From NCBI GenBank assembly GCA_949317995.1, contig OX439038.1, forward strand, positions 70,566,659 through 70,630,658: DNA of 64,000 nt, written 5' to 3'. Both the position numbers and the translations under genes were made by a program. The stretch comes from Acholoe squamosa. Lineage: Eukaryota; Annelida; Polychaeta; Phyllodocida; Polynoidae. This document shows, in pieces, positions 1 through 64,000 of this stretch. How positions within the stretch are numbered: position 1 is the stretch's first letter; each line of letters opens with the position of its first letter. The notes under the pieces were generated by a model that did no database searches, had not been told where the DNA came from, and saw nothing but the letters and a program-made list of their open reading frames with translations.

Positions 1-203
1 AAGTCCCATGTACATATTGGAAGAGCATCATCATTTTAATCCGGCATCCTTTTTCCTAATGACAATGTATATTCTATTGCTGATTCTCTCTATATTGACA
101 TAAAGTGATTCAATAGGCCAAAGTCAATAAAAACAGACTCTACATTAAAAGAGCAGAGGCACAAATGGTTGAATTGTTGTCATCAAAGTGATTATATAAG
201 TTA

Positions 204-430
204 TTGGTCACTCGTGAGGACCTCTGGCTTCATGATCCTACTGCTGGTTTTAGCATCTTTGATAATGTAACTTTGATACGCTATGTGCTTCAAAAGGATG
301 GCATATATGGCTTACTTTCATTCTCTCCCTCATTAGGATACTGTAGTGGACTCATGTTTGTCATGTTTTGGGCTGTGTCTTCTTGATTAATTGTACTTAT
401 ATGTCGAACGTATGATTACCATATTTCTCC
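204..430 (+). pseudogene. GPCR remnant, TM2-TM3 region
   Basis: The DNA aligns with TM2-TM3 of the better preserved receptor at 6847, for example the stretch GAGGACCTCTGGCTTCATGA. The receptor frame changes between the TM2 start and the following FDNV residues, which shows a frameshift. A TGA at 384-386 replaces the Trp codon present in the sister copy at 12152, inside the SSW-L-IV stretch of TM3. A deletion follows, removing the TM3 end and TM4. This is a dead fragment of a rhodopsin-family receptor. Confidence 0.7.
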
Positions 431-479
431 CACTGATGGTACTGAAGTTTTTCTAGCTTTTATTGAGTCCTAACCCGTC

Positions 480-3140
480 TGCATTTGGTGTGCGTGTATA
501 AGGTTGCTAAACATCCCCATTGTCATGCCTACCCTATCATATGTGTGTAAGTTTGCTACACTCACAATGGGCACAATGCACAAATCATCTCAGTGCAAAA
601 AGGTTGTAACGGACCTTTTGGCAAAATTTAGTTTCCTTAGAACTGTTTTAACATTCTATTGACCAGATGTCCCAAAAACCTCCTCCCAGATGCCACATAG
701 TATAATATGAAATTAGACCTACAGTAAGAACAATAGGGGGCACAGCCAGGCGTAGTATAAACCATGTTTCACTCAATACTGTATATCAGACACCAACAAA
801 ATGTGGCCTTATGTAATGGCTTGACTCAACCATTTACTGGTTACTTCATATATATAATCAAGTAATGTAAATATGATAATATAATCAAATGAAAATAACT
901 ATTATGGGTATTGTGGACTTTAAGCCTTTACATAGTATACTAATTGTAAATCTACTCTTACATGTGCAGGCCTGTGACATGTAGTTTTCCTTTCCATTTT
1001 CTAGTCCATGTCTACCATGATTTGTGGAACATTGAAATAGCAACTGAGGAACATGGTCATCTTTGGCATTATGGAAATGATAAGATTTGCTGATATCCCA
1101 AAATGGTGAAGACATTTTTATATGCCTTTCCCACAGAATTGAGGGCCGTAACATAACAGTTTTTTTGTTTTATTTCTCACTTGCCTATACCCATAACTAA
1201 TAATATACAATGGTATGTGGAAATGACAACACAATTTCATTTGCCACCACCCAGTAGCACGCTATGTTCTAACATTTATAGTTATACAGAAAATAAGTTC
1301 TCTAGATCTGTGATGTTATACAGAGCTTAGATACAATTCAGGTTAAGTGAATATGGACTGTTTCTGTACTTGTATAATTATATCCATTTTCGCCCTATAA
1401 CTGTTTGTATTGCTGTATATTGCTGTAGTAGGAATAAAGTGCTTGAAATGTCGCTTCAATCTGTTACCAAGCATAGACTATATAACTGTACACAGTTACT
1501 AGCGACACCATGCACATGTAGGCATGTGTCGCAAGTCATCAAGATCAGACTAGGTAAACCAATCCTCTCATCATAAAATGGACATGCCAGTATCTGCCAC
1601 AATAGGCCATTATGCAATGGATTCATGCATTATAACGTTTTTTACATGTGCCATCAGAAAGCTTCCATCTAAATAGAACTTAAGGACTCGAGCAGGACTG
1701 GCCAAATGGGTAAGATTTATGTCTAATTAACTATCCATATGTAAAAGGTTAAAGATAGAAACCTGTAATGGCCGTCACTGAAATGTCAGGCATTGTAAGG
1801 CTCTGGAAAGTGAGCTTTATGATATGTGAAAAGTCCTTCCTTTATCAACATAGGTGTTTGTGGAACAAACAGGCTAAATTAAGACAATCCATTTTTGAAT
1901 AAGAAACTTTTGTCATAATAAACAAACCTGCACTTTTACTACCCCATGCATGCTATGACTAAGTATTGAAAGCTCATAACTTGTTTTACTGATGGGGGAA
2001 CAGGTAGAAGTGACATTGACACTGTAAAAATTTTTTGATTTTTCTTCAATAATTTGTTTGGGATTAAATAGCTTTATTGTCCGAGTCTCATTTTCCATCA
2101 AATGTCTTTTTTGGAGAAGTGGGGAGGTGAGGGCTACTGATCGACTGTCAGACAAGATTTCTTACTACCAAACAAGCTCTGGAACTGGCACTGCTATTAT
2201 TACACTGCAATTTGCTGCTGTAATTACACAGTGTTAGATATACTGCCGTAGCTACACTGTGATTATTTGACTACATTATTTGACTACAATACCCACTTTA
2301 TGCACCTTTCTGCTCCCCTGTGCATTGTAATATGATAAGTGAAATACAGGAACAAGTCTCTTTAAGGCTCATAATGTGTATAAATATGTTGTACGTATTG
2401 TTGGTGTGATGCATAAATGCAGCCCTGACAGGTATTGCAAACCTGTCCTCACGAATTTCACTTATACCAGATTCGGTACTTTTTGGTGCTTTAAAGAGGG
2501 TTTTTTCTGGCTTTTGTGGGGTCCTAATCCAACTCACAATGAGTCCCGACCAGCAAATAGCTAACTGCACTCAGACATGTAACATAATCATCTTCAGAAA
2601 GGTGAATGTGTATATAATAAGTACATAAAGCTCTCCAAATCTGCGTTTGGTGTGTGTGTACATTTATAGTGTTGCTTAACCCCCCTATTGCCATGCTGAC
2701 CCAATGTATGTATGAATGCTTGCTACACTCACAATGAGCACGATGCACTAATGAAGCAAAGCCTACAGTAATGTGTCATGACATTTACAACAAATGGGCA
2801 TGAATCTAAAAACATGATACAGTCCTCAAAGGGTAGGTTATAGTAAATAATTACTGTGATAATACCTACAGTAACTATGTGTAGATACAAGCAACATGAG
2901 ACCTAAACATGATACCTATCCTTGTTATTTGCCAAATGTTCTGCAACATTTACAACTGTGTCCTTACAATATGGATTTTGCTTATATAGATCAATAACGG
3001 GTCTTACGTACATTTGGCACAATCAAATATCACCAATACATATCATTCTCAGCCGTTCACCAATACAGGCTTTATTGTTCATATTTGATGCAATCGTAAA
3101 ATCACTGCACCCCAGCTACCGAGGCAGGTCCCAGGCCATT
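480..3140. other. Duplicated spacer without a recognisable gene
   Basis: This is AT-rich sequence that also exists in copy B with about 95% similarity by eye. Open stretches on the minus strand (885-1154, 1913-2155, 2298-2570) are short, start in different places in the two copies and show no domain. A 230-bp repeat with the ending TTTGCTACACTCACAATGGG occurs at 470-570 and again at 2640-2745, so the spacer itself holds older internal duplications. Confidence 0.5.
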
Positions 3141-3147
3141 TGACAGG

Positions 3148-3688
3148 ATGGCATCACAGGCTCGGATACTGGTGTTTCTTCTTGCTGGTATCAACTTTCT
3201 TTCTAATAACTCTAACAACTTTCGTTTCGATGATATATAGATATGATAGGTCATCATGTATAAGACATACACTGAATGTAATGGCAAAACTATTCCTGGG
3301 GTTTGTTGAAGAAAGTGTTATTTTTGCCAGTATCGATGTACCCTTCTTGCATAAATCAGCCAATCGCATTAGTTGAAGATACTGCACAGTAATCACATTA
3401 TATTATACGTTTCTGGTATCAAAGGTCTGTTACCGCATTTTTCTTTCAGCCCATGGCCTGTACATTATAGAGGCATCTCCAGCAGGGGGCCACATGTTTC
3501 TCGCCCAGCCCAATTCAGCAGCAACTAATCCAACACAGGACAGTGTCAAGTGCGCACTTAACTGTGTTAAGGATGAGGGTTGTGCTGGTTTCACCACAGT
3601 GTTCAACTCTGATACACAGACCTTCTGTACCTTGGTCATGCATCCACCTATGCTACTCATGCCCAGCACAGGAATTGTTTATAAGAAG
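3148..3688 (+). CDS. Secreted PAN/apple-domain protein, first two exons
   Basis: Exon 1 (3148-3187) encodes a signal peptide, MASQARILVFLLA, and ends at the donor GTATCA in phase 1. Exon 2 (3450-3688) follows a TTTCTTTCAG acceptor and starts in the matching phase, so the junction codon becomes GCC (Ala). Exon 2 carries a PAN-like cysteine pattern (C-x3-C-x5-C, then F and a later C before T-L-V) and ends at AAG|GTGAGT in phase 0. PAN domains bind proteins or carbohydrates outside the cell. Later exons were not found, so the gene is partial here or continues with small exons. The exon 1 choice rests on the ATG, the hydrophobic core and the phase match. The copy at 27510-28022 is broken. Confidence 0.65.
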
Positions 3689-4794
3689 GTGAGTATAATG
3701 TCGGCAGTAAACATATTTTTCTGACATTAAGAAGACATGGTTTTCAGTTTTGAATGAATTTGACTGAATGTTAAAAAAAAAGCATTTAAGATGAAAAATG
3801 CTGATAGAAAATGTTGAAAGTGTTATTTCAACAAAGTGCTAACGTTCTAACCTACATTATAATGGTTATTTGGTCTCTGCAAGGACTCCGATTTCGAATG
3901 TTTGTAAAACTTAAAACGTTGAAGGGAAATGCATTAAAAACTTTCTTTCTGAGTGGTTTGCAATAGGAGTTGATGCAAAAGAAATTATTACAGGTTGGGA
4001 GACATTTAGGGTAGAATCACCTCAAGTCTGCCATATACCTTGAGTGGGCCACCCCTTCATGGAACAGAACAAACAGTATGCATACTGAATAAACAATATC
4101 AACTAGTTATCAAATTAATATTATTCAACTAGTTAACAATATTCATTTAGTGTAATCACAATTTTTAAGCTCCTTGGAGGGGTCGCCGACTCTAGGTATG
4201 TGGCCGACTTGCGGTGAGTCTACCTAAGATAAATTTTGCTTTGCAAACATTTCTCACAATATCCAATCTACATTTATGAGACGTCCTTTATACACATGTG
4301 AAAATCGCTCTTTTTGGCCAGCAGGAATAGGAAACAGCTATACAGCAGCACCACAGGGGTTATACAAATACCTTTAATGGCACGATCCTAAGGATATTTT
4401 CAAACTTTCAAGGAAACATAAACTCCTGGAGTGTGGTCCTTGTGAAAACACAATTCAACAGACAATATCAAGAGATGTTTAAACTCTCAACCTTTAGATT
4501 TAGCGGGTGGTATTCTAACATGAATTGAGGTATGCCAGTAAGTCAGGCCCATTAGTAGTTAATCATCTTTGACTGTAATTCTTCATCTTCACGTCAAAAC
4601 CAAAACCATCACAAGTGCCACTGCCACTGCTGCTGCAGCTGCCGCTGCCACTGCCACCCCTCCTACAACTACTGCACTCACTCCACACTGGGGAGTATGG
4701 ACGCCGTGAAGGGCCAGACCACAGAATCAAATGCACTTCAAAATCAGTATGGTTTTCGTACTATCCCCCTAGATGAGGTTTAAAAAAATATTGC
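3689..4794. other. Non-coding; short GCTGCC/CTG-type microsatellite
   Basis: No coding region can be supported. Positions 4617-4680 are a degenerate CTG/CCACTG trinucleotide run. Homology to copy B ends inside this stretch at about 4097. Confidence 0.5.
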
Positions 4795-5225
4795 TGTCAC
4801 ACATGATAATTTCCCCTGTCAAGTGGCAACCTGAAAAGAATTAGCTGTCAACACAATATTTTCCCCTGTCAACTGTGAAGTTAGGAAAAATTCTGCCGTC
4901 AACTGTCAACCTGACAGCAGAAAAAGCATGTTGACATCTGAAAAGACAACATGATTTTTTCCCTGTCAGTTGACAGTTGACGACAGAATTCTTTTCTAAC
5001 TTGACAGTTGACAAAGGAAAAATCATGTTATCTCATCTGCTGTCAACATGATATTTTCCTTGTCAACTGTCAAGTTAGAAAGATTCTGCTGTCAACTGTC
5101 GACTTGGCAGTTGATAGAGGAAAAAATCATGTTAACCACAGGTCTTTCTTTCTCACTTGGCAGTTGACAGGGGAAAATATTACATTGGCAGGAGATATTT
5201 TTCTACTTTGACAGATGACAGGTTG
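4795..5225. repeat. TGTCAACTGTCAA-rich repeat block
   Basis: About 430 bp are built from variants of GTCAACTGTCAACTTGACAG and of TTTTCCCCTGTCAACTGT, occurring in both orientations (for example 4930-5000 against 5045-5110). The mixture of direct and inverted units gives many small hairpins. It may be a non-autonomous DNA element or a degenerate minisatellite. The open frames across it follow the repeat and are not genes. Confidence 0.6.
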
Positions 5226-6335
5226 AAATTTCAAGTTTTACAGTAGCTTTTTTTATTTCAATTTTTGTTGTTCCTATATTGGGGATAAAAAATTCAAGTT
5301 AAATTTTTTCAAGGTGTGGCCCTCCACGGCTTCCGTAGTGGAGGCTTCCATAATTATGCATACTTATACTTATCTCAAGATATCTCGGGAAATATGCAAG
5401 TTTGGTATATTGATATGTTAATGACCACCCAAATTCATAGAGCCATAACTCAAAAACTAGCAGAGATATTTTCTAATGTAATACATCATTGAAAAGCTCA
5501 TGACTTGAATTTAGAAATTGACTTTTCCCCTTGGGGGACCCTTTTGCTCTGGCTGGACACATATGCTGAAAAAAAATTGATTCTCTCTATAAACTTCACT
5601 GCGAGGGGTAATGAGTATGTTCCTTGCAAAAACCTTGTCTGGGCAAAAAATCCTTCCTCTCCTGTGTAGGATAAATATTTTTAATTATTACACGACTTTT
5701 GTGATTTTGGGTTCTTTTTGTGGATATTCCCATTTTGATACCTGTCGATATTGCATGCCATGATGCATGCATCATGACCTTTGTAAGGTGTGCACCCAGT
5801 GCTGTTATCCATGGATATCAGCACACCTTACATGTCATATGTCACATGTTAAAACCTACAAAATTTTCATTGCCAGAGGTAGGGGTCGAACCTGCACTCT
5901 ACTGATCACTTGCTATGTTGAGGGCTTTATTTCCTACAGAAATAATCATTATATCTCCACAAAATGTGCATACTTTCAATAAAGGTTAATAAAGGTTTAT
6001 CGCGATTCTGGTCACTTTTCTTGTCTTGGAAAAAATGAATACTCATTCTCTTCCTGTGTAGGATAAATATATTTAACTAACCTAACTATGTCAGTTATTT
6101 ACCCCCCCCCCCCACATATACCTAACTGTCCAATGTAAAGGATAGGGCATTTCTGCCAATGCTTTGTAGTAGCAGGTATTGGAAGTGCTCTTTGTCTGGG
6201 CGAAATTGTGTCCGGGCGAGTGACCTTTCAGTTGATGAAATCTAATGCTTATTTCCTATAGAAGTAAGCATTAGATCTCCAAGAAAATTGCAGGTCCATT
6301 TGCTATCTGAGCTTCTTGGAAAGGGTTTCTAAAAA
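5226..6335. other. Non-coding spacer
   Basis: Nothing supportable. A tract of about 10 C lies near 6104. A short GGTCGAACC at 5884 resembles the T-arm of a tRNA on the minus strand, but no cloverleaf could be built around it. The phrase TGTGTAGGATAAATAT occurs twice (about 5660 and 6055), which hints at an old internal duplication. Confidence 0.4.
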
Positions 6336-6460
6336 ATGATATACCATATAGATAATAGCAATCATGCTGTTAACTTCATACTATATTGTGTCACTGGGTC
6401 TGTATTCAGGCAGACTTTGGTACATATGTTTCAATCCTGCAGGCAAAAGGTATGCAGAGA
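6336..6460 (+). pseudogene. GPCR remnant, TM7 and tail
   Basis: The translation contains NHAVNFILYCVTGSVFRQTL, which matches the TM7 NPxxY-like segment and start of the C-tail in the receptors at 9300 and 11370. No TM1-TM6 is present upstream. The segment is an isolated C-terminal fragment of the local GPCR family. Confidence 0.7.
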
Positions 6461-6846
6461 CATATTGAGGAGTCATATCCACCTGTTGAGGCACAGTTGT
6501 AGAGTATTTCTACTTATGTTCTTATCCTGCACTTCCTCTCACTGCAGATTTCAATGTTATGAAATGTGATCATTTTGTACAATTACTTTGACTGATATAC
6601 CGAAGAGTGCCATTGCAACATGGTCAATAAAAGCTTTCAAACTTCAACTACTCACATAGTCATAACTATAGTGTTAACTAAAATCATCGATCTATCTGAT
6701 ATTTCAAATGATAAACTGTCATTCACTAAAAGTCTTTTAAATCTGTAAATGTTGTGCCCCTACATTGAATTGTGACTAATCATTTAGATATACTAGGCCT
6801 GTGAATATCAATACCAGTACACCTACACTCTAGTCAAACAGCTAGT

Positions 6847-9457
6847 GTGACAAAATATGTTTTAAGTTTTCCATTTACAATGGATTCTTTTGGAAATCTA
6901 GATTTTGTGTTTGAAAATTATTCCTATCTTAATACCAGTAGAAATGAGAGTGACTTTATTGTTGCAACAGATGATATGGAAAAACAAAAATCTCCATTTC
7001 ATATTGCCATGGACATGACCATTTGTTGCATTGGTGTAGTTCTAAATAGCCTCATCATCATTGTCATATTGTATGGCTCATTGATGAGGACCTCTGTCTT
7101 CATGATCCTGCTTCTGTTCCTTGCAGTATTTGATAATTTGACTTCGATATTTTTAACTCTTGCCAATCATGGGATATATGCCTTTCTTCCTTTTTCTTCA
7201 TCTCTATGGTTCTGTTATTAATTCTATGTTATATTCAGCAGAATACATGTCATCTTAGATAATTGTTTTTATACATATTGAACGATTTATTGCAATATTT
7301 TCTCCATTGACGGTTCATATATATTGCAGTGTGAGGAAATCTAGTTATGCTATTACAATACTAACAATTGTGATGTGTATTGTCAGTTTGCCCTTGCTAT
7401 TTGCCGGCCATCTTGGTATGGACAGTGAAATGGCTTTGTGCTATGCCTTCAGCCAAGGTTCTCCTCTAGATGTTCTCTATCATGTTGTTTATTAACTCTT
7501 ATATTGCATATTGCCTTATGGTATTATTTCTGTCATAAATATTAATCATAAAGAAGATGAAAACTCAGCACAAATTTAGGAATACTCATCAGATGTCTAA
7601 AGATGCTAGAACAAAAAAAAATACCCATTGTAATGCTTGTTGTCTGCATTGTCATTTTGATTACAACATTAACTCTGGGTCTTGTTTTCTTAATGGATTT
7701 GCTATCTAAACCTCTTGGAACCAATAAAGTCACTCTAGGAAGTAACCCAGGTAACAAAGAACGTTAATCCAACGTGGATAAACGTTTTTTATTGGTCAAT
7801 CTTCTTAACGTCATGTGAAAAACGTTGAAATGACATTTAATTTACCTCATCCTAATAACCTCAAATGGAAAATGTTCATTTGACATTGAATAGACGTTCA
7901 TGAAAATGAGGTTTTTCTGCTCAACATTGAATTAACGTTCAGGAAAAAAACGTCATTTTACATAACATTAATTCAACGTTCAGTGAATAACTGATGTAAA
8001 CTAAAATATACATAGATATCATATATTTTGGCTGATAATCCAAAAGGAGGTATACCTAAAGATAAAAATGGTTTTCAAACATGAGGAGAGTGAAGAATAA
8101 CCTTGATATATGACATCACCATTTGAAATCTGTATAAGATCTATTGAATGTGCTATTCTGTCATAGTGTTTGCTGCCCCTATTAATGAAATACTTGACTT
8201 ATCTTAATCAATATCCTTTTCTATCTAATTTTCTGTTGTAACTCAAACAATTGGTAAGCAGGCACCCTTGGAACAACAAATCATCCAAATATATACATCA
8301 TTTCATATGATAATTACCATTTTCATTTGTCTATGGGGATTAACACTGTTTTGAGATCATGGACATTTTATGAAGAATCAAGACACAATTATATCATGGT
8401 TGTTAAAAATTTGCAAAGAATCAGTGTTAGAGCACCCCATGGTATACCCCTATGTAATAGATATTCTGTATATTTGCAGTAAACAAGAGAAATAATAATA
8501 GTACTGGTCGATAATAGGGAATATTTGCACCATGTGCTGTTGAGAGAAAAACGTTAAAAAAACGTTTATTTAACGTTTTTCCTGGTTTCAGTATATCTCA
8601 CCAGGTGGCCTCAGAACCAAACACTGTAGTATGATTGTCATTCCATATCATATTCAAGTAAACATATCAAAATAATAACAATATGATTTAGATTATATTA
8701 ACCATGACTTCAGAATTCAATTATGGAATCTGTTCCAACTTATGACACATAAAAAAATTTATACCATATCCACCTAGAGATATCATATTTGGCCACACAC
8801 CTTATGGTTAGAGATCAGAGAGAGACATAACCCCCTATCCCATGTGTACTTCTATGTATACAACATGAAATGATGGACTGCCCTGATGATTATACCCAAT
8901 GGCAAGCTTATGGGTATGTGCACAGGAATATATGAAGTGATGATTCTGAATTGAATAAAAAGTATTACAATAACAGAGAAATTAATGACACATTATTTCA
9001 ACGTTATTTTGAGGTTAAATCAACACTAAATCAATAGTAAATCAACGTTCATTAGGTAGATAATAACATCAAAAATAGGTTGTTCTTTTGTTAAGCCAAT
9101 TAACGTTGTTCTATGAACGTCAAAACAACGTCAAATGAACCATCAAATGAACGTTGTTTTGAGCATCAAATCAACGTTTATTTGAGTCCACGATTTTTAC
9201 TGCAATTTAACGTTGTTTCCCAACGTTTATTTAACCCATTATCAACATTAAAACAACGTTAAATTGACGTTGAATTGTTACCTGGGAACACTCTAGGAAT
9301 CACACTCCATTTGAATATCATTAATCATGGGATCAATTTCCTGCTTTACTGTGTGACTGGATCTGTATCTAAGCAGACATTGGTTCATCTCTTTCAAAAC
9401 TGCAAGAAATGGAATTCAGAAAGAAACTTTGAGGAACCATGTCCAACTGTGGAGTAA
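6847..9457 (+). pseudogene. Rhodopsin-like GPCR pseudogene, split by a DNA element
   Basis: The first open block (6847-7221, 124 residues) has an extracellular N-terminus with sequons NYS, NTS and NES, TM1 with the conserved Asn (VVLNSLII) and TM2 with the LAxxD motif (LAVFDN). A TAA stops it just before TM3. TM3-TM4 resume at 7250-7495 in another frame, and TM5 with its cytoplasmic end (IIKKMK) at 7495-7570. A stop and frameshifts follow, then a 1,547-bp element at 7742-9288. TM7 (NHGINFLLYCVTGS) and a C-tail lie at 9300-9457. The TM7 pattern resembles FMRFamide-receptor-like orphan receptors. Several independent lesions make function very unlikely. Confidence 0.8.
7742..9288. mobile_element. 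MULE-like non-autonomous element, 11-bp target duplication
   Basis: The element interrupts the GPCR pseudogene and is flanked by an exact 11-bp duplication CACTCTAGGAA (7731-7741 and 9289-9299). Its ends are inverted copies of CCCAGGTAACAA. Both flanks inside carry dense, irregular arrays of AACGTT and AACGTTNAAT motifs (7760-7990 and 9000-9275), while the middle is plain AT-rich DNA without coding potential. A 9-11 bp target duplication is typical of Mutator-like elements. The family assignment is inference from that length and the end structure. Confidence 0.75.
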
Positions 9458-10042
9458 CAATTCTAGATTGTCTTTGATTCAACTTCATTTGATTAATATT
9501 AGTCTTTATGATCTTTCTGCTGGTCCTAGAGGTACTTGATAATCTGATAGTCAAGACACTTAAGGTATTGCTTGTGTTTCAGTTTGAACTAATAGTTCAC
9601 TCTTGGTACTGAGTTTAGTAAGCTGATCCTAGATTTCCCTTACCCAAGTATTTAAACCATTATGCATTTTAATATCAATCACTTTGGTCTTAATCTGGTA
9701 TGAATTCTAGTCATATTCTGTAGATTTTCATAGATTTTCTACTAATGTGACGTGGGGTATGTTTGTATGATTAAAAAAACCTGAAGTAATTGTAATCTTT
9801 AAAAACATGACACCACATATCAAACATGGTGGAAGAGGAAGTCATTTATTTCCTGCAACTCTTGTTTGGCAATATAGATTTATGCCGTGACAAACACAAA
9901 TGATGATATCAATATTCCTGTGCTGGATGCCTCCATGATATTTTAATCTCCCCCATCCTAATGCCAGTTCTCACATACCATCCTGTTCACCAAAGGGGCT
10001 TGTCACGTAATTCTGAACCACACATATATATCAGTTGGGACA
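9458..10042. other. Non-coding spacer
   Basis: AT-rich sequence between two GPCR pseudogenes; no gene, repeat or regulatory site can be supported. Confidence 0.4.
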
Positions 10043-10081
10043 TTGCAATTTTGTTTAGGAATTATAAATACTTATTGTATC

Positions 10082-11462
10082 ATGGATCAAACAGAAAACA
10101 CTGAAAACCCGCCGCTATTGGAAAGTAAAAGTTTAAAATTTGTAATGTTTTGGACGGGAAACATGTCTTCTTGGCTACTTGCTTTCATATCAGTTGAATG
10201 TATGATTGCCATATTTTTGTCATTAAAAGTACATGCTATTTTTATTCTTAGAAATTCTATTTATGTCATTTCAATTTTGATGATTGTAATGCTTATCCTT
10301 GATTCACCAGTGCTATTCACCTCCAACATTGGCATAGTCAGGTCTAAGCTAAAGTATAGAAATGACCCTGGGTGATATTTTACCTGTTTTTTACATTTTT
10401 GACCCTGCCCCCCACCATCCCCCCTCTTACCCTACTTGAAGAATTTTCACCCCAGAGTCATTTTTGACCCTGGGTCATTTGTGACCCAGAGTCATTTATG
10501 ACCCTGTCCCCCACCCCTCCTCTTCCCCATCTCTCTGCCCTATCAGTTGACCTAGATAAGTGGCCTCTCCCCTATACTGACTTTCAGTTATGAATGGGCA
10601 GCAGATTAAGTTTCAAATTGTGTTTTCTCAACTTCTATAGTTCATAGCTAAAAGTTATTTTACATTTAACTAGGATACATATTGGTCTTTCCAGCGATGT
10701 ATGATTGATCAATCTCAAATGTGATACAAACTTATCATTTGCATTATTGTGAGCCAAGAGAGCTATTTTCCCTCATACCAACTGCAATAAATAAAACAGA
10801 ATGCAAAATAAGATGGCTAAAAAGTAGTTTGGTATTCTAGACTACCATTATCAATCCTCCTCTTTTCATATATGATGGTTTTATGATGGATAGATAAAGA
10901 AAAATGGCCCCAAAAAGCAAATTAAAATTGCTTTTTCCATAGCAGACAGAGCAGGGTCATTTTTCACCCTGGGTCATTTTCACCCAGGATCATTTTTGGG
11001 GTTTTACAGAACCTGATAGTGGGAGGGCTGAATGTATGGTGCCCTTCCTCTCTACTAGACAGTGTCTATTGCATTTCTTTCCATCTTCTTGTACATCTTT
11101 GTACCATCACCAGCACGAATATTCTAATCATCAAGAAAATCAAATCCATGCACAGATTCAGAGACAATCATCAGAACACTACCAGAAATAACCAATATGA
11201 TGATGACTATGATTGCAGTAAGCATTGTTTTTGTCATCACTACTCTACATATTCTAATTGTTATTCTAATAAGCACAGCATCAGAACTTCTTGGAATAGG
11301 TTTCATCAAAAATCAGTACAGGCCCTGATGATCCTATTTGGATTACATAATCTATAGTGTTAACTTCTTGTTATACTGCATCGCTGCGTCTGTATTCAGG
11401 CAGACATTGGTTCACCTTTTCAAATGCTTCAGAAACAGAAATCCCTTAATGTTGGAGTAACA
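10082..11462 (+). pseudogene. GPCR pseudogene with a repeat in its middle
   Basis: A TM3-TM4 block (10140-10345) reads VMFWTGNMSSWLLAFISVEC with the DRY-equivalent VECMIAIF, then a TM4 segment. A repeat occupies about 10363-11000. TM5 resumes at 11040-11160 and ends in IIKKIKSMHRFR, like the receptor at 6847. TM7 with NFLLYC and FRQTLVHLF reads at 11355-11462, out of frame with the block before it. N-terminus, TM1 and TM2 are absent or not recognisable. Confidence 0.7.
10363..11000. mobile_element. TGACCCTGGGT-ended repeat inserted in GPCR pseudogene
   Basis: The block starts with TGACCCTGGGTGA and ends with several inverted or direct variants of the same motif (GGGTCATTTTTCACCCTGGG, CACCCAGGATCATTTTT). 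It separates TM4 from TM5 of the GPCR pseudogene, so it is an insertion. No coding region lies inside. Exact ends and a target duplication could not be fixed by eye. Confidence 0.55.
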
Positions 11463-11765
11463 ACTTAAGTTTTGTGAGTAATAGAAATTTCTTTCCAAAC
11501 CATGTGAATATTCAAAAACGTGATAAAAATAATGTCTACAGTAGTTAACTTAACTTAGAATATAATCAGTGTATCATGCTGTTGGGATTTAGTTCAGCTT
11601 GGTAAAACCTTCATGTGTAAATCGGGCAGTCATACTAAAAGACAACTGATATTCTGACCTCACAAACTGTACTTGTAGTGGGAGGAGTCACTGGTGCACC
11701 CTAGTGAATAAATCCTGTATTCACACACTTCCACCACTGGTGTCATTAAAACAACTGTTTACCTG

Positions 11766-11940
11766 ACACCCCCCTCCCACCTCACTTTTATCTTCTACAC
11801 GCTCTACCCATCCACCTACACAAATCGACACCCCCTCCTACCTCACTTTTATCTTCTACACACTCTACCCATCCCCCTACACACATAGACACCCCCTCCC
11901 ACCTCACTTCGACATGCTCTAACCATCCACTTACTCACAT
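11766..11940. repeat. Tandem repeat, unit about 58 bp, three copies
   Basis: Three consecutive units share CACCTCACTTTTATCTTCTA, CTCTACCCATCC and GACACCCCC in the same order; the last is shortened. It lies just before the start of duplication copy B. Confidence 0.75.
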
Positions 11941-11950
11941 TGACAAGCAA

Positions 11951-14900
11951 ACAAGTCCCATGTACATATTGGAAGAGCATCATCATTTTAATTTAGCATC
12001 CTTTTTCCTAATGACAATGTCTATACTATTGCTGATTCTCTCTATATTGACATAAAGTGATTCAATAGGCCAAAGTCAATAAAAACAAACTCTACATTAG
12101 AAGAACAGAGGCACAATTGCTGAATTGTTGTCATCAAAGTGATAATATAAGTTGTTGGTCACTCGTGAGGATCTCTGGCTTCATGATCCTACTGTTGGTT
12201 CTAGCATCTTTGATAATGTGACTTTGATATGCTATGTGCTTCAAAAGGATGGCATATTTGGCTTACTTTCATTCTCTCCCTCATTGGGATACTGTAGTGG
12301 ACTCATGTTTGTCATGTTTTGGGCTGTGTCTTCTTGGTTAATTGTACTTATATGTCTGTTGAACGTATGATTGCCATATTTCTCCCACTCATCGTACATA
12401 CCTATTGCACTGTAAAGAAATCTGTTTATGCCATCTTGATACTAATAGTTGTGGTGTTTATTACTGATATCACGCTGCTATTTACCATAGTTGGTGGGAT
12501 GAATTCATGTCACTCTTTTGGGTTTGGTTCAATACTCCAAAACATTAATAACTTTTGCAATGTTTTTATTATCTCTTTTATCAAAAAAATAATCTTCAAA
12601 AGGATTAGATGATAGCTATTGCAAACCTGTGCTTATGAATGTCACTTATACCAGATTCGGTACTTTTTTGGTGCCTATAAAGAAGTTTTTCTAGCTTTTA
12701 TTGAGTCCTAACCCAACTCACAATAAATCCCCACCAGGAGATAGATAACTGCACTCAGACATGTAACATAATTATCTTCAGAAAGGTAAATGTGTATATA
12801 AGCACATAAAGCTCCCCGTCTCTGCATTTGGTGTGCGTGTATAGGGTTGCTAAACATCCCCATTGTCATGCCAACCCTATCATATGTGTGTAAGTTTGCT
12901 ACACTCACAATGGGCACAATGCACAAATCCTCATCTCAGTGCAACAAGGTTGTTACGGACCTTTTGGCAAAATTAAGTTTTCTTAGAACTGTTTTAACAT
13001 TCTATTGACCAGATGTCCCAAAACCTCCTCCCAAATGCCACATAGTAGAATATGAAATTAGACCTACAGTAAGAACAATAGGGGGCACAGCCAGGCATGG
13101 TATAAACCATGTTTCACTCAATACTGTATATCAGACACCAACAAAATGTGGCCTTATGTAATGGCTTGACTCAATCATTTACTGATTACTTCTTATATAT
13201 AATCAATTAATGTAAATATGATAATAATATTATAATCAAATGAAAGAACTATCATGGGTATTGTGGACTTTAAGCCTATACATAGTATACTCATTGTAAA
13301 TCTACTCTTACATGTGCAGGCCTGTGACATGTAGTTTTCCTTTCCATTTTCTATTCCATGTCTGCCATGATTTGTGGAATATTGAAATAGCAACTGAGGA
13401 ACATGGTCATCTTTGGCATTATGGAAATGATACGATTTGCTCATATCCCAAAATGGTGAAGACTTAACTTTTTTATAAGCCTTTCCCACAGAATTGAGGG
13501 CCGTAACATAACAGTTTTTTGTATTATTTCTCACTTGCCTATACCCATAACTAATAATATACAATGGTATGTGGAAATGACAACACAATTTCAATTGCCA
13601 CCACCCAGTAGCACGCTATATTCTAACATAAATAGTTATACAGAAAATAAGCTCTCTAGATCTGTGATGTTATACAGAGCTTAGATACAATTCAGGTTAA
13701 GTGAATATGGACTGTTTCTGTACTTGTATTATATCCATTTTCGCCTTATAACTGTTTGTATTGCTGTATATTGCCGTAGGAGGAATAAAGTGCTTAAAAT
13801 GTCACTTCAATCTGTTACCAAACATAGACTATATAACTGCACACAAGGGACTTGAGACACATGCCTACATGTGCATGGTGTCATTAGTAAAGATCAGACT
13901 AGGTAAACCAATCCTCTCATCATAAAATGCACATGCCAGTATCTGCCACAATAGGCCATTATGCAATGGATTTATGCATTATAACGTTTTTTACATGTGC
14001 CATCAGAAAGCTTCAATCTAAATAGAACTTAAGGACTCAAGCAGGACTGGCCAAATGGGTCAGATTTATGTCTAATTAACTATCAATATGTAAAAAGTTA
14101 AAGATACACATAGAAAGCCATAATGGCCGTCACTGAAGTGACAGGCATTGTCAGGCTTTGTAAAGTGAGCTTTAAGATATGTGGAGACTCCTTCCTTTAT
14201 CAACATAGGTGTTTTTGGAACAAACAGGCTGAATTAAGACAATCCATCTTTGAATGAGAAACCTTTGTCATAATAAACATACCAGCACCTTTACTACCCT
14301 ATGCATGCTATGACTACTTATTGAAAGCTCATAACTTGTTTTACTGATGGGGGAACAGGTAGAAGTGACATTGACACTGCAAAAAATGTTTACGATTTTT
14401 TTTTAATAATTTATTTGGGATTGAATATCTTTATTGTCCAAGTCTCAATTTCCATCAAATGTCTTTTTTGGAGCAGTGGGCAGGTGAGGGCTACTGATCG
14501 ACTGTCAGACAAGACTACCAAACAAGCTCCGGAACCGGCACTGCTATCATTACGCTGCAATTTACTGCCGTAATTACACTGTGTTAGATATACTGCCGTA
14601 GCTACACTGTGATTATTTGACTACATTAAATGGAGTGCCTGGATACCCACTTTATGCACCTTTCTGCTGCCCTGCGCATTGTAATATGATAAGTGAAATA
14701 CAGGAACAAGTCACATACAGTACCTGTTTAACTCTTTAAGGCTCATGATGTGTATAAATCTGTTGTACGTCTTGTTGATAGGATGCATAAATGCAGCCCT
14801 GACAGGTATTGCAAACCGGTGCTTATGAATTTCATTTATACCAGATTCTGTACTTTTTTGGTGCTTTTTTTTGGCTTTCATGGGGTCCTAATCCAACTCA

Positions 14901-15252
14901 CAATGAGTCCCAACCAGCAAATAGCTAACTGCACTCGGACATGTAACATAATCATCTTCAGAAAGGTGAATGTGTATATAAGTACATAAAGCTCTCCACA
15001 TCTGCGTTTGGTGTGCCTGTACATTTATAGGGTTGCTTAATGCCCCTATTGCCATGCTGACGCAATGTATGTATGAATGCTTGCTACACTTACAATGGGC
15101 ACGATGCACTAATGTAGCACAGCCTAAAGTAATGTGTCATGACATTCACAATAAATGGGTATGAATCCAAAAACATGATACAGTCCTCAAAGGGTAGGTA
15201 ATAGTAAATAATTTTTGTGGTATTACCTACAGTAACTATGTGTAGATACAAG
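11951..15252. repeat. Segmental duplication, copy B, left part
   Basis: This part repeats 1-2890 and ends exactly at the 6-bp target duplication TACAAG of the 12-kb element. It continues at 27263. It keeps a longer GPCR remnant than copy A. Single-base differences and small indels are scattered throughout, so the duplication is not brand new. Confidence 0.9.
12152..12612 (+). pseudogene. GPCR remnant, TM2-TM4
   Basis: This is the copy B counterpart of the fragment at 204-430. TM3 has the intact SSWLIVLIC stretch, but a stop follows at 12368-12370. The next frame continues with MSVERMIAIFLPL (DRY-equivalent region) and a TM4 segment, VYAILILIVVVFITDITLLF. A frameshift therefore sits at the TM3 end, and another lies in TM2. 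The C-terminal half is missing. Confidence 0.7.
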
Positions 15253-16160
15253 AGCAGTATAGTATGTATCGGAACGGGACTATAGCTAATCTAAGGATAT
15301 TACTCACTGGGGATGCAGCCAATCAGAGGCCTCCATTTGGTCACGTGACCTGTGACGTCACTGGACCCCCTGTGGTGCATGCCCATATAAGGTCATGTGA
15401 CCTTGACTTGACCTCATTTGCATAATAGGCCATGCCTCCATTCGGTCACGTGACCTGTGACGTCACTGGACCCCCCGTGGTGCGTACCCATATATGGTCA
15501 TGTGACCTCGACCTTGACCTAATTAGGGGTGTGCATACCCATATATAGTCATGTGACCTTGAGCTCGACCTAATAAGAAGATTACCCCAGTCATGTGACC
15601 CCTCATTTTGCATAATAGACTACGCCCCCTTGACCTATTTAGGGGAACAGGACTATAGCTAACTACAGGATGCAGCCAACCAGAGACCTTCATTTGGTCA
15701 CGTGACCTGTGGTGCATGCCCTTTAATATATGGTCATGTCACCTTGAGCTCGAACTTATTAGTGGTGTGCATGCCCATATATGGTCACATGTGCTCTATT
15801 TGTTCACGTGACCTGGTGGTGAGTTCCTTATTTGGAAAATAGGCCACGCTCCCTTTGGTCATGTGACCTACACCCAACGCAAGGTGAGCTCCTTATTTGG
15901 AAAATAGTCCACACCCCCTTAGCCAATTAGAGGCCTTCATTTGTGACCCGATTATGTAAAAGGGGGTTGGTTAACCATGAACTTTTTTTGTATGTAAACA
16001 GCACGTGATTTAACTATGTGGTTTTTTTTGGGGTAAAAATAAAAATAAATGAGAAAAAAACCTTGGGGAGGGGGGCCCTTGGGGTGGGGGGCCCCCTTAG
16101 GTTGGGTTGGGTGGGGGGCCTTGGGGTGGGGAGGAGCCCCTTTAAAATAGGGGGAAAAAA
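15253..16160 (+). repeat. Left terminal inverted repeat with GGTCAYGTGACC array
   Basis: The arm pairs with 26510-27256. Its outer 600 bp hold about ten spaced variants of the palindrome GGTCAYGTGACC, often next to TGTGACGTCACTGG, CCATATATGG or GCATGCCC. The inner end is a G-rich tract (16060-16150) with many runs of three to six G. Regularly repeated palindromes inside TIRs usually bind the element's own transposase or replication protein; here that is inference. Confidence 0.85.
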
Positions 16161-16205
16161 GGCAAGGCAAGCTCAAAGCTTGCCCAAAAAAAAATAAAAA
16201 AAGGG

Positions 16206-16250
16206 AGTAAACCCACCCTACCCTTTTGGGGTAGGGGTGGGTTTTTACTC
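16206..16250. terminator. Strong hairpin at inner edge of left TIR
   Basis: GAGTAAACCCACCCTACCC and the complementary GGGGTAGGGGTGGGTTTTTAC face each other around TTTT. Arms are about 18 bp with near-perfect pairing. It could be a structural boundary of the TIR; a role in ending transcription is only a possibility. Confidence 0.4.
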
Positions 16251-16464
16251 GACATAAGTAAAAACGTCAAAATAACATAATGAGTGGGTGGCGCCACCTG
16301 TCGGTTATTTTCTTTTACTTTTTATTTGTACTTATTCATTCATATATTGTGTTCGCAGCAAGCATTCACACATTGTGTGTACAACATGCTAAGGGGAGAT
16401 AAAATAAAGGCTACTTTTCTTTCAAGTGTTAGCTGTGAAAAACGTGTCAAACTTGTATGAAGGG

Positions 16465-16500
16465 TATATATATCTGTCGCGCTAGTCTAAAGGACACAAC
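16465..16500 (+). promoter_or_regulatory. TATA box and likely start region
   Basis: GGGTATATATATC lies about 70 bp upstream of an ATG at 16537. A transcription start about 30 bp downstream of the TATA box would give a 5' UTR of roughly 40 nt (ACTTC...ATCAACA). The clear spacing of TATA box, ATG and splice donor supports a real promoter. Confidence 0.55.
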
Positions 16501-16536
16501 TTCTTTTTTTGCGTCTTGTACACTTCATTATCAACA

Positions 16537-17309
16537 ATGTATTCTAGGATGCCTGTTTGCGAGGTTAAAGCTTTTCCAACGGATTTAGGTTCTTTTCAGT
16601 AAGTATTTACCTTGTTTACCAGTATAACAATAATTTATAACCTTGAACCCGTAGAGGAAATGTCACATGTGTGGTAAGGTAATTTTCTATTAGTTAGAGG
16701 TATGAGATACTATGTATGTTTAATAATGACAAAAATAATTTGTATCATTACATTTTTTTTTTTTCAAATATTCATTTTTTCATTTTTTTTTTTCATTTAT
16801 AAAGGTCGAGGGGTAAAAATATATCCAAAAAGGCAAACACAATGCATCTGTATAGAGTATGCATTAACGACTACATAACACCTCAATACTTTCTCAAGAT
16901 GTCAAACTGTTTGGAGGCCATAATGATATCTAAGAGGGAGAGAGCTAAAGCGTCAACGGTTACTACAATTGTGGAACGACCAATAGCCAGGTTATTAATG
17001 ACCGACACTTGTCATTATTTACTACACAGGGAGTAAAAAGATGAATGTTACGGATGTAAAAACCATAAGTCGTAGGTTAAATATCATGGATGCTACTCCG
17101 ACAAGGAAGAACTTATTTCTATGTATGGAAAGTGGGTATTTTCCAGGATGCTTGTCGGTGATATTTGGAATGAATTTACAAGGTTGTGTGCCATATTTGA
17201 CGTTGTCAATACCCTGAATGTGAAAGAACTGATAACATATCTTTTCAATATGGATTATAGACGTGTATTGGCTGACAAAAGCAAGACCTTTCCAGTACAA
17301 ATTCTATAA
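16537..17309 (+). pseudogene. Element-borne spliced gene, broken by two in-frame stops
   Basis: Exon 1 (16537-16598) starts with MYSRMPVCEV and ends at the donor CA|GTAAGT in phase 2. Exon 2 begins at 16805 after TTTATAAAG, in the matching phase. It reads with basic stretches (SRGKNISKK, ISKRERAK) to a TAA at 17035-17037. The same frame then stays open apart from a TAG at 17073-17075 and continues to 17309. Between and around the two stops the frame carries paired cysteines and histidines (C-x2-C, H, then H-x-C), like a small zinc-binding site. This spacing suggests one longer ancestral protein interrupted twice. No family was recognised. It could be a protein of the 12-kb element itself. Confidence 0.5.
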
Positions 17310-18660
17310 TATAACTGTGAACAAAGTAAAAAATGTTGAAATTTGTTATTTGTACTCATAATAACATTCATCCTAAGAAAATCACTAGGTAACTGATGAG
17401 GGAGTAGTGTATATTGAACTATTTGTCTACCTATGAAATGACACTTGAATAAATGTGTTGAAAAAAGAGACTTGGATAAAGATATCAAGGGGTGCATGAC
17501 CATCTAGGGGTGGTTTATTATGTAAATAAGAATTTTCATAAATCTTATTTTATTTTACCCTTTTTTTTAAAATAATAAATGAAAAGATTAAAAGTGGTGA
17601 TGGTGTTGGATAAAAGAGGGTGAAGAGAGCAAGTGGTGCCTCGTCTAAAGTAAACCTTTGATAAAAGACAACAAAATAGAGACCATTTGTTAGCGTACAA
17701 CAGCTAATATGTTTCACAAGTTTGGTCTCGGTCAATACAGAAAAGATAGCAAGGTTAAATTTGTATTTGATTAACTCGACAAACACAATACATTGAGCTC
17801 TATACATCTAGACAAGGTGAAGGTTTTGTTACCAGGGACGCTTTGGGTATTTCATGGGTAACACACCAGGTGGCGACACTGCGCTAGCGCTGTGCCGTCA
17901 TGGCGAGATCGTGTATCAATTTATGCTTTATAAGCTTGAGTAATTTCTCAGAAGTGCTCCCACCTTTGTTTTTGGGAGTATATGGGTACATATCTGGATT
18001 TGGGTAATGAATGGTTATTGTTGCTTGAAATCACGGGTCGAAAAAATTAAATTTTGAAAAGGTCTAAAGTTTGGAGCGCGACGCACGGGTCAGTGCACTA
18101 TAAAAGGAAATTTTTTTTAGACGTTATGTAATCGGTCGGTTGGTAACCATAGAAGTGTACGAGCTCGAACTTATTTTTCCCAACGGAGTCATCCTCCATC
18201 TATCCGTAACGATGACAAACGGAAGTTGGGTAATTTATCAAGATCACGTCTCAAATTCGGAATTTTGAATTAATTTTGTGTTTGGTTTGCCATTCTAAAT
18301 AGAAAGATTCGCTTTTATTTCCAGTATAACACAGATCATCTTTACGGTGGTGGAGCCGGGGGCTCAAAACGGGTTCTTAGGTATGTGAAAGTTTACTGAG
18401 CGAAAAGTTGTGTTAACACGTGTCAATGTTGTTATTATGACGCATGCAACAGTTTAGGCTGTCACCACATGCCTGGTTACCATGGTGACGGCTGTGACAG
18501 ACGTCAGTTTCTATACATCGATGCATATTCAAGATGGCGCCAGGCTGACGTGACTGGCGGGAAATTTCCAACCAGACGCTGTGGCTGGCGTTCTTTGGAT
18601 AAGTAAAGGTGCATAACATGTTAGCTGAACTTATCTACTGTTATCACTTGATGCTGTCGT
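17310..18660. other. Interior of the 12-kb element, no clear gene
   Basis: An AATAAA-like signal (AATAATAAATG, about 17570) could end the transcript of the gene upstream. The minus-strand frame at 17550-17807 is hydrophobic and lacks a recognisable domain. Promoter-like GC-rich words (AAGATGGCGCC at 18532, TGACGTGACTGGCGGG) appear near 18530-18560. Confidence 0.4.
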
Positions 18661-18664
18661 GGGT

Positions 18665-18786
18665 GGATATAGATAGAACTAAACGACCGTGGTGTACGAG
18701 GTGGTCGATCCACCACGAGGGAGTTGACAACTCCCGAGGGGTGGATCGACCACCGAGGACACCAGGGGAGTTTAGTTCTATATTTA
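18665..18786. repeat. Long palindrome (foldback MITE-like)
   Basis: Two arms of about 55 bp face each other around 18726. The left arm runs ATAGAACTAAAC, then GTGGTGTACGAGGTGGTCGA and CGAGGGAGTTG. The right arm contains CAACTCCCGAGGGGTGG, then the complement outward to GTTTAGTTCTATAT. It can form a near-perfect hairpin, much more stable than its AT-rich surroundings. Confidence 0.8.
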
Positions 18787-19263
18787 TTTTATGTTTTTAG
18801 AGTCTTTAATTAACTGATAATTAGCAAAATCCATTACCGTAGTTCCCCGTACGAGCGCCGGTCCGCCATTTTGAATGTTTACATGCACCCAGAACGAGGC
18901 TGCAGTGGTGGATCTGCCGCTGTGGTGGATCGACACACGTTACGCCACTGGGGGTGTGGCGATCGGCTCCGCAATGCTATCTCTACGGGAAGAAGTTATT
19001 CACATAAAATAAAAGTGGTTATCGGGTGAACTGATTATTGAGACTTGGGGTGTAAGTGGGGGGCCCCAAGGAGGGGGGTAAAAGGTTCTGTAGGGGGATG
19101 GTGTTGTGGGATGGGAAAAGGGAAATCCCCTCATCAGCGTCATCACCGACCTATCTGGTGCTGTGTCCGACGCAGGGCGGAGGACGATCATTACATGAAT
19201 CTGAACTAATTAGATCTTGGGATTTATGTAAAAAAAAAAAGAAGGAAAACTCACCATCAAAAG
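18787..19263. promoter_or_regulatory. YY1-like motifs and GC-rich patch, possible promoter
   Basis: CCGCCATTTTG (18867) and, further on, CAAAATGGCGGAC (19374) are YY1-type core motifs often found at animal promoters. They bracket a possible first coding exon on the minus strand (19264-19363). The rest of the stretch has no visible gene. Confidence 0.3.
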
Positions 19264-19363
19264 TGTCAGTGCCCCTCTCAGCCAGTGTAGGATCAAACAG
19301 GAGGGATTTATCCTTTGGTGGTTTGAGAAGAAAGACCCGTTTCCTTGGGATCATTTTCTCCAT
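19264..19363 (-). CDS. Possible first coding exon of unknown gene
   Basis: Read on the minus strand, an ATG at 19363 in the context AATAATGG opens MEKMIPRKRVFLLKPPKDKS and continues to TDTFD followed by a donor, G|GTGAGT. The YY1-like motif CAAAATGGCGG lies just upstream. No second exon was found downstream on this strand, and the reading is short, so this is weak. It could equally be a chance frame inside the 12-kb element. Confidence 0.25.
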
Positions 19364-19446
19364 TATTGAGCATCAAAATGGCGGACGAAAGGTGTGGTCA
19401 ATAACTAATCATGGTTGATGTTCTTAATCATCTCCTTCAGCTTAGT

Positions 19447-20600
19447 CAAAAAAAGATTGTGGTTGTACCATGATCAGTGTACTGTGAAGAGTGATGAGCT
19501 ATGTCAGGTGTATGGTCACATGATGCATATACACCACTCGACACGTGAGCACACAGCAAAGGACGCCTATGATTGGTGACAACAAGTGTAACCACGGTGA
19601 AAACTTGAGGTGATATCCGAGAATGTGTTATTGAGTCTGTTGACAATATTGAGGATTTATTATGGATAACTGATGCAGTATTCTTTAGGGTGAGTACATC
19701 CTTAATCAGTGCTAATATTTTTTGATTAGATGGCGGGGTGGTTGCTATGGATACACCAGAAACATTAACCGGTGGGTTTCCAAAATGCCGCCACAGTGGT
19801 AGGTTAATGGAAACTCAGACAATGGGTCCAGTGTAAAGTTTTGGGCACAGGACAAATTAGAATTTACCATTATCATGTCGCGATCCTTTTAGTGTACACG
19901 TACTGATGCTATAGAGTAGGTTGTATTTTTTTATTTGTACTTATACAGATATTTGATATTTCTGTAGCACATAACCCAGGGGAACATGTACACAGGTGGT
20001 GAGATTCAAAAGCAGATAAAGTTGGTCAGTATAGGGGTATTCTCATAGTTTAGAGGAAAACAGGTAAGACGGCTCTTTAGGACCAGGCAAGTTTGACTGA
20101 CAGAGAACAAGAAAGTAGGATTTTAATCCAATTACCTTTATTTAAAAAAATGACACTGATAATAAATCAAATGTGTACTTGAGTCAAAACTATGCCACAA
20201 ATAGTATACTTGGTCCCATATTGACAATAAGGTATCCACATATCTATAGGTAATACAGTAGTCAGAATAAGTAGGAAGGTTTTAAAAATATCGGAGAAAT
20301 AACATAGGAGGTGAAGACTACATAAAATTACCAGCTTCACACATATCCATGTTTGTGTGATTCATCTCAATGTAATGTGAGTAGGATCTGGACATGGTTA
20401 TGTAAGTTGGTAGCGACTGTACCCTGTGGAGTAGACATTGCTTGTATCAACGCAAATCGGGAATACCTCTGTTCTATAAATAGAGTAAATACTTTTCCCA
20501 GTTTGATGGGTATGGGTACAGTGACGTGTAGCTTGTTTTGATTCTGCCAGTGCACATGCACTCTCTTCTTGTAGTAGTAACCTATGGGTACACTTAGTAT
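19447..20600. other. Interior of the 12-kb element, nothing recognised
   Basis: Mixed AT-rich DNA with no supported gene or repeat. Short open frames at 20353-20561 overlap on both strands and show no domain or splice logic. Confidence 0.4.
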
Positions 20601-20607
20601 CAGCCCA

Positions 20608-20857
20608 CCCTTAGAAATATTTTTGTTTCCTGTCCAGAGGGTTGGTGGAATGAGAAAATTTTTTCCTGAGTTCTGAAAAAATTATTTTATGTCCATTAGC
20701 ATAAAAATCTTAGAATGTGATGGGGAATTCAGCCCGTCCCCACTTACAATGTTCATGAACAATTAAAAAATATTTTCCTAAAAAAACCTTTCCCTACCTC
20801 CCTAATGGGTCTAAAAAATCCCACCCTCTGGACAGGAAACGAGCAAATTTTAAGGGT
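20608..20857. mobile_element. MITE with TIR around GTTTCCTGTCCAGAGGGT
   Basis: The left end ACCCTTAGAAATATTTTTGT, followed by TTCCTGTCCAGAGGGTTGG, is mirrored at 20822-20857 (CCACCCTCTGGACAGGAAAC, then GAGCAAATTTTAAGGGTAAC). The interior is about 180 bp and non-coding. It is a short hairpin-capable element nested in the 12-kb element. Confidence 0.7.
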
Positions 20858-20948
20858 AACCTCATAGCTCCCTTTGTGGGCATTATGTAGTGCCTCTCAT
20901 AAATTATTGAGGTCTAGTTGTATTTTCTCATGGGGATTAACCCATTGA

Positions 20949-21047
20949 GGGCTAGCATCGACTATAGTCGACACCATGGTAGGCCTAGCATCGACTATAG
21001 TCGACACCATGGCAGGCCTAGCGTCGACTATAGTCGATGCCAGTTAT
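20949..21047. repeat. 33-bp tandem repeat, three copies, each with a palindrome
   Basis: Units start at about 20949, 20982 and 21015. Each contains TCGACTATAGTCGA, a perfect 14-bp palindrome, followed by CACCATGGTAGGCCTAGC or a close variant. The third unit is slightly diverged at both ends. Confidence 0.85.
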
Positions 21048-21059
21048 ATAGGATTAGTA

Positions 21060-22015
21060 TAGGAATTGAAAATAGGCTCGTCCTCTAGGAACTATACTTT
21101 TTTCAGAGGCCGTCCCCATGGCCAGGGCGACAATTTTTGCTCTGCCCTTAAGCCATTAAACAACTAGGCCTCAATATGGGTGAAAGTGAAAAGTCAGTAA
21201 ATCTGAACTAAAATTAAAGAGGAAGGACCTTGGCCAAGGAGTTTGACTGAAACTTTAAAAACGTCACCATGCTGTAATTTTTCTTTCAACCCTGGAGGAC
21301 CCCACACCTAGAGAGGTATATTTTCATAGTCCATCTGCCAGTCAGCTCCCTATGTTATAGCTCCATAAACATCCTACTCAATTTTTGACATATTTCGATA
21401 GTGGATAAAATCACCAAAAAACCTGAAAATTCCAAAAAAATATCATATTTCCCATGTCTAGCTTTTTTTAATGGGTTGCCATATTCCAATGAAACATCAT
21501 AATAGAATTTTCCATTCTCGTTGATAATAAAATGATGCACAAATGGAACTGTGTCTATCAACACATTGGAAGCTGTAGTCCAGTAACCAAGACATCAATA
21601 TCTATTTATGGTAAAACTATTTTGTTAACGACAAAAAGTGTAACTGACATACCTCTAATTTTGGGCAATGATGAACTACTTTCTCAACCGCTTTTCCTTC
21701 AAGCATAATTTGCAGTTTTGCTACATATAAATGAATGGGAGCAAGAACACATTTACCTTTGGAAATGAAGGGTTTATTGTGATAGACATTGTCCATCACA
21801 CATATGTATGACAGGAAGGTAAATGACTGCAACTTGCTACCTACCTGCTGGAGTTCCTACTGTGACATACAAAAGAGTGCACAACCCACCTACCTCAGAC
21901 CATTCACCCCCAACTTACTCCTGCTCTGTGATTACCAAACCTGTGTCACCCGGGTGCTAGTAGTTCTCCAAGTACCCTACAGGGGGCAATACTGTACCAG
22001 TATTTTCTCTGTTAC
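21060..22015. other. Interior of the 12-kb element, nothing recognised
   Basis: No gene supported. Minus-strand frames at 21355-21564 and 21617-21832 (beginning MQSFTFLSYICVMD) are short and isolated. Weak protein-like character in the second cannot be assigned to any family. Confidence 0.35.
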
Positions 22016-22017
22016 GC

Positions 22018-22478
22018 CTACTAGTAATACTACTGCTGCTACTACTACTACTACTGCAGTTTAATTCTACTACTACTGCTGCTGTCGCTGCTACTACTAT
22101 ACTACTACTGCTGCTGCTGCTACTGCTACTACTACTACTGCTACTTCCTACACCTACTACGATGTTGTACCTGCAACTACTATTCTTCTACTGGTGTTAC
22201 AGTTGCTACTACACCTGTTGCTGCTACTGCTGCTGCTGCTACGCTACTTCTACTACTGTTATTGTTACTGCTGCTGCTGCTACTGCTGCTGCTATCACTG
22301 CTGCTGCTGCTGCTGCTCTTACTACTAGATACTACTGTCACTGGTGTTGTACTTACTGCTGCTGCACATGCACATGCACATGCTCCTGCTGCACATGCAC
22401 ATGCTGGTGCTGCCGCTGCACTTGCTCCTACCACTGCACATGCTCCTGCTTATGCTGCCCCTGCTGCTGCTGATGCTG
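22018..22478. repeat. CTG/CTA trinucleotide microsatellite
   Basis: About 460 bp of interrupted (CTR)n: first CTACTG-type, then CTGCTG-type, ending in a CTGCTCCTGCACATGCACATG section. All long frames across it, on both strands, are homopolymer-like (Leu, Ala, Ser or Cys runs) and come from the repeat. Confidence 0.95.
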
Positions 22479-22761
22479 TCAAAGAAGACAGCCGACGTAA
22501 TCTACCCTTCCAAGAAAAATCAGTGCTCTTTATATAGTTGAGAGAAAGATGTAATCCCGTTTTCACCTGGATCCTTTCACCCCTGGATCAATCAACATGA
22601 AAAAGGGAAAAATGTTTTTTGGAATAAGTGTATCAAAGCGGATAACAGGTGTAACAACTGTGATAATTACCTTAATGCGACTTACATGTATAAGAGGATT
22701 ATGGAACGTTAGAAGATTAAGGTGTTCAAAGACTGTATACAAAAACTACAGGGGTGCTTAA

Positions 22762-24190
22762 CCTTTTTGTGCCCAGAATTATTTGAAGATTTTACATTAT
22801 TTCACATTATTTCACGATTTCATTTTTTGTTTTATAAGACCATGTGTAATTTTGATCTTCTTCCTTGATAAGGGCTTGGCATATTACATTTTCTTAATTC
22901 CCATAACTCAGTGAAGACTTTCAGTTAACCCTTTCGTGCCCAGATTTATTTTGGGAAAGATGATTTATTCAACAAACTTGACATAGTAGATGTCATTACC
23001 TATATTATGTTCAGACTGAGGCACTGATTCAAATGGTATCAAAGAGAGCAGTAAAATAGCTTTCAGAAAATGTAATATGAAGCATATCATAGTTTTTTAT
23101 ATTTATCAGTAGGGAATGATGATGGTACAAGATGTTGAGATGTGCTGATTTTTTATATAGGTGTCCAGAAAATCTTTTTGATTAGATTTTGGTGGGGAAT
23201 ATGCTATTTTCAATTCATAAAGCATTATTTTGACATTTCAAAGAAAGCTATAATGATTAAAATTGAAAAAGATATGTATCATAATTGGATTCCTTGGAGA
23301 AAATCACAAAAAAAAATATTTGATCAATATTTTTGGTATTTTTATCAATATTTTTTTGCAATTTAGTAAATTTTTTGTATTTTCCCATTATTCTGATGAC
23401 CAGAGCGCGCACTTTTCATGTTTTTTAAGCCTATTTTCATTCATTATTTTCTGCAATAGGATCTATTAATAATTATTTACCTAATGCACCATGACAAATT
23501 TGGTATCATTGGAAAGCCCTTGATATTACGAGTTTTCTGGTGTCAGAATTATCTTAATCTGATTAATATTTAACTCATGGTGGTCTATTGAACATATATA
23601 CATGCTTAAGAGCGCACTTTTGCTAATCTGGGCACGTAAGGGTTAAAAATGTGATACTACTGGTCAGGTCTAGTAACCATAGTTACCAAAACATTCCATT
23701 TGTTGTCTTTTGGTGGTATTTGGTCTCTATATATCCATAATCCCTCCAATCCTGAGACCTTTCAAAGCTGATTTGCCTTCATGCATCTACATAAACTGGC
23801 ACACAGGAAACATGATTTGTTGTACTAGAAACAATGCCTGGCTTATCTTTAGGATATGAGCACTTGCTGTAAAATATAATTGGAATATTGGAACCTATGT
23901 GTGTATGATCCATCATCATTTTGCTACCATATCAGATTTTAGCTGGAGGGTTATCTGTTAATGAATCACATAAAATGACAACTCATTTTCAAGTTTTGAC
24001 ACACTGTTCCTGATATAAAGCAGATACAGCCAAATGAATAGTTGTATCATAATCTGGAGGTCATAAGCATTCCATAGAGGGTCTAACTGTGCAGATTGGA
24101 CCAGTAGAAGTGTCTGGATGAAAATTTCTTCCAATAAACATGCATTTAAGCACAAAACCGCGCTTAAATGCGCGCTTGGGCACCTAAGGG
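22762..24190. mobile_element. Outer piggyBac-like MITE with TTAA flanks
   Basis: TTAA occurs at 22758-22761 and 24191-24194. The ends are CCTTTTTGTGCCCAGAATT on the left and, complemented, CCCTTAGGTGCCCAAGCGCG on the right. TTAA duplication and CCCTT-type ends are piggyBac features. A second element of the same family lies inside it. No transposase is present. Confidence 0.65.
22929..23642. mobile_element. Inner piggyBac-like MITE
   Basis: The element is flanked by TTAA (22925-22928, 23643-23646). Its ends are inverted: CCCTTTCGTGCCCAGATT against the complement CCCTTACGTGCCCAGATT, one mismatch in 18. The interior is AT-rich; frames such as 23142-23366 are low-complexity. Confidence 0.8.
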
Positions 24191-24317
24191 TTAACAACAA
24201 AGGAAAAATATAATCTCCTAAGAGAAAAGTCAAAGTGTTTTAATTGGATTACTCACTACCAAAGGTGTGGGATACACAGCAGAAATGGTGGACACGAACC
24301 AACCTCCCTGCCTCCTA

Positions 24318-24356
24318 CCTACCTACCTACCTACCTACCTACCTACCTACCTACCG
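24318..24356. repeat. ACCT tetranucleotide microsatellite
   Basis: About nine uninterrupted copies of TACC/ACCT. The flanks carry diverged units, including TACCTACCTG around 24472. Confidence 0.95.
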
Positions 24357-24901
24357 TAGTACCTTGCGTATAATGCACACCCCCAATTTGAGGAAAATGG
24401 TAAAAAGTGGAAAATAACTATAGTTTTCACTTCCAGGAAAAAATACCTCAGGGTGCATGCCTTCCTTTGTACCTACCTGTCTTTGTACATGTCTGCCTTT
24501 GTAACTACAAACGTACACTTGTAGTAAGCAGATTAAGTCTAACAAATCAGTTAATATGTTAAATCCCCCTTTTTACTCCTCCTTTTGTCACCAACCTGGG
24601 TTGTGGGTTACCTTCTATGTCTGTTGTGATTGGGAAAAAGTAAACTCAGATCTTCTCTTTTAAATCCTCATGCAGTGTACGGTGGGTGACTATGGGATCA
24701 AATCCTTTAAGTCTTTTATCTTTTCCCTCTGGGACCAACCACACTTAATGAACTAAGGAATCCATGCCTACATCAAACGGCAGGTGAAAATCAAAAACAG
24801 ACAGATACCCTACTGAGCAAAGGTCGCTGTAGAAAAAAAAGGGATTAAATCTCTTTTAAGTCTTTTGATCAATTTAAAAAAAAAAAGAATTGCAGAATTA
24901 A

Positions 24902-25201
24902 CCTGGCCCTACGTGGAGACGAATGTTGATGGCGCCGCGGTTCCCGGGTGCCCGGCCAAACATCTGTTCGGGAGCAGAGTCCCTGATCAAGAATATATGC
25001 CCGAACTCATCTAAATTCGAATTACATTCAGATGAGATCATCTGAAACTTATGGAAACTTAAATGGAAGATTATTATTCAGATGAGATCTCATCTGAAAA
25101 CAGTCAGAAGTGTGTAACAGCATGGTCCCACCACGTCCCTGAGGAACTGAGGCGGCTTGAATGTTTGTCTCCAGTGTGATGTCATTCTACTTCCGGCCAG
25201 G
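24902..25201. mobile_element. 300-bp MITE with TTAA flanks
   Basis: TTAA at 24898-24901 and 25202-25205 flank the inverted ends CCTGGCC and GGCCAGG. Pairing continues in part inward: GTGGAGACGAATGTT on the left resembles the complement of AATGTTTGTCTCCAGTG on the right. This looks like a second, different TTAA-targeting family in the 12-kb element. Confidence 0.65.
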
Positions 25202-25461
25202 TTAAAATCCCACGAAGAGACCCAGATGCTTCGCAGACAAATTGATAGGAGTATATCAATTTCACAATCAGAAAACCTGACCTCTCATCAAAAGACGGTT
25301 AGTATTATTTTAGCTTTTAGCTTACCTTAGTCAGTATTGAGGTTTTATCATGGATTAATCCTGCAACCTCCTTTTAAAATAACTACATCTTTAAATACGG
25401 GTAATAATTTTTGGTTGTGAAGCGTCTTAAGGCACTAACATCTTTATTTAAGAAATAAGAC

Positions 25462-26134
25462 GTAATACCGCCACAGGGTGCTAGGTGGTGTTGCAACGAC
25501 AATGCTCATTTGACGTACATGTATGATTTAAACACCGTTTTTTTGTAGATTAGTGGATGAGGGTGAGTATATAAGATCATGCCGGGTAATGTTATAAACG
25601 GAGATAGGCCACAGCATAAATCAGCAACACTTTAGAGCTACTCCAAACAAAGTCGGCTGGCGACCAACTGTTACGTCAGCTGGTATGCTAAGGGTAGTCG
25701 GCCCCCAGGCGACTTTACCCCTACATGTCCGTGAGCTGAGATGCAAGCATGACACCTACCTCGCCCTTTTCTCCCAAACAGGGGCAGGTTCTCTAATTAA
25801 AATAATATAATTTTTTCCCTGTAATTCCGCCACAGGGTGCTAGGTGGCGTTGCAACGACAATGCACATTTAACATACATGTATGATTTAAACACCTTTTT
25901 CTGTAGATTAGTGGATGAGGGTGAGTATATAAGATCACGCCGGGTAATATTATAAACGGAGGTAGGCCACAGCATAAATCAGCAACAGTGAGTACCCTGC
26001 TAAACAAAGTCAGCTGGCAACCAACTGTTACTGCAGCTGGTATGCTAAGGGTAGTCGGCCCCCAGGCGACTTTACCCTACATGTCCTTGAGCTGAGATGC
26101 AAGCACGACACCTGCCTCACCCTTTTCTCCCAAA
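25462..26134. repeat. Direct duplication of about 315 bp, each copy with a TATA-like box
   Basis: 25462-25780 and 25821-26134 are about 93% alike by eye. Each copy contains CCGCCACAGGGTGCTAGGTG, GATGAGGGTGAGTATATAAG and GGTAGTCGGCCCCCAGGCGA. TATATAAG followed by GC-rich words could be a promoter, present twice in the same orientation. No open frame follows either copy. Confidence 0.8.
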
Positions 26135-26509
26135 ACTAATATTAAACCATCCCCGTATCCTTCAATCTGGCATGTGCAGTGGTGGCACTGAGCAAATACT
26201 GGGAAATACTTTAACCACTTGCTTGCTTCACCCTCTTTCATCCAACATCATCACCACACTCATCCTTTAATATTAGTAAACCCACCTCTGACCTTAAGGT
26301 AGGGTCAACAATCCCCTAATTAGGTCAAGGGAACGTGGTCTCTTATACAAATAAAGGGTTACATAACCGGGGTAATCCCCTAATTAGGTATTACAAAAAA
26401 AAGTATCACAGTCATATATACCCTTGATACTTTCACCACAAATTTTAATATCAGTGAACACGCCCCTTCTTTAAGAGGTTAGTTTTTTTTTGTTTTGTTT
26501 TCCCTATTT

Positions 26510-27256
26510 TAAAGGGGCCCCTCCCCACCCCAAGGCCCCCCACCCCACCCTACCCTAGGGGGCCCCCCACCCCAAGGGCCCCCTCCCCACCCCAAAAAAA
26601 AAACACCTAGTTAAATCAAGTCTTGTTTACATGCAAAAAAGGTTACATGGTTAACCAACCCCCATTTACATAATAGGGTCACAAATGAAGGCCTCTAATT
26701 GGCTAAGGGGGTGTGGACTATTTTCCGAATAAGGAGCTCACCACGTGCGGGGTGTAGGTCACATGACCAAAGGGAGCGTGGCCTGTTTTCCAAATAAGGA
26801 ACTCACCACCAGGTCACGTGACCAAATGGGACACATGACCATGTATGGGCATGCACACCACTAATTAGGTCAAGCTCAAGGTCACCTGACCATATAATGG
26901 CATGCACCACAGGTCACATGACCAAATGGAGGTCTCTGATTGGCTGCATCCTGTAGTTAGCTATAGTCCTGTTCCCCTAAATAGGTCAAGGGGGTGTGGT
27001 CTATTATGCAAAATTAGGGGTCACATGACCTGGGTAATCTCCTAATTAGGTCGAGCTCTAGGTCACATGACCATATATGGGTATGCACACCCCTAGTTAG
27101 GTCAAGGTCAAGGTCACATGACCATATATGGGTATGCAACACGGGGGTCCAGTGACGTGACCACGTGACCAAATGGAGGCCTCCGATTGGCTGCATCCCC
27201 AGTGAGTAATATCCTTAGATTAGCTATAGTCCCGTTCCGATACATACTATACTATT
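26510..27256 (-). repeat. Right terminal inverted repeat
   Basis: The arm mirrors 15253-16160, including the G-rich tract (here C-rich, 26513-26600), the GGTCAYGTGACC palindromes and the end CCGATACATACTATACTATT. It is shorter than the left arm through several internal deletions. The outer 50 bp are nearly identical between arms. Confidence 0.85.
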
Positions 27257-27262
27257 TACAAG

Positions 27263-28436
27263 CAACATGAGACCTTGACATGATACATATCCTTGTTATT
27301 TGCCAAATGTGCTGCAACATTTACAACTGGGTCCTTACGATATGGATTTTGCTTATATAGATCAATAACGGGTCTTACATATATTTGGCACAATCAAATA
27401 TCATCAATACATATCATTCTCAGCCGTTCGCTAATACAGGCCCCCTTTATTGTTTATATTTGATACAATTATGAAATCACTGCACCCCAGCTGCCAAGGC
27501 AGTTCTCAGGCCATTTGACAGGATTTCTAATAACTCTAACAACTTTCGTTCCGATGATATATAGATATGATAGGTCATCGTGTATAAGACATACACTGAA
27601 TGTAATGGCAAATCTATTCCTGGGGTTTGTAGAAGAAAGTGTTATTTTTGCTAGTATCGATGTACCCTTCTTGCATAAATTAGCCAATCGCATTAGTTGA
27701 AGATACTGCACAGTACTCACATTATATCAAAATGAACGTTTCTGGTATCAAAGGTCTGTTATCGCATTTTTCTTTCAGCCCATAGCCTGTACATTATAGA
27801 GGCATCTTCAGCAGCCCCTGGGGCAACATGTTTCTCGCCCAGCCCAATTCAGCAGCAACTAATCCAACACAGGACAGTGTCAAGTGTGCACTTAACTGTT
27901 TTAAGGATGAGGGTTGTGCTGGTTTCACCACAGTGTTCAACTCTGATACACAGACCTTCTGTACCTTGGTCATGCATCCACCGATGCTTCTCATGCCCAG
28001 CACAGGAATTGTTTATAAGAAGGTGAGTATAATGTCAGCCAGTCAACATATGTTTTTAACATCAAGAAGACAGGGTTATCAGCTTTGTATATATTTGACT
28101 GAATGTTTAAAAAGAGCATTTAAGATTGAAAATGCTGACAGAAATGGTGAAAATGTTCTCTCAACAATGTGCTACCATTCTAATCTACACTAGGCTACAA
28201 TGGTTCTTCGGTCGCTGTGCAAGGACTCTGATTTGGAATGTTTGTAAAACTTCCTATCAAAACTTAAAAACATTGAAGGGAAATACATTTCTGAGTGTTT
28301 TACAATCAGGGTTAATGTAAAACAAATTATTACAGGTTTGGGGACATTTAGAGTTTATTCACCTCAAGCCATATACCTCGAGTTGAAACTCTTTAATGGA
28401 ATAGAACATTTAGCATGATATTGAATGAACAAAAGG
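27263..28436. repeat. Segmental duplication, copy B, right part
   Basis: The duplication resumes after the target duplication TACAAG with CAACATGAGACC, matching copy A from 2893 on. Homology ends near 28436. Confidence 0.9.
27510..28022 (+). pseudogene. PAN-domain protein, dead copy
   Basis: Compared with copy A, the signal-peptide exon is gone: the sequence jumps from TTTGACAGGAT to TTCTAATAACTC, removing its ATG, hydrophobic core and donor. The PAN exon (27779-28022) keeps its acceptor and its GTGAGT donor, but five extra bases near 27814-27818 shift the frame between the exon start and the PAN cysteines. The PAN cysteine pattern itself is intact with one Val-to-Phe change (ALNC-F-KDEGC). 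Loss of the secretion signal plus the frameshift make this a pseudogene. Confidence 0.75.
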
Positions 28437-29690
28437 TTCGTTTAGAGAAGAAACATTTTATGTCTATAATCAGAATTTACCTGTACCATACATCAATTTG
28501 ACCGTATTTATTGCCTCTATCAGATTTGCTGCAATTCATGGGTAACTGACAGTACTGACAAATCTAAAACCTCTCTACACTACTATTCTAGACAATGTCA
28601 GGGTAGAGTTATTAGTTCAGATGATTGTGCGTGTTGTACACCACATCTAAACAACTTAGCACTACACAAATCAATAGAGATTCTGTGTAATCTCGCCATT
28701 TAGTTCCTATACTACATATAGGATTTGTCATGTTAGATGGGGTAACTGGCCAATCACCCTAGTACTTTCTGCACGGTGACTGCGTTCACCCCACACTGTA
28801 GGCACTGCTAAAAGTGGGGGGACATGTATACATGTGACTGGATCCATTGAACGATGTCACTTTTGGGATTTTGGGGTCTTTTTGGATACAGGAGGCTGTA
28901 GAATAAAAAGTACTTAACCATATTTCTTTTTTCTGGTCTCATTTGAGAGAAAACACTTGGGGCTTCAAAAAAAACTCAAATTTGTGTATGTCGGTCCATT
29001 ATTTTTTTAGATGTGGTGGCCCAAATTTGAAAAATGGTCCAAAATGACATTTTTTTCAATTTCCACCTCATTCTAGGTCATATATCAACTAGTCAAGCAG
29101 TAACAGATCATCATAATATTATTTATTCCATAGTAGGGGGTCATATCTATCATTTCAATGTGGTTTGGAGCAGATGTGTTTCAAATTTTTGTCACCATAG
29201 CCATACTTATATGCCAAAATAGCGTTGTTTGCGCGACTGATCAAAATCTGATACCTCTATAAGGCATATTAAAAAACTTTCCTCAGCATTTCTGTATTTA
29301 CACACAGAGAGGGTCTATATAGGTTGTTTTTTGGGAAAAAAAATTTGTGTATTGCGTATCGTTTGCGCGCAATACACATTCAAGTATTTTTCAAGTCAAC
29401 CTCCCCAACCCCCCTCTAAATTAAACTTGTGTTTGTACAGCCCATAATTATCAATTTAGGACTATTTCACCTATCATACAATGTGTATCTATTGATGAGG
29501 TATCAATTTTTAAAAAAATCGAGTCTCTACGTGCCTCTGTTCCCCCAAACCAGACTGATTTGACTCCTCTTCGCGGTCGTTTGCCCGACTGATCAAAATC
29601 CCAAGTTTCTCGGCGGGAAAAGAAACTCACTGGTTCCTTTGCAACCGGAACCAGCTACATCCGGGTCTTTGCCCAAATTGTTTACTGTTG
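28437..29690. other. Non-coding spacer
   Basis: No gene found. A purine/pyrimidine-mixed stretch without repeats, except for the first GTTTGCGCG motifs at 29224 and 29362. Confidence 0.4.
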
Positions 29691-30500
29691 GTCACAGCGT
29701 GCTGAGGCCAGCAATTCCAGGTGTTTCATGCCGATTGCTCTGCAAAAATTGCCAAAACTGTGAGTAATATTCATCTAAAATTGATGGAATGTTGTTTTTA
29801 AATGCCGATCGAATGTTTTGATGTGCTTTTTGTGTACCGAAAGTGTGTAAATAGTGAAGAATACGTCCCTAACGATCGGCCCGGGCGATAATGGGGGCCG
29901 TGCAGCCAAGCTGGGCACCCCGGGGAGGTCGAAATGCGCTTGTTTGCGCGACTGATTTTTTCGGTAGTCCGACTAACCAAAATGATATTATGGCCTGTAG
30001 TGGCACATATATGGGCAAAGAGATGAATAACAGTGGTTAATACGATAGAATAAGGCCCTGGCTTCGATTTAGTGCACGTTTGGTACCTTCTCTGCCATTT
30101 TTGAACCCCCCAGCCATGCCAAATCATTTTCTCTCCCCTGCTGGCACTGTTTTAGTTACCATTTCTATCGATTTTTTTCCAAAATTCTCACTATTTACAC
30201 ACTTTCCTGTGGTTATGATGCTTCCTCTATGTGTTTCTCATTGTTTTATTGTGATACATCGCTGCTGGGTTTGGTTATATTGGCACAGGGAGCATTTTGA
30301 ACCACCAACCATTATTTCGGTCAGTCGGGCAAACAAGAATCTAAAATCCTCTCCTATTTGGTCAATATACACAAACTTACACTTTTTTGGTGTTAATATC
30401 TTATTTAGGACTATTGTCCAACATCCTGGACAGAAAACATATAGGTTTGACAATAATTACCATGATTTATGGAAGAATTCATTTCGATCAGTCGAGCTAC
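29220..30500. repeat. Dispersed GTTTGCGCGACTGATC motif field
   Basis: Related words occur at 29224 (GTTTGCGCGACTGATCAAAA), 29362, 29579 (GTTTGCCCGACTGATCAAAA), 29941 (GTTTGCGCGACTGATTTTTT) and, inverted, at 30318 (CGGTCAGTCGGGCAAAC) and 30484 (TTTCGATCAGTCGAGC). They lie before and inside the first intron of the gene at 30851. Such clusters often are transposase-binding subterminal repeats. Confidence 0.65.
29700..29759 (+). other. Possible 5' untranslated exon
   Basis: The coding exon at 30851 starts three bases after a TTTCTTCAG acceptor, so an upstream non-coding exon must exist. A good donor, AAAACT|GTGAGTAAT, lies at 29759/29760 after a GC-richer stretch. The exon start is unknown. Confidence 0.35.
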
Positions 30501-30850
30501 AGAGCATGTTTTTGCATATAAAAAATACTTCCACTGCACTCAGGCCCCCCAAAATTTAACAAAATGTGCACCTACAGTACCTCTGTCATATAGAATGGTC
30601 ATCCAGTCATTCATGAGAAAAAAAATTTCATCAAATCTGGGGCTGGGGGGATTTTTTGATAAATTTTTACATACCTGCCATGTATTTATTCACTGGATCG
30701 TACAACGCACCGTCATACTTGCCAGGCCTTCAAGCATCATACATTCACCAATTATTCTGACTTTAGACCTACTTTTATGATTAAATTGTGCTATATTCAT
30801 ACTGTGTTTTGTACACCTTTTTTAATTAACTTTCTATCTTTCTTCAGACT

Positions 30851-32301
30851 ATGGGTAGAAAGAGGAAGCCGGAGGGGGAGAAGGTCCCTCACAGTGTCGT
30901 ACAGGCTGGGTACGAGGAGAGACAGAGGGAGAAGGAGGGGGAGGAAGCGTTCGTGGCCAGACGGAACGCGGAGAAGAAGGCGTCAAAGGCCAAGCGTGAT
31001 GCTGAGAAGACGCCGAGGGAGCGTGAGCGCACGAGGCGCATGTTGAAGTTTCGGGTTCAGAAGGCGCGGGAGGAGGAGAAGGCAGGAAAGGAAGGGAGGG
31101 AGCCCGCCGCCTGGACAAAGATGACCAGCGGAGAGGTATCTTATATATATGATGATATATTAATTTAAATTATAATTTGATATTATAATGTAAAGTAACT
31201 CTTTATTAATTGTAAATCTTTGACTGGAGTTCTATTATAGCTTAAATGTATTGTTGTATTATAAAATATACATACCTTTGGGTCAACATATTAGCGATAC
31301 AATGCTTGCGAGTAACTCACCAGTATTTTATTACTGACAAATGATTTTGTATTCTGACCCTTTTCTTACACAGTTTGTAGACCAGGAGATGGCCCGGGAA
31401 GATGCGGCGAGGGCGGCTGGAGGGGAGGGCACCTCTGGCACCTCGGGGCAGGCTGCCCAAGCTGCTGGCCCCCCGGCCAAGGTGGTGAAACGGAAGAAGC
31501 CAGCTGCTGCCACTGCCGCCACCAATGCCACTGCCGCCACTCCTGCGACTGACACCACTCCCGCCACTCCCGCTGCAGCCCAGACACCGGCTCAGTGCAA
31601 GGGCAAGGGACTCGGGAAGTCAACGGCGAGGCAGACACCTGCAGGTCGGCCAGCGCCTCGACGTGGGCGCGGGCGCGGCCTGCTGGTGCACAGCTCGCTG
31701 TTCACTCCCCAAGCCCCAAGCCCCCACCTTGAGCCGGTGTCATATGACATGTACGGAGTGAGTATGAATTAAAAGTGTCATTCGGTAATTGGTATAAATC
31801 TAAGTGCAGAGATGCCACTTTTCCTGATATACCAGGATTTCCTGGTATTTATTCCTTGTTCTATCCATCAGGCAACTAGTTAATTAAAAGTGTCATTTGG
31901 TAATTGGTTATCTAAGTAAAACTATACTTAAAGCGGAAAGTTGAACACTGCATTGGTGTATCATCAATAATTGGACTGTTATGTTTTCCTTGTTCTATAC
32001 ATCAGGAGACTGCCGAGGACCCCCAGTCTGTGTCCTCCGACGAAGACGAGCGGACGCTGGCAGGTGATGCCCCCGAGCACCCCCTCCTGCTGTCCGATGA
32101 GGAGGAGGCCCCCGCAGTGCCTGCACCACCGCCGCCTGCGGAGGACCCAACACAGGAGGGGGACGCGGCAGCCCCGCTGGCGGAGTCCACCCGGCCGGTC
32201 CGCCAGGCTGCCCAGCGCACCTCACCTGAGAGGCGCCGCAGCGACCGCGTCCGGGAGGACTCCCCAGCGGAGTACAACGTGTCGCTGCTAGAGGACATCG
32301 C
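30851..32301 (+). CDS. GC-rich multi-exon gene, charged low-complexity protein, 3' end missing
   Basis: Three exons join in frame: 30851-31135, 31374-31757 and 32006-32301, with consensus GT and AG sites and matching phases 0 and 0. They encode a highly basic Arg/Lys/Glu-rich N-terminus with MGRKRKPEGEK (likely nuclear signal and helix), an Ala/Thr/Pro stretch ending in RRGRGRG, and an acidic part (SSDEDER, LLSDEEEAPA) ending in SLLEDIA. The exons are strongly GC-rich while the introns are AT-rich. The last exon ends in phase 2 at GC|GTAAGT, and no continuation was found; a MITE sits at 32466-32873. No domain was recognised. The composition suits a nuclear or chromatin protein, or a transposon gene. 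Confidence 0.6.
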
Positions 32302-32465
32302 GTAAGTATTTATATATCATAGTTCCTTCTTTTTGTGTTGTTATTTGTAAATAATCTTTAATAGTTAGAGAAATTTAAAAGTACATTGGCATTAATTAAT
32401 TTAGTCCAATTCAATGTGTGATTTATTCCCAATTTCATAAACTACATGGTCTACATTCAGTCCGT

Positions 32466-32873
32466 ACTACAGAGCCCTGAAAAGGACGTTTTCTACACAT
32501 TCATTTCTAGAGTTTGTTTCAGTAGGAAGTATTTTCGTTTCCGGAAGTAGTATTTTCTTTTCCTCAAATAGTATTTATGTTTCTGCAACTTTTATTTTCA
32601 TTTTCACAACTTTTTATTTTCGTTTTCACAAGTTATATTTCGTTTCCACAAATTTTATTTTTCGTTTCCCCAACTTATATCTTTGTTTCCACAACATAAC
32701 ATCCACAATTGATTGACCATGCACAAAAAAGCTATTAAGTTATGCAACCAAAAGTGTAAGATGCAAAAAAACGAAAATAAACGTTGCAAAAACGAATATG
32801 AAACTGCCGGAAACGAGAATGAACTTCAGATAAAAATATGTAGAAAACAGATGTCCTCTTCAGGGCTCCGTAG
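32466..32873. mobile_element. MITE with ACGGAGCCCTGAA ends
   Basis: The left end TACAGAGCCCTGAAAAGGAC is mirrored by GTCCTCTTCAGGGCTCCGTA on the right. The interior repeats CGTTTTCACAACTT-like words on the left half and AACGAAAATAAAC-like words on the right half, giving an extended hairpin. The same family recurs at about 40135-40415. Confidence 0.8.
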
Positions 32874-34150
32874 TTTCATTTCGAAGTACTGGTCTCGAAA
32901 AAAAGAGTTAGATTTTACACAGGAAGTAAACTATGACCCATCTCCTTGAGTGGCTTGTTACCTGAGTGACTTGGGCACTGAACCTTTAATCAGAAAGAAC
33001 ATTTCTTTTGCTTGCAGTAGCCTCAGTTGGTCAATTCAAAACAAATGTCAAGCAAATTGCACACCTTTTTTATAACGTTTAATTCTGTCTCCTATCCTAA
33101 AGCTTCATGATGGTTTCTTAATGCTATACAGATAAAATGTCACATTTTGTAATAAAAAAATCCAATTTATCAATATAATTACTGAGATTCTTTGTTATTT
33201 ATGCATTGTGTGTTGTAAGTCTCGTAAGCTTTCCTCCTCATGTAAATCGGAATGAAGGGGCGTGGGGAGCGTTAAACTACCCATAGGATCTTGAAGCATG
33301 AAGATTCATTTACTAGAACGGAAGCTATGAATTTTTTTTTTCTGATAATTATATCTATGAATTCTAGGTGCATCTAATATGCTGGAAGCACCTAATATGT
33401 GGGATGCACCTTATATGTGAGGTATTACAATAATTCAGCAGTCTGTGTAGGATACATAGAATTCCCAACTTAGTTATGGAACTATTAGAAGTAATTATAC
33501 AAAGTGCTTTTCTTACCTACACTTGGATATTGCACCTTTGTATTAAACATTCCTCTGCAAATAAATACCTGGTATATGTATACTAACCTATATGTGACCC
33601 ATCCTTCCAAAGTGAGGGATAAGCCGCTGAACAAAATATATGAGTTATTGCCAGATTCATAAAGAGGACATTAGGAGCTTTCATTTACTATATCACACTT
33701 GTATATAGAAATAAGGGAAATGTGTTTAATCTGCTACTAAAATATATAAACTCAAATACCTTAAACCAAGAAAATGCCTCATAAAGGCTCTGGTCCCATA
33801 GTCACAAAAATTGTGAATTTCAGGGAAAAGTTCAAAACCAATCATTAATATGCAGTAATCAGACTGATATATACTTTTTGTCATCAATGAACATACTGTT
33901 TTGATATATATTTCATATTACATTTTTTGAAAGCCGTTAGAATGCCCTATTAAATACAATTCTAAAAAGAAATCTAATTTGGTCAACATGGCAACCTGAA
34001 ACACTGCATGTGTTGTTGTTAGTCAATATCCCTATTTCTATCATTATGAGATCAACATTCAGTAGGCTATGATGACATATATACATAATTCCCTTGCTAA
34101 ATTTGCACTATTCACAGCCAACAAAGGTTGACAACAAAGGAGTTCCAGGT
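32874..34150. other. Non-coding spacer
   Basis: No gene found. A short direct repeat, GCACCTAATATG and variants, occurs three times at 33370-33422. The stretch includes the downstream region of the minus-strand transporter gene. Confidence 0.4.
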
Positions 34151-34153
34151 ACA

Positions 34154-36295
34154 TTACAGATTTGCTTGAGTCTTGAATGTGCCACAGGTTACAAGAACAG
34201 TTGCCACAAAGAGTAACATCATCAAAGATATACAGGTTAACATTGTGTATGGGAACATGTGGGTCCCCCATTGTTTGAATATAGCACTAACAGCAGCAGG
34301 AACTAACATCATACCCAGATACAAGAAGAGCATAAGGACAGAAGTTGAACGTGAAGACAATTTAAGGGACCTCTTTGTTAAAACAAGAAAATTACCAGCA
34401 ATAGTGGACAAAGCCATGCCAAGAAGAACAGAACTGATCCATATTATACTGAAATGTGCAGTGGCTAATGTGCTTAGTACCCCCATGCCAATGACACCAA
34501 GGCTAATGCTAAAACCTATGTTGACTCTTAGGTAGCCAAACTTAGTGATGAAGATACCAAATATCCGTCCTGCAGATAGAGCTCCAAAGAATGCAGCATT
34601 CACAATAGTACTGGTGCTCTTGGCAATATTAAGTATCTTGTAGGAGTAAATTACAACGAGACCTCCATATGCGACTTCTATACCACCATAAAAGAAAAAG
34701 AACATGCAGTACAAAATCATCAGCATAAATCTTCTTGCTCTGCTGATACCTATCTCAGTCCTTGCTTTCTCTTTCCTGGCTTCCTCACTCAGTGGATTAA
34801 GCTGTGCCTGTCGACACATCATAAGAAAGAGTATAAAAAATAGCATTGCAACAAATACATCAAATGTGCCCATGATTAGATATGGATAGATGAAATTAGG
34901 ATATAAGCCTACACCTGGATTATCATGAGAGGAGATGTTTACACTCAAAATCCACAGTGTGTTTTTTTTTCACCTCACTAAAAACCATTCCCATTGAAAT
35001 GAGGCTAAAGTTACCATCTGACCCCAGGTTATTTTGTATAGTTCTATTTGTATGGTTAAAGGCAATTAAGTTGTCATCCACAAAGTTCCCTTGGAATGAA
35101 TTTGATATTAAGGGCCATATAGTAGACCCTAGTGAACTAAATAAGTGGAGGCCCAAGACAGCAGATGGGGCATCCCATAATGACATTATGTAGTGAGTAG
35201 AACCTGTAAATATAAGATTCATTCTATCAGCTAATTATGAATTTTATTCAAGTATACAATAGTAAAGCAATTTATTAAAAGAGTTTTGAGTTTGAGTTTG
35301 AAACAATTTTTTTTTGGCTCATGTATACAAGCCTTTCATACAATAAGTCAACTGATTCAATTCTATCATCATTGAAGTATATCAGAAAATATATTTATTT
35401 TAGTTTATCTTAAAAAGCATAGGGATTCAGCTGGGATGCTAATCATCCCATCCACATATCTCATTGGTGAATGAGAACTGGCAATGATAAGCATTAAGAT
35501 TCAGAACAGCAAAACATACCTCCTCCTATGAACCCAAGGCAAGTTCCAAGCAAAGCCATCACTATAGACAATACTGCATAATTTGCACAGAATGGAACTG
35601 AGACAGATACAGCAGCTAGTGCTAACATGGCCAGTCCAATTTGTGCCTCGTTGTTTAACCTGTCAGCCAGAATTCCAGATAGGAGGACAGCAGGTAGACA
35701 CCCAAGGTTCTGCCATGTATAAAGTAGGGCCATCTGGTCAGAGCTGGCTTTGGTGCTAGTTTCATGGTCAAGCAGTGAGGATCCAATTATAGATGAGAAA
35801 AAACCCTGTAGATGGTGATTCAATCAAATATGATAGCAATATGCATTGTGCTTCGCTGGGCCAAGAGTAAAGGACTATCTTTTTGTTTGACTTTCTACCT
35901 GTGAGGGAGAAGGAAATTCCAGAATCTGTGGGAAATGCCCCCCACACCTCTTGATGAAGCAATCAAGAAAAATATATAGAAAGGATTAGATACTATTCTA
36001 CTTAATCATTCTGTGTCTGTGTATCATCCAAAATAGACAATTTCTAAATCTTTCATAAGAAACTTACCAAACTGACAAAAGTTCCAAATGCTGCAACTGT
36101 TTTGGCTGCTTTTGCCAGACCACAGCATTTCCTTTTAGATGGCTTTATGTTAGTGTCACACCCTGACAGCGTAATGAAGATCTCAGACTCTTCATCTAAC
36201 TTTTGGTTTAGGTTTGGTAATGAATACCCCTTCTTTATATATCCATTGGAGACAGGGCTTTCATCAGGAATGGTATTTTCCTGAGGTTTGTCCAT
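34154..36295 (-). CDS. MFSD4/NaGLT1-like major facilitator transporter, one frameshift
   Basis: Four coding blocks on the minus strand predict about 505 residues, the usual length for this family. Exon 1 (36295-36068) is a cytoplasmic N-terminus leading into TM1. Exon 2 (35805-35520) carries the family signature: TWQNLG, then LLSGILADR and the end GFIGGG. Exon 3 starts at 35203 with STHYIM, and then GLHLFSSLGSTIWPL. The last block (to TAA at 34154) has the second bundle with GGIEVAYGGLVVIYSYK and FFGALSAGRIFG, typical of Na-dependent glucose transporter 1 and MFSD4. Splice phases of exons 1-3 agree. Between exon 3 and the last block the frame slips by one at a run of nine A (34962-34970). Copy 2 shows the two parts were once continuous. 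The slip may be a real lesion or a sequence error. The transported substrate is not shown by the sequence. Confidence 0.8.
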
Positions 36296-36407
36296 TTCTA
36301 AATTTACCTACAAACTATAAAAAGAAAGTACCATCTAACACAAATACAATAATTTCTATAAGAACAATATAGTAAACATCATATACCGTTTGTCAATGAT
36401 AAAGGAC
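36296..36407 (-). promoter_or_regulatory. 5' flank of the transporter gene
   Basis: The 110 bp upstream of the start codon are AT-rich and also preserved next to exon 1 in copy 2 (62275-62310, CCTACAAATTATAAAAAGAA). No TATA box is clear. An untranslated first exon further upstream cannot be excluded. Confidence 0.25.
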
Positions 36408-36675
36408 CAGGAGGGCATTTCTCGAGATGGTATGACTAGACACAACCAGTACAACTTAAAACCCTTAATATCAGAGTGGGTGATCGTAGGTGACGCACTA
36501 AGACTACTCTGTATGATCAGCACTTAAGGCAGTAATTACATAGGGTTTGGTAGGGCAGTCATACCAGTGCAATTAATGGTGACCACTAGATGCAGGGCTG
36601 TTATCACATTTAACTGAGGGATCTCACTACGACTTGAAGGGGGTCTAGTCGTACCATCTTGAGAAATGCCTTCCA
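36408..36675. mobile_element. 270-bp MITE
   Basis: Ends pair over about 35 bp: CAGGAGGGCATTTCTCGAGA, then TGGTATGACTAGAC on the left, against the complement of GTCTAGTCGTACCATCTTGA and GAAATGCCTTCCAG on the right. The middle is non-coding. Confidence 0.75.
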
Positions 36676-38920
36676 GGTGGGATCAAAAAGAAACGTCTTT
36701 AATGTGTACTAGTTCTTTGTTGGCTGAGGTGCACTTCATATTTAAGGGGTGCCTTGCATAGACAAAAGCTGTGCCCTTGAAGCTTTAGTTTATCCTTATA
36801 CCTCATACATTTATAAGGCACACAGGAAAAGAAAGCTCAACAAAGCTCTCTTTCCAAATTATAGGTATAACTAAACTGAAGATGGAATACTCACTCTGCT
36901 CTGTGTTGTGACAGAGGACTGCTTGAAAGTGCCTTTATCACACAATGTATGTATATTCCCATATGATGTGTGTATGATAAACATGATAAGGATAGTGAGA
37001 TGAACTGTACTATCTTGCATTGTGGTTTTAAAACATGACTGACCAAATTGCCTCGTGTAAGGGTGTTGTGCACAGAGTAGTTCTAGCTCTAGCTTATTAA
37101 AACATGACATTGTGTCTATTACTATGGGTATTCCATGCAACCTATGCCATTTATGGGAGTTCATTACATTACAATACATTAGTATGTCGCTAAAGTCAAG
37201 CTCTAGGTGTCCCCTATAAGTCTGGCATCACCTCGGGGTGTGCCTTATATTGTATGAGCGTCACCTTATAATTGAGATGCATCCTGGTGTTTAACTGGGC
37301 TCTACTTAAGACTATTTTTCAACAGAGGTGCTTGTCCAAGTCTTAGTTTAGGGTCTTACTTAGTCTGCAAAGAAAGTCGATTAAACGTTGAAATAATTTT
37401 GATCAACATCATTTCAATATTGGTTCTATGTTCTGTGCTCATGGGTAGCCTTCAATTTCAATGCTGCTATTCCTTGGTGGATATTCGCGATTGGTGTTCA
37501 TTCAATGACTAAGCACTCATATGGACCACTATGGTACTACAGTCTGATAATTATGTCTAACCAGCACAGGACAGGTAAATGAAATGTTCAAATACCTCAA
37601 TCACCTGAGGTGGACTCATTTTAAGGTCATGATAAGGAACAGTCTCTTGAGTACACTGATAATAAAACCTATAGTCAGAATTGACTACACCAGCATAATT
37701 TGACCCCAATAGTCAGATGACTATATGTATTAGTCACATAATAGCCATAAAGATATTCACTACTGTGGCACATAAAGCGATGGTGTCACAGATTTGGGTG
37801 CACAGAAAACAGTTGGGGTTCAAATTTAGATGCTCTATTGATTTTAGGTAAGCACCTCCTCTTCTTCATTATATAGTCTGACACACCAGAGTAAACAGTT
37901 GCTGCCTTTACATGTTGCCAGTCATCTTTAGTTGACTACAGGTTGCCAGTTTTTTTTATGCCAGTAAAGGTTGGCAGTTGTCAATTGTGACTGCGAGTTG
38001 TATGGAAGACTTATGCCAACAACCACTTGACAATCGACGCTTTCCATTCAAAGGTTGACAATGCCTGTCAATGGTCAATCATGATGTTGCCACCATCTGC
38101 CAGTCATAGCATTGCAATTCGATGTTTGCCAATCAATGAGGTGTGGGTTGCTCATTGCCATTGCCGGAAAAATACAAGTTGCCAATTTCATGTTGAGGTT
38201 TCTCATTTTTGGATGCGAGTTGCTATTTGCTTAGCACTGAAATTGGCAACTGGTAAATTACATTGGTACCTTGCAAATAACAAATAGCAAGATAATCATG
38301 ATTCTTTCCCCCAGTCCTGCAACAGCTTTGTTTTCCCTATTTGAAATAGGTGAAAGATATAGTCACTATGGACTATGTTAATTAGTCCTGGGGACAAACT
38401 AATGCATTGATGGATAAACTTCTTAGTCACTTGACTATACCCCCAAACTCACAATTTAATGCATGACTATCTTTCCTCAGCCTCACATAGCACAGTTAAG
38501 GCCATTAGGTTCTCACTCTTTGCTACCTTCAATGACAATTAAAATAGTAATGCATGTCTAAGCCAGCCCTAGTATGCTATATCATTATCAGCGAATAACA
38601 CCCTTAACATTGGGGAGGCTGCTCTGACATATCCTGAACTCTACCCACTAAGTTCAGTACGTCGATAGTCTAGTTAAGAGTTTATTTGAGTATTTTGAAC
38701 CCAACAAATCCTCAAAAGTGGGGTAATGCACCCCTCCTTTTGGGCCACGCCTGTCCTTTTCTAAATCCTAGATCTGCCACTGTTATGATTTAAATATCAA
38801 ATCTATGCCATCTGAGCAAATCTGAGAAATTGAAAGGAAAACTGAAACCATCAGTTCCGCTTTAACTGCACTGAAAACCCTTCGGATTTTTAAACTCATT
38901 AGGTCGATGACCTTAGGGCC
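36676..38920. other. Non-coding, weak GTTGCCAG repeats
   Basis: No gene is supported. Loosely repeated GTTGCCA/TTGGCAG words occur at 37910-38260. Short frames at 36871-37179 and 38027-38287 lack domains and follow repeats. Confidence 0.4.
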
Positions 38921-39582
38921 TCAGGAGGTTAATTCAAAAGGTCCTGGGACCGCTACCTCAGTGATCTTAGAAAATATTCTGCCTTATCCAATTAAGCGAT
39001 CTTAAGATTAGACTGTCTTGCCTTTTCACAGCCAGCACTAAGATCGCTGTGATCTTAGCCTCAGCCCTCCTGCACCATTCCAAGTAGAACACACTGTGCA
39101 CAGGGGCAAAAGGCCCATAGTGAAAGAATAGCAGTGGAAACACTCCTTCTCACAAGAGTGATTACACAAGCATCCCCCCCCCCTCTATATGAGCTACTTA
39201 AAGAGTATAGGGTGCAGTTGACCTCGTACAGTATTCATGCCTGAGTAGCCTGAAGAGCCCTCAAGGACTCTCAGCAAATGTCCTCCCTCCCCTCTATATG
39301 TATACAGCAGGGGCGTTCACTCTTGGGAGCAGGAGTGTTCCCTGTGAGTGCTCTTGAACTCAGGTGAAACCACTATGCAATTATCTCACTAAGATCACTA
39401 GGATTGCAATAATCTTACAGCTGGAAAAGGAATAGTGAAGGGATCTTAGGGCTTGCTGTGCTTGACTGGACCAGCCTGCAACCACTGCATTAGATAGGGT
39501 AGACTGGCTAGGTCTTATGATATGTGCCTATGCTAAGATCGCAGGGGTAAAAATCCCAGGACCATTTGAATTAAACTCCTGA
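38921..39582. mobile_element. 660-bp MITE with GATCTTAG motifs
   Basis: The left end TCAGGAGGTTAATTCAAAAG, followed by GTCCTGGGA, is mirrored by TCCCAGGACCATTTGAATTA, followed by AACTCCTGA. Inside, at least six GATCTTAG/CTAAGATC words occur in both directions. No coding region. Confidence 0.75.
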
Positions 39583-39653
39583 CAGTGTCTGAAGGGTACA
39601 GACAGGGGGCAACACTTTACAAGGATAAAGATCCCTCAATCTACCCCTCCTTA

Positions 39654-39955
39654 GGGAGTGGTCATTATTTATTAACAGGGGGGGGATGGTGGGTTTGACG
39701 AGGGGCATGAAATTTTCATACCCCTCCCGTGGGGGGGGGGCTGAAAGAATTTAGACCCCTCTTCAGGGGGTGCTAAAAAGATTCACCCTCACCCAGGCGC
39801 TACTATAGATCAAAGAGGGGTGGAAAACTCTCCGTGCCTCCGGTGCAGGGGGGGCGCAAAAAATTTTGACTGCTGTCAAGGGGGGGCGTAAAAAAATGTT
39901 GAGCATCCATGTGAAAACCCACCACCCCCCCTGTTGATAAATAATGACCACTCCC
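39654..39955. mobile_element. Harbinger-type MITE with TTA target duplication
   Basis: TTA at 39651-39653 and 39956-39958 flanks ends that pair almost perfectly over about 30 bp (GGGAGTGGTCATTATTTAT outward-in on both sides). A three-base TTA duplication and a GGG start are typical of PIF/Harbinger MITEs. The ends differ from those of the large Harbinger at 50837, so that transposase need not be its source. Confidence 0.8.
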
Positions 39956-40134
39956 TTAGTTTTGAACTGAAGGTCTTCAGTGTTGACAACTTTAGGTGCT
40001 CATTTTGGTTAGTCAGATTGGTGACCCAAGGAAGTCACCCCCAAGGTTGTTACTCTAACAACATTATGTAATCAGTTTGACTACCTTGGGTGAGTGTGTT
40101 GACCTAAACTCACCAAATCGACTAGCCTGGTGGC

Positions 40135-40415
40135 TGTTGCGAAAACATTGAATGTTGCTTTAATTTTCGTTTTCACAACTTATACTTTTGCCTCCACAAC
40201 TTCACAGTTTTTCTCCGTGCATAGTTAATCAATTGTGAATGTTAATTTATGGAAACAAAACATAAAGTTGTGGAAACAAAATGTTTACTTGTGGAAACAA
40301 AATATAACTTGCGAAACGAAAATAAACTGGCGGAAACGAAAATAAAACTTGTGGAAACAAACTCTAGAAAAAAAGTAGGTAGAAAACAGATGTCCTTTCC
40401 AGGGCTCCGTAGTAC
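40135..40415. mobile_element. Second copy of the ACGGAGCCCTGAA MITE family, left end lost
   Basis: The right end AGATGTCCTTTCCAGGGCTC followed by CGTAG matches the MITE at 32466, as do internal words such as TTGTGGAAACAAAA and CGTTTTCACAACTTAT. The left terminal repeat is not visible. Confidence 0.7.
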
Positions 40416-41409
40416 CCCTATCTAGGAGTATAGAACTTGTAGGCTCGGCATTTTGGATGTCTAGATAGTGTTCTACACGTACATGTTGGGAGAATAGAAA
40501 TAAAAAAAGAATTAAATGTAGGTTTAAATATAATATACAAATAGATATATGATGTAAATGGGCCCAAGTCTATTTATGTCACAAGGTAGCATTTGTTTAT
40601 AGTCCTTAGCTCATTCGGCTTGAACCACATACTTCAAATGTCAATAGCCTGATATAAGGACATTTCATCTTAACCACATTACATGTACCTTTACTGGAAC
40701 CTGTACCTCTAGACCTTGCTGTTCCCGTACAGGTACATTTTCCTGAATCTTAACCTCTCTTTTATATATGGTCAACGAATGTGATCAGTTAGAATGCAAT
40801 ATCTAGTATATAAAGTATGTGATATCAAAGGTTGTTTATAAACCAAACCCTAGCTTCAAAAAAGAGTCAATTGTGCATGGTTCCTAAAGTGCTCCTACTC
40901 TTCTAGCAGAGTCACTGTGACATGGCACTGAACCCCGGTTCAATGTCTGTCTCTTCCTAAATTCTAAACCTTACACCCACATGGAATGTTTAGTGTCATG
41001 GGCTTGAGCCTCCTCCAATTTTGTCGAACCCCAAAAAATGTATGGATCTCTTAGGTGAAATTCAGCCCTATGAACACTTGTCAGTCACTCAAAGACTAGC
41101 TGTCAGCTGCTTCAAGGCAGGTGGTGATGCACTGACAACATGCATCAGGCCAGTGACATGGTGGGGAGGTCATGTGACCACATATATGGGTGAAATAGGT
41201 CATGATGTCACATGCAGCAATGGCGGCCGCCTGTGGGCAATTCGGCAGTTTATATACAAACAGGAGGAATGGTCACAGTCATGACCTCCCAGCCATCGTC
41301 AGCGGCTTAAAGCCTGCTAGAGACGGAATTGTCAGTGGCTTTGAGGCAGGTTATCACTGTTGACAGGCTTCAAGCATGTTATAAAGTCCTCATATGGTAC
41401 TGAAACCAA
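40416..41409. other. Non-coding spacer
   Basis: No gene supported; the open frame at 41021-41284 has no domain and no splice context. Confidence 0.4.
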
Positions 41410-41435
41410 AAGATGGGGTCTAGATGTGGGGTCCC

Positions 41436-41640
41436 TATGTCACATGTCGATTTTAAGAAAATGCCATGTCACACGTCACTAAATTTCTATTTCCCCATGT
41501 CCCTGTCGCTAAGCTCCATGTCACATGTCGATTTTAAGGAAAGGTCATGTCTCATGTCACTAACTTTTTCATTCTCCATGTCCTTGTCACTAAGCTCCAT
41601 GTCACATGTTGATTTTAAGAAATGGCCATGTCACCCTGTC
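41436..41640. repeat. Tandem repeat, unit about 80 bp, three copies
   Basis: Units share CATGTCACATGTCGATTTTA and a TCACTAA-type word followed by a C/T-rich stretch (TTTCTATTTCCCCATGTCCC). The whole is bracketed by GGGGTCTAGA at 41415 and at 41649. Confidence 0.8.
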
Positions 41641-42556
41641 GAATTTAGGGGTCTAGACCCATAAAAAAAGTGAAAATGTCGGGAGATGCCATGATGCAAG
41701 AAGCACCTCTGATTAATTTTCAATACAATAAGCCCACAGTGTATTAACAAACAATCAACAAAGATAGCTTGGCAGAGTTCTTGGTTTATACCATACACTT
41801 TATTTAGTTTTGATTGTACCTTGAGTTACAAGAATAGTTGCAGCAAACAGTAGCATCATCATCGATATACAGGTTATCATTGTGTATGGGAATATGTGAA
41901 TGCCCCACAGTTTGAATATACCACCAATGGCAACAGGAACTAACATCATACCAAGATAATTATAAAGAAAACAATAGGGCAGAAGTTAAACGTGAAGACA
42001 ATCTGAGGGACCTCTTTGTTAATACAAGCACATTACCAACAGTAGTGGGCAAAGCAATGCCAAGAAGAACAGAATAGATCCATATTATACTGAAATGTGG
42101 AGTGCCTAATGTGCTTAATCCTACCATGCCAATGACACCGGGGCTAAGGCTAATACCTATGTTAACTCTCAGGTAGCCAAACTTAGGGATGAAAGTACCA
42201 AATATCCGTCCTGCATATAGAGCTCCAAAGAAGGAGGTATTCACAATAGTGCTGGTGCTCTTTGCAAAATTAAGTGTCTTGTGGGCATAGATTACAACCA
42301 AACCTTCATATGCAACTTCTATACCTCCACAGAAGAAGAGGAACATGCAGTACAAAATCATCAGCACAAATATCCTTGCTCTGCCCAAATTAACCTCAGT
42401 CCTTGTATCATCTTTATTTGCTTCCACACTCTTTGTCTTCATCTGTGCCCCTCGACACATCATAAGAAAGAGTATCAAGAATAGCATTGCAACAAATAGA
42501 TCAAACACACCTGTGATAAGATATGGATACACGAAATTAGGATTCAGACCTATATT

Positions 42557-45500
42557 TTTTTTTTTTTTTAATTGAAAATAAAGTTTATTGAGCCTCTCAC
42601 AATTTACAGAATCGTGGTAATTGAAGCACAACTGGAATTATAGTCAAACATCTATCAGTAAGTCAAACACAATCATACAATCAAGAAAAAAAGCTACAAA
42701 TCATATTCATATGGTAAATTAGATACCATATCAAATTGTACACCATATCAATTTTATAAAAATACAAACAATTATAGACACAACAATGAATCATGAGAAA
42801 TCTATGTAATAATGATAAATAATGATAGACAAAACAGGCCCAGACAAACAAGAACAAAAGTAACACAGGCTAAGGCAGAGAAATGTACAGGATTGTTGAA
42901 ATTGCGACTCGCACCATACACCAAACTTATAAGCTTCTATCAACGAGGGCTAGCATTGTACAAAATTCTAGGCTCAACTATATCATGCTCAAAACAAGTA
43001 GGATCATGTAAGGATAAAGTAAGAAGAAAGAAAACAGCACTTCTGTTATAACCAATCAGATTACCACTACAACTAATGCAAGGTCAAAAAGTACAAAGTA
43101 CAAAGTACAAAATACTAAGAAATAATAAATCAGTAAATGCTTAATGAATGCTTAAATGCTTGTCTAGCCTATTCCAGGATCAGAATCAGAGTCCAAACCA
43201 TCATCACTGGTCAATATCAAGCTCCCGACTTCATTAATGGAGTTGTCGTCATCATCATCATCCTCGTCCCCATCATCGCCAGGACCATCATTTGGTACTC
43301 CTAGATTTTCAATACGTCTGATTCTCTGCTTAAACTTCAGTTTTGTTTCAGTATGTTGATACCAGGTTCCTAATAGCGACCACAGTTCTGCACCGCGGTA
43401 AAGGGGTGACCTTTTATATGTACTTAATCTAGGCTGTTTAACCAAAAATTTAATTTTTTTATCTGACCTAGTGACTCTGTCACCTCTGTGATGATCCAAC
43501 ATATCATTACATCTGGAGTATTTATACATCAATACTAATAACATTTCATCACGTCTTCTATCCAAATATGGAACCTTGCTCCTTGTATGGAGTTCCTCAA
43601 CAGAGAGATATTCCCTGTTATACCTATAACACGTTCTTAGACCTCTATTCTGAAGTCTTTGAGCTTTGACAAGATTATCTTCATTACTACAACCTGCATA
43701 AACAAAGCTGCAGTAATCAAACAAACTTAGTATAGTCGTTTTATACACCAATATTGCAACTTTAAGTGTCAGTAAATGACGCAATTTAGCTAATCTGAAC
43801 AACCTGTTGTTATCCCTTTGGAAAACATTTTTCATTGCCAATTCCATGGTTAGGTAATTATCCAAGTGTAGGCCCAGGTAAGTATAGTCATGTACAGTTT
43901 CCAAATCGGTCTCTGCCATTTTCAAGGTACCCAACACAAGTTTAGGTAACTTCCTCCTAGAGCCAAACCATAGTGTTTTTGTTTTCTCGACATTAACTAT
44001 TAGACGCTTTTCTAAACACCATTTGTAAACATTATCAATATCAGATTGCAGACGTTTATGGGCTAGGGTTGATTTGTTACTGGAAGTATAAAATACTAAA
44101 TCATCCGCGTACATAATATATTTACAATCAGTGATTACAGACCCAATGTCATTGACATATAAGATAAACAACAACGGCCCTAGAACAGAACCCTGAGGCA
44201 CACCATACTGAACTGGCTGAATAGATGATTTAAACTCCCCAATTTTTGTGTATTGAACACGATTCTTTAAATAGCTGGCAATCCAACTTAAAGTGCTGTG
44301 GTGAATTTTTAAACGAGTCAGAGTGCGTATTAAGAGATTATGAGGAACACTATCAAATGCTTTTCTCAGATCCAAAAAACATGTCGCAGTTACATGAGAC
44401 CTATCAACATCATCATATAAATTGTTAACAAATCTAAAGATGGCATCACCAGTTCCTCGACCACGACGATAACCAAACTGATTACAATCCAGAAAGTCCG
44501 CTTTCTCCATAGTGTCATACAAATGTGAGTGCACTATTTTCTCCGCTATCTTTGAGGGTACCGATAACAATGATATGGGTCTCCAATTGCTAACTAATCT
44601 TTCATTGCCAGATTTTGGGATTGGACTTACTCGTGCTAACTTCCAGCTGTCAGGAAAAATACCTAAGTCAAAGCTCATTTGGTACAACCAAGTCATTTGA
44701 GGTAAAAGATTTTTTAAAGCCAGTTTTAATATGTCACAGCGAATATTTTCAATGCCTGACGTCTTATTTACATTAATCTCATCTATCAAATACTCCACTT
44801 CCTCTTGGCATACACTTATCTTGGGGTTACAGTCCTCAACCAGACTGTCATGGACTACTGGTGGATTTAAAGACTGAGGCAAGTCACTGTCTAGTTTTGA
44901 ACCTATTGTAGCAAAGTATCTGTTTATGTAATCAACTGAATCAGCATTACTTTTCATTTCACCATCTTCACCAATTAGCATAGGCGGATGGTTATCACTA
45001 GATGGCTTTAATACAGAATTAATATTTCTCCAAAAACGCTTAGGATCATTTTCAGACTCATCCAACTCGTGTTTAACATAATCCGCTTTGGCGTATCTAC
45101 AACTGACATTGATTCTACATCTCAATCTCCTGGCACGTTCAAGATAATGTGTTTCATGCGTTCTTAGAAATAAGGATACACAAGTTTCCCTTTCATGGAT
45201 TAAATTTCTTATATCAGCTGTCATCCATTTGTTACCCATGTCTTTGACAGTAATTTGGACCAGAGGACACACACTATCTAGGTAACATTCTATATGATTT
45301 TAAATAAACAACCATGCATCACTCGGATTTTCTAGTTCATAATACTCCTCCCAGTCTGCCTCAGCTAACCAGTCCAAGAACAGCTCTTCATCAAAATTCT
45401 TATAAGTACGTGTAGTAATTGTTTTTATAGTAACTACACTTTTCTGCTTCGTTTTAACACAATAAACGGGCAAGTGGTCACTAACCATAAAGTTCAGGGT

Positions 45501-45562
45501 ACCAGACAACATTGTATCATCATAAGATGTCATTATATTGTCTAGACAAGAGATTCTTTTTT
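42557..45562 (-). mobile_element. 5'-truncated non-LTR retrotransposon (LINE)
   Basis: The element sits inside the dead transporter copy. On the minus strand it ends with an AATAAA signal (42583-42588) and a poly(A) tail of about 13 A at 42557-42569. TATATT on both sides (42551-42556, 45563-45568) is a likely short target duplication. The 5' end is cut within the endonuclease domain. The reverse transcriptase belongs to the CR1/Jockey-like group by its motifs. Confidence 0.85.
43164..45557 (-). pseudogene. LINE endonuclease (partial) and reverse transcriptase, one nonsense codon
   Basis: The frame opens in the last part of an APE-type endonuclease (SDHLPVY, near 45480), is stopped once by TAA at 45300-45302, and then continues in the same frame for about 700 residues. 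The reverse transcriptase shows NWRPISLLSVPSKIAEK, FLDLRKAFDSVPHNLL, GVPQGSVLGPLLF and the catalytic YADDLVFY. The C-terminal part has a His/Arg-rich stretch and ends in a run of Asp (DEDDDDDDN). Since the endonuclease is truncated and the frame has a stop, this copy cannot move by itself. Confidence 0.85.
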
Positions 45563-46416
45563 TATATTATCATGAGAGGAGATGTGAACACTCACATTTC
45601 ACAGTCTGTTTGACAAATTACTAGAAAGCCTTCCCACTGATATTAAGTTTAAGTTGTCAACTGACTCAATGGTATTGTGTATAGTCCTATTTGTATCATT
45701 TGAGGCAATGAAGTTGTCATCCACAAATTTGCCTTGGAATGACTTTGATATCAAAGGTCCTATGGTAGATCCCAGTGACAATGATAGATGGAGGCCCGAG
45801 ATAGAGGACGGGGAATCCCATAATGACATTACGGCATATTCCAAGTTAAGTCTTGCAAATAGGGAGAGAAAATGTCTAAAATTGGATATATTCACAGAGG
45901 TAAGTGTGAGGTACCAACAAAAACTTGAAGTCATCCTGAAGTGAACATAAATGTTTCCTGGTTATCAAAATATTAGCCCTCGAATACAGGTTGCACAATC
46001 CAATTTCAGCCCCCCCAGGCAACTGCCATGGAGATTGGACATTTTTCCTATGTAATTATTTTCTCCACTTTTATCAAAAAATCCCTTTTTAGAATAAAAA
46101 ATTGCATCTGTCAATGGCCCCTAGGTTGTTTCTTGACTATTTGTGCAAAATGGGACCCATCTTAAAAATTGGCATACTTTTTTTCTGGAAAGGCCTGTTG
46201 GCATGGCAACCTGGTTGCCATGGCAACCAGCTCAAACAAAATGAGAAATCGAAGATATCACATATTGAGCCATAGCATTGGTTTAAATTCATTTTTTAAC
46301 ACAATTTGAACTTTAAAAAAAAAGATCTACTCCTTGAGTACCTTTTCAAGGTTATGACCAAGGTCAAGGTCACCCTTTTCAAGATCAAACACTAAAATTT
46401 GGCAGAAATTAGCAAG

Positions 46417-46580
46417 GATTAATTTTCAATACAATAAGCCCACAGTGTATTAACAAACAATCAACAAAGATAGCTTGGCAGAGTTCTTGGTTTATACCAT
46501 ACACTTTATTTAGTTTTGATTGTACCTTGAGTTACAAGAATAGTTGCAGCAAACAGTAGCATCATCATCGATATACAGGT
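46417..46580. repeat. 164-bp identical copy of the transporter 3' end
   Basis: Every base matches 41711-41874, which is the 3' flank and last codons of the dead transporter copy. It is in the same orientation and embedded in unrelated AGGTCA-rich repeat DNA. Confidence 0.9.
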
Positions 46581-46877
46581 CATCCTTCTTAAGGTCAAAC
46601 CTCTAAATCTGATTGAAATTTATATGAGAACTAAATTTTTTTGCCATAAATTTGGTTCAAATTCACTATTTGACATGCTTTAAGATGATAAGATTCCACT
46701 CCTTAAGTTACTTTTACTAGAAATGGCCACATCTAGGTTGGTCAACTCATTTTTTGACACACCTTGAAATTTGCTACTCCTTGAGTACAAGGTCATGACA
46801 CATTTAACCTTGGCCAAGGTCAAGGTCACCCTTTTCAAGGTCAAATGCCTAAATTTGGCAGAAATTAGCAAGGAAAA

Positions 46878-49800
46878 GCTGAAGGATTGGACCTCTTTAT
46901 ACCAGTGTCCAGTATTTTAGGGTGACCTCCGTTACTATCAGCCTTTAGTGGCCCTGGGCAGAAAATAAAAAGAATATTCTGGTTAATACCAGACTAAAAT
47001 GAAGATCAATTAGGAACATAGTTATGTGCCAGATTAGGACTTGATATCTCCTGACATCTCCGGACTAGATGCATTTCCCTGGCAAAATCTGAAGTAGTTT
47101 TTTTTAAGGTGAGTGACTTCTGTTACCATGACTAAGCATGTATTATTAAAGTGGAAACAAAAATAACTAGTACTACTCCAAAGAAAATGAAAAAAGGAAA
47201 CTGTATTGCAAAAATCAGATTGATTGATGGTATATCTAATTTTTTTTTAGGGAGAAAGTACTGTGAAAAAGTGACCTCCGTTACGAGTCAAGCCACAATG
47301 TCTAGCTTTAAAATCCTAAGTTGGTCAACTCATTTTTGACACACCTTGAAATCCAAAAATTAGCTACTCCTTGAGCACAAGGTCATGACACATTTAACCT
47401 TGGCCAAGGTCAAGGTCACCCTGTTCAATGTCAAACACCTAAATTTGGCAAAAATTAGCAAGGAAATCATGTTTATGGCTATAAAATTGGCTTTAATTAT
47501 TTTTTTGGCATGCTGTAAAATACTAAAATGGCCACATCTTTGAGTCTTTTTTCATAGTTCCAACAATTTTGACCTTAGACAAGGTCAAGGTCATCCTTTT
47601 CAAGGTCAAACATTGTTGAAATCAGCTGGGAAATTAAATTTATGACCATAACATTGGTTTGAATTTACTTTATGCCATGCTTTGAAATACTTGGTCTACT
47701 TTTTGAGTGCATTTTCAGGGTCATAACACAGTTGACCTTGGCCAAAGTCAAAGCCATCCTTTTCAAGGTTAAACACCTCAAATTGGCTGGTTATTAGCAG
47801 CTCATCCTAAAAAAAAATGGGAGAAAATTTACACTTTTGAGAACACAGAAACAGGCCATTTAAAGGTAAAAATGCTTTTTTGTCCAAAAATGAGTTATGG
47901 TAATTTTATTAGAATGGATGTCAATTTAACTGAATCAAACATTTTTAGCTAGATTCCCACACTGAATAGTGTAAAATCATCATAGATCCTGCTGGATGGG
48001 ACTAATATGCTGATATAAGTGGGGGATATTAACTAATGACAACAGAGTATTTCAGGTTGCCATGGTAATCAAATTTTGAATTTTCTTTAAATTTGTATTG
48101 AAAATGCCACTCCACCAGCTTTCAGAAGATGTAATGTGAACTATCAAAACAGTATGTTCAGAGATAACACAAAGTATATCATTGTGATTACAGTATAGTA
48201 ATACTGATTAATTTTCCTGAAATTGATTGGTTTTGTGAATATATGACCAGAGCCTTTATGAGGCATTTTACAGTTTAAGATATTTGGCATGATATCTTTC
48301 AACAATGGTTTCAATATACTTCCCATGCTCTTATTAATGTGTATTTTATGAAATGAAAGCTCTTGATGACCTTTTTTTAAATACTCTTTTCTCTGAGGCC
48401 TATCCCTTAGTTTTAAGGATGGGTCAAAATGGTCTTCTTTTTATTTAATTAATACTTTTTCAAAGTTCTAACATTGTTGACCTTAGCCTAGGTCAAGATC
48501 ATCCTTTGCGAACACCTTTGGTAACATCTCTGAATTTTTAACCTGTGATTTGTGCCTTTATATTTGTTTGAAGCATATAATATATCTTTAACAATATGCA
48601 GGGTAACACTCATTAATAGTTCAAAATGGCTGCCATAAATTATACATGGTTCTAAATGTCATGAATAGATTCCTGGACTTCAGAAATGTCCTTTTAGTAC
48701 TAATTCTTTTTTGTCTTTCTATTTTGATTAGGGATCGAGTAGTCATTTTTTGAAAACACCCTATTGTTCCAAGATTTTGATCTAATTCTGGCAGCCATCT
48801 TGATTATCTCAATTTCATTCATAGTTGATATTGTAACAGTTACAGAGAACCCAGGGTCTGGCTAAAAATCCATCTTCCACCAAATACTATAGTCAGTCAC
48901 ATTAAATTTTAAGTGTCCTTGACCTTGTGGAACACAACTTTGACCTATTTACCTAGGTCAACCATGTCAACTTTAGAATTCCAAGCTTGTTAAAAAGTGT
49001 ATATAAACCAATTTTGTAGTTGTAAATATGATTCCCTTAATGACTAAAATACCTTAGTGTTTGACCTGGTAAGGATAACCAGTGATAACATTGAACTTGA
49101 GCACGATCTACCACATTATGGCCTTCCTTGGTCTTAGACCACATTAGTATTTTTTAAAGCATGCCATAAATTGAATTTAACCTAATTTTATGGTCATAAA
49201 TGCAATTTCCTTGCTGCTTTTATCCAAAATAAAGTGTTTGACCTTTCAAAGGAGGACCTTGACCATCTCAACCATGTTATGACCATGAAAAGGTAATCAG
49301 GAAGTAAACCATTTTAGAATTTTAAAGCATGTCAAAAAGTGAATTTAAACCAATTTTATGGCCATAACTTTTATCCCCTTGGTGTTTTGACTTTGAAAAG
49401 GATGACCTTGGCTAGGGTCAATAATGATAGGACCTTGAAAAAGGACCCAAAGAGTTGACCATTTTAAGTTTTTAAAGGTAGACATTATTTGTCAGAGAAC
49501 TGAACAGGTGGGGATTTTTTTTCCTATGCTTCCCCGGAACACTGGGAAAATACAAAAGATAGGGGAAAAAAATTAGTCGATCAGACCACTTTAATTTTTT
49601 AAAGGATTTCAAAACCCTTAAACTGCCTGTACTGCATAAATGCATCACTATAGCACTGTATTTGGGAAACCCAGAGATGGAAAGTCTATTTCATAGCCAT
49701 AAAGATGATTCCCTTGAGAAATTCAGCCGAATTCAGGTGTTTGACCACGAAAAGGATGGCCTTGACCAAGGCAAAGGTCAACCATGTCATGACCTTGAAA

Positions 49801-50836
49801 AGACACTTAGCGTTTAGTTACCTGCCTGATTTCAACCAGATTTAGGTGTTTGACCTTGAAGATGATGAGCTTGCCCTAGGCTAAGGTAAACAATGTTGGA
49901 ACCTTGAAAAAGTATTCAAAGAGAAAACCATTTTAGGTTTTCAGATGGGTGTTAAAAACTTAATTTAAGCCAAATTTATGGCCATAAACATGATTCTTTT
50001 GCTAATTTCAGCTGAATTGAGGGTGTTTGACCTTGAAAAGGATGGCCTTGACCTTGGCCAAGGTCAACCATGTTATGATCTTGAAAAGGCACTCAACAAG
50101 TAGACCACTCTAGTATTTCAAAGCATAACATAAAGTGAATTTAAACCAATTTTATGGACATAAATTTAATTTCCCAGCTAATTTCAATGATTTTTGACCT
50201 TGAAAAAGATGACCTTGACCTTGTCTAAGGTCAACCATTGTTGGAACCATGAAAAAGGACTCAAAGATGTGGCCTTTTTTATACTTTACAGCATGGCAAA
50301 AAGTTAATTAAAGCCAATTTTTTAGCCATAACATGATTTCCTACCTAATTTCTGCCAGATTTAGGTGTTTGACCTTGAAAAGGGTGACCTTGACCTTGGC
50401 CAAGGTCAAATATGTCATGACCTTGTACCCAAGGTGTAGCTAATATTTGGATTTCAAGGTGTGTCAAAAATGAGTTGAGCAACTTAGGATATTAAAGCTG
50501 ACATTGTGGCTTGACTCAGGTGCGTGAGCAGGCTATGGAAATGGAGGTAACTGAAAATGGGGGTGGGCGGTAACAGAGGTCACCGGTAACGGAGGTCACT
50601 TTTTTACAGTATTTCCTCTCTAGAAAATTAGATATACCATCAATCAATCTGATTTTTGGTATACAGTTTCCTTTTTTCATTACCTTTGGACTAGTATTGG
50701 TTATTTTTGTTTCCACCTTAATTATACGTGCTTAATCATGGTAACGGAGGTCACTCACCTTAAAAAAACTACTTTAGATTTTGGCAGGGAAAAGCATCTA
50801 GTGCGGAGATGTGAAGAGATATCAAGTCATCATCTG
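46878..50836. repeat. Foldback structure with AGGTCA-rich inverted arms
   Basis: The left arm (46878 to about 47800) repeats inverted at about 49000-50836. Its outermost 150 bp lie beyond the Harbinger at 60571-60723. Shared landmarks include GGTGACCTCCGTTAC, AGTGGAAACAAAAATAAC and GACACACCTTGAAAT. Units of about 200-250 bp within each arm contain CCAAGGTCAAGGTCA or its complement many times. The open frames at 47151-47339 (+) and 50516-50716 (-) are the same arm sequence read twice. Between the arms (47800-48900) no gene is seen. Confidence 0.8.
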
Positions 50837-50854
50837 GGGGCTGTTTTTCCTCGT

Positions 50855-51150
50855 TCGGCGGAGGGTCCGCATTTAATATGCGGGGGCCGTATTTAATCAA
50901 CGCGGCGTTAGGTGTTTAAGCTCAAAAATATGATCAAATATAATTACCAATACGGACTTCTGCGTTCAAACGCGGACCTCCGTGTTCAAACACGGATTTT
51001 TCCTGTTTTTCCTCATTTCATGGAGGCAAATATTCTGCTCCTTTTTTAGGTTTCTGTGGGTTTTACACGGGGGGGTAGGTGGGTAGGATAAGTAATATAT
51101 ATATCAAATTACAGCTCAACGCGGACCTTTTTCCTCCGTTTTCACCCCCG
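50855..51150. repeat. Subterminal CGCGGACC motifs, left end
   Basis: Words such as GGTCCGCATTTAATATGCGG, CAAACGCGGACCTCCGTG and CAACGCGGACCTTT recur here, and again at the right end (60355-60425, for example ACGGAGGTCCGCGTTCAGG). They are likely binding sites for the element's Myb-like protein or transposase; this is inference from position and repetition. Confidence 0.65.
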
Positions 51151-51177
51151 TATTTTATTATAATATAAATTAATTAA

Positions 51178-51599
51178 ATGAAAACAGGTCATGACCTCGA
51201 CCTTGACCTTCATAGGGCGGTTGTTTTGATAGTGGTCAGAGACAGACACAGAACAGCAGTAATGGGGTTCACTGTACGAGCAAAGAGACAGTACATGAAG
51301 AGGGTAGATCCCATGAGCTTCTTTACTGACAAGAAGTTTCAGGCTCGGTACAGGCTCAGCAAAGAAGTGGTCCGTGTGCTGATAAAAAACTTCGTGGCCA
51401 CAAGAAAGAGGAAGGTGCTAAGGGGCATTCATGCAGTCCCTCACAGGATACGTGTGAGTACATTCACTTCCCAGGATAAAAAAAAATGATGCCCCAAGAC
51501 CCAACCAAACCATATGGAAATCTTAGCTATGACCCCCCACTAAGAAATATAAATTTTATATGCCCAAGGAGCCACCTGACCTAGTAAATCCTGGAATGA

Positions 51600-51650
<51 letters not shown>

Positions 51651-53263
51651 CATGTGCTCCTTCTGTCACAAGAAAATGACTTTCCTCTCTTTCTCTTCTT
51701 GCAGTTCTGTATAGCCCTGAGATATTTTGCGACAGGCGCAAACTACTCAGCAGTAGGAGACTGCCATGGGGTGTCTAAGAGCATGGTGTCTATCAGTGTA
51801 GCTGCTGTGTCTGATTACTTCCACGACCACTTGGCTGAGTACGTGCACTGGCCTGATCTGGAAACAGAAAAAAACAACAAAGCTGTTGTTTTCCTGCGCG
51901 AGAAGAAAAAACCAGGATGTTTTGGCCTGGTAGACGGGACTCATATCGCCATACACTGCCCCAGGGGTTTAACAGAAGACGAGAACCAGTACTATTGCTA
52001 CCGGGGTTACTACTCGATAAACACTATGGTAAGTCATTTTATTTTCTTGAGGAAAAAAAACCAATTTTCCTTTCTCCTCCATAATATTTTAAAGGTAATA
52101 ACGTGTAAATTCTTGATAATAATTTATGTTAAAATCAGAATAAAAACAAATTAATCTCTAAAAAAGATTTTTAATTTTCAGATAGTCTGTGACTTCGATG
52201 GTCTTATCATGCATGTCAATGCCGCTAACCCCGGTAGCTGTAATGACGTATACGTGATGAATGGGTCCCAAATAAAATATCTCGGAGAAAGACAGGACTT
52301 CAAGGGACTCTTCTTACTCGGAGACTCCGGGTAAATATATTTCTTTTCCTTTCATAAAAATCTTTTTGCCTACTAGACCATTTACTTTCTTTTGCTTTAA
52401 TATGAGTTTAATTGCATTTCATGTAAAATAATGGTTATGATAAAAAATAAATTTTTTTTATCTTTTTTCGTACAGATATGTCCTGACTGACTACATTTTG
52501 ACCCCGGTCAAGTTTGAGGAAACCGTAGGAGATGTGCTGTATAACCGGTGGCACAAGAGCACGAGATCTGGGGTGGAAAGAACAATTGGTCAACTCAAGC
52601 AGCGTTGGAGGTGAACAAATTTTTTATTTCTTGGAACAAAACCAAGGTTCTGCCTTTCAACCTTAAAAAGAAAGAGAACACAAGAAGTTTCCCGGATATT
52701 TTTATAAATATTCTAACCACTTATCCTATTATATATGGCACTTTGCACATGACATATCCAAATAAATATGCGTTAAACTTAATTACTTTTACTGATATCC
52801 AACAACAACATCCAGTCACCCGTTCCTTCATATATTTCCCACATGGCTATTTATCTGTTTATGTAACTGTTTCTACCCAAAAGTTTGTACCTTAAGTCAC
52901 ATAACAAATTGTTTTTCAAATTTAACACAACAACTTTTTTCCTTCAGATGTCTAGACTCCAGTGGGGGGTACCTATTCCATACACCCAGGAGGGCAGGAC
53001 AGATAATAGAGACCTGTGTAGCTCTCCACAATTGCGCTAAGGTGGGGAGATGTCAACTCCTGCGGGATTATCCAGCCCATGACCAGTTCAGACGTCTGCA
53101 GGAACCCATAAACCAGCCTGACAATGTGGGAGGACAAGCTCGTGTCATGTTCCACAACATGCGGGCTGAGTTCATCCGTGAGTGGTTCCGGCCGGAATTG
53201 GAGCCAGCTCGCGCTAGGGCTGCAGTGCAGCGTTTGGCTTTGCAGCGCTTGCCAGTGCGCTAG
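51178..53263 (+). CDS. PIF/Harbinger DDE transposase (HARBI1-like), five exons
   Basis: Exons 51178-51453, 51705-52028, 52182-52330, 52476-52610 and 52948-53263 join in frame with consensus splice sites and give 399 residues (371 if translation starts at ATG 51262, which begins MGFTVRAKRQYMKRVDPMSF). The N-terminal part has RYRLSKEVVRVL and ALRYFATGANYSAVGDCHGV, a helix-turn-helix-like segment. The catalytic domain shows LVDGTHIAI (first Asp), NPGSCNDVYVM (second Asp), LLGDSGYVL, and VERTIGQLKQRW (Glu). The C-terminal HNC-type segment (ETCVALHNCAK) is also conserved. All three acidic residues are present. Intron 1 contains an (AT)n tract. A poly(A) signal AATAAA lies at 53434. Confidence 0.93.
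51603..51648. repeat. AT dinucleotide microsatellite
   Basis: About 23 uninterrupted AT units in intron 1 of the transposase gene. Confidence 0.95.
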
Positions 53264-53876
53264 GGTAACCAATGTGAACAGGGATGATAGCAGTTTTATA
53301 GCACAGAATGTTTAATTGTAATCGTACTTTGGTTAAAAGACCGACCAATTAGGAGCCTCAAACTTTATGATCAATTTCAAGGATGCTGTAAATATGTGAA
53401 TTAACCTTTACAATGACAATGAATTTTTTTTCTAATAAAATGGAAAAGACAAATTATTTCTCCATGTTACCTCTATTTTTATCATGATATATGAGCAGAA
53501 ACATTAAGTACATGTACTTTCTGATAACTCAAGAAAGATAACCAGCAACAAACATAAATAGTATAAAAGTAGATAAAACAAAGGAAGCATGCTCCTTATC
53601 TAAGGCACATAATGTAATACCTGAGTATTGAAATGATCATCGTAACACTGATACGCTTAGCACCCACTGATTGTTCAGTACCTGTCAATGATATGCACAT
53701 TATACAGTTAAATAACTTTCTGTTATTTCTCTTAAGAAGTTATACCTTCATCATGCTATGTCCTTAATAGCTACATCATAGAACGAAATGAAAAATAAAT
53801 TGTACATAAAATACAATTCTTTTTAGCAATGACTGACTTTTCTTGGTTGTATCTCGCGTTTTGACACAACAGTTTC

Positions 53877-56800
53877 TTATTCTCTGTTTTTCCTTTTAAT
53901 TTTAATGCGCTGGGATCTTTTAACGGGCCTGTTATCGTGGTCTCTATCTGAGACAGATCCCTCAGTGTCTGCTTCCGAGGTTCCCCCTTCCCTCCCATAG
54001 TTCTTCAATGATTCTAATATAGCCACTGCTTCTGCCATGGGTACCCGCTGAATTTTCACATCCTGTGGTGCATTGTCCTCTGTCTCTTCTTCCAGCTGCG
54101 TTGAGTTTGGTGGAACAGCTGTGTCCTTTGATGGACAGCTGTCTGTAAGTCCGTCCTGCTGAGACGAGCTCTGTAAGATGCCATCTTCCTGTTGTGGGCT
54201 GTTCTGTATCACTACCTCCATTTGAGGGGGGCTGTGAATGACCTGAACCTCCGGCTGCACTCTGTCCTGTGCTTCAGTATCAACTCCCTCTGATCCCATT
54301 ACTTCGGCGGGTGTAGTGTCTTCCTGGACTAAGACAACCGTAGAAGAGGGCATAACTGAGAAAGAAGGCAACTGGGTCGCGTCAGGCTCGAGACTGGACT
54401 GCCGGTTGACCGCTGAAAAAAAAAATTTTTATTTAAAGACTATATATATTTTATAACATTAAGCATAAGAAATGATTTTTAACTGACAGTTTTTCAACTT
54501 TGCACTTTAATAAGCTCCATGACATTAATTTCTTTCATAATTCTATTTGTAAAAGAAATAAAAATATATGGAAATTTCTTTTTAACGGACCTGTTGCTGG
54601 AATGAGTATTTTATCCGGCTGTTCGGTGGCCTCTTCAGGGGAACAAGTCTGGTAGAGCTTCGGCTGACCATCTAGAAACCAAAGCAATGTAATGAAACCG
54701 GTGTGTCATGACATCTTGAACAATAAAAATAGATATATTGCTGTAATTAAGGGTTAATATTCTATGTCAATTTTTAAAATATATTTACATCCAAGATGGA
54801 ATACCTAAATAAACATTTTAATGGTGTTTTGCGTATTAAATGTGCTTTTTTTTTAAATGAGTTAAAGATATTTTAATCTACTTACTGACTGGAGGCTCTG
54901 GGTGCGTTAAACTTAATTCCAAATGTTGAGTCGGATGGTCTACGTGGAAATCTCCATTGTCGCGCGAAGGAGGGAACACAGGTTCAGATGGCTGAGCAGG
55001 TGGTTGAGCTGAGTTTGCTGGAAATGGAGTAAATGAAAAGAAATTAAACTGGCTGATTTATTAAGAACCGAATTATTTTTAATAGATGATTTTAATGAAA
55101 TTTTTTTTTTCAAGTTCTTTTATTATATTGCTGAACCTGGCCGATAGAACATATTTAATAAGAGAAATAGTGAGAGAGAAATGGATGAGAAATAGTCATT
55201 GAAAAAAAATTAACAAATTACCTTCTAACACTGCCTTTATGAGGTGCTGGCTGTTTATTCTTTCTTGCGCCGCTGTCAAATGAGACAAATTTGATGTCAC
55301 TGCAACTAATACCTTGTCTGTTTTCTCAGCCACCGACAGAGACAGTTCTTGTTCCTTCCTGACCGTGTCAACTGAAATAGAGAGGCTTGCCATATTCTGG
55401 CTTAATGTCGTTACAATGTCATTTAGGTTCACAACAGTCGCATTTATTTTATCATGTGATTTGCTGACCGCTGCAGCAGCCTGAAGTTGTGAATCAGCTA
55501 TGTCTCCTGCAGCCTTAAAAATTTGTTTTCCCACATTTTCAAGGCCCTTGGCTAGTTCTACTTCTTTCTTCACACTACGTTCAGCCAATTTCTCCTCTAC
55601 CTCAAGCATAGTATCCCTGAGCGATTTATAATCATCTATGTTGGAATTTTTTATTTGCATTATCCTTTCGTTGTGAGATTTCAATGCTTCCTTCAGGGCT
55701 CGCATATTATCTGAGGCCATGTCAATTAGATTCTTTTTAAGAGCAGCAGACATTTCACGAGAAGCTTTGTTGAAGCTCTCAGTTATACTCTGAGCCAAGT
55801 CTTTTGTTGAGTCTGCTATCTGACCTTGAGTCTGCATAATTTTTTGAACAAGCTTCTCCTGTTCTTCGCCAATTACTTTGTTTGTCTCCTTTACAACATC
55901 TTTTAGGCTATCTACAAGAGCAAACATTTCTTCCTTCCTCTCCTGGGCTTCTTTTTGTTGTATGGCATCAGTTTCTAGTATGGGGTCAGTCTTTTGGTTC
56001 TTTTCTCCCTTTTTGGTGTTAGTTTTCTTTTGACTGAAGAGTTCCTTCTTGGATTGAGTTTTCTGGTTAACAGCACGCTCTATTTTCTGTAAAGCAGGAC
56101 TGTTAGGAGTTGTACCTTTGGCTTTGACAGCCAAACGTGGAGAGCACCTTCTTCCGGCCTGAGAGGTGAAAACTGGAGATTCTTTCTCTTTGTTTTGGTT
56201 AGGAGTACTCGTACTGAAAGCTTTATATCCTTCAGGAAACTCTGGTTCATCCTCTTCCAGGTCTGGCAGTGATGCATTTATTATCTTCGAGAAAGAAGCC
56301 GATCTGCGAAGGCGTGGCCTCTTTGCAGGTTGGTCAGATATATGTTCAGTATTTATTTCATATTTATTTACCTCGTTATTTATTTCAGTCCCATCTTCCA
56401 TGGAGTATTCTATTTCTTGGACTTCTGTTTCATTTATATTTTGATGAAGTGTGGGTGGAGCTTGCTCTTGTTGACTTACATGATGCTGGGTTTGCAGCAT
56501 GTCTCCAGGATTTTCTGGCTGATTGCGGACTGAACGTTCAGGGTAATTAACCACAGGCTGCTTTTGTTGTACAGTATGGGTCGGCTGTTGGTGTGAGCTA
56601 CCACTCTGCTGTTGGTATGAAGGAACTCCCTGCTGTTGGTACGAAGGACCTCCCTGCTGTTGGTGAGAGCTCCCACCCTGCTGTTGGTACAAAGGACGTG
56701 CCTGCTGTTGGCGTGAGCTACTACCTGGCTGCTGGTAGGACGGACCTCCCTGCTGTTGGCGTGAGCTACCACCTGGCTGCTGGTAGGACGGACCTCCCTG

Positions 56801-59800
56801 CTGTTGGCGTGAGCTACCACCTGGCTGCTGGTAGGACGGACCTCCCTGCTGTTGGCGTGAGCTACCACCTGGCTGTTGGTGTGAGCTACTACATGGCTCT
56901 TGGTAAGACGGACGTGCCAGCTGTTCATGTGAGGGACCTGCCTGCTGGTGGTGTGAGGAAGTAGGCCAATTAAAGTTAACATTTTCAGGGTCCATGTTAC
57001 CTGGAGATTGATCCTGCCTGAAGTTTACTCTTTGGATATTAGTATTTTTATTTTGCCCAGTGTTAGAATTTTTATTTTCTTGTAGTCTGGCACGGTTTTT
57101 CTCCTGAAGCCTGCACACCTCAGCCAAAAGGTCGTCCTTAGTTCTGCCTGAAGGTAAAAGGGATACAACACTTGTGTCTGGGGTCTTCTTTTGCTCTGCC
57201 TTTTTAACCCTGGTATTGAAAGAGTCAACAATGTGAAGAAGAGTACCAGAGTTTACTCGGGGCTTCGCAAGAAGTTGTTGTGATGTCGCATTGGATAGGT
57301 AATTTGGGTTAGTCTGTGTGATGTTATCCTCTCTGTTCACTTCTTCCTGGAAGTTGGAAGAAATGACAGGGTTGTAGTTCTCTTGGTAAGAACGGTGCTC
57401 TGCAGGGGTCATGTTCCTCTCCATTTCTGCTTCCACCCTAACCGCTTGCTCTTTATTAACAAAGGGCTCTGCAATAAAAAATAGGTGACAATGCATAAAG
57501 CTATAAAATAATTATATCCAAGCCTAAAACAGTTATTTCAGTGTAAACTTAACTTAAAAAATTCACGGTTTTACCTGTTCAATAAAGAAGCACATATTTG
57601 GGAAAAGCTAGGAATTATTCTTGGTGAACAGAAAAATTGATTCCATGTTCTTACTTACCTCCACCTTCTAGGCTTTCTACCAATTGACCTTCTAGTGCCA
57701 CTTCCAGGGCCTTAGAAGGCATACTAAGGGCCGCATAGTCCTCTCGCTCTTCTCTGTCCGGGTCATAGCAAGACCAAGGCCTGTCCTTTCGATCTCCGCC
57801 CTTCAGGTTGGGGGGCTGCATTCCTGGTATGCCTGCAGAAAAAGTTAGTGAAACACATGTTACTAATGAAATCATTTATATATGAACCATATTTTATAAG
57901 TTCGAAAAAATGCCTCTTATATACTGAAGTATCTTTGAATACCTACTTAAAGAATAGAAAAATACAAGTAAATATAGGTCAGATTTATTTACCTAAAATT
58001 ACTTCGTTACCGGAGTAATCACAGATCGCCTGTTCCAGCTCATCAAGGTAGTCCTCTGCGTCCCTCTGACCGCTGCCGGTCTTGTATTTGTTGTCTATCA
58101 TCTGTCTCTGTAAGTACAAATGTGCTTCAGTTATTTCAAACAGCCTTAGAAGACAGAAAAGAACCAGATGGATTTTAATATTTAAACGACTATATGTCCC
58201 ACCCATATCGAAAATCCAAAAAAGACTACATGAAATAATAATTTATTCAGGATGTGGAGAAAAAAAAATTTCATTTACCTTGCGTCTAGCGTCTTGGCCG
58301 AAATAATTTAACTTGTCCTTGCACTGAGGTATGGATCTGTAACGCTTCCCGTTAGCCATCACGTACTCTGAAGAAGTAATTCATCGTAGGAAATGAAAAG
58401 AATATCCATCTCATGTGTTACATAGACACAGAACATTACAATTATTTACAAGATAATATGCATTAAAATATATATATGGATTGAAATATACTTTTCTGTA
58501 TTAAGTTCTAGAGAGAGAGAAAAGGTGTTTCTAATATTAAACATTTTTAATAGGTTAAATATATTTATGAACAAAAACAAAAAACGAGACTATTTTATAC
58601 CTTGTAATTCTTTCCAAGCTAATTCCTTGAGCACTGCGCCGTCAGTGGGGTGCTTGAAACGGCCTTTCAAAACCACTTTAAGGTGGTTTGCCCCAAATAT
58701 GAGAGGCCTCAGTTCATTCGCTTTCCAGTGTACGCCCTTCATCTGCTGCTCTAGTTGGGCCAGAGCCTGTGGGTCAGTGGGGAGAATAACTCGGCCCGTG
58801 ACTGGGTCCAAAGACAAGCTGACCATGCTTTTGTTCAGATTAAGGGACCGATCCGATGAGGAAGGACCAGGTGGGACTGTTTCAGAACTGGTAGCACTGG
58901 ATCCTTGGACTTCACCGACTGCAGAAGACACTGCCTGCAGAGCCTCTGTGAGCCCTGGAATGTTAGAAGATGACTGTGGAATGACCTGAGTGAGCGCTCT
59001 AACAGCTGCTGTTAGTCCTTCAAAGTTTTGAACATTAGCAGCAGGGACAGCCCGCCCTTTCCCTTTACCTCGGTAAGAAGAGGAATTAGACCCACGAGGT
59101 CTTCCCCTTCCTCGCCCTCGACCCCTCGAGGAACTTCCTCTAGTGGGCTCTGGCAATATATATGTGGGATCAGTTTGTTCACAGTCTGGAGTCTCTGGGT
59201 ATATGTACCGCCGTTTCTCCGGCGGAGGGAAGTGACTTTGATGTTCTCTACTTGGGGCCATTCCTTTTTGCCGGCGTGCTGACAGATCTGCTCTCTGACG
59301 TTCCATTGTGTGTAGGTGTGACATATAACTGATGGCTTGATCCCCTGCGTCACCAGAGAAATTTTCGGGTCGAGTGTCATCATAGAATTCATCGTCATAT
59401 GGTTCTCCATAATTGGGGTCAGCAAACTAGGTGAAAAGAAAGAACAACCGGTCTTTAGTTCACTTTTAATAAAGTATTCTTAGAAAGACGAATATATAAT
59501 TTGCATTGGATTATTTTACAGTGTACTTATTGGACATACAATTTTTATTTATATGAATAAGGAAAAGAGGTCAAATATAGTGAAAACATAACTTATTTAT
59601 ATTAATTTCTAAGATTTCAGGGCCTACTTTAATCTGAGGCTAGGGGCTGTCTGCTAGAGACCCACACCCTTAGCAAGGGAAAAAATTTTTCCTTTTACCT
59701 TGTAACATGCAAAAGTGCCGAAAAGTATGAGAAGGGGGGAGGGGGAGGCTCAAAAAAGGGCCAAGAAGAGTGGTCTATACTGAAAAAGGGCTTAAAAAAA

Positions 59801-60194
59801 TAAAGGTCAGGGTAGTCCATTTTTTAACCCGATAATTTTTTGGTTCAGCAGATTCCTTCTCCCCCCCCCCTTTTTTTATTGTTCCCCAAAAAAATTACTT
59901 GACAGCTATTCACACGTCACAATCCCATGTTATTACAAATTGATTGTTTCAGTTCATTGTCAGAAATAGGTAGGGTGGGTGAAAGGACCTTGAAATAAAG
60001 GGCGCCAACTACACCAGGCCAGAAAGTAAACTAATGTTAACCGGCGTCATGAAAACCGATGTTTCTAAGTACGTAATCTAATTAAAAAAAAGCATGTCAT
60101 ATACAATGCACACACAGGAAGAGACAGGAGACACAGGCCTTTCATTTAATAGTTTGATGGTTGTGTTACTCACCCTCTTTTCTCCACGATTCAT
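53877..60194 (-). CDS. Harbinger Myb/SANT-like protein, unusually large (1,406 aa, nine exons)
   Basis: Exons 60194-60174, 59426-58601, 58367-58279, 58107-57993, 57832-57659, 57468-55222, 55017-54886, 54671-54591 and 54412-53877 join with consensus splice sites; all phases agree and the sum is 4,221 nt. It starts MNRGEKR, followed by an acidic region and an RGRGRGR stretch. Residues about 240-355 match the NAIF1-type Myb/SANT-like DNA-binding domain: LKELAWKELQEYVMANGKR, QCKDKLNYFGQDARRK, a TGSG turn, and ELEQAICD ending in GIPG. Residues about 580-705 are a Gln/Ser/Gly repeat. About 915-1157 is a long helical, probably coiled-coil part. The C-terminus is acidic and ends in KRSQRIKIKRKNRE. 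Known Harbinger partners carry the transposase into the nucleus and bind the element; this one has the same domain but far longer extensions. Confidence 0.85.
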
Positions 60195-61086
60195 GATTTT
60201 TCTCGGTGTACAACTCGAAAAAGTTGACACCGGAAGAGAATGGCGAACACGGGGAAGACCTTCCGGTGATGACGTAGGACTGAGATCCCGCAGGGATTCC
60301 CCTCTTTTCTCGCGTGATTGCAGGGTTCTCCCTATTTTTTCAGTAGGGCAGGACAGAACGCGGACCCAAACACGGACATGAACACGGAGGTCCGCGTTCA
60401 GGTCCGCGTTGAGGGCCGCGTTTAATAAAATCATGTTATATTAGCCGGACGGAAATAATTAGGCGAACTTATACACCTTTGACAATAAAAATAAATATGG
60501 AATTTTTTTATTCCGGGTTAGCAGTCCGTGTTTATATATTTACTATTAAATGGGGAAAAACAGGGCCCTGGCACATAACTATGTCCCTAATTGGTCTTTA
60601 TTTTAGTCTGACATTGACCAGAATATTCTTTTTATTTTCTGCCCAGGGCCACTAAAGGCTGATGGTAACGGAGGTCACCCTAAAATACTGGACACTGGTA
60701 TAATGAGGTCCAGTCCGTCAGCTTAATAGGGAAATTTAGGGGAAATTTTTATTTTTTGAATTTTAACACTAAAAAAACTATAAATCATCACATTTGATAC
60801 CATACATATATTTTCTTTGCCAATTGTAATGGATCAATAATTGTAATCATGCTTCAGGACATAGTGTTTTCAGTAAGCAGCCTTTTTCATCATAAGGCCC
60901 CCCACATGCAAAAAGTACGAAAATAATCTATGTTGTGGACATTTTTCTTTAATTAGTTCTAGAAATCCTAAAAAAGTCCAAAAAGTTAGTAAAAACTGAT
61001 TTTTAAATGTACTATGGCACATAAACTTCCCTGGACAGCAGTTCCCTACTTAACATGGAATGTGCCTTATGTAGTGAGTAGAACCT

Positions 61087-61629
61087 GTAAATAACAATTT
61101 CATTGTATCAACTAGATATAATATTGCATTGCCTGTGGTTAAGCTGTGATCAATTTTTTCTGGAGTATACAAAGGTAAATGATTCAAATCAAATGACCGT
61201 ATAATATCATTGAAGTATATTTTTAAAAACAATGGTTAAACCATTTCTCTGCTGAGATAAATTCAGTAACATTATATCACAAAGCTTATGGAAATTAGAG
61301 ACGGGGTGCTATTTGCCCTATCAAGCCGCATTAGTAAAAAAGCAATTCACTTCACTGCAATTGCCAGTAGTTTTTCCTTGGGGTCAGTAAATTACTTCTA
61401 GATTTTCTTAGAAATCGGCCTCCGGCCAGAAGGAAAATTGAAAATATAATAGATGTATACTAGTCTACTGACCCAGTAAGCAAAATGCCAAAAATGTAAG
61501 AGTGTTTATACGACTGAGTAGGTTTTGCAATTGTCCCCCCATTGAATTTTGTTCTCTTCTATAACAGATTTCTGAGAGAACTATGTAGAACTGGCATTGA
61601 TTAGCATTTAGATTCAAAACAGCAAAACA
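61087..61629. other. Intron 2 of the dead transporter copy
   Basis: Non-coding sequence between exon 3 start and exon 2; partly aligns with 35225-35490 of copy 1. Confidence 0.6.
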
Positions 61630-62290
61630 TACCTCCTCCTATGAAGCCACGACAAGTTCCAAACAAAGCCATCTCTAAAGACAACACTGCATAATTTGCA
61701 CAGAATGGAACTGAGACAGATACAGTAGCTAGTGCTAACATTACCAGTCTAATTTGAGCCTCTTTGTTGAACTTGTCAGAACTCCAGACATGAGGACAGC
61801 AGGTAGACGGCCCAGATTCTGCCAGGTGTACAGCAGGCCCATCTGGTTAGAGCTGGCATCGGTGTTGCTTTCAAGGTCAAGCAAGGAGGATTCAATTATA
61901 GATACCAAAAGGCCCTGTTGATTCAATTAAGTATAACAGCAATATGCATTGTGCTTCTCTAGAACCAGAATGACTTCTCAATTGGGAGATGTTTGGCTTT
62001 CTACCTCTGAGAGAAAAGAAGGAGATTTCGCATTTCTGAATAGATATCAGTTACAAATGTCCCATTGCCTCCTTTTAGAAGATATAACTCAAGAATTAGG
62101 AAATCTAGGAAGGATTATTCATCATTCCAATGGTTTGTGTCCAATGGTTTGTGTCACAGCTTGGTAGTTTTATGAAGTTCTCAGACTCTTTATCTAACAT
62201 AGGGTTTATGCTTGATAATGGGTATCCCTTCTCCCTGGGTCCTATATAGATAGGGCCTTTATTTTGAATGGTATTTTTCTGGATTTACCT

Positions 62291-62800
62291 ACAAATTATA
62301 AAAAGAAAACAATGCCATACCTTTTAGTAAAGAGGTGATTGTATTTATACATGTGAGGAATTACGGTTGTCAAATCACAGCTCTGCAAGACTATGACATG
62401 ATGCCGATATAACAAGCTAGTCATCATATTCTATAGCATGTATAACAACTGAGGATGGGGGAGCATGAGGCAGACACCAGTTAAAAAGAAGAGGGAGGAA
62501 CCTAGTATGATAACCAGTTGAGTAAAATAAACTCTACATTTAAATGCTCACCTTCTAACTTCCAGATTTAACCAAATTGCAGATGAAACACCCACAGTAG
62601 TATAAAGGGGAAAACTCAGCACATAGGAACACCTACTGAAATCGATTTGACCTACTAACAAACCAGAAGTGACCTAGTTTTGAAACCAGAAGTGACCATA
62701 TATGGGCATGTGACCTACTCTTTTGAGCTCTGATTGGCTGAGAGATAATTTCTGCAAATTTATGCTATGATGTCATCACGTGATGATCACGTGATCACAA
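62291..62800. other. Non-coding spacer
   Basis: Nothing recognised. The last 30 bases contain overlapping palindromes, TCATCACGTGATGATCACGT, immediately before the LTR. Confidence 0.4.
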
Positions 62801-63177
62801 TGTAAGGGTTGGTGACCTTACGGACCTGGGGGGTTCGGGTCTTACGGTTCGGAAAGAAAGAGTAAGACAGTATTCCAAGTGTATGCCAACGGTTAGGTTT
62901 ATTACTTAATGCACACTCACGGCTGCCGAATGATATCAAAGAGGCAGCTAATATTAAAAGACAGTGGTTTACATAGTGTGGAGGCCAGAAGGGCCTCTGA
63001 CGTAGCGGCTGAGCCCTGGGCTTTATATACGGACCCAGGTGTTCGTCGTCAGATGTCCCCACAGACCCGGATCGGTGCTGCCACCTATCCGGAACCTGAG
63101 GAACGTCCGACGACTCGACTCACCCGCCACGTCAGACGGTACCCAACTCCTATGGTTTAGTAAAGTGTACCTCTACA
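62801..63177 (-). mobile_element. LTR of a minus-strand LTR retrotransposon
   Basis: Read on the minus strand the 377-bp unit starts TGTAGAGGTACAC and ends AACCCTTACA (TG...CA). It has a TATA box GTATATAAAG (63030-63021) and, about 120 bases on, AATAAA (62903-62898). A polypurine tract abuts its 5' edge at 63178-63190. The bases flanking the two sides do not match, so it is not a solo LTR. It is the 3' LTR of an element whose body extends beyond the window. Confidence 0.7.
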
Positions 63178-63190
63178 CCACTCCCCCAGA
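63178..63190 (-). promoter_or_regulatory. Polypurine tract
   Basis: On the minus strand TCTGGGGGAGTGG directly precedes the LTR start TGTAGAGG. This is the normal position of the plus-strand primer of LTR retrotransposons. Confidence 0.65.
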
Positions 63191-64000
63191 CATTTAGGAG
63201 GGTGTTATACATATAATATTACTAGGATAACATTTCTACATGTCTAAACCTTTAGTAATAGAGGTACAACCATAGGTATAACATTAACACTAAATAAATT
63301 GTGAACCAGATGTCATATATATATATATTCGATAGTGAAATTTAGTTACATATAACGATTAGGATGTTGAAATATTATACGAATTACTTGAAGAAGAGAC
63401 AGTTATGTGAAACGGAACTGTCTATTTAATTATTATACCACATAATATTATATTATATTTCAGGTATAATTAATAAGACAAGTAATATGAATCGTATACA
63501 TGTGATGATGACAGCTATATGTAACGGAACTGTCGATAATAAAACATATCACATAATAACATCCGTATGTGTGTTTGTAGTATTGACACCACATTTGAAT
63601 ATGTAGTCTTAAAGAAGACTGTTATAGTAACGTCACTATCTAATGACATGTCGTATATTAATATTATACGAATTACTTGAGATTCCGTGAGTAGTACGAA
63701 TAGGATTATTTATACCATACACTTAGAAAAAAGAAAAAAATTCACGGTGTGGTAATGAATATGATAATGATATATTATCACCGTGTATCTAACAATCTTT
63801 ATAGCACCAGATCATTATACTTATTATATAATTTGTCTCGCAGGACAATAATATGTGTTATCTGGTGAAGTTTAACGGATCTTATAATATGAATACTAAT
63901 AGTAATTAGAGATCCGTATCAGGAAATGTCTATGTACCCGTATTATAATATGTATCTAGTGGATATATACATACATATAATATTATAGGAAAATAGAAAT
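63191..64000 (-). mobile_element. 3' internal region of the LTR retrotransposon, non-coding
   Basis: The 810 bases are very AT-rich, with stops in all frames. Repeated words (ATATTATACGAATTACTTGA at 63371 and 63661; AACGGAACTGTC at 63411 and 63522) suggest an untranslated region made of diverged tandem units. Gag and pol would lie beyond the right edge. Confidence 0.4.

Follow-up and report, generated by a model that had tools for sequence, protein, structure and literature searches.

A nine-exon Myb/SANT gene in a probable NuwaI-type transposon of Acholoe squamosa encodes a candidate multivalent end-binding partner protein

There is only a partial understanding of why PIF/Harbinger-type transposons depend on two proteins. 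Classical PIF/Harbinger elements duplicate a TWA target site, and TWA-type sites are found in general among systems of the Harbinger3_DR, Ping-Pong and HARBI1-NAIF1 type; to our knowledge, the partner proteins of these systems have a few hundred residues and lack anything like the exon 6-9 part described below. The target site of mPing is TAA. The accounts consulted here assign the partner roles in DNA binding and nuclear import: in Harbinger3_DR, the Myb-like protein recognises a subterminal 9-bp motif, and the transposase must interact with this protein to enter the nucleus (PMC9710019, PMC2836001). In the CACTA element En/Spm, a second protein (TNPA) binds repeated subterminal motifs and is required along with the transposase (PMC2613891). 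The hallmarks of the NuwaI group are a 5'-CWG-3' duplication, terminal inverted repeats (TIRs) of 12-61 bp that usually begin with GGG, and genes for a DDE transposase and a Myb/SANT protein (PMC4482050).

We analysed a 64,000-nucleotide stretch of the Acholoe squamosa genome (the window, to which all coordinates refer) and found a mobile element of 9,731 bp at 50837-60567. Long matches between copies stop at these two positions, and the flanks shown differ. The element is bordered by target-site duplications of CTG (left, 50834-50836; right, 60568-60570), and its 14-bp TIRs are imperfect: the left one (50837-50850) is GGGGCTGTTTTTCC, beginning with GGG, and the right one (60554-60567) reads inward as GGCCCTGTTTTTCC, beginning with GGC and matching the left one at 12 of 14 positions (none of these features is assigned a strand). 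Among 11 copies of the window's family, CTG or CAG stands at both ends in every copy and is identical on both sides in 10. A paralogous empty site is present as a palindrome arm at 46950-47104, with 91% identity across the junction. A 13.8-kb element bounded by a 157-nt inverted repeat (46876-47032 and 60568-60724) was rejected; since inter-copy matches end at 50837 and 60567, this repeat is part of the palindrome that received the element. An Rfam search of the window gave no match.

Every one of the 11 copies has CTG or CAG as its target duplication, unlike classical PIF/Harbinger elements with their TWA sites. The first-pass annotation had described an accessory gene of a PIF/Harbinger transposon; that it is a partner gene of a Harbinger-superfamily element is supported, but the target is CWG and not the classical TWA. 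Because of the CWG duplications, we place the element provisionally in the NuwaI group of the PHIS (PIF/Harbinger-ISL2EU-Spy) superfamily. The element resembles the NuwaI group in its CWG duplication and in having a DDE transposase gene with a separate Myb/SANT gene; of its 14-bp TIRs, the left reads GGG and the right GGC. It differs in its length of 9.7 kb, against an average of about 4.46 kb for NuwaI autonomous candidates (Han et al. 2015, PMC4482050), and in a partner of nine exons and 1,406 aa. Three related families in the same genome (L030, L032, and L035) begin with GAG instead of GGG; L030 is flanked by CAG/CAG and L032 by CTG/CTG, and L035 has CTG at its left side and no visible CWG at its right.

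The plus strand carries a gene for a DDE-type transposase of 399 aa (PF13359, E = 7.4e-34). Its five exons lie at 51178-51453, 51705-52028 (with the first D in VDGTH), 52182-52330 (with the second D in GDSG), 52476-52610 (with the E in VERTIG), and 52948-53266 (ending in the stop codon). The start codon and the donor of exon 1 were picked by hand, three of the five donors tried being in frame. The transposase is open in 9 of the 11 copies examined. When a transposase exon was searched for in viral contigs, four stretches fitted the pattern and none was confirmed.

The partner gene lies on the minus strand, from an ATG at 60194 to a stop codon ending at 53877, and its nine exons, separated by eight GT-AG introns, join in frame to encode 1,406 aa. 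Exon 1 (60174-60194) comprises seven codons. Exon 2 (58601-59426) encodes an acidic N-terminus, an RG-rich stretch (about 59052-59141), and the first part of the Myb/SANT domain, the remainder of which is in exon 3 (58279-58367). Exon 4 (57993-58107) is followed by exon 5 (57659-57832), whose GIPGMQPPNLKGG... block is well conserved across families. Exon 6 (55222-57468) encodes a linker, a Gln-rich segment made of 24/48-bp tandem repeats (56584-56958), and a long helical stretch, proline-free and amphipathic, of 258 residues (905-1162, at 55222-55981, with the final residues in exon 7). Exon 7 (54886-55017) also carries acidic tail, whose net charge is -25; exon 8 (54591-54671) and exon 9 (53877-54412) follow, the latter with the tail, a conserved basic end and the stop codon. 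The coordinates, consistent phases and length of this model had been given exactly in the first-pass annotation, and all the parts that it listed are present, from the RG-rich stretch and the Myb/SANT domain (here a PF13873 match) through the Gln-rich 24-bp repeats and helical stretch to the acidic tail and basic end. The gene is open (1,390-1,406 aa) in 7 of the 11 copies examined, and all 11 keep their eight pairs of splice-site dinucleotides intact.

The layout is common to the L030, L032, and L035 families: an RG-rich N-terminus, a Myb domain, the conserved exon 5, a proline-poor helical stretch, an acidic tail and a basic end. Relatives with the same extensions, which the earlier annotation had suggested looking for, exist in this genome. 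L030, the sole relative family modelled in full, has a gene of nine exons and 1,098 aa in which all eight intron phases are identical to those of the window. Exons 1, 3, 4, and 5 have the same sizes (21, 89, 115, and 174 nt) in the window, L030, and L032 (exons 7-9 are outside the L032 model). A closer relative, L029, matches the window gene from exon 5 onward and has no match in exons 1-4. The same exon structure in other families, together with the same model being open in 7 of 11 copies, excludes a chance ORF. A list limited to the best-scored candidates, of which the stronger ones were examined, holds 149 matches to the helical stretch. In 53 of them, identity is 97% or higher over 257-258 of the 258 residues, and 48 of these 53 are stop-free.

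Between the L030, L032, and L035 families, purifying selection acts on exon 6 (pS 0.81-0.87 versus pN 0.32-0.34 in the three family pairs). Exons 7-9 gave no sign of amino-acid constraint, either within the window's family (pN/pS 1.47; five nonsynonymous and one synonymous changes) or against three older relatives (pooled pN/pS 1.47; 20 nonsynonymous and four synonymous). Exons 6-9 are part of the transposon gene, since three diverged families keep the layout and exon 6 is under purifying selection. The outcome that the first-pass annotation had named as refuting, relatives in which exons 6-9 prove to be a separate host gene, did not occur: the downstream part occupies the same place in three other families, and the protein sequence of exon 6 is conserved.

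The Myb/SANT region matches PF13873 (Myb_DNA-bind_5) with E = 5.9e-4 and 20.2 bits, below the gathering score of 21.7, and the L030 protein scores 15.1 bits, also below it. Because the two matches span positions 21-76 and 3-76 of 78, respectively, the region is perhaps a divergent member of this family. For exon 6, no Pfam family exceeded its cut-off. A match of the L030 protein to PF01442 (apolipoprotein; E = 2.6e-4, 21.2 bits against a cut-off of 90) was read as a generic amphipathic-helix match. PDB sequence searches returned nothing significant for the Myb region (best E 0.85) or for the helical profile (best E 0.12). Hydrophobic residues of the window protein are periodic (z 6.1-7.0), and it is this periodicity that makes the helical stretch a putative coiled coil. 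Our literature search found no Harbinger Myb-like partner with a coiled coil, and the available parts of PMC9179366 and PMC10294476 yielded no partner-protein lengths.

A motif, AACRCGGAC, is clustered at both element ends in all four families examined. In the window, the left subterminal array of AACRCGGAC-like motifs (50837-51186) has four CGGAC cores and the right one (60218-60567) has six, neither array being assigned a strand. The terminal 2 × 350 bp hold 10 of 19 CGGAC/GTCCG occurrences in the window element, 17 of 22 in L030, 13 of 17 in L032, and 12 of 20 in L035, and the pentamer ranks third, first, first, and fourth, respectively, among 508-511 pentamers. The likeness of the motif among L030, L032, and L035 may come partly from common descent, and its reader could be the transposase instead of the partner.

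We think it probable, with some reserve, that we have here the second gene of a NuwaI-type transposon that was active recently, and that it encodes a very large Myb/SANT partner that works by end binding, oligomerisation and end pairing; we favour a multivalent end-binding, oligomerising protein. The Myb domain would bind AACRCGGAC motifs, several copies of which lie in the terminal 350 bp of each end. The conserved exon 4-5 block, other parts, or both would recruit the transposase and carry it into the nucleus, as the family, and Harbinger3_DR in particular, would lead one to expect. The helical stretch of roughly 250 residues would oligomerise the DNA-bound partner; several weak sites at each end would thereby be bridged, and the ends of an element 9-10 kb long would be paired for the transposase. 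The RG, acidic, and basic regions might make further, accessory contacts through charge, and the Gln-rich array might be an optional insertion. That such a helper may gather and pair transposon ends is suggested by its large build, with predicted DNA binding and a long predicted helical rod, and by the same design in relatives of the same genome. Like Harbinger3_DR, Ping-Pong and vertebrate HARBI1-NAIF1, the window element encodes two proteins. Its likeness to TNPA is one of working and not of membership; unlike the window partner, TNPA belongs to another superfamily and is produced by alternative splicing in CACTA elements. More speculatively, this lineage might have turned a small Myb helper into an oligomeric scaffold of 1,100-1,400 residues that reads the motif arrays of the two ends and brings about synapsis of long elements. 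It would then act as an "end-pairing" subunit of a Harbinger-type transpososome, encoded separately and without a catalytic role.

In several families, of which at least two have dozens of copies, a far larger partner goes together with an extra part under selection and a clear candidate binding motif at the ends. Such families permit a defined test of the parts responsible for end pairing and for carrying the transposase, and of the function of the extra 700-1,000 residues. For genome annotation, the partner gene of such a transposon could pass for a host gene.

Other readings of the gene have to be weighed against end pairing. If intron 5 were retained, a stop would follow after two codons and end the protein at about 410 aa, behind the Myb and exon-5 blocks; this short isoform might be the working partner and the nine-exon product a regulator or repressor of transposition. 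CACTA elements do use alternative transcripts (PMC2613891), but selection at the protein level acts on exon 6 between three families, the splice dinucleotides are intact in every copy, and the two PIF/Harbinger genes seem to be independent and not alternatively spliced, although that statement concerns the gene pair and not the partner gene itself (PMC2836001). We regard the short isoform as rather unlikely. The first-pass annotation had proposed an assembly or condensate role, in which the transposition complex would phase-separate through low-complexity regions rich in RG and Gln. An RG-rich stretch in four of four families, the 28% Gln content of residues 571-705 and a different, also Gln-containing repeat in L029 fit this idea. 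However, RG-rich basic stretches also serve as ordinary nucleic-acid contacts, the number and length of the Gln-rich repeats vary among copies of the window's family, and no comparable array was seen when the L030, L032, and L035 sequences were read by eye, so the condensate reading is weakened and we judge it improbable. The assembly part of the proposal is partly supported, because all four families have the helical stretch, the RG region and the basic C-terminus.

Exons 6-9 might also descend from a host gene encoding a long helical rod, captured early in the lineage; the element would then retain them for some task directed at the host, for example chromatin targeting or evasion of silencing, and not for end pairing. 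The lack of a Pfam family at cut-off for exon 6 would suit such an origin, as would the basic end of the tail, which is kept between families and could be a targeting signal; among the best-scored matches listed, however, relatives of the helical stretch are repeated families with no clear single-copy host gene, and we give the idea little credence beside end pairing. That the model joins two genes, with exons 1-5 forming a short Myb gene and exons 6-9 a second gene downstream, has nothing direct in its favour and strikes us as very improbable: the phase of the exon 5-6 junction is the same in the window and L030, the flanking exon has the same size in L032, and order and spacing are similar at further loci. 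A search for spliced retrocopies across that junction alone, allowing ≤2 mismatches, gave no match, which says nothing either way. Of the exon-5 and transposase lists, each of 150 rows, 73 and 43 rows, respectively, were entered by hand, all from the diverged parts; 31 of the exon-5 places so entered have a transposase within 12 kb. The two genes are convergent at all 31, and their spacing is 5.0-6.1 kb at 30 and 3.1 kb at the odd one; that of the window pair is 5.95 kb.

We spliced the window sequence at nine exons on the minus strand (E1-E9: 60194-60174, 59426-58601, 58367-58279, 58107-57993, 57832-57659, 57468-55222, 55017-54886, 54671-54591, and 54412-53877) and obtained one uninterrupted reading frame, 1,406 residues long, in which 8/8 introns have GT-AG borders. 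This reproduces exactly the giant Myb/SANT-type partner gene claimed by the first-pass annotation, which is almost certainly a real gene of the transposon. Typical Harbinger-type partner proteins have a few hundred residues. An average element size of 4,462 bp, given in the available part of PMC4482050, supports this indirectly. Judged against open-access literature, the novelty lies in how large the partner is and in its conserved architecture, rather than in the kind of system. A Pfam search of its first 600 residues returned Myb_DNA-bind_5 at E 5.9e-4 (20.2 bits versus a cut-off of 21.7), and no family reached its cut-off in exons 6 and 9. Facing the partner on the opposite strand is a five-exon transposase gene (51178-53266; exon 1 donor picked from three that preserve frame), whose 399-aa product matches PF13359 (DDE_Tnp_4) at E 7.4e-34.

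A 1-kb probe from exons 7-9 was searched against the 1.48-Gb genome (63 contigs) and gave 40 matches at 98-100%, all of full probe length (40 of 72 candidates scored). We fetched ten further copies (c0-c9) for comparison with the window copy. Matches between copies, considered only above 700 bases, have their outer ends near 50834 and 60568, and the flanking sequence, where viewed, varies from copy to copy. The 9,731-bp element (50837-60567) reads GGGGCTGTTTTTCC at its left end and, inward, GGCCCTGTTTTTCC at its right end, with 12/14 positions alike. With the printed left end shifted by three bases, CTG or CAG (CWG) lies directly outside the ends, and the triplet is identical on both sides in 10/11 copies; c4 (L017-L018), with CTG/CAG, is the sole case among the 11 in which the central base of the CWG duplication differs. 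Classical PIF/Harbinger elements duplicate TWA, which does not fit. The CWG duplications and the presence of two genes agree with NuwaI as described in the available text of PMC4482050, and the GGG of the left end is in line with it; by these three features the element is a probable NuwaI member. The element sits within a long palindromic repeat (46876-50833 and 60571-60724; seen among the 25 longest of 287 inverted pairs in the window) that has many internal sub-repeats. The opposite arm lacks the element and serves as a paralogous empty site: the flanks, joined with a single CTG, are 91% identical to it over 155 bases.

The eleven copies share a mean pairwise identity of 99.6% (minimum 99.0%); hence, transposition of the family was recent. 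Seven of them (window, c1, c2, c3, c5, c6, and c8) have an open partner gene of 1,390-1,406 residues; the gene has a premature stop in c0 and frame changes in c4, c7, and c9, and keeps every splice dinucleotide in 11/11. The transposase is open in 9/11, with deletions in c6 and c8, and both genes are open together in 5/11, window copy included. With transposase partly deleted and partner open at 1,406 aa, c6 (L021-L022) and c8 (L025-L026) are possible partner-only elements. In intron 8, after 54425 and adjoining exon 9, the window copy lacks 5 bases present in the ten others, and the coding frame is untouched.

The helical stretch of the partner (residues 905-1162, mostly exon 6) was used as a protein query, and 149 matches were listed among the best-scored candidates. 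Fifty-three of these cover 257-258 of 258 residues at at least 97% identity (one with an internal gap), and 48 of the 53 are stop-free; the other listed matches are fragments or more diverged, with identity down to 22%. We fetched four diverged relatives from the same genome (L029, L030, L032, and L035). Three of them, L030, L032, and L035, share the architecture of the window gene, including the helical stretch and an acidic tail. L030 (helical stretch 25% identical; tied in score with 24 other rows) is an 8,592-bp element with 17-bp terminal inverted repeats (TIRs) and CAG/CAG. Its nine-exon, 1,098-residue partner has intron phases identical to the window's at 8/8 introns and E1, E3, E4, and E5 of equal size (21, 89, 115, and 174 nt), with identities of 58% (window residues 241-415), 24% (916-1275), and 45% (last 33 matched residues). 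The same four exon sizes are found in L032 (9,496 bp, CTG/CTG); exon 2 is frame-broken in the fetched copy, the gene model stops short of exons 7-9, and open frames show an RG stretch, the helical stretch, and a tail ending KRSERIRIRKQ. Translated matches at L035 comprise an RG-rich N-terminus, Myb domain, exon 5, helical stretch, and acidic tail with the C-terminal end GSVSDRD...R.S.R; no right-hand CWG was seen at its right end, positioned by symmetry. L029 matches from exon 5, which holds a stop, through the helical stretch, with no match to exons 1-4; its transposase match reaches the edge of the fetched stretch and is hence partial. Transposase exon 2 at L030 and L035 is 70% identical to the window's. 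Three closer relatives are decayed (L031 by a stop; L033 and L034 by splice and frame damage).

Gene pairing was counted on 73 of 150 exon-5 rows and 43 of 150 transposase rows, hand-entered from the diverged parts of the lists; rows from the window family and families close to it, transposase rows resembling L030, and a number of further diverged rows were left out. A transposase place from the set of 43 lies within 12 kb of 31 of the 73 exon-5 places. Each of these 31 pairs is convergent, with a spacing of 5.0-6.1 kb in 30 and 3.1 kb in one.

Residues 905-1162 contain no proline, and hydrophobic periodicity of 3.5-3.75 residues reaches z 6.1-7.0 versus shuffles over residues 906-1158; in the L030 partner, 231 residues are free of proline and z is 4.5-6.8 for residues 651-905. 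Such a pattern is compatible with a coiled coil or a long amphipathic helix, and a profile of the stretch found no significant match among solved structures (best E 0.12). The tail has a net charge of -25 in both partners. A Gln-rich array in the window partner is coded by 24/48-bp units; read by eye, it was not seen in L030, L032, or L035, and L029 carries another repeat, unlike the window's, containing Gln. Exon 6 is 48 bases shorter in c3 and 24 shorter in the relatives L031 and L033, as expected from changing repeat number.

Between L030, L032, and L035, exon 6 has a pN of 0.32-0.34, well under a saturated pS of 0.81-0.87 (447-474 aligned codons); hence, its frame and sequence are maintained. 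On small counts of nonsynonymous/synonymous changes, pN/pS in exons 1-5, exon 6, and exons 7-9 is 0.39 (9/7), 0.69 (23/9), and 1.47 (5/1) for ten copies versus the window, and 0.60 (22/11), 0.52 (31/16), and 1.47 (20/4) for three older relatives pooled. Many of these changes will reflect decay after insertion. By pN/pS, exons 7-9 show no amino-acid constraint in either set; their nonsynonymous density in the ten copies (5 in 578) is below the density of intron variants, 44 over 2,097 sites. Conservation of the tail is suggested by the likeness of its last ~30 residues between families.

Of all CGGAC/GTCCG occurrences in an element, the terminal 350 bp of the two ends hold 10 of 19 in the window element, 17 of 22 in L030, 13 of 17 in L032, and 12 of 20 in L035, and CGGAC ranks 3rd, 1st, 1st, and 4th, respectively, in terminal clustering among 508-511 pentamers. 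The remaining top-five pentamers are mostly overlapping parts of one longer word with CGGAC. In 40 instances from the window, L030, and L032, the flanks, which played no part in the search, have A at -4 (34/40), A at -3 (36/40), C at -2 (25/40), and G or A at -1 (38/40), giving AACRCGGAC. The window family and L030/L032 have this motif in common, although their TIRs differ. Its reader could be the transposase, and is likeliest the partner by analogy, because the Myb-like protein of Harbinger3_DR recognizes a 9-bp subterminal motif, as the available text of PMC9710019 describes.

Beyond the gene, element, conservation, exon 6 selection, and motif arrays observed directly in the sequence, we suggest that the Myb domain of the partner reads the subterminal motif and that the partner may carry the transposase into the nucleus and onto the ends, as in Harbinger3_DR, described in the accessible portions of PMC9710019 and PMC2836001. 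The helical stretch would render the partner oligomeric, so that motif arrays at both ends could be bridged. We regard this mechanism of motif reading, transposase delivery, and oligomeric bridging, taken as a whole, as moderately probable. TNPA of En/Spm, as far as the available text of PMC2613891 goes, works as an analogy for the partner and not as a relative.

Elsewhere in the window, we noted by eye a 711-aa open frame at 43164-45299 (minus strand) that looks like a reverse transcriptase with a YADD motif and is probably a LINE. Two closely similar, membrane-protein-like minus-strand frames (34154-34969 and 41960-42637; also by eye) are apparently one duplicated gene. A 144-aa, Ala/Pro/Thr-rich frame on the plus strand (31338-31772), containing a GRPAPRRGRGRG stretch, may be part of some other protein encoded by a repeat.
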